In this document: positions 1 to 10,000 of the stretch, one piece after another
Position numbering within the stretch: the first letter of the stretch is position 1
Layout: each line of letters starts with the position of its first letter
NCBI GenBank assembly: GCA_020216745.1
Contig: JAIWNQ010000102.1
Location: 1 to 10,000 of the forward strand
DNA length: 10,000 bases
Direction: 5' to 3'
From: Candidatus Hydrogenedens sp.
Lineage (GTDB): Bacteria > Hydrogenedentota > Hydrogenedentia > Hydrogenedentales > Hydrogenedentaceae
Notes under the pieces: model-generated
Databases searched by the model: none
Told to the model about the DNA's origin: nothing
What the model saw: the letters and a program-made list of their open reading frames with translations, nothing else
Position numbers and translations under genes: made by a program

Positions 1-1
1 A

Positions 2-1444
2 ACCATTATTGCTGGGTTGGCAGTTCGAAAGTATGTAGGGAAAGTAGAGCATTATCTTGTCGCTGGCAGGGAGATGAACCTTTATTTGGGGATTGCTTCA
101 CTTGCGGCGACAGAATTTGGTATTGTGACGTGTATGTATACAGCACAAAATGGTTATAAAATGGGATTTGCTGGGGCAACACCGGGGATATTACAAACAA
201 TTGCTATGCTTGTCGTAGGTATTACTGGTTTCTGTATTAAACCTTTACGAGACGCAGGAGTTATGACTATTCCAGAATTATTTGAGAAGCGTTTTGGTTC
301 TACGGTGAGATGGTTATCAGGTGTTGTTATTGTCCTTGGTGGTCTTTTAAATATGGGTGTATTTCTGAGAACAGGTGGTGAGTTTTTACTTCTCACGGCC
401 GGTTTTAATCCAGATGCCTTTGCTCAATCCCATCAGCTTGAAATTATGATGAGTGTTCTTTTGATAATCGTAGCAGTATATACTGTTCTTGGGGGGATGT
501 TGTCGGTTCTTGTAACAGATTTTTTGCAGTTTATAGTAATGAGTTTAGGGATGCTTGTTGTTACTGTGTTAATTTTAGGAAAGATAGGTTGGACTCCATT
601 AGTTGAGGCTGTTCAGAAACATCATGGTTCTGCTGGCTTTAATCCATTTTTGATGGAACGTGGTTGGGAGTTTGTATTGTTTAACCTTTGTTTACAATTT
701 GCGGTTGTACTTACCTGGCAGGCAGTAATTCAGCGGGTTCTTTCCGCAAAAAGCACAAAAACAGGAAGGCAAATTTATGCTCATACAAGTTTTTTCTTCA
801 CAGCACGGTTTCTCATCCCAGGTTTGTGGGGCATTGCAGCTTTAGCGACATTAACTCCAGAACAAGTCGGTGGAAATACATTATATGCAATGCCCAAGTT
901 TTTGAGTATGTTTCTTCCCAGTGGTTTAATGGGAATTTTGATTGCGGGAATGTTAGCAGCAGACATGTCTACGGACTCTGCATATATGTTAACATGGGGA
1001 GGTGTTATCTACAATGATATTCTGGCTCCATTCCGCAAAAAACGGGAATGGTCAGAGAAAAAAGGCGTGCTTATGAATCGGTTTATTGTGGCGATGATAG
1101 GTTTATTCCTTTTGTTTTATGGATTATGGTATCCATTAAAAGGAAATCTATGGGACTATCTCGGGGTTACGGGAACAATCTATCTATCAAGTATGTCTGT
1201 GCTTTTAATTGCTTGCTGTTATTGGAAAGATGCAAATAACTGGGGTGCTATGGGGTCTATTATTTTAGGTGCCCTTTTCCCTATCGGATTTTTAGTTCTT
1301 CAACAGCTTCCAGCAACAGCGGAATGGGCTCAAGAAATCGGTCCATATAAATCTGGTATCTCTTCATATATCGTTTCTGGATTGGCAATGATTATCGGTT
1401 CATTATTGAAAAAACATCTCGTCTTGAACAAGCAGAATCCTTAA
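2..1444 (+). CDS. Solute:sodium symporter (SSS family), 5' end truncated by window edge
   Basis: Inner-membrane secondary transporter of the sodium:solute symporter family, which couples uptake of a small solute to sodium influx. The frame is already open at base 2, so the true start and roughly the first transmembrane helix lie outside the window. About 480 codons are visible. Near the visible N-terminus is the family signature EHYLVAGREM followed by ATEFG, which begins the first broken helix that carries substrate and sodium contacts. In the middle, VLGGMLSVLVTDFLQFIVM matches the conserved GG...TD..Q segment of TM5. Further on, AADMSTDSAYML matches the TM8 segment whose Ser/Thr residues form the Na2 sodium site. 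Many further hydrophobic helices continue to the C-terminus, which ends in a short basic tail (KKHLVLNKQNP). The substrate cannot be read from sequence; sugars, sialic acid or carboxylates are all possible. A 49-codon membrane protein follows 18 bp downstream and probably shares the transcript. Confidence 0.93.
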   Translation, partial: TIIAGLAVRKYVGKVEHYLVAGREMNLYLGIASLAATEFGIVTCMYTAQNGYKMGFAGATPGILQTIAMLVVGITGFCIKPLRDAGVMTIPELFEKRFGSTVRWLSGVVIVLGGLLNMGVFLRTGGEFLLLTAGFNPDAFAQSHQLEIMMSVLLIIVAVYTVLGGMLSVLVTDFLQFIVMSLGMLVVTVLILGKIGWTPLVEAVQKHHGSAGFNPFLMERGWEFVLFNLCLQFAVVLTWQAVIQRVLSAKSTKTGRQIYAHTSFFFTARFLIPGLWGIAALATLTPEQVGGNTLYAMPKFLSMFLPSGLMGILIAGMLAADMSTDSAYMLTWGGVIYNDILAPFRKKREWSEKKGVLMNRFIVAMIGLFLLFYGLWYPLKGNLWDYLGVTGTIYLSSMSVLLIACCYWKDANNWGAMGSIILGALFPIGFLVLQQLPATAEWAQEIGPYKSGISSYIVSGLAMIIGSLLKKHLVLNKQNP

Positions 1445-1462
1445 TACAAAGGAGATTTGTAG

Positions 1463-1612
1463 ATGTCTTTTTTTTGGTTGTTAATTACGATATTTTGCAT
1501 TGCGTGGTATTTTACGATGACATTTTATGTGGGAGTGCGTGGCTTCTTTGATATAAAAGAGATGCTACTTGCTCTTAAATCGAACGATGCCTCCAATACG
1601 AAAGAAGAGTAA
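1463..1612 (+). CDS. Small single-helix membrane protein, likely symporter accessory subunit
   Basis: A 49-residue ORF, ATG at 1463 to TAA at 1610-1612, with a good ribosome binding site (AAAGGAG at 1447-1453) nine bases before the start. The N-terminal half is one hydrophobic segment (about residues 3-27, MSFFWLLITIFCIAWYF onward). It is followed by a short amphipathic stretch with a G-F-F-D-I-K-E-M-L motif (residues 28-36) and a charged tail ending in KEE. Very small one-helix proteins with a similar G-x-x-D-I-[KR]-x-M pattern are known to follow SSS-type symporter genes in several bacterial groups; the match here is from memory, not a search. The clear RBS, position directly after the symporter and coherent membrane topology make it a real gene rather than a chance ORF. 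The inferred role is to stabilise or modulate the symporter in the inner membrane. Confidence 0.8.
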   Translation: MSFFWLLITIFCIAWYFTMTFYVGVRGFFDIKEMLLALKSNDASNTKEE

Positions 1613-1617
1613 TCTTA

Positions 1618-1645
1618 AAACAAAAACCTTAGTAATATTTTGTTT
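1618..1645. terminator. Weak AT-rich inverted repeat between convergent genes
   Basis: The only gap between the plus-strand symporter pair and the leftward operon (1613-1674) contains a perfect 8-bp inverted repeat, AAACAAAA at 1618-1625 and TTTTGTTT at 1638-1645, with a 12-base loop. A T-rich run follows on the plus strand (1647-1662). The stem has a single G-C pair, so it would be unstable. It is placed where a bidirectional terminator is expected, but thermodynamic support is poor. Confidence 0.2.
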
Positions 1646-1674
1646 GTATTGTTTATTATTTAAATATACTTTTA

Positions 1675-3018
1675 TTATTTCCTGTTACACACCGAAAGCC
1701 ACTGTTCAGGGATTTGAATAATGGGAATAGGAGAGTTTGTTTTCCATTTGCCATCTGTAAAATCTGGAAACTCTATTTTCTTTCCACCTACAGATGCTGA
1801 TTGTTCTGATAATTCAATAATAGCTGACCATGTTGCCGAATCGTATACATCAGGAAGTGATGTTTGTCCTGTTCGGATGGCACGTACCAATTCACGAACT
1901 GTGATAAAATCACCAAGTCCATGTCCAGCAGTTGAACCGCCAGCGGATTCGTAAGCAGACCACATAGGATGTGCATATTTATCAGTGTAAGGTTCAAAAT
2001 CTTCCCATGTATCTTTTTGTGGGCTAATATCCTCTAAATAAATTTTTTGTAGAGACCCGAAATAAATTCCCTTTGTTCCTTGAACTCTAAATATAGAGTC
2101 GTAAGGACGTGGTAAGGTTGTGTCATGATATAACGTCACTGTTTTTCCTAAGGCTGTTTGAAGTATGGTTGTATTTATGTCACCATGTTTGATATTCATT
2201 TTTGCGAGTTTGTGGTCGGCACCATATTTTTTTACAAAGTATTCATGCATCCCGAATGGTGGGGTTGATACGCTGTATAAGGAAACAAATCGGTCACCTC
2301 TATTAATGTTAAGCCACTGTGAGATAGGTCCGATAGGATGCGTTGGATACGTATTTCCTATTCTGTTAATTAATCCTTTTCCACGCCAGTTTAACGTGCC
2401 TGTTTCATCTGCTAACAGATATCGGCAATCATGTTGGTAACCACCTTCTGCATGAACAACCTCACCAAAAAGCCCTTCACGTATCATACGAAGAATGGTG
2501 AGTGGCTCTTTAAAGTAGCAGACATTCTCTAACATGAAACAGGGTTGATTATATCTATTTGAGGTTTTAATTAGTTCCCAACATTCTTTAAGAGTGATTC
2601 CTGCTGGGACCTCAATTGCGGTTAATTTACCTGCCTTCATTGATGATATGGCTACTGGTGTATGCCATTCCCAGGAGGTGGCGCATAACACACAATCAAT
2701 GTCTTCTCGTTTTACCAGATTTTCAAAATCGGTCTCTCCGTTTGTGTAAATTTCTGGGACGAAACTTTGTCGTTGTGTGCATAACGATTTTGTGCGTTCT
2801 GCATGTTCTTTTTTTATGTCAGCAATAGCACGAATCACGACATCGGAACACTGGGTTAATAAATCGACCAAAAAATGTCCCCGATTGCCAACTCCAACGA
2901 CACCAATGCTTGCTTTTTCTTTTAATTTTTCCCTTTGATTCATAAGCATGCTTAATGATAATGACGGAGGGATTAACAAGGCTGTTTGTATAAAATCTCT
3001 TCTTGAAAGGTCTGTCAT
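1675..3018 (-). CDS. Gfo/Idh/MocA-fold protein of the GH109 (alpha-N-acetylgalactosaminidase-like) family, Tat-exported
   Basis: A 447-residue protein with a twin-arginine signal (SRRDFIQ, Arg6-Arg7, then a hydrophobic stretch to about residue 25), so it is probably exported folded with its cofactor already bound. The NAD(P)-binding Rossmann fold follows, with the glycine motif GVGNRG at 42-47. The second half carries GH109 hallmarks: EVPAGITLKECWELI (136-150), MLENVCY (162-168), GGYQHD (192-197), GNTYPTHPIGP (221-231) with candidate catalytic Tyr224 and His227, INRGDRF (238-244), the LPRPYDSIFRVQGTKGIY block, and the C-terminal DVYDSATWSAI and PDFTDGKW blocks. Known GH109 enzymes use bound NAD+ to cleave alpha-GalNAc by an oxidation-elimination route; substrate specificity here is inference. 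The start is supported by AGAGGGAA at 3024-3031. The gene lies 35 bp downstream of the preceding minus-strand gene, so it is either the last operon gene or separately transcribed. Its function seems unrelated to lipid transport. Confidence 0.9.
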   Translation of the reverse strand: MTDLSRRDFIQTALLIPPSLSLSMLMNQREKLKEKASIGVVGVGNRGHFLVDLLTQCSDVVIRAIADIKKEHAERTKSLCTQRQSFVPEIYTNGETDFENLVKREDIDCVLCATSWEWHTPVAISSMKAGKLTAIEVPAGITLKECWELIKTSNRYNQPCFMLENVCYFKEPLTILRMIREGLFGEVVHAEGGYQHDCRYLLADETGTLNWRGKGLINRIGNTYPTHPIGPISQWLNINRGDRFVSLYSVSTPPFGMHEYFVKKYGADHKLAKMNIKHGDINTTILQTALGKTVTLYHDTTLPRPYDSIFRVQGTKGIYFGSLQKIYLEDISPQKDTWEDFEPYTDKYAHPMWSAYESAGGSTAGHGLGDFITVRELVRAIRTGQTSLPDVYDSATWSAIIELSEQSASVGGKKIEFPDFTDGKWKTNSPIPIIQIPEQWLSVCNRK

Positions 3019-3053
3019 ATCTATTCCCTCTACTTATTGATTGTTAAAACACA

Positions 3054-3848
3054 TTAGTCTTGATAGCAAATGAAGAAGGATAAAAGTCCAAGATTGAAAT
3101 GTTCTTTTTTTATATCAAGATATAGATTTCGACGTACCTGATAAATTCGTCCTACTAATTCATCATGAAGGAAGATGCCAGACTGTAAAACCCAATATGG
3201 TTCGGAGTTATTTCCAAAAAGCGTTACTACATAGGCAGAACCAAAGAAGGAAAACTTTGGTTTTATAGTGGCAATATGTTTATTTTCCTTGTAAACGTCA
3301 AGTATTTTAGGTGCTGTTGATGTAAAAGTGATAGAGAACCAACTTCGTTTTGCTAAAATATAACATATTTCTTTTTCTAATGGGTCTTTTATAATCCACT
3401 TTTTTTCTTTCTCTTTCTCCTCAACAAAAAAGTATATTTCACCTTCTGAATTTACGCAAGGGAATAGCCCTTCTTTCCGAACATCCCCAGGAATTATATA
3501 TAGGTTGTGATTTAAAAAAGGGTCTGGTAAATCTACAATGTTCTGTTGAACAGCGACATGAGCCTCTGCCAAGTATTTTCTCCAACGTAATTCGTTTAAG
3601 AGTGCCCTTCCTGTAAAAAAGATAATACCAAATAGTGTAATGAATACTAATGATACTGTTCCAATATATAAAACTTGTTGATTTCCTAATATCAATCCCC
3701 AACAGGTTACAGAGAAGGAAACGAACACAATGATAAAGTAGACTAATAACAGTATTGGATTTAAGCGATAAACGATACGAGGCAACGTAAAATAACATAC
3801 AGCCCGCTCATAATCACTTAGATGGTCATCCATTTCTACCCTTGGCAT
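3054..3848 (-). CDS. Two-helix membrane protein of unknown function with a beta-rich C-terminal domain
   Basis: Not recognised. The 264-residue protein has a short cytosolic-looking N-terminus, two hydrophobic helices (about 31-53 and 57-80), and a soluble C-terminal part from about 100 onward. That part alternates hydrophobic and polar residues as beta strands do, with a very charged patch EEKEKEKK at 143-150. The tail, from about 185 (DVYKENKHIATIK, then YWVLQSG, LVGRIYQVRRNLYLDI and LGLLSFFICYQD), has the look of a LURP-one/scramblase-type tubby-like barrel: repeated antiparallel strands and a final hydrophobic strand. This is a weak impression, not a domain hit. The start at 3848 is supported by AAAGGAA at 3857-3863, eight bases upstream, in the 20-bp gap after the lipoprotein gene. 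Position directly after the lipid-transport genes suggests co-expression, and a membrane-lipid role would fit. Confidence 0.8.
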   Translation of the reverse strand: MPRVEMDDHLSDYERAVCYFTLPRIVYRLNPILLLVYFIIVFVSFSVTCWGLILGNQQVLYIGTVSLVFITLFGIIFFTGRALLNELRWRKYLAEAHVAVQQNIVDLPDPFLNHNLYIIPGDVRKEGLFPCVNSEGEIYFFVEEKEKEKKWIIKDPLEKEICYILAKRSWFSITFTSTAPKILDVYKENKHIATIKPKFSFFGSAYVVTLFGNNSEPYWVLQSGIFLHDELVGRIYQVRRNLYLDIKKEHFNLGLLSFFICYQD

Positions 3849-3868
3849 GGATGGAATTCCTTTGTCTT

Positions 3869-4447
3869 TTATGTTTTATTCAGATGGGTTGCATCTTTGT
3901 ATATATTATCTATAATTTCATCCACACACAAAGATAACGTTTTTACTACTTCTTTTACGTCTTTATCTGCTGGCTGTTTTTCAACTGCGTATACTTTTTG
4001 GGTAATGAGTTTCATGTTTTCTGGATTGAGGAATTGCACAACAAATTTTACGTCCACGTTAATTTGTGGAGACATTTCTACTACTTCAAAATTTAATACA
4101 TCGATATGAAGATAAACATCAGGGGTGTTTTTACTTAAATTTTCACACATAAAAGATTGGTTTATTTTATGGGTTAATAATTCTTCTAAACTGGAAGCCC
4201 AAAGATGTGTTGAATAATATTCAATTTCGACTGGGCTCTTTCTTATCATAATTTCTTTTCGTTTTAATGGTTCTGCTAACTTAATACTTGCCACTTGAAG
4301 CCATAGGGGTTGTGAAGTATCTTGCTGGTGTTTTAATGACCATTCCAAGGTGTAGTAATGAAGTGGTGGTGCAGATATACAACCGATACATATATTTCCA
4401 ATTAAGAATATGAAAATTGTGGATATTATACAGGTAATATATTTCAT
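3869..4447 (-). CDS. PqiC-like auxiliary lipoprotein of an MCE/ABC lipid transporter
   Basis: A 192-residue predicted lipoprotein. The signal peptide is residues 1-22, with the lipidated cysteine most likely Cys23 in CIGC; Cys20 fits the lipobox less well. The mature protein shows the pattern of the ABC-type transport auxiliary lipoprotein family (PqiC, formerly DUF330): an early HYYTLEW (30-36), a strand WLQVASIKLAEPLKR (49-63), then the VEIEYYSTHLWASSLEELL segment (73-91), and later beta strands (VYLHIDVLNFEVV, INVDVKFVVQFL). In PqiABC-type systems this lipoprotein sits in the outer membrane and contacts the MCE protein across the periplasm. The start overlaps the stop of the MCE gene as ATGA, and AGGAGGG (4453-4459) lies just upstream, so translation is probably coupled. 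Sequence identity to known PqiC is clearly low; the call rests on pattern plus context. Confidence 0.82.
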   Translation of the reverse strand: MKYITCIISTIFIFLIGNICIGCISAPPLHYYTLEWSLKHQQDTSQPLWLQVASIKLAEPLKRKEIMIRKSPVEIEYYSTHLWASSLEELLTHKINQSFMCENLSKNTPDVYLHIDVLNFEVVEMSPQINVDVKFVVQFLNPENMKLITQKVYAVEKQPADKDVKEVVKTLSLCVDEIIDNIYKDATHLNKT

Positions 4448-5475
4448 TTCTTCCCTCCTGGGATTTTCCCTGTAATTAAGGATTGAGGTTGTTCAGCCAA
4501 TGTTTGTGAGAGAATACGTAGATTACGAATAGTCTCTTTTAAGTCGAGCATAACTTCATCTAAATTCCTGCGATTTTTTCCTATCCAATTCCGTGCCTCT
4601 GAAGATAAGGTATCAACATTACTTGTTATTTCTTCTACATTCGCTAAAATTGTTTCTAAGTCGTCAGCAGTTTTCTCTGATAATGTTTGGACTCGTGTAA
4701 GAACCTCCTTAATTGAGTTCATTGAATCGCGAATAGGTCCTCTATTTTCTGCAATAACAGCGTTAACTTGTTCTAATAGTTTTTTTACGTCCTTTTCTAT
4801 ATCCGTTACATTTTTTACAATTTCTGTAATATGTGGTTTTTGCTCACCCATAAGATTTTTCAGCTCAGTAATAAAGTCTTTCCCTTCGCTTAAGGTATCG
4901 TTAATTTGCTTTGTCAGGTCTGATACACGTGGTCTATTCTCGCCAGATGCTTCAGCAGTCCTTGTTCTTTCCATACCCAAGAAATCTGTTAGGTCATCTA
5001 AAAGTTGTTCAACCTTTGCTATAGTGGACGAAAAATCGGGCAATTCAACAATTCCGCCGGATTTATTCACAGAAGCAATAAGTCCTCCTTCTTCAAGGAC
5101 AGGTGCTTGGGCGTCACCTGTGGATATTTCTAAATGGCGTGCTGAGGTGAGAGAAACTTGTTCTACCGTAGCCACACATTTTTGATTTAGAATAATATTT
5201 GGTGCAACCGCAATTTTCACACATACCTGAGTTATATCTTCAGGGTCAGTAAATATATCGATAACTTTACCAATCTTTAAACCGCCATAGCGTACATCCG
5301 CACCACGATCTAAACCTAATGTGTTTTTAAACTTGGTATAGTATATTTTTGTGCCAGCGTAAGGTCTGTAACCTCGTACTGTTAGGATAAACGCAATTAG
5401 AATGATGATGCTAATTAAAACAAACAATCCCGCTATAATTTCTTTTTTCGTAAATTCAACTGCTTTTGAATTCAT
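4444..5475 (-). CDS. mlaD: MCE/MlaD-family substrate-binding protein of a lipid ABC transporter
   Basis: A 343-residue protein anchored by one N-terminal helix (about 13-33), with a single MCE domain at about 42-120. The core motif LDRGADVRYGGLKIGKV (55-71) and the TSARHLEIS strand (110-118) are typical. MlaD-type proteins form hexameric rings in the periplasm that pass lipids between the MlaE permease and the outer membrane. After the MCE domain, about 200 residues (roughly 150-325) are predicted helical and coiled-coil-like, with repeated heptad-style charged segments (ITELKNLMGE, EIVKNVTDIEKDVKKLLEQ). This is much longer than Escherichia coli MlaD (about 180 residues) and recalls the long helical tails of PqiB, Mce1 and chloroplast TGD2-type proteins. 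The tail ends in a basic SLITGKIPGGKK. A 35-bp gap separates the gene from the ATPase gene upstream. No strong Shine-Dalgarno is visible before the ATG, unlike most neighbours. Confidence 0.93.
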   Translation of the reverse strand: MNSKAVEFTKKEIIAGLFVLISIIILIAFILTVRGYRPYAGTKIYYTKFKNTLGLDRGADVRYGGLKIGKVIDIFTDPEDITQVCVKIAVAPNIILNQKCVATVEQVSLTSARHLEISTGDAQAPVLEEGGLIASVNKSGGIVELPDFSSTIAKVEQLLDDLTDFLGMERTRTAEASGENRPRVSDLTKQINDTLSEGKDFITELKNLMGEQKPHITEIVKNVTDIEKDVKKLLEQVNAVIAENRGPIRDSMNSIKEVLTRVQTLSEKTADDLETILANVEEITSNVDTLSSEARNWIGKNRRNLDEVMLDLKETIRNLRILSQTLAEQPQSLITGKIPGGKK

Positions 5476-5510
5476 TGTTTTATACCAATATTTGTTTATG
5501 TTATGTATTA

Positions 5511-6317
5511 TTACATATTTTCAAAAGTATCCAAAATTGACGGGGCGGTTTGATTTTCTTCTGGATTTGGAGTTCGTGCAAAAAATTGACGTAAGTATGG
5601 GTCAGAATGAAGTCCCATCTCTTTCAAATCGCCAATAGCCACAATTTTACCTTCATGTAGGAGACAAACACGGTCTGCAATGATTTGAACGCTTTCCAAA
5701 TCGTGAGTGACAACAACACTGGTAAGGTTAAATGTGCTTTGCATTTTTCGTATAAGCTGGTCTAATCCTGCTGCGACAATAGGGTCTAATCCTGAGGAAG
5801 GTTCATCATAGAAAATAATCTCAGGGTCTAACGCCATAGCCCGTGCTATTCCAGCACGTTTTTTCATTCCTCCGCTTAATTGAGAGGGATATAAATGGGC
5901 ACACCCTCCGAGACCTACCAGGTCCAGTTTAATTTGTGTCATGATTTCTATTGTTGAGTCTGCAAGGTTGGTATGTTCTTTTAAGGGTAACGCCACATTC
6001 TCTCCTACTGTCATCGAATTAAACAGAGCGGAGTTCTGAAAACACATGCCAATCCGTTTTCTCAGTTCTATTTGTTGTTGTGTATTAAGGGCTGTAACAT
6101 CTTTCCCAAACATATAAATTTTTCCAAAACTTGGTCGGAGTAATCCTACTAATGTTCTGAGTAATGTACTTTTCCCGCAACCACTACCGCCAAGGATTAC
6201 AAATATCTCACCTTTTTTTACCTTAAATGAGATATTATCAAGGACTCGCCTTGTCCCGTACTCCACGACAAGGTTTTCAACTTCAATTATGTATTCGGAG
6301 TTATTATTGTTCATCAT
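5511..6317 (-). CDS. mlaF: MlaF-like ATPase of a lipid ABC transporter
   Basis: Cytosolic ATPase subunit, 268 residues, that powers lipid movement by the MlaE permease. All ABC motifs are intact: Walker A GGSGCGKST at 43-51, Q-loop Gln94 (MCFQNS), signature LSGGM at 147-151, Walker B ending in the catalytic pair Asp171-Glu172 (EIIFYDEP), D-loop SSGLDPI and H-loop His195 (VVVTHD). The sequence DEPSSGLDPI followed by VAAGLDQLI, and the LSGGMKKRAGIARA stretch, are characteristic of the MlaF/Mkl/TGD3 subgroup. The C-terminal tail (about 240-268, FFARTPNPEENQ...) extends past the catalytic core. In Escherichia coli the STAS protein MlaB binds MlaF and the MlaF C-terminal tail contributes to assembly, which matters because a STAS gene lies in this operon. 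The start overlaps the permease stop as ATGA, and two consecutive ATG codons are available. No clear Shine-Dalgarno precedes them, so translation probably depends on coupling. Confidence 0.95.
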   Translation of the reverse strand: MMNNNNSEYIIEVENLVVEYGTRRVLDNISFKVKKGEIFVILGGSGCGKSTLLRTLVGLLRPSFGKIYMFGKDVTALNTQQQIELRKRIGMCFQNSALFNSMTVGENVALPLKEHTNLADSTIEIMTQIKLDLVGLGGCAHLYPSQLSGGMKKRAGIARAMALDPEIIFYDEPSSGLDPIVAAGLDQLIRKMQSTFNLTSVVVTHDLESVQIIADRVCLLHEGKIVAIGDLKEMGLHSDPYLRQFFARTPNPEENQTAPSILDTFENM

Positions 6318-7108
6318 TCTGTAAAGTAAAATAAAGCTGTCCAGATTAAATCTACAATGATTATTGTAAAAATTGATGTTACTACAGAAGAAGTGGTCAT
6401 TTTCCCAACACTTTCTGCGCTACCTTCAACTTGAAATCCACGATAAATACCCACCCAACAGATGGTAAAGCCAAAAAATAAACTTTTTATTAGCCCTGAA
6501 TATAAGTCCTTGGCGACAAGGGCATTTGCTGTTTGGTCAAAATAAGCCCAAAAATCAATTCCGAGAATTCCAACGGCTACCACAAATCCACCTGCAATCA
6601 TAATTGCCATGGATAGCACTGTAACACAGGGCACTGCAAGTATCATCCCCAAAAATTTTGGCACGACAAGAAATTTTGTCGGATTTAACCCCATAACCAT
6701 AAGGGCATCCACCTCTTCAGATACCTTCATTGTGCCAATTTCCGCAGTTATAGCCGAGCCACTTCTACCTGTAATAAGAATTGCAGACATTAACGGTGCT
6801 AATTCTCTTAAAGCAGATATACCCACCAGATTCGCTATAAATATCGTTGCACCCCATTGCTGTAATGTATATGCGGACTGCATTGCCATAATAATCCCGA
6901 CCAATAAAGAGATAAGCCCAACGATAGGCATAGAACGGAAGCCATATTCAACGAAATGTTCTACCGCACTTTGCCATCGTAAACCTCTGCCTCGCAGGGG
7001 TTGCCAAAAAAGCCAATTTAAAGTGTCCATAATAAGTACACAAACAATTAATAGAGAGTGTAAGCCATTTAAAAAATGATGACCTATATAACCTAACAGG
7101 AATCTCAT
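6314..7108 (-). CDS. mlaE: MlaE-like permease of a lipid ABC transporter
   Basis: Integral inner-membrane permease, 264 residues, the usual MlaE length. An N-terminal amphipathic or interfacial helix region (about 1-35) precedes the core helices. The family signature runs from RELAPLMSAILITGRSGSA (101-119) through AEIGTMKVSEEVDALMVMGL (122-141); the EIGTMKV.EEVDAL stretch is the coupling region that contacts the ATPase. Further helices follow to the C-terminus (SSVVTSIFTIIIVDLIWTALFYF). It forms a dimer that binds two MlaF subunits and hands lipid to or from the MCE ring. The start codon overlaps the stop of the STAS gene by one base (TAATG). The GAGGAG at 7111-7116 lies only two bases from the ATG, unusually close, so re-initiation from the STAS stop is likely. 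Direction of lipid transport cannot be told from sequence. Confidence 0.94.
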   Translation of the reverse strand: MRFLLGYIGHHFLNGLHSLLIVCVLIMDTLNWLFWQPLRGRGLRWQSAVEHFVEYGFRSMPIVGLISLLVGIIMAMQSAYTLQQWGATIFIANLVGISALRELAPLMSAILITGRSGSAITAEIGTMKVSEEVDALMVMGLNPTKFLVVPKFLGMILAVPCVTVLSMAIMIAGGFVVAVGILGIDFWAYFDQTANALVAKDLYSGLIKSLFFGFTICWVGIYRGFQVEGSAESVGKMTTSSVVTSIFTIIIVDLIWTALFYFTE

Positions 7109-7431
7109 TACTCCTCATTACTTTCTATAATAGTAAAGACAGATTCTAATCGAGCAAGGTTCAATACTTTGCGGACTGCTGGTGAAGGAGTAGATAACTT
7201 AAAAGATTTTTTTTGTTTCATAGCAGAGCGTAATCCTTCTACTAATGTTGCGACCCCCGAAGAATCCATATACTCCACAGTTGATAACTGTATTATAATA
7301 GAGGTATTTGATTTATCGACAGCTTCCATAATCGCTTTGCGTAGATTTGGGGAAGTGTATAAGTCAACTTGACCCGATACTTGAATTTTATAGTTTCCGT
7401 TTTGTTCTACCGATTTTACTTCTATGGACAT
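7108..7431 (-). CDS. STAS-domain protein (RsbV/SpoIIAA-like or MlaB-like)
   Basis: A 107-residue single STAS domain. The conserved loop EYMDSSGVATLVEGL (53-67) contains the DSSG motif; Ser57 matches the serine phosphorylated in SpoIIAA/RsbV by its cognate RsbW-type kinase. Length and domain are equally compatible with MlaB, the STAS subunit that binds MlaF in proteobacterial lipid transporters, although MlaB-type proteins tend to have Thr rather than the double Ser in this loop. The gene sits between both candidate partners: 3 bp after the RsbW-like kinase gene and overlapping the MlaE gene by one base. Its ribosome binding site, AAAGG at 7439-7443, lies seven bases before the ATG, inside the end of the kinase gene. 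STAS identity is certain. Whether the partner is the kinase, the transporter or both is inference; the layout suggests both. Confidence 0.92.
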   Translation of the reverse strand: MSIEVKSVEQNGNYKIQVSGQVDLYTSPNLRKAIMEAVDKSNTSIIIQLSTVEYMDSSGVATLVEGLRSAMKQKKSFKLSTPSPAVRKVLNLARLESVFTIIESNEE

Positions 7432-7434
7432 AAG

Positions 7435-7872
7435 TTAACCTTTCTTGAAACCTTTTCTACGGGTTCTCAGGATAAGACAATTTCTACCATCATTATCTAC
7501 ATTAAACTGTATTTCTTCAAATGCACGTTTAAGAATAATTAAACCAAGTCCATGTGGCTTGATAGTTGTAGGTTGTAGAGGTGCAACTTCCTTTCTGTCT
7601 AAAAAGTTTTTTGGTGGGCATGCTCCACAATCCTGTATTTCAAATTCAAGCCATACTGTTCCCAGTCGTGCTGTTAATTGTATTATACCTGCACGGGAAT
7701 TGTGGTATGCATGGCGAATACAGTTTGTGCATGCTTCATCAAGTCCTAAAACAATATCATCTATTCGGTCTTTGGAAAAGCCTACCACGTCTAAATAATT
7801 TTTTATTAAAGCCCTAATAGGCTTTAAGAGTTTTGGATGTGAACGGAATGTTATTTTTAAGTCATCACGCAT
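7435..7872 (-). CDS. RsbW/SpoIIAB-like serine kinase (HATPase_c)
   Basis: A 145-residue stand-alone GHKL ATPase domain of the anti-sigma/serine kinase type, usual length for the family. The N box is LDEACTNCIRHAY (44-56), with Glu46 and Asn50 as the catalytic and magnesium-binding positions. The G1 region is IQDCGACPP (79-87), where Asp81 and Gly83 are kept but the usual second glycine of D-x-G-x-G is replaced by Cys85. The G2 lid is PHGLGLIILKR (106-116). In known systems such a kinase phosphorylates a STAS protein on the DSSG serine and, when free, binds its output target, often a sigma factor. No sigma factor gene is in the window. The start overlaps the phosphatase stop by eight bases (7865-7872), so translation is coupled; only a weak GGTGG-like sequence lies upstream. 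Confidence 0.9.
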   Translation of the reverse strand: MRDDLKITFRSHPKLLKPIRALIKNYLDVVGFSKDRIDDIVLGLDEACTNCIRHAYHNSRAGIIQLTARLGTVWLEFEIQDCGACPPKNFLDRKEVAPLQPTTIKPHGLGLIILKRAFEEIQFNVDNDGRNCLILRTRRKGFKKG

Positions 7873-9553
7873 GGTTTAGCCACCGAAATAGGAGTAATGT
7901 GCAATCGTCATGAGGTGAATTAGGTTCTGTGTGTTTCTGAACTTCACTTAATATCGCCTGTACAAACTGTTCTGCATTTTCAAAATGTATAGTCTCAACC
8001 ATTTTTTTTAATCTATCAATACCAAATTCTCTGTCAATAATTTCTTTTTCATTATCTTCATTTCTTGCCTCAATGATTCCGTCGGTAAATAATAAAATAG
8101 AGTCTTCCTTCGATAAAATGTCGTTTTCAACTTTCCATGTGGAGTTAGGTAGAACTCCTAACGGTGGTCCACTTGGGTGGAAACAATAGTCCGTTTTGTG
8201 ATTTCTTAACCATAATGTCGGTAAATGTCCAGCATTAACTACAGAAATTTCTCCAGTCTTTATATCTACAACGACATAACATAAAGAGCAAAACATGCCT
8301 TGCTGTCCATACTCGAAGAGGTCTTCATTTAGGGCATTGATTACATCCACTTGTGAGGATAATCGTTGTGCCTGAATTCTAAATTCAGTAAGCAATCGCA
8401 CCATAGCAAGGGAAGCAGGCATTCCTTTTCCAGATACATCTCCTACAATAAACCCAATTTTATCTTTTGGTAATAAAATGACATCATAAAAATCACCACC
8501 TACTACCTTTGCTGGCAAAGTTCGTGCATACATATCACAATTGTTCGGGATAGATTTCCAATTGTCAAATAAGAAGCCTTGCTGAATGACAGCTGCAGTT
8601 TTTAATTCCTGGTCTAATCTATACTTTTCTATTAATTCTTGATATATTCGAACATTTTCCATAGCGAGACCTGCCGCATTACCCACAGCGGAGGCAAGTA
8701 ACAATTCTTCTTCGGTATATCTGCTCTGTTCCGATACTGTATCCATATATAACAAACCGATCACTTTCTCTTTGGCACGAAGCGGAGCACAAATGACAGA
8801 TTGGACATTTAAGGAAATAATACTTACTGCTTTTTTTAGCTCATCGTTTTCCATAATATCCTGATAAAGCAGACTTTGCCGTTCTTTAACTACTTTATAA
8901 ATAACAGTACTGCTAATGGATACTCGATTTACTGGAACAGAGATAAGATGTCCTCCTTCCCACTGATGAACACGTTGACATTGAGGGCATGGTAACACAT
9001 TACCGTTTTCGTCTGTTAGTAAAATGGCACCGTGGTCGATAGGTAGTACACGAGAGGTTGCTTCGATAATTTTGTTTTGTAATTCACAATGATTGAAATT
9101 AGTTGCGATTTCATTAATAACTTTGCAAAGGGTCTCTAATAACAAGTTGGCTCGTTGTTGCTTTGTAGAAGGAAGTGTTGTCTCATCCATGCTGAGAAAG
9201 GAATGAGCCACAATAGAACTTTGGTCGCCAATTTCTGACTCTTTTTTAAGATTTTCTGTTGGCTCTTTGTTCTGCTCTATCTCAAAACGGAAGGTTGTTT
9301 TCCCAATCTGAATTAAGTCGCCAGGATGAAGTTCTCCTGAAAGCATCTTTTGCCCGTTGATGTATGTGCCGTTTGTACTTCCTAAATCTTTCCAGATATA
9401 GCCTCCTTCTTTAGCCTTCAATTCAATATGTTTGCGAGAGACCGCCGGGTCTTCTAAAATTAAACCACATTCTTTAGTTCTGCCAATAATTAAATGGGTA
9501 GGGAGAGGTATTTTTTCTCCTTTGTCATCGTTTACTAAATATGCTTTGGGCAC
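7865..9553 (-). CDS. FHA-GAF-PP2C (SpoIIE/RsbU-type) protein phosphatase
   Basis: A 562-residue cytosolic three-domain regulator. The FHA domain (about 20-93) shows IIGR (22-25), the phosphothreonine-binding SRKH (39-42), and GSTNGTYING (58-67). A GAF domain spans about 130-305 and ends in a helix (VRIYQELIEKYRLDQELKTA, 301-320) that links to the phosphatase. The PP2C/SpoIIE domain (about 330-560) keeps its metal-binding acids: GGDFYD (352-357), GDVSGKG (371-377), FTDGIIEA (489-496) and HDDCT (548-552). Proteins like this remove phosphate from a STAS antagonist, and the STAS gene is two genes downstream. FHA input suggests control by a Ser/Thr protein kinase; GAF suggests a small ligand or redox signal. 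The start is GTG, not ATG (9551-9553), supported by GGGAGA at 9560-9565. The GAF domain holds a CPQC motif (189-192). It is the first gene of the leftward cluster. Confidence 0.95.
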   Translation of the reverse strand: MPKAYLVNDDKGEKIPLPTHLIIGRTKECGLILEDPAVSRKHIELKAKEGGYIWKDLGSTNGTYINGQKMLSGELHPGDLIQIGKTTFRFEIEQNKEPTENLKKESEIGDQSSIVAHSFLSMDETTLPSTKQQRANLLLETLCKVINEIATNFNHCELQNKIIEATSRVLPIDHGAILLTDENGNVLPCPQCQRVHQWEGGHLISVPVNRVSISSTVIYKVVKERQSLLYQDIMENDELKKAVSIISLNVQSVICAPLRAKEKVIGLLYMDTVSEQSRYTEEELLLASAVGNAAGLAMENVRIYQELIEKYRLDQELKTAAVIQQGFLFDNWKSIPNNCDMYARTLPAKVVGGDFYDVILLPKDKIGFIVGDVSGKGMPASLAMVRLLTEFRIQAQRLSSQVDVINALNEDLFEYGQQGMFCSLCYVVVDIKTGEISVVNAGHLPTLWLRNHKTDYCFHPSGPPLGVLPNSTWKVENDILSKEDSILLFTDGIIEARNEDNEKEIIDREFGIDRLKKMVETIHFENAEQFVQAILSEVQKHTEPNSPHDDCTLLLFRWLNHA

Positions 9554-9572
9554 TTCGTCTCTCCCAACTCGT

Positions 9573-9601
9573 TTTATAACGATATTATCATTATTTTACA
9601 A
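9573..9601 (-). promoter_or_regulatory. Candidate sigma70-type promoter for the leftward operon
   Basis: Read on the minus strand, TTGTAA (9596-9601) is followed after exactly 17 bases by TATAAA (9573-9578). Transcription would start near 9566, giving a leader of only about a dozen bases that begins at the GGGAGA ribosome binding site of the GTG-started phosphatase gene. The hexamers are good, but the region is very AT-rich, where such matches arise by chance, and the leader would be unusually short. Other -10-like sequences lie nearby on the same strand. Confidence 0.4.
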
Positions 9602-9656
9602 CATTTACTAATATATAAAATACAAATTTCTTTGTTTTCGTTTCATTATAACCATT

Positions 9657-9995
9657 TTATTTTTTAATGAACCACCTATCATTACTAAAAATTGCAATTG
9701 GGATTAGCCTTTTCCTATTGGCAATGATTTTTTCTTGCAATAGCATAAAGTTAGTTACTCTCCCTGGAACAAGTTTAAATGGCGAAATTTTTACACCTAA
9801 CGATTTTGCAGGGACAACTGAGGCTGAATAAAAACATGTATTTAGTGGCAATGAAGTTGCTTTCTGCCATACAGGGATACAATCTGTAAGGGATGTGGCA
9901 CTTCCTGCAAGATACGGTGTACCTTTTAAACATAATTTTCTATCCTTTTGTAGTTCTACTTGAGAACCGAACTCAGTATATTCTCCTGGTTTCAT
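9657..9995 (-). CDS. Unrecognised ORF, possibly the 3' end of a gene continuing past the window
   Basis: At least 112 codons open on the minus strand, from an in-window ATG at 9993-9995 to TAA at 9657-9659; the frame stays open to the window edge, so the true start may lie outside. The product shows no motif known to me. It has a Cys-containing, Ser/Thr-rich middle (LAGSATSLTDCIPVWQ) and a basic C-terminal third (EKIIANRKRLIPI). A chance ORF of this length in AT-rich DNA is uncommon unless it shadows a real gene on the other strand. It is incompatible with the plus-strand ORF at 9667-9831. It would be oriented like the operon, but the promoter-like gap after it argues that it is a separate unit. 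Confidence 0.35.
   Translation of the reverse strand: MKPGEYTEFGSQVELQKDRKLCLKGTPYLAGSATSLTDCIPVWQKATSLPLNTCFYSASVVPAKSLGVKISPFKLVPGRVTNFMLLQEKIIANRKRLIPIAIFSNDRWFIKK
9667..9831 (+). CDS. Possible short lipoprotein, alternative to the opposite-strand ORF
   Basis: A 54-codon plus-strand ORF, ATG at 9667 and TAA at 9829-9831. It encodes a convincing lipoprotein signal: a Lys-containing N-terminus, a hydrophobic core (IAIGISLFLLAMIF) and a lipobox ending FSC with Cys24, followed by about 30 mature residues. The same frame reads on after the TAA for 43 more codons before the next stop, so it could be the start of a broken longer gene. Against it: no Shine-Dalgarno precedes the ATG, while most genes here have one, and it lies antisense to a longer open frame. 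Orientation would be divergent from the leftward operon, sharing the 9554-9666 gap. Either this or the opposite-strand ORF may be real, probably not both. Confidence 0.3.
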   Translation: MNHLSLLKIAIGISLFLLAMIFSCNSIKLVTLPGTSLNGEIFTPNDFAGTTEAE

Positions 9996-10000
9996 CCCCA

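Follow-up and report, generated by a model that had tools for sequence, protein, structure and literature searches.

It is reported that in canonical partner switches phosphorylation ends the binding between partners, and that in Bordetella the phosphorylation of BtrV promotes its binding to BtrW (PMC8256260, available text). The RsbU-RsbW-RsbV and SpoIIE-SpoIIAB-SpoIIAA systems of Bacillus differ from the module described here: no SigB/F/G-type sigma factor scores above the cut-off in the genomes scanned, and the genes conserved next to the switch encode an ABC lipid transporter. In the BtrU/V/W, SypE/SypA and HmpU/V/W systems, the state of STAS phosphorylation acts on something other than a sigma factor of the Bacillus type, or on an output that is not known, and in the first respect they resemble the proposed switch. 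No transporter ATPase is named as a target in the available text of that review, in which the words Mla, MlaB and ABC are absent.

On the transporter side, the phosphorylation of E. coli MlaB at the residue matching S57 of the present STAS protein was proposed in 2016 and again in 2020, and no kinase is named in the available parts of these papers (PMC5016091, PMC7367683). According to the same parts, MlaF was absent from complexes purified without MlaB, the T52E change in MlaB weakened MlaF binding and lowered the MlaF pull-down (both PMC7367683), and the T52A change abolished ATPase activity while MlaB was still bound (PMC5016091; also PMC7367683). The E. coli accounts, as far as available, also place the C-terminal tail helix of MlaF in contact with MlaB, with Y261 and L265 at the interface, and state that loss of the tail does not stop MlaB binding.

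As in E. coli MlaFEDB with MlaB, STAS in the present cassette is a protein of its own beside MlaE, MlaF and MlaD, and most cassettes carry an MlaF tail of the same spacing. Unlike the E. coli Mla operon, which is without a kinase or phosphatase gene, the cassette has both; it also has a long MlaD and a PqiC-like lipoprotein, and a domain scan of the window proteins found no MlaC in the operon. The transporters with STAS fused to MlaE, one of which (C19) is this genome's other such transporter, share the MlaE-MlaF-MlaD order and a STAS domain tied to the permease, but differ at the phosphosite and in the MlaF tail, as given below. No kinase was found upstream of MlaE in these fusion loci, many of whose stretches are short, and a PP2C gene lay about 2 kb upstream in two of them (L062, L080).

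The operon and its gene products

The window, that is, the whole 10,000-nucleotide stretch of Candidatus Hydrogenedens DNA that was analysed, encodes the following genes in one operon. The relatives of the genome place it in Hydrogenedentota.

7865..9553, minus strand: FHA-GAF-PP2C (SpoIIE/RsbU-type) serine phosphatase, 562 aa (PF07228, 5.5e-44, 150.9 bits; PF00498, 9.3e-19; PF13185, 8.5e-11)
7435..7872, minus strand: RsbW/SpoIIAB-like GHKL serine kinase, 145 aa (PF13581, HATPase_c_2, 9.2e-22)
7108..7431, minus strand: RsbV-like STAS protein, 107 aa (PF01740, 1.2e-17), with DSSG at residues 56-59 and predicted phosphosite S57
6314..7108, minus strand: MlaE permease without a fused STAS domain, 264 aa (PF02405, 1.2e-73; TIGR00056 above cut-off)
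5511..6317, minus strand: MlaF ATPase with a C-terminal extension, 268 aa (PF00005; NCBIfam MlaF PRK11831)
4444..5475, minus strand: MlaD/MCE protein, long form, 343 aa (PF02470, 1.9e-12)
3869..4447, minus strand: PqiC-like ABC_trans_aux lipoprotein, 192 aa (PF03886, 5.1e-16)
3054..3848, minus strand: membrane protein without annotation or known family, 264 aa, with long hydrophobic helices (by eye) and a tubby/LURP-one-fold domain at residues 112-264

The original prediction described the first five genes as a complete phosphatase-kinase-STAS switch followed, in overlapping frames, by MlaE and MlaF, with no sigma factor in the window. All five were confirmed by their domains at these positions, the overlaps were as described (one base shared by the STAS stop codon and MlaE, four bases between MlaE and MlaF), and none of the ten window proteins scanned was a sigma factor. 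The operon extends beyond these five genes to MlaD, the lipoprotein and the 264-aa protein downstream. With MlaE, an ABC ATPase and an MCE-domain MlaD in one operon (PF02405, PF00005, PF02470), the locus encodes an MCE/Mla lipid ABC transporter. The phosphatase starts with GTG at 9553, preceded by a GGGAGAG stretch, and overlaps the kinase by 8 bases; 3 bases separate the kinase from the STAS gene. MlaE separates the STAS gene from that of MlaF. For MlaF, the top NCBIfam model was MlaF PRK11831 (3.3e-66), yet under the model cut-off, and a PDB search returned MlaF chains among the best matches.

Conservation of the linkage across genomes

Among 68 Hydrogenedentota genomes, this class of MlaE was present in 37, and all 37 had the kinase class as well. 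The kinase adjoined the MlaE cassette in 36 of them, and in the remaining one the two were split by contig ends. In the 31 genomes without this MlaE, the kinase was found in one clear case (G025), or in three when two weaker ones are counted, giving Fisher values of 1.7e-18 or 4.5e-16, respectively, with relatedness ignored. The kinase-STAS-MlaE order was seen in 29 of the best 30 KSB1 loci; the phosphatase was also present in 25 and was not found within the fetched stretch at the other 4 of these 29. In Acidobacteriota, phosphatase-kinase-STAS-MlaE occurred in 7/7 loci. On the synteny question raised with the original prediction, MAGs of Hydrogenedentota, Acidobacteriota and KSB1/Calditrichota show the genes in this order and orientation again. 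As for the locus sets, L091-L118 partly repeat the genomes of L011-L043, and "distinct" means that identical sequences were removed. The linkage of kinase, phosphatase and STAS protein to the transporter is beyond chance.

Phosphosite, catalytic residues and MlaF tail

The STAS protein scored above the cut-off of TIGR00377 and is RsbV-like rather than MlaB-like, with 23 bits against the mlaB model NF033618, which requires 90. The DSSG motif and S57 were correctly named in the original prediction, and DSSG was present in 47/47 separate STAS proteins in the alignment and in 79/79 STAS segments from a profile search, although that profile was built from cassette members and favours similar sequences. 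The candidate phosphorylatable serine is thus conserved throughout. It is followed by G-x-A in all 79 segments, as in E. coli MlaB, whereas RsbV and TM1442 have G-x-G. In the N-terminal domains fused to MlaE (frames in which over 105 residues precede the match, not each checked by a STAS profile), the phosphosite was Ser or Thr in 49/61 and A, M, Y, N or E in 12/61, the alignment of the most divergent ones (e.g., L044-L049) being uncertain. Because Ser or Thr is so common there, the residue at the site proves nothing by itself. On a dedicated MlaB elsewhere in the genome, which if it bound MlaF would, together with a sigma factor as the kinase target, contradict the original prediction, the outcome favours the prediction: of the two other STAS genes, one is fused to a second MlaE, and the other has Met in place of the phosphorylatable residue (the latter by eye).

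The catalytic residues of both enzymes are intact. In the phosphatase alignment (32 rows of more than 300 residues), D354 was conserved in 31/32 rows and D357, D372, D491, D549 and D550 in 32/32, among which are the metal-binding residues of the phosphatase. In the kinase alignment, E46, N50, D81, G83, G108 and G110 were present in 44/44 rows (the window counted twice), and these belong to the N and G boxes of a GHKL kinase. The kinase matched RsbW (6m36, 2.7e-8) and SpoIIAB (1th8, 2.8e-4) in the structural database, and the predicted fold of a kinase-STAS chain, judged by pTM and fold matches, reached a pTM of 0.85. A seemingly natural fusion of kinase and STAS in L021, which appears to come from the genome G033, was rejected, as by eye its frame is without the final strand of the kinase and the opening residues of STAS. 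An alignment that mixed rows holding the kinase alone with rows holding STAS alone came out poorly and is not part of the evidence.

The original prediction held that the switch is wired into the transporter operon and senses signals through FHA and GAF. The wiring is strongly supported by synteny, co-occurrence, the invariant DSSG and catalytic residues, and the MlaF tail. FHA is outside the core of the module: it matched in 0/5 phosphatases scanned from KSB1/Calditrichota/Caldithrix loci, where GAF matched in 5/5.

A tail motif, [YFW]-x3-[LIVM], spaced like Y261 and L265 of E. coli MlaF, was found in 35/42 cassette MlaF proteins. It was also found in 4/4 with a separate STAS and no kinase seen upstream (L035 ends at a contig edge), in 0/25 where an N-terminal domain is fused to MlaE by the frame definition above, and in 1/18 where no STAS was detected. 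These counts cover MlaF matches at 1e-30 or below, with truncated frames and duplicate tails removed, and the match in L013 is probably misplaced. Aligned to E. coli MlaF, the tail of the window's own MlaF is I-x3-F, a relaxed form that fails the strict motif. In these counts an MlaB-type MlaF tail tracks a separate STAS protein and is missing where a domain is fused to MlaE, which supports the wiring.

The proposed switch and competing explanations

Taken together, we suggest, with a probability of about 70%, that the locus encodes a partner switch that is controlled by phosphorylation and acts on the ATPase of an MCE (Mla-type) lipid transporter and not on a sigma factor. Unphosphorylated STAS would bind MlaF in the manner of MlaB, with the helix-2 face, and MlaF could then join MlaE and hydrolyse ATP. 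The RsbW-like kinase would bind the same face and phosphorylate S57, upon which STAS would leave MlaF and transport would stop, and the PP2C phosphatase, gated by GAF and in some lineages also by FHA, would strip the phosphate so that transport resumes. In several bacterial groups, most of whose members are uncultured, the pump genes nearly always accompany the kinase, the phosphatase and an invariant-Ser protein, so phosphorylation probably switches the pump there. We also lean towards the fuller statement that, in three or more groups of phylum rank, kinase and phosphatase are dedicated to the ABC transporter, phosphorylation of the STAS serine directly gates the MCE pump, and kinase and MlaF exclude each other on a single face of STAS.

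A simple bound/unbound switch fits poorly with the available E. coli accounts, because T52A binds without ATPase activity and MlaB still binds when the MlaF tail is lost. It is conceivable, though rather unlikely, that the same circuit works with the opposite sign or at another step, phospho-STAS being the active form or phosphorylation tuning the ATPase of a permanently bound STAS. The bound T52A protein with no detectable ATPase activity (PMC5016091, PMC7367683) and the phosphorylation-promoted BtrV-BtrW binding (PMC8256260) agree with this, but the reduced MlaF pull-down of T52E (PMC7367683) and the loss of partner binding upon phosphorylation in canonical systems (PMC8256260) do not, as far as the available texts go.

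A further reading is that the module is of the usual RsbU-RsbW-RsbV kind, regulates a sigma factor or other transcription target, and happens to share a transcript with the transporter. In line with it, the kinase and STAS protein are nearest by sequence to anti-sigma and anti-anti-sigma proteins. A SigB/F/G-type sigma factor above the TIGR02980 cut-off was found in 0/40 genomes (the own genome and 39 relatives; control 1/14), though every one has lower-scoring matches to other sigma groups and another sigma target is therefore possible. Two queries, sigC241 (a sigma factor of this genome) and one ECF sigma factor, gave no match in 33 loci around such MlaE genes (L011-L043, 345,973 bases). Within this scope, the sigma-factor half of the contradicting outcome named with the original prediction also came out in its favour. 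Two genomes (G001 and G003) do carry a sigma-like gene, under the SigB/F/G cut-off, on the contig of the cassette and some 12 kb away from it. In addition, G025, rated 100% complete, keeps the phosphatase, the kinase and a DSSG STAS protein with no such MlaE, and another target is therefore possible there. Set against the near-perfect MlaE linkage in the sets examined and an MlaF tail that tracks the separate STAS, an ordinary regulator seems very unlikely. The switch genes of G025 adjoin a PilZ-like gene and an amidase-like protein (both named by eye), and in two g31 genomes a weaker phosphatase-kinase pair occurs with no STAS match alongside, one contig ending right after the kinase. These loci would suit a STAS protein with two outputs, MlaF and a second, possibly PilZ-type or envelope, target, the pump being one branch; as the clear kinase class occurs in only 1 of the 31 genomes without this MlaE, we consider this highly improbable.

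If the lipid pump is indeed switched in the proposed way, the locus would hold a kinase and a phosphatase of the type predicted by the E. coli MlaB papers (PMC5016091, PMC7367683, available parts), ABC transporter ATPases would join the targets of partner switching, and cytoplasmic signals would gain a route to gate lipid traffic across the envelope. Because kinase and phosphatase are encoded in, and inherited with, the transporter operon, the phosphorylation question raised by E. coli MlaB becomes testable with purified parts.

Two further candidates were set aside: an RsbW-like gene on contig C280 as the genome's canonical module, around which the gene order gives the impression of being foreign, and a verrucomicrobial kinase downstream of MlaD (L087), for which 1/288 genomes matched, namely the source genome itself. 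The 264-aa protein at the end of the operon has a domain of the tubby/LURP-one fold, as in the Tubby C-terminal domain or AT5G01750.

The operon and its last gene

The open reading frames and the Pfam/NCBIfam scans confirmed all the genes that the original prediction had named, and the operon was found to extend beyond them to MlaD, an ABC_trans_aux lipoprotein and a 264-aa protein. The order on the minus strand is phosphatase (FHA-GAF-SpoIIE), kinase (HATPase_c_2), STAS, MlaE, MlaF, MlaD, lipoprotein and 264-aa protein. The overlapping frames that had been described were also observed, as the frames from the phosphatase to MlaF all overlap or almost abut: phosphatase and kinase overlap by 8 bases, STAS and MlaE by 1 base, and MlaE and MlaF by 4 bases, with a gap of 3 bases from kinase to STAS. 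The DSSG motif occupies STAS residues 56-59. The last gene and the two genes flanking the operon are as follows.

3054-3848, minus strand: 264-aa protein, unannotated, the final cassette gene in the 12 relatives aligned
1675-3018, minus strand: GH109/Gfo-Idh-type oxidoreductase, with no evident link to the operon
2-1444, plus strand: sodium:solute symporter, with no evident link to the operon

The Pfam scan of the 264-aa protein gave no convincing family. Its predicted fold has long helices and a domain matching PIP2-bound Tubby and AT5G01750, a LURP-one-related protein. The model is of a lipid-binding-type tubby/LURP-one fold within a lipid-transport operon.

Recurrence of the cassette across genomes

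The closest named relatives of MlaE showed 92, 90 and 79% identity, and the third-best and most of the next ones belong to Candidatus Hydrogenedentota. The initial 166 loci comprised 80 from the MlaE search together with relatives and other fetched stretches (the window is included three times and some genomes twice). Of their 151 MlaE frames, 60 were preceded on their own strand by matches to STAS, kinase and phosphatase; at two loci (L031, L035) part of the set is missing at contig ends. The full set was found in MAGs labelled Hydrogenedentota, Thermoanaerobaculales, Acidobacteria, KSB1, Calditrichia and Caldithrix, and in one Nitrospiraceae and one Rhodothermaeota MAG, also by label.

Among 68 Hydrogenedentota genomes, 37 carried a cassette-class MlaE (E 2.1e-86 or better) and 38 a cassette-class kinase (at least 155 bits). 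The kinase was present in 37/37 genomes with this MlaE and adjacent by coordinates in 36; in G067 both genes sit at contig ends. Phosphatase, STAS and MlaE were found at 30/30 fetched Hydrogenedentota kinase loci. In the phylum of the KSB1 MAG (L036), which includes the Caldithrix MAG (L043), the kinase profile matched 82/82 genomes at 1e-20. Kinase, STAS and MlaE occurred together in 29 of the best 30 of these loci, the thirtieth sequence ending before MlaE. The phosphatase was also there in 25/29, and at four loci it was not found beside the kinase within the fetched stretch. In the class of the Acidobacteria MAG (L027), 7/148 genomes matched at 1e-35, with phosphatase, kinase, STAS and MlaE in 7/7. 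The synteny search across related genomes bore out the PP2C-RsbW-STAS-MlaE arrangement, which is real and recurs in several phyla.

A Verrucomicrobia MAG (L087, 5525-8642) has the same parts in another order, STAS-MlaE-MlaF-MlaD and then an RsbW-like kinase, with no phosphatase match; this arrangement matched 1/288 genomes, the source genome itself. In two SAR324 MAGs (L062, L080) an MlaE carrying a domain fused to its N-terminus is preceded, at a distance of about 2 kb, by a PP2C gene, which may represent a further phosphatase-linked Mla system.

Conserved residues and the MlaF tail

Kinase residues E46, N50, D81, G83, G108 and G110 were present in 44/44 rows, which include both the window and the copy of its locus, and the phosphatase Asp residues in 31 or 32 of the 32 rows longer than 300 residues. 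DSSG was found in 47/47 separate STAS rows and, in a wider set, in 79/79 distinct segments above 60 bits, all of which continue with [VIL]AT[LF][VI]E; E. coli MlaB has DTGGLALLL at the corresponding site, and B. subtilis RsbV and TM1442 have G-L-G. Where a domain is fused to MlaE (61 cases), the phosphosite position is Ser in 30, Thr in 19 and another residue in 12. FHA gave no match in 5/5 scanned phosphatases from KSB1, Calditrichota and Caldithrix and was present in the four others scanned and in that of the window, which leaves GAF as the sensor shared by all.

According to PMC7367683, E. coli MlaF has a C-terminal extension whose residues Y261, L265 and L266 pack where MlaF meets MlaB; the extension is required for function, although MlaB still binds without it. 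The cassette MlaF tails align to E. coli MlaF at equal spacing. The tail motif [YFW]-x3-[LIVM] was found in 35/42 cassette MlaF (4.7 expected from shuffled tails), in 4/4 with a separate STAS and no kinase seen upstream (1.2 expected; of these, L035 is truncated where its contig stops, and in L087 a kinase lies downstream), in 0/25 with a fused domain (0.8 expected) and in 1/18 with no STAS detected (0.7 expected). Because the sequences are related, the Fisher values overstate independence. The tail is I-x3-F in the MlaF of the window and I-x3-L in two close relatives.

MlaF and sigma factors as candidate targets

TIGR02980, the SigB/F/G-type sigma factor model, scored over its cut-off in 0/40 genomes versus 1/14 controls, with sigma matches at lower scores in all 40. 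Loci L011-L043 gave no match to one sigma factor of the window's genome or to one ECF factor; the own-genome query recovered a second sigma factor as a positive control. A separate RsbW-STAS-RsbU-like set faces an ECF-sigma-like gene (by eye) in another genome (L163, G024:C96, 1846-4758).

The original prediction placed a single STAS protein between kinase and transporter, and our search for a second one of MlaB type agrees with it. The genome, in which the window forms a 10 kb contig, spans 3.13 Mb and is rated 86% complete with 4% contamination; it has three STAS and two MlaE genes. The second MlaE (contig C19) carries STAS at its N-terminus, with MlaF and, by eye, MlaD-like and lipoprotein-like genes downstream. 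The third STAS (contig C168) has Met in place of S57 and adjoins an MraZ-like gene (by eye). With one STAS fused and the other bearing Met at this site, no free STAS clearly able to replace that of the cassette was found in this incomplete genome.

Among the 31 Hydrogenedentota genomes without cassette-class MlaE, the kinase class was found in G025, with weaker matches in G047 and G049. In G025, whose completeness is rated 100%, genes for FHA-GAF-PP2C, kinase and DSSG STAS (L162, G025:C37, 1640-5190) have no MlaE, MlaF or MlaD beside them and are followed by PilZ-like and amidase-like genes (named by eye); the sole MlaE of this genome is a fused one elsewhere. This case counts against the proposed pump switch and leaves two explanations: loss of the pump, or a second target for the switch.

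It is proposed in the available parts of PMC5016091 (2016) and PMC7367683 (2020) that MlaB is phosphorylated, with no kinase named there. The portions available of other papers report that MlaB is sparsely distributed and long MlaD the commonest (PMC10665443), describe STAS fused to DUF140 (PMC1810536) and review STAS-only proteins without Mla (PMC8256260). Among the matches listed, titles and abstract openings of the Mla/Mce and partner-switching literature, in which subscription papers and preprints were scarcely covered, did not describe the arrangement. Taken together, the arrangement is very likely a functional unit. A phospho-switch acting on MlaF is the most likely mechanism, and we infer each step from the kinase to the pump.

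Contig C280 (L120) of the window's genome also carries an RsbW-like gene, among YbeY-, MnmG-, PheS- and RuvB-like genes; the contig gave us the impression of contamination from a different phylum.
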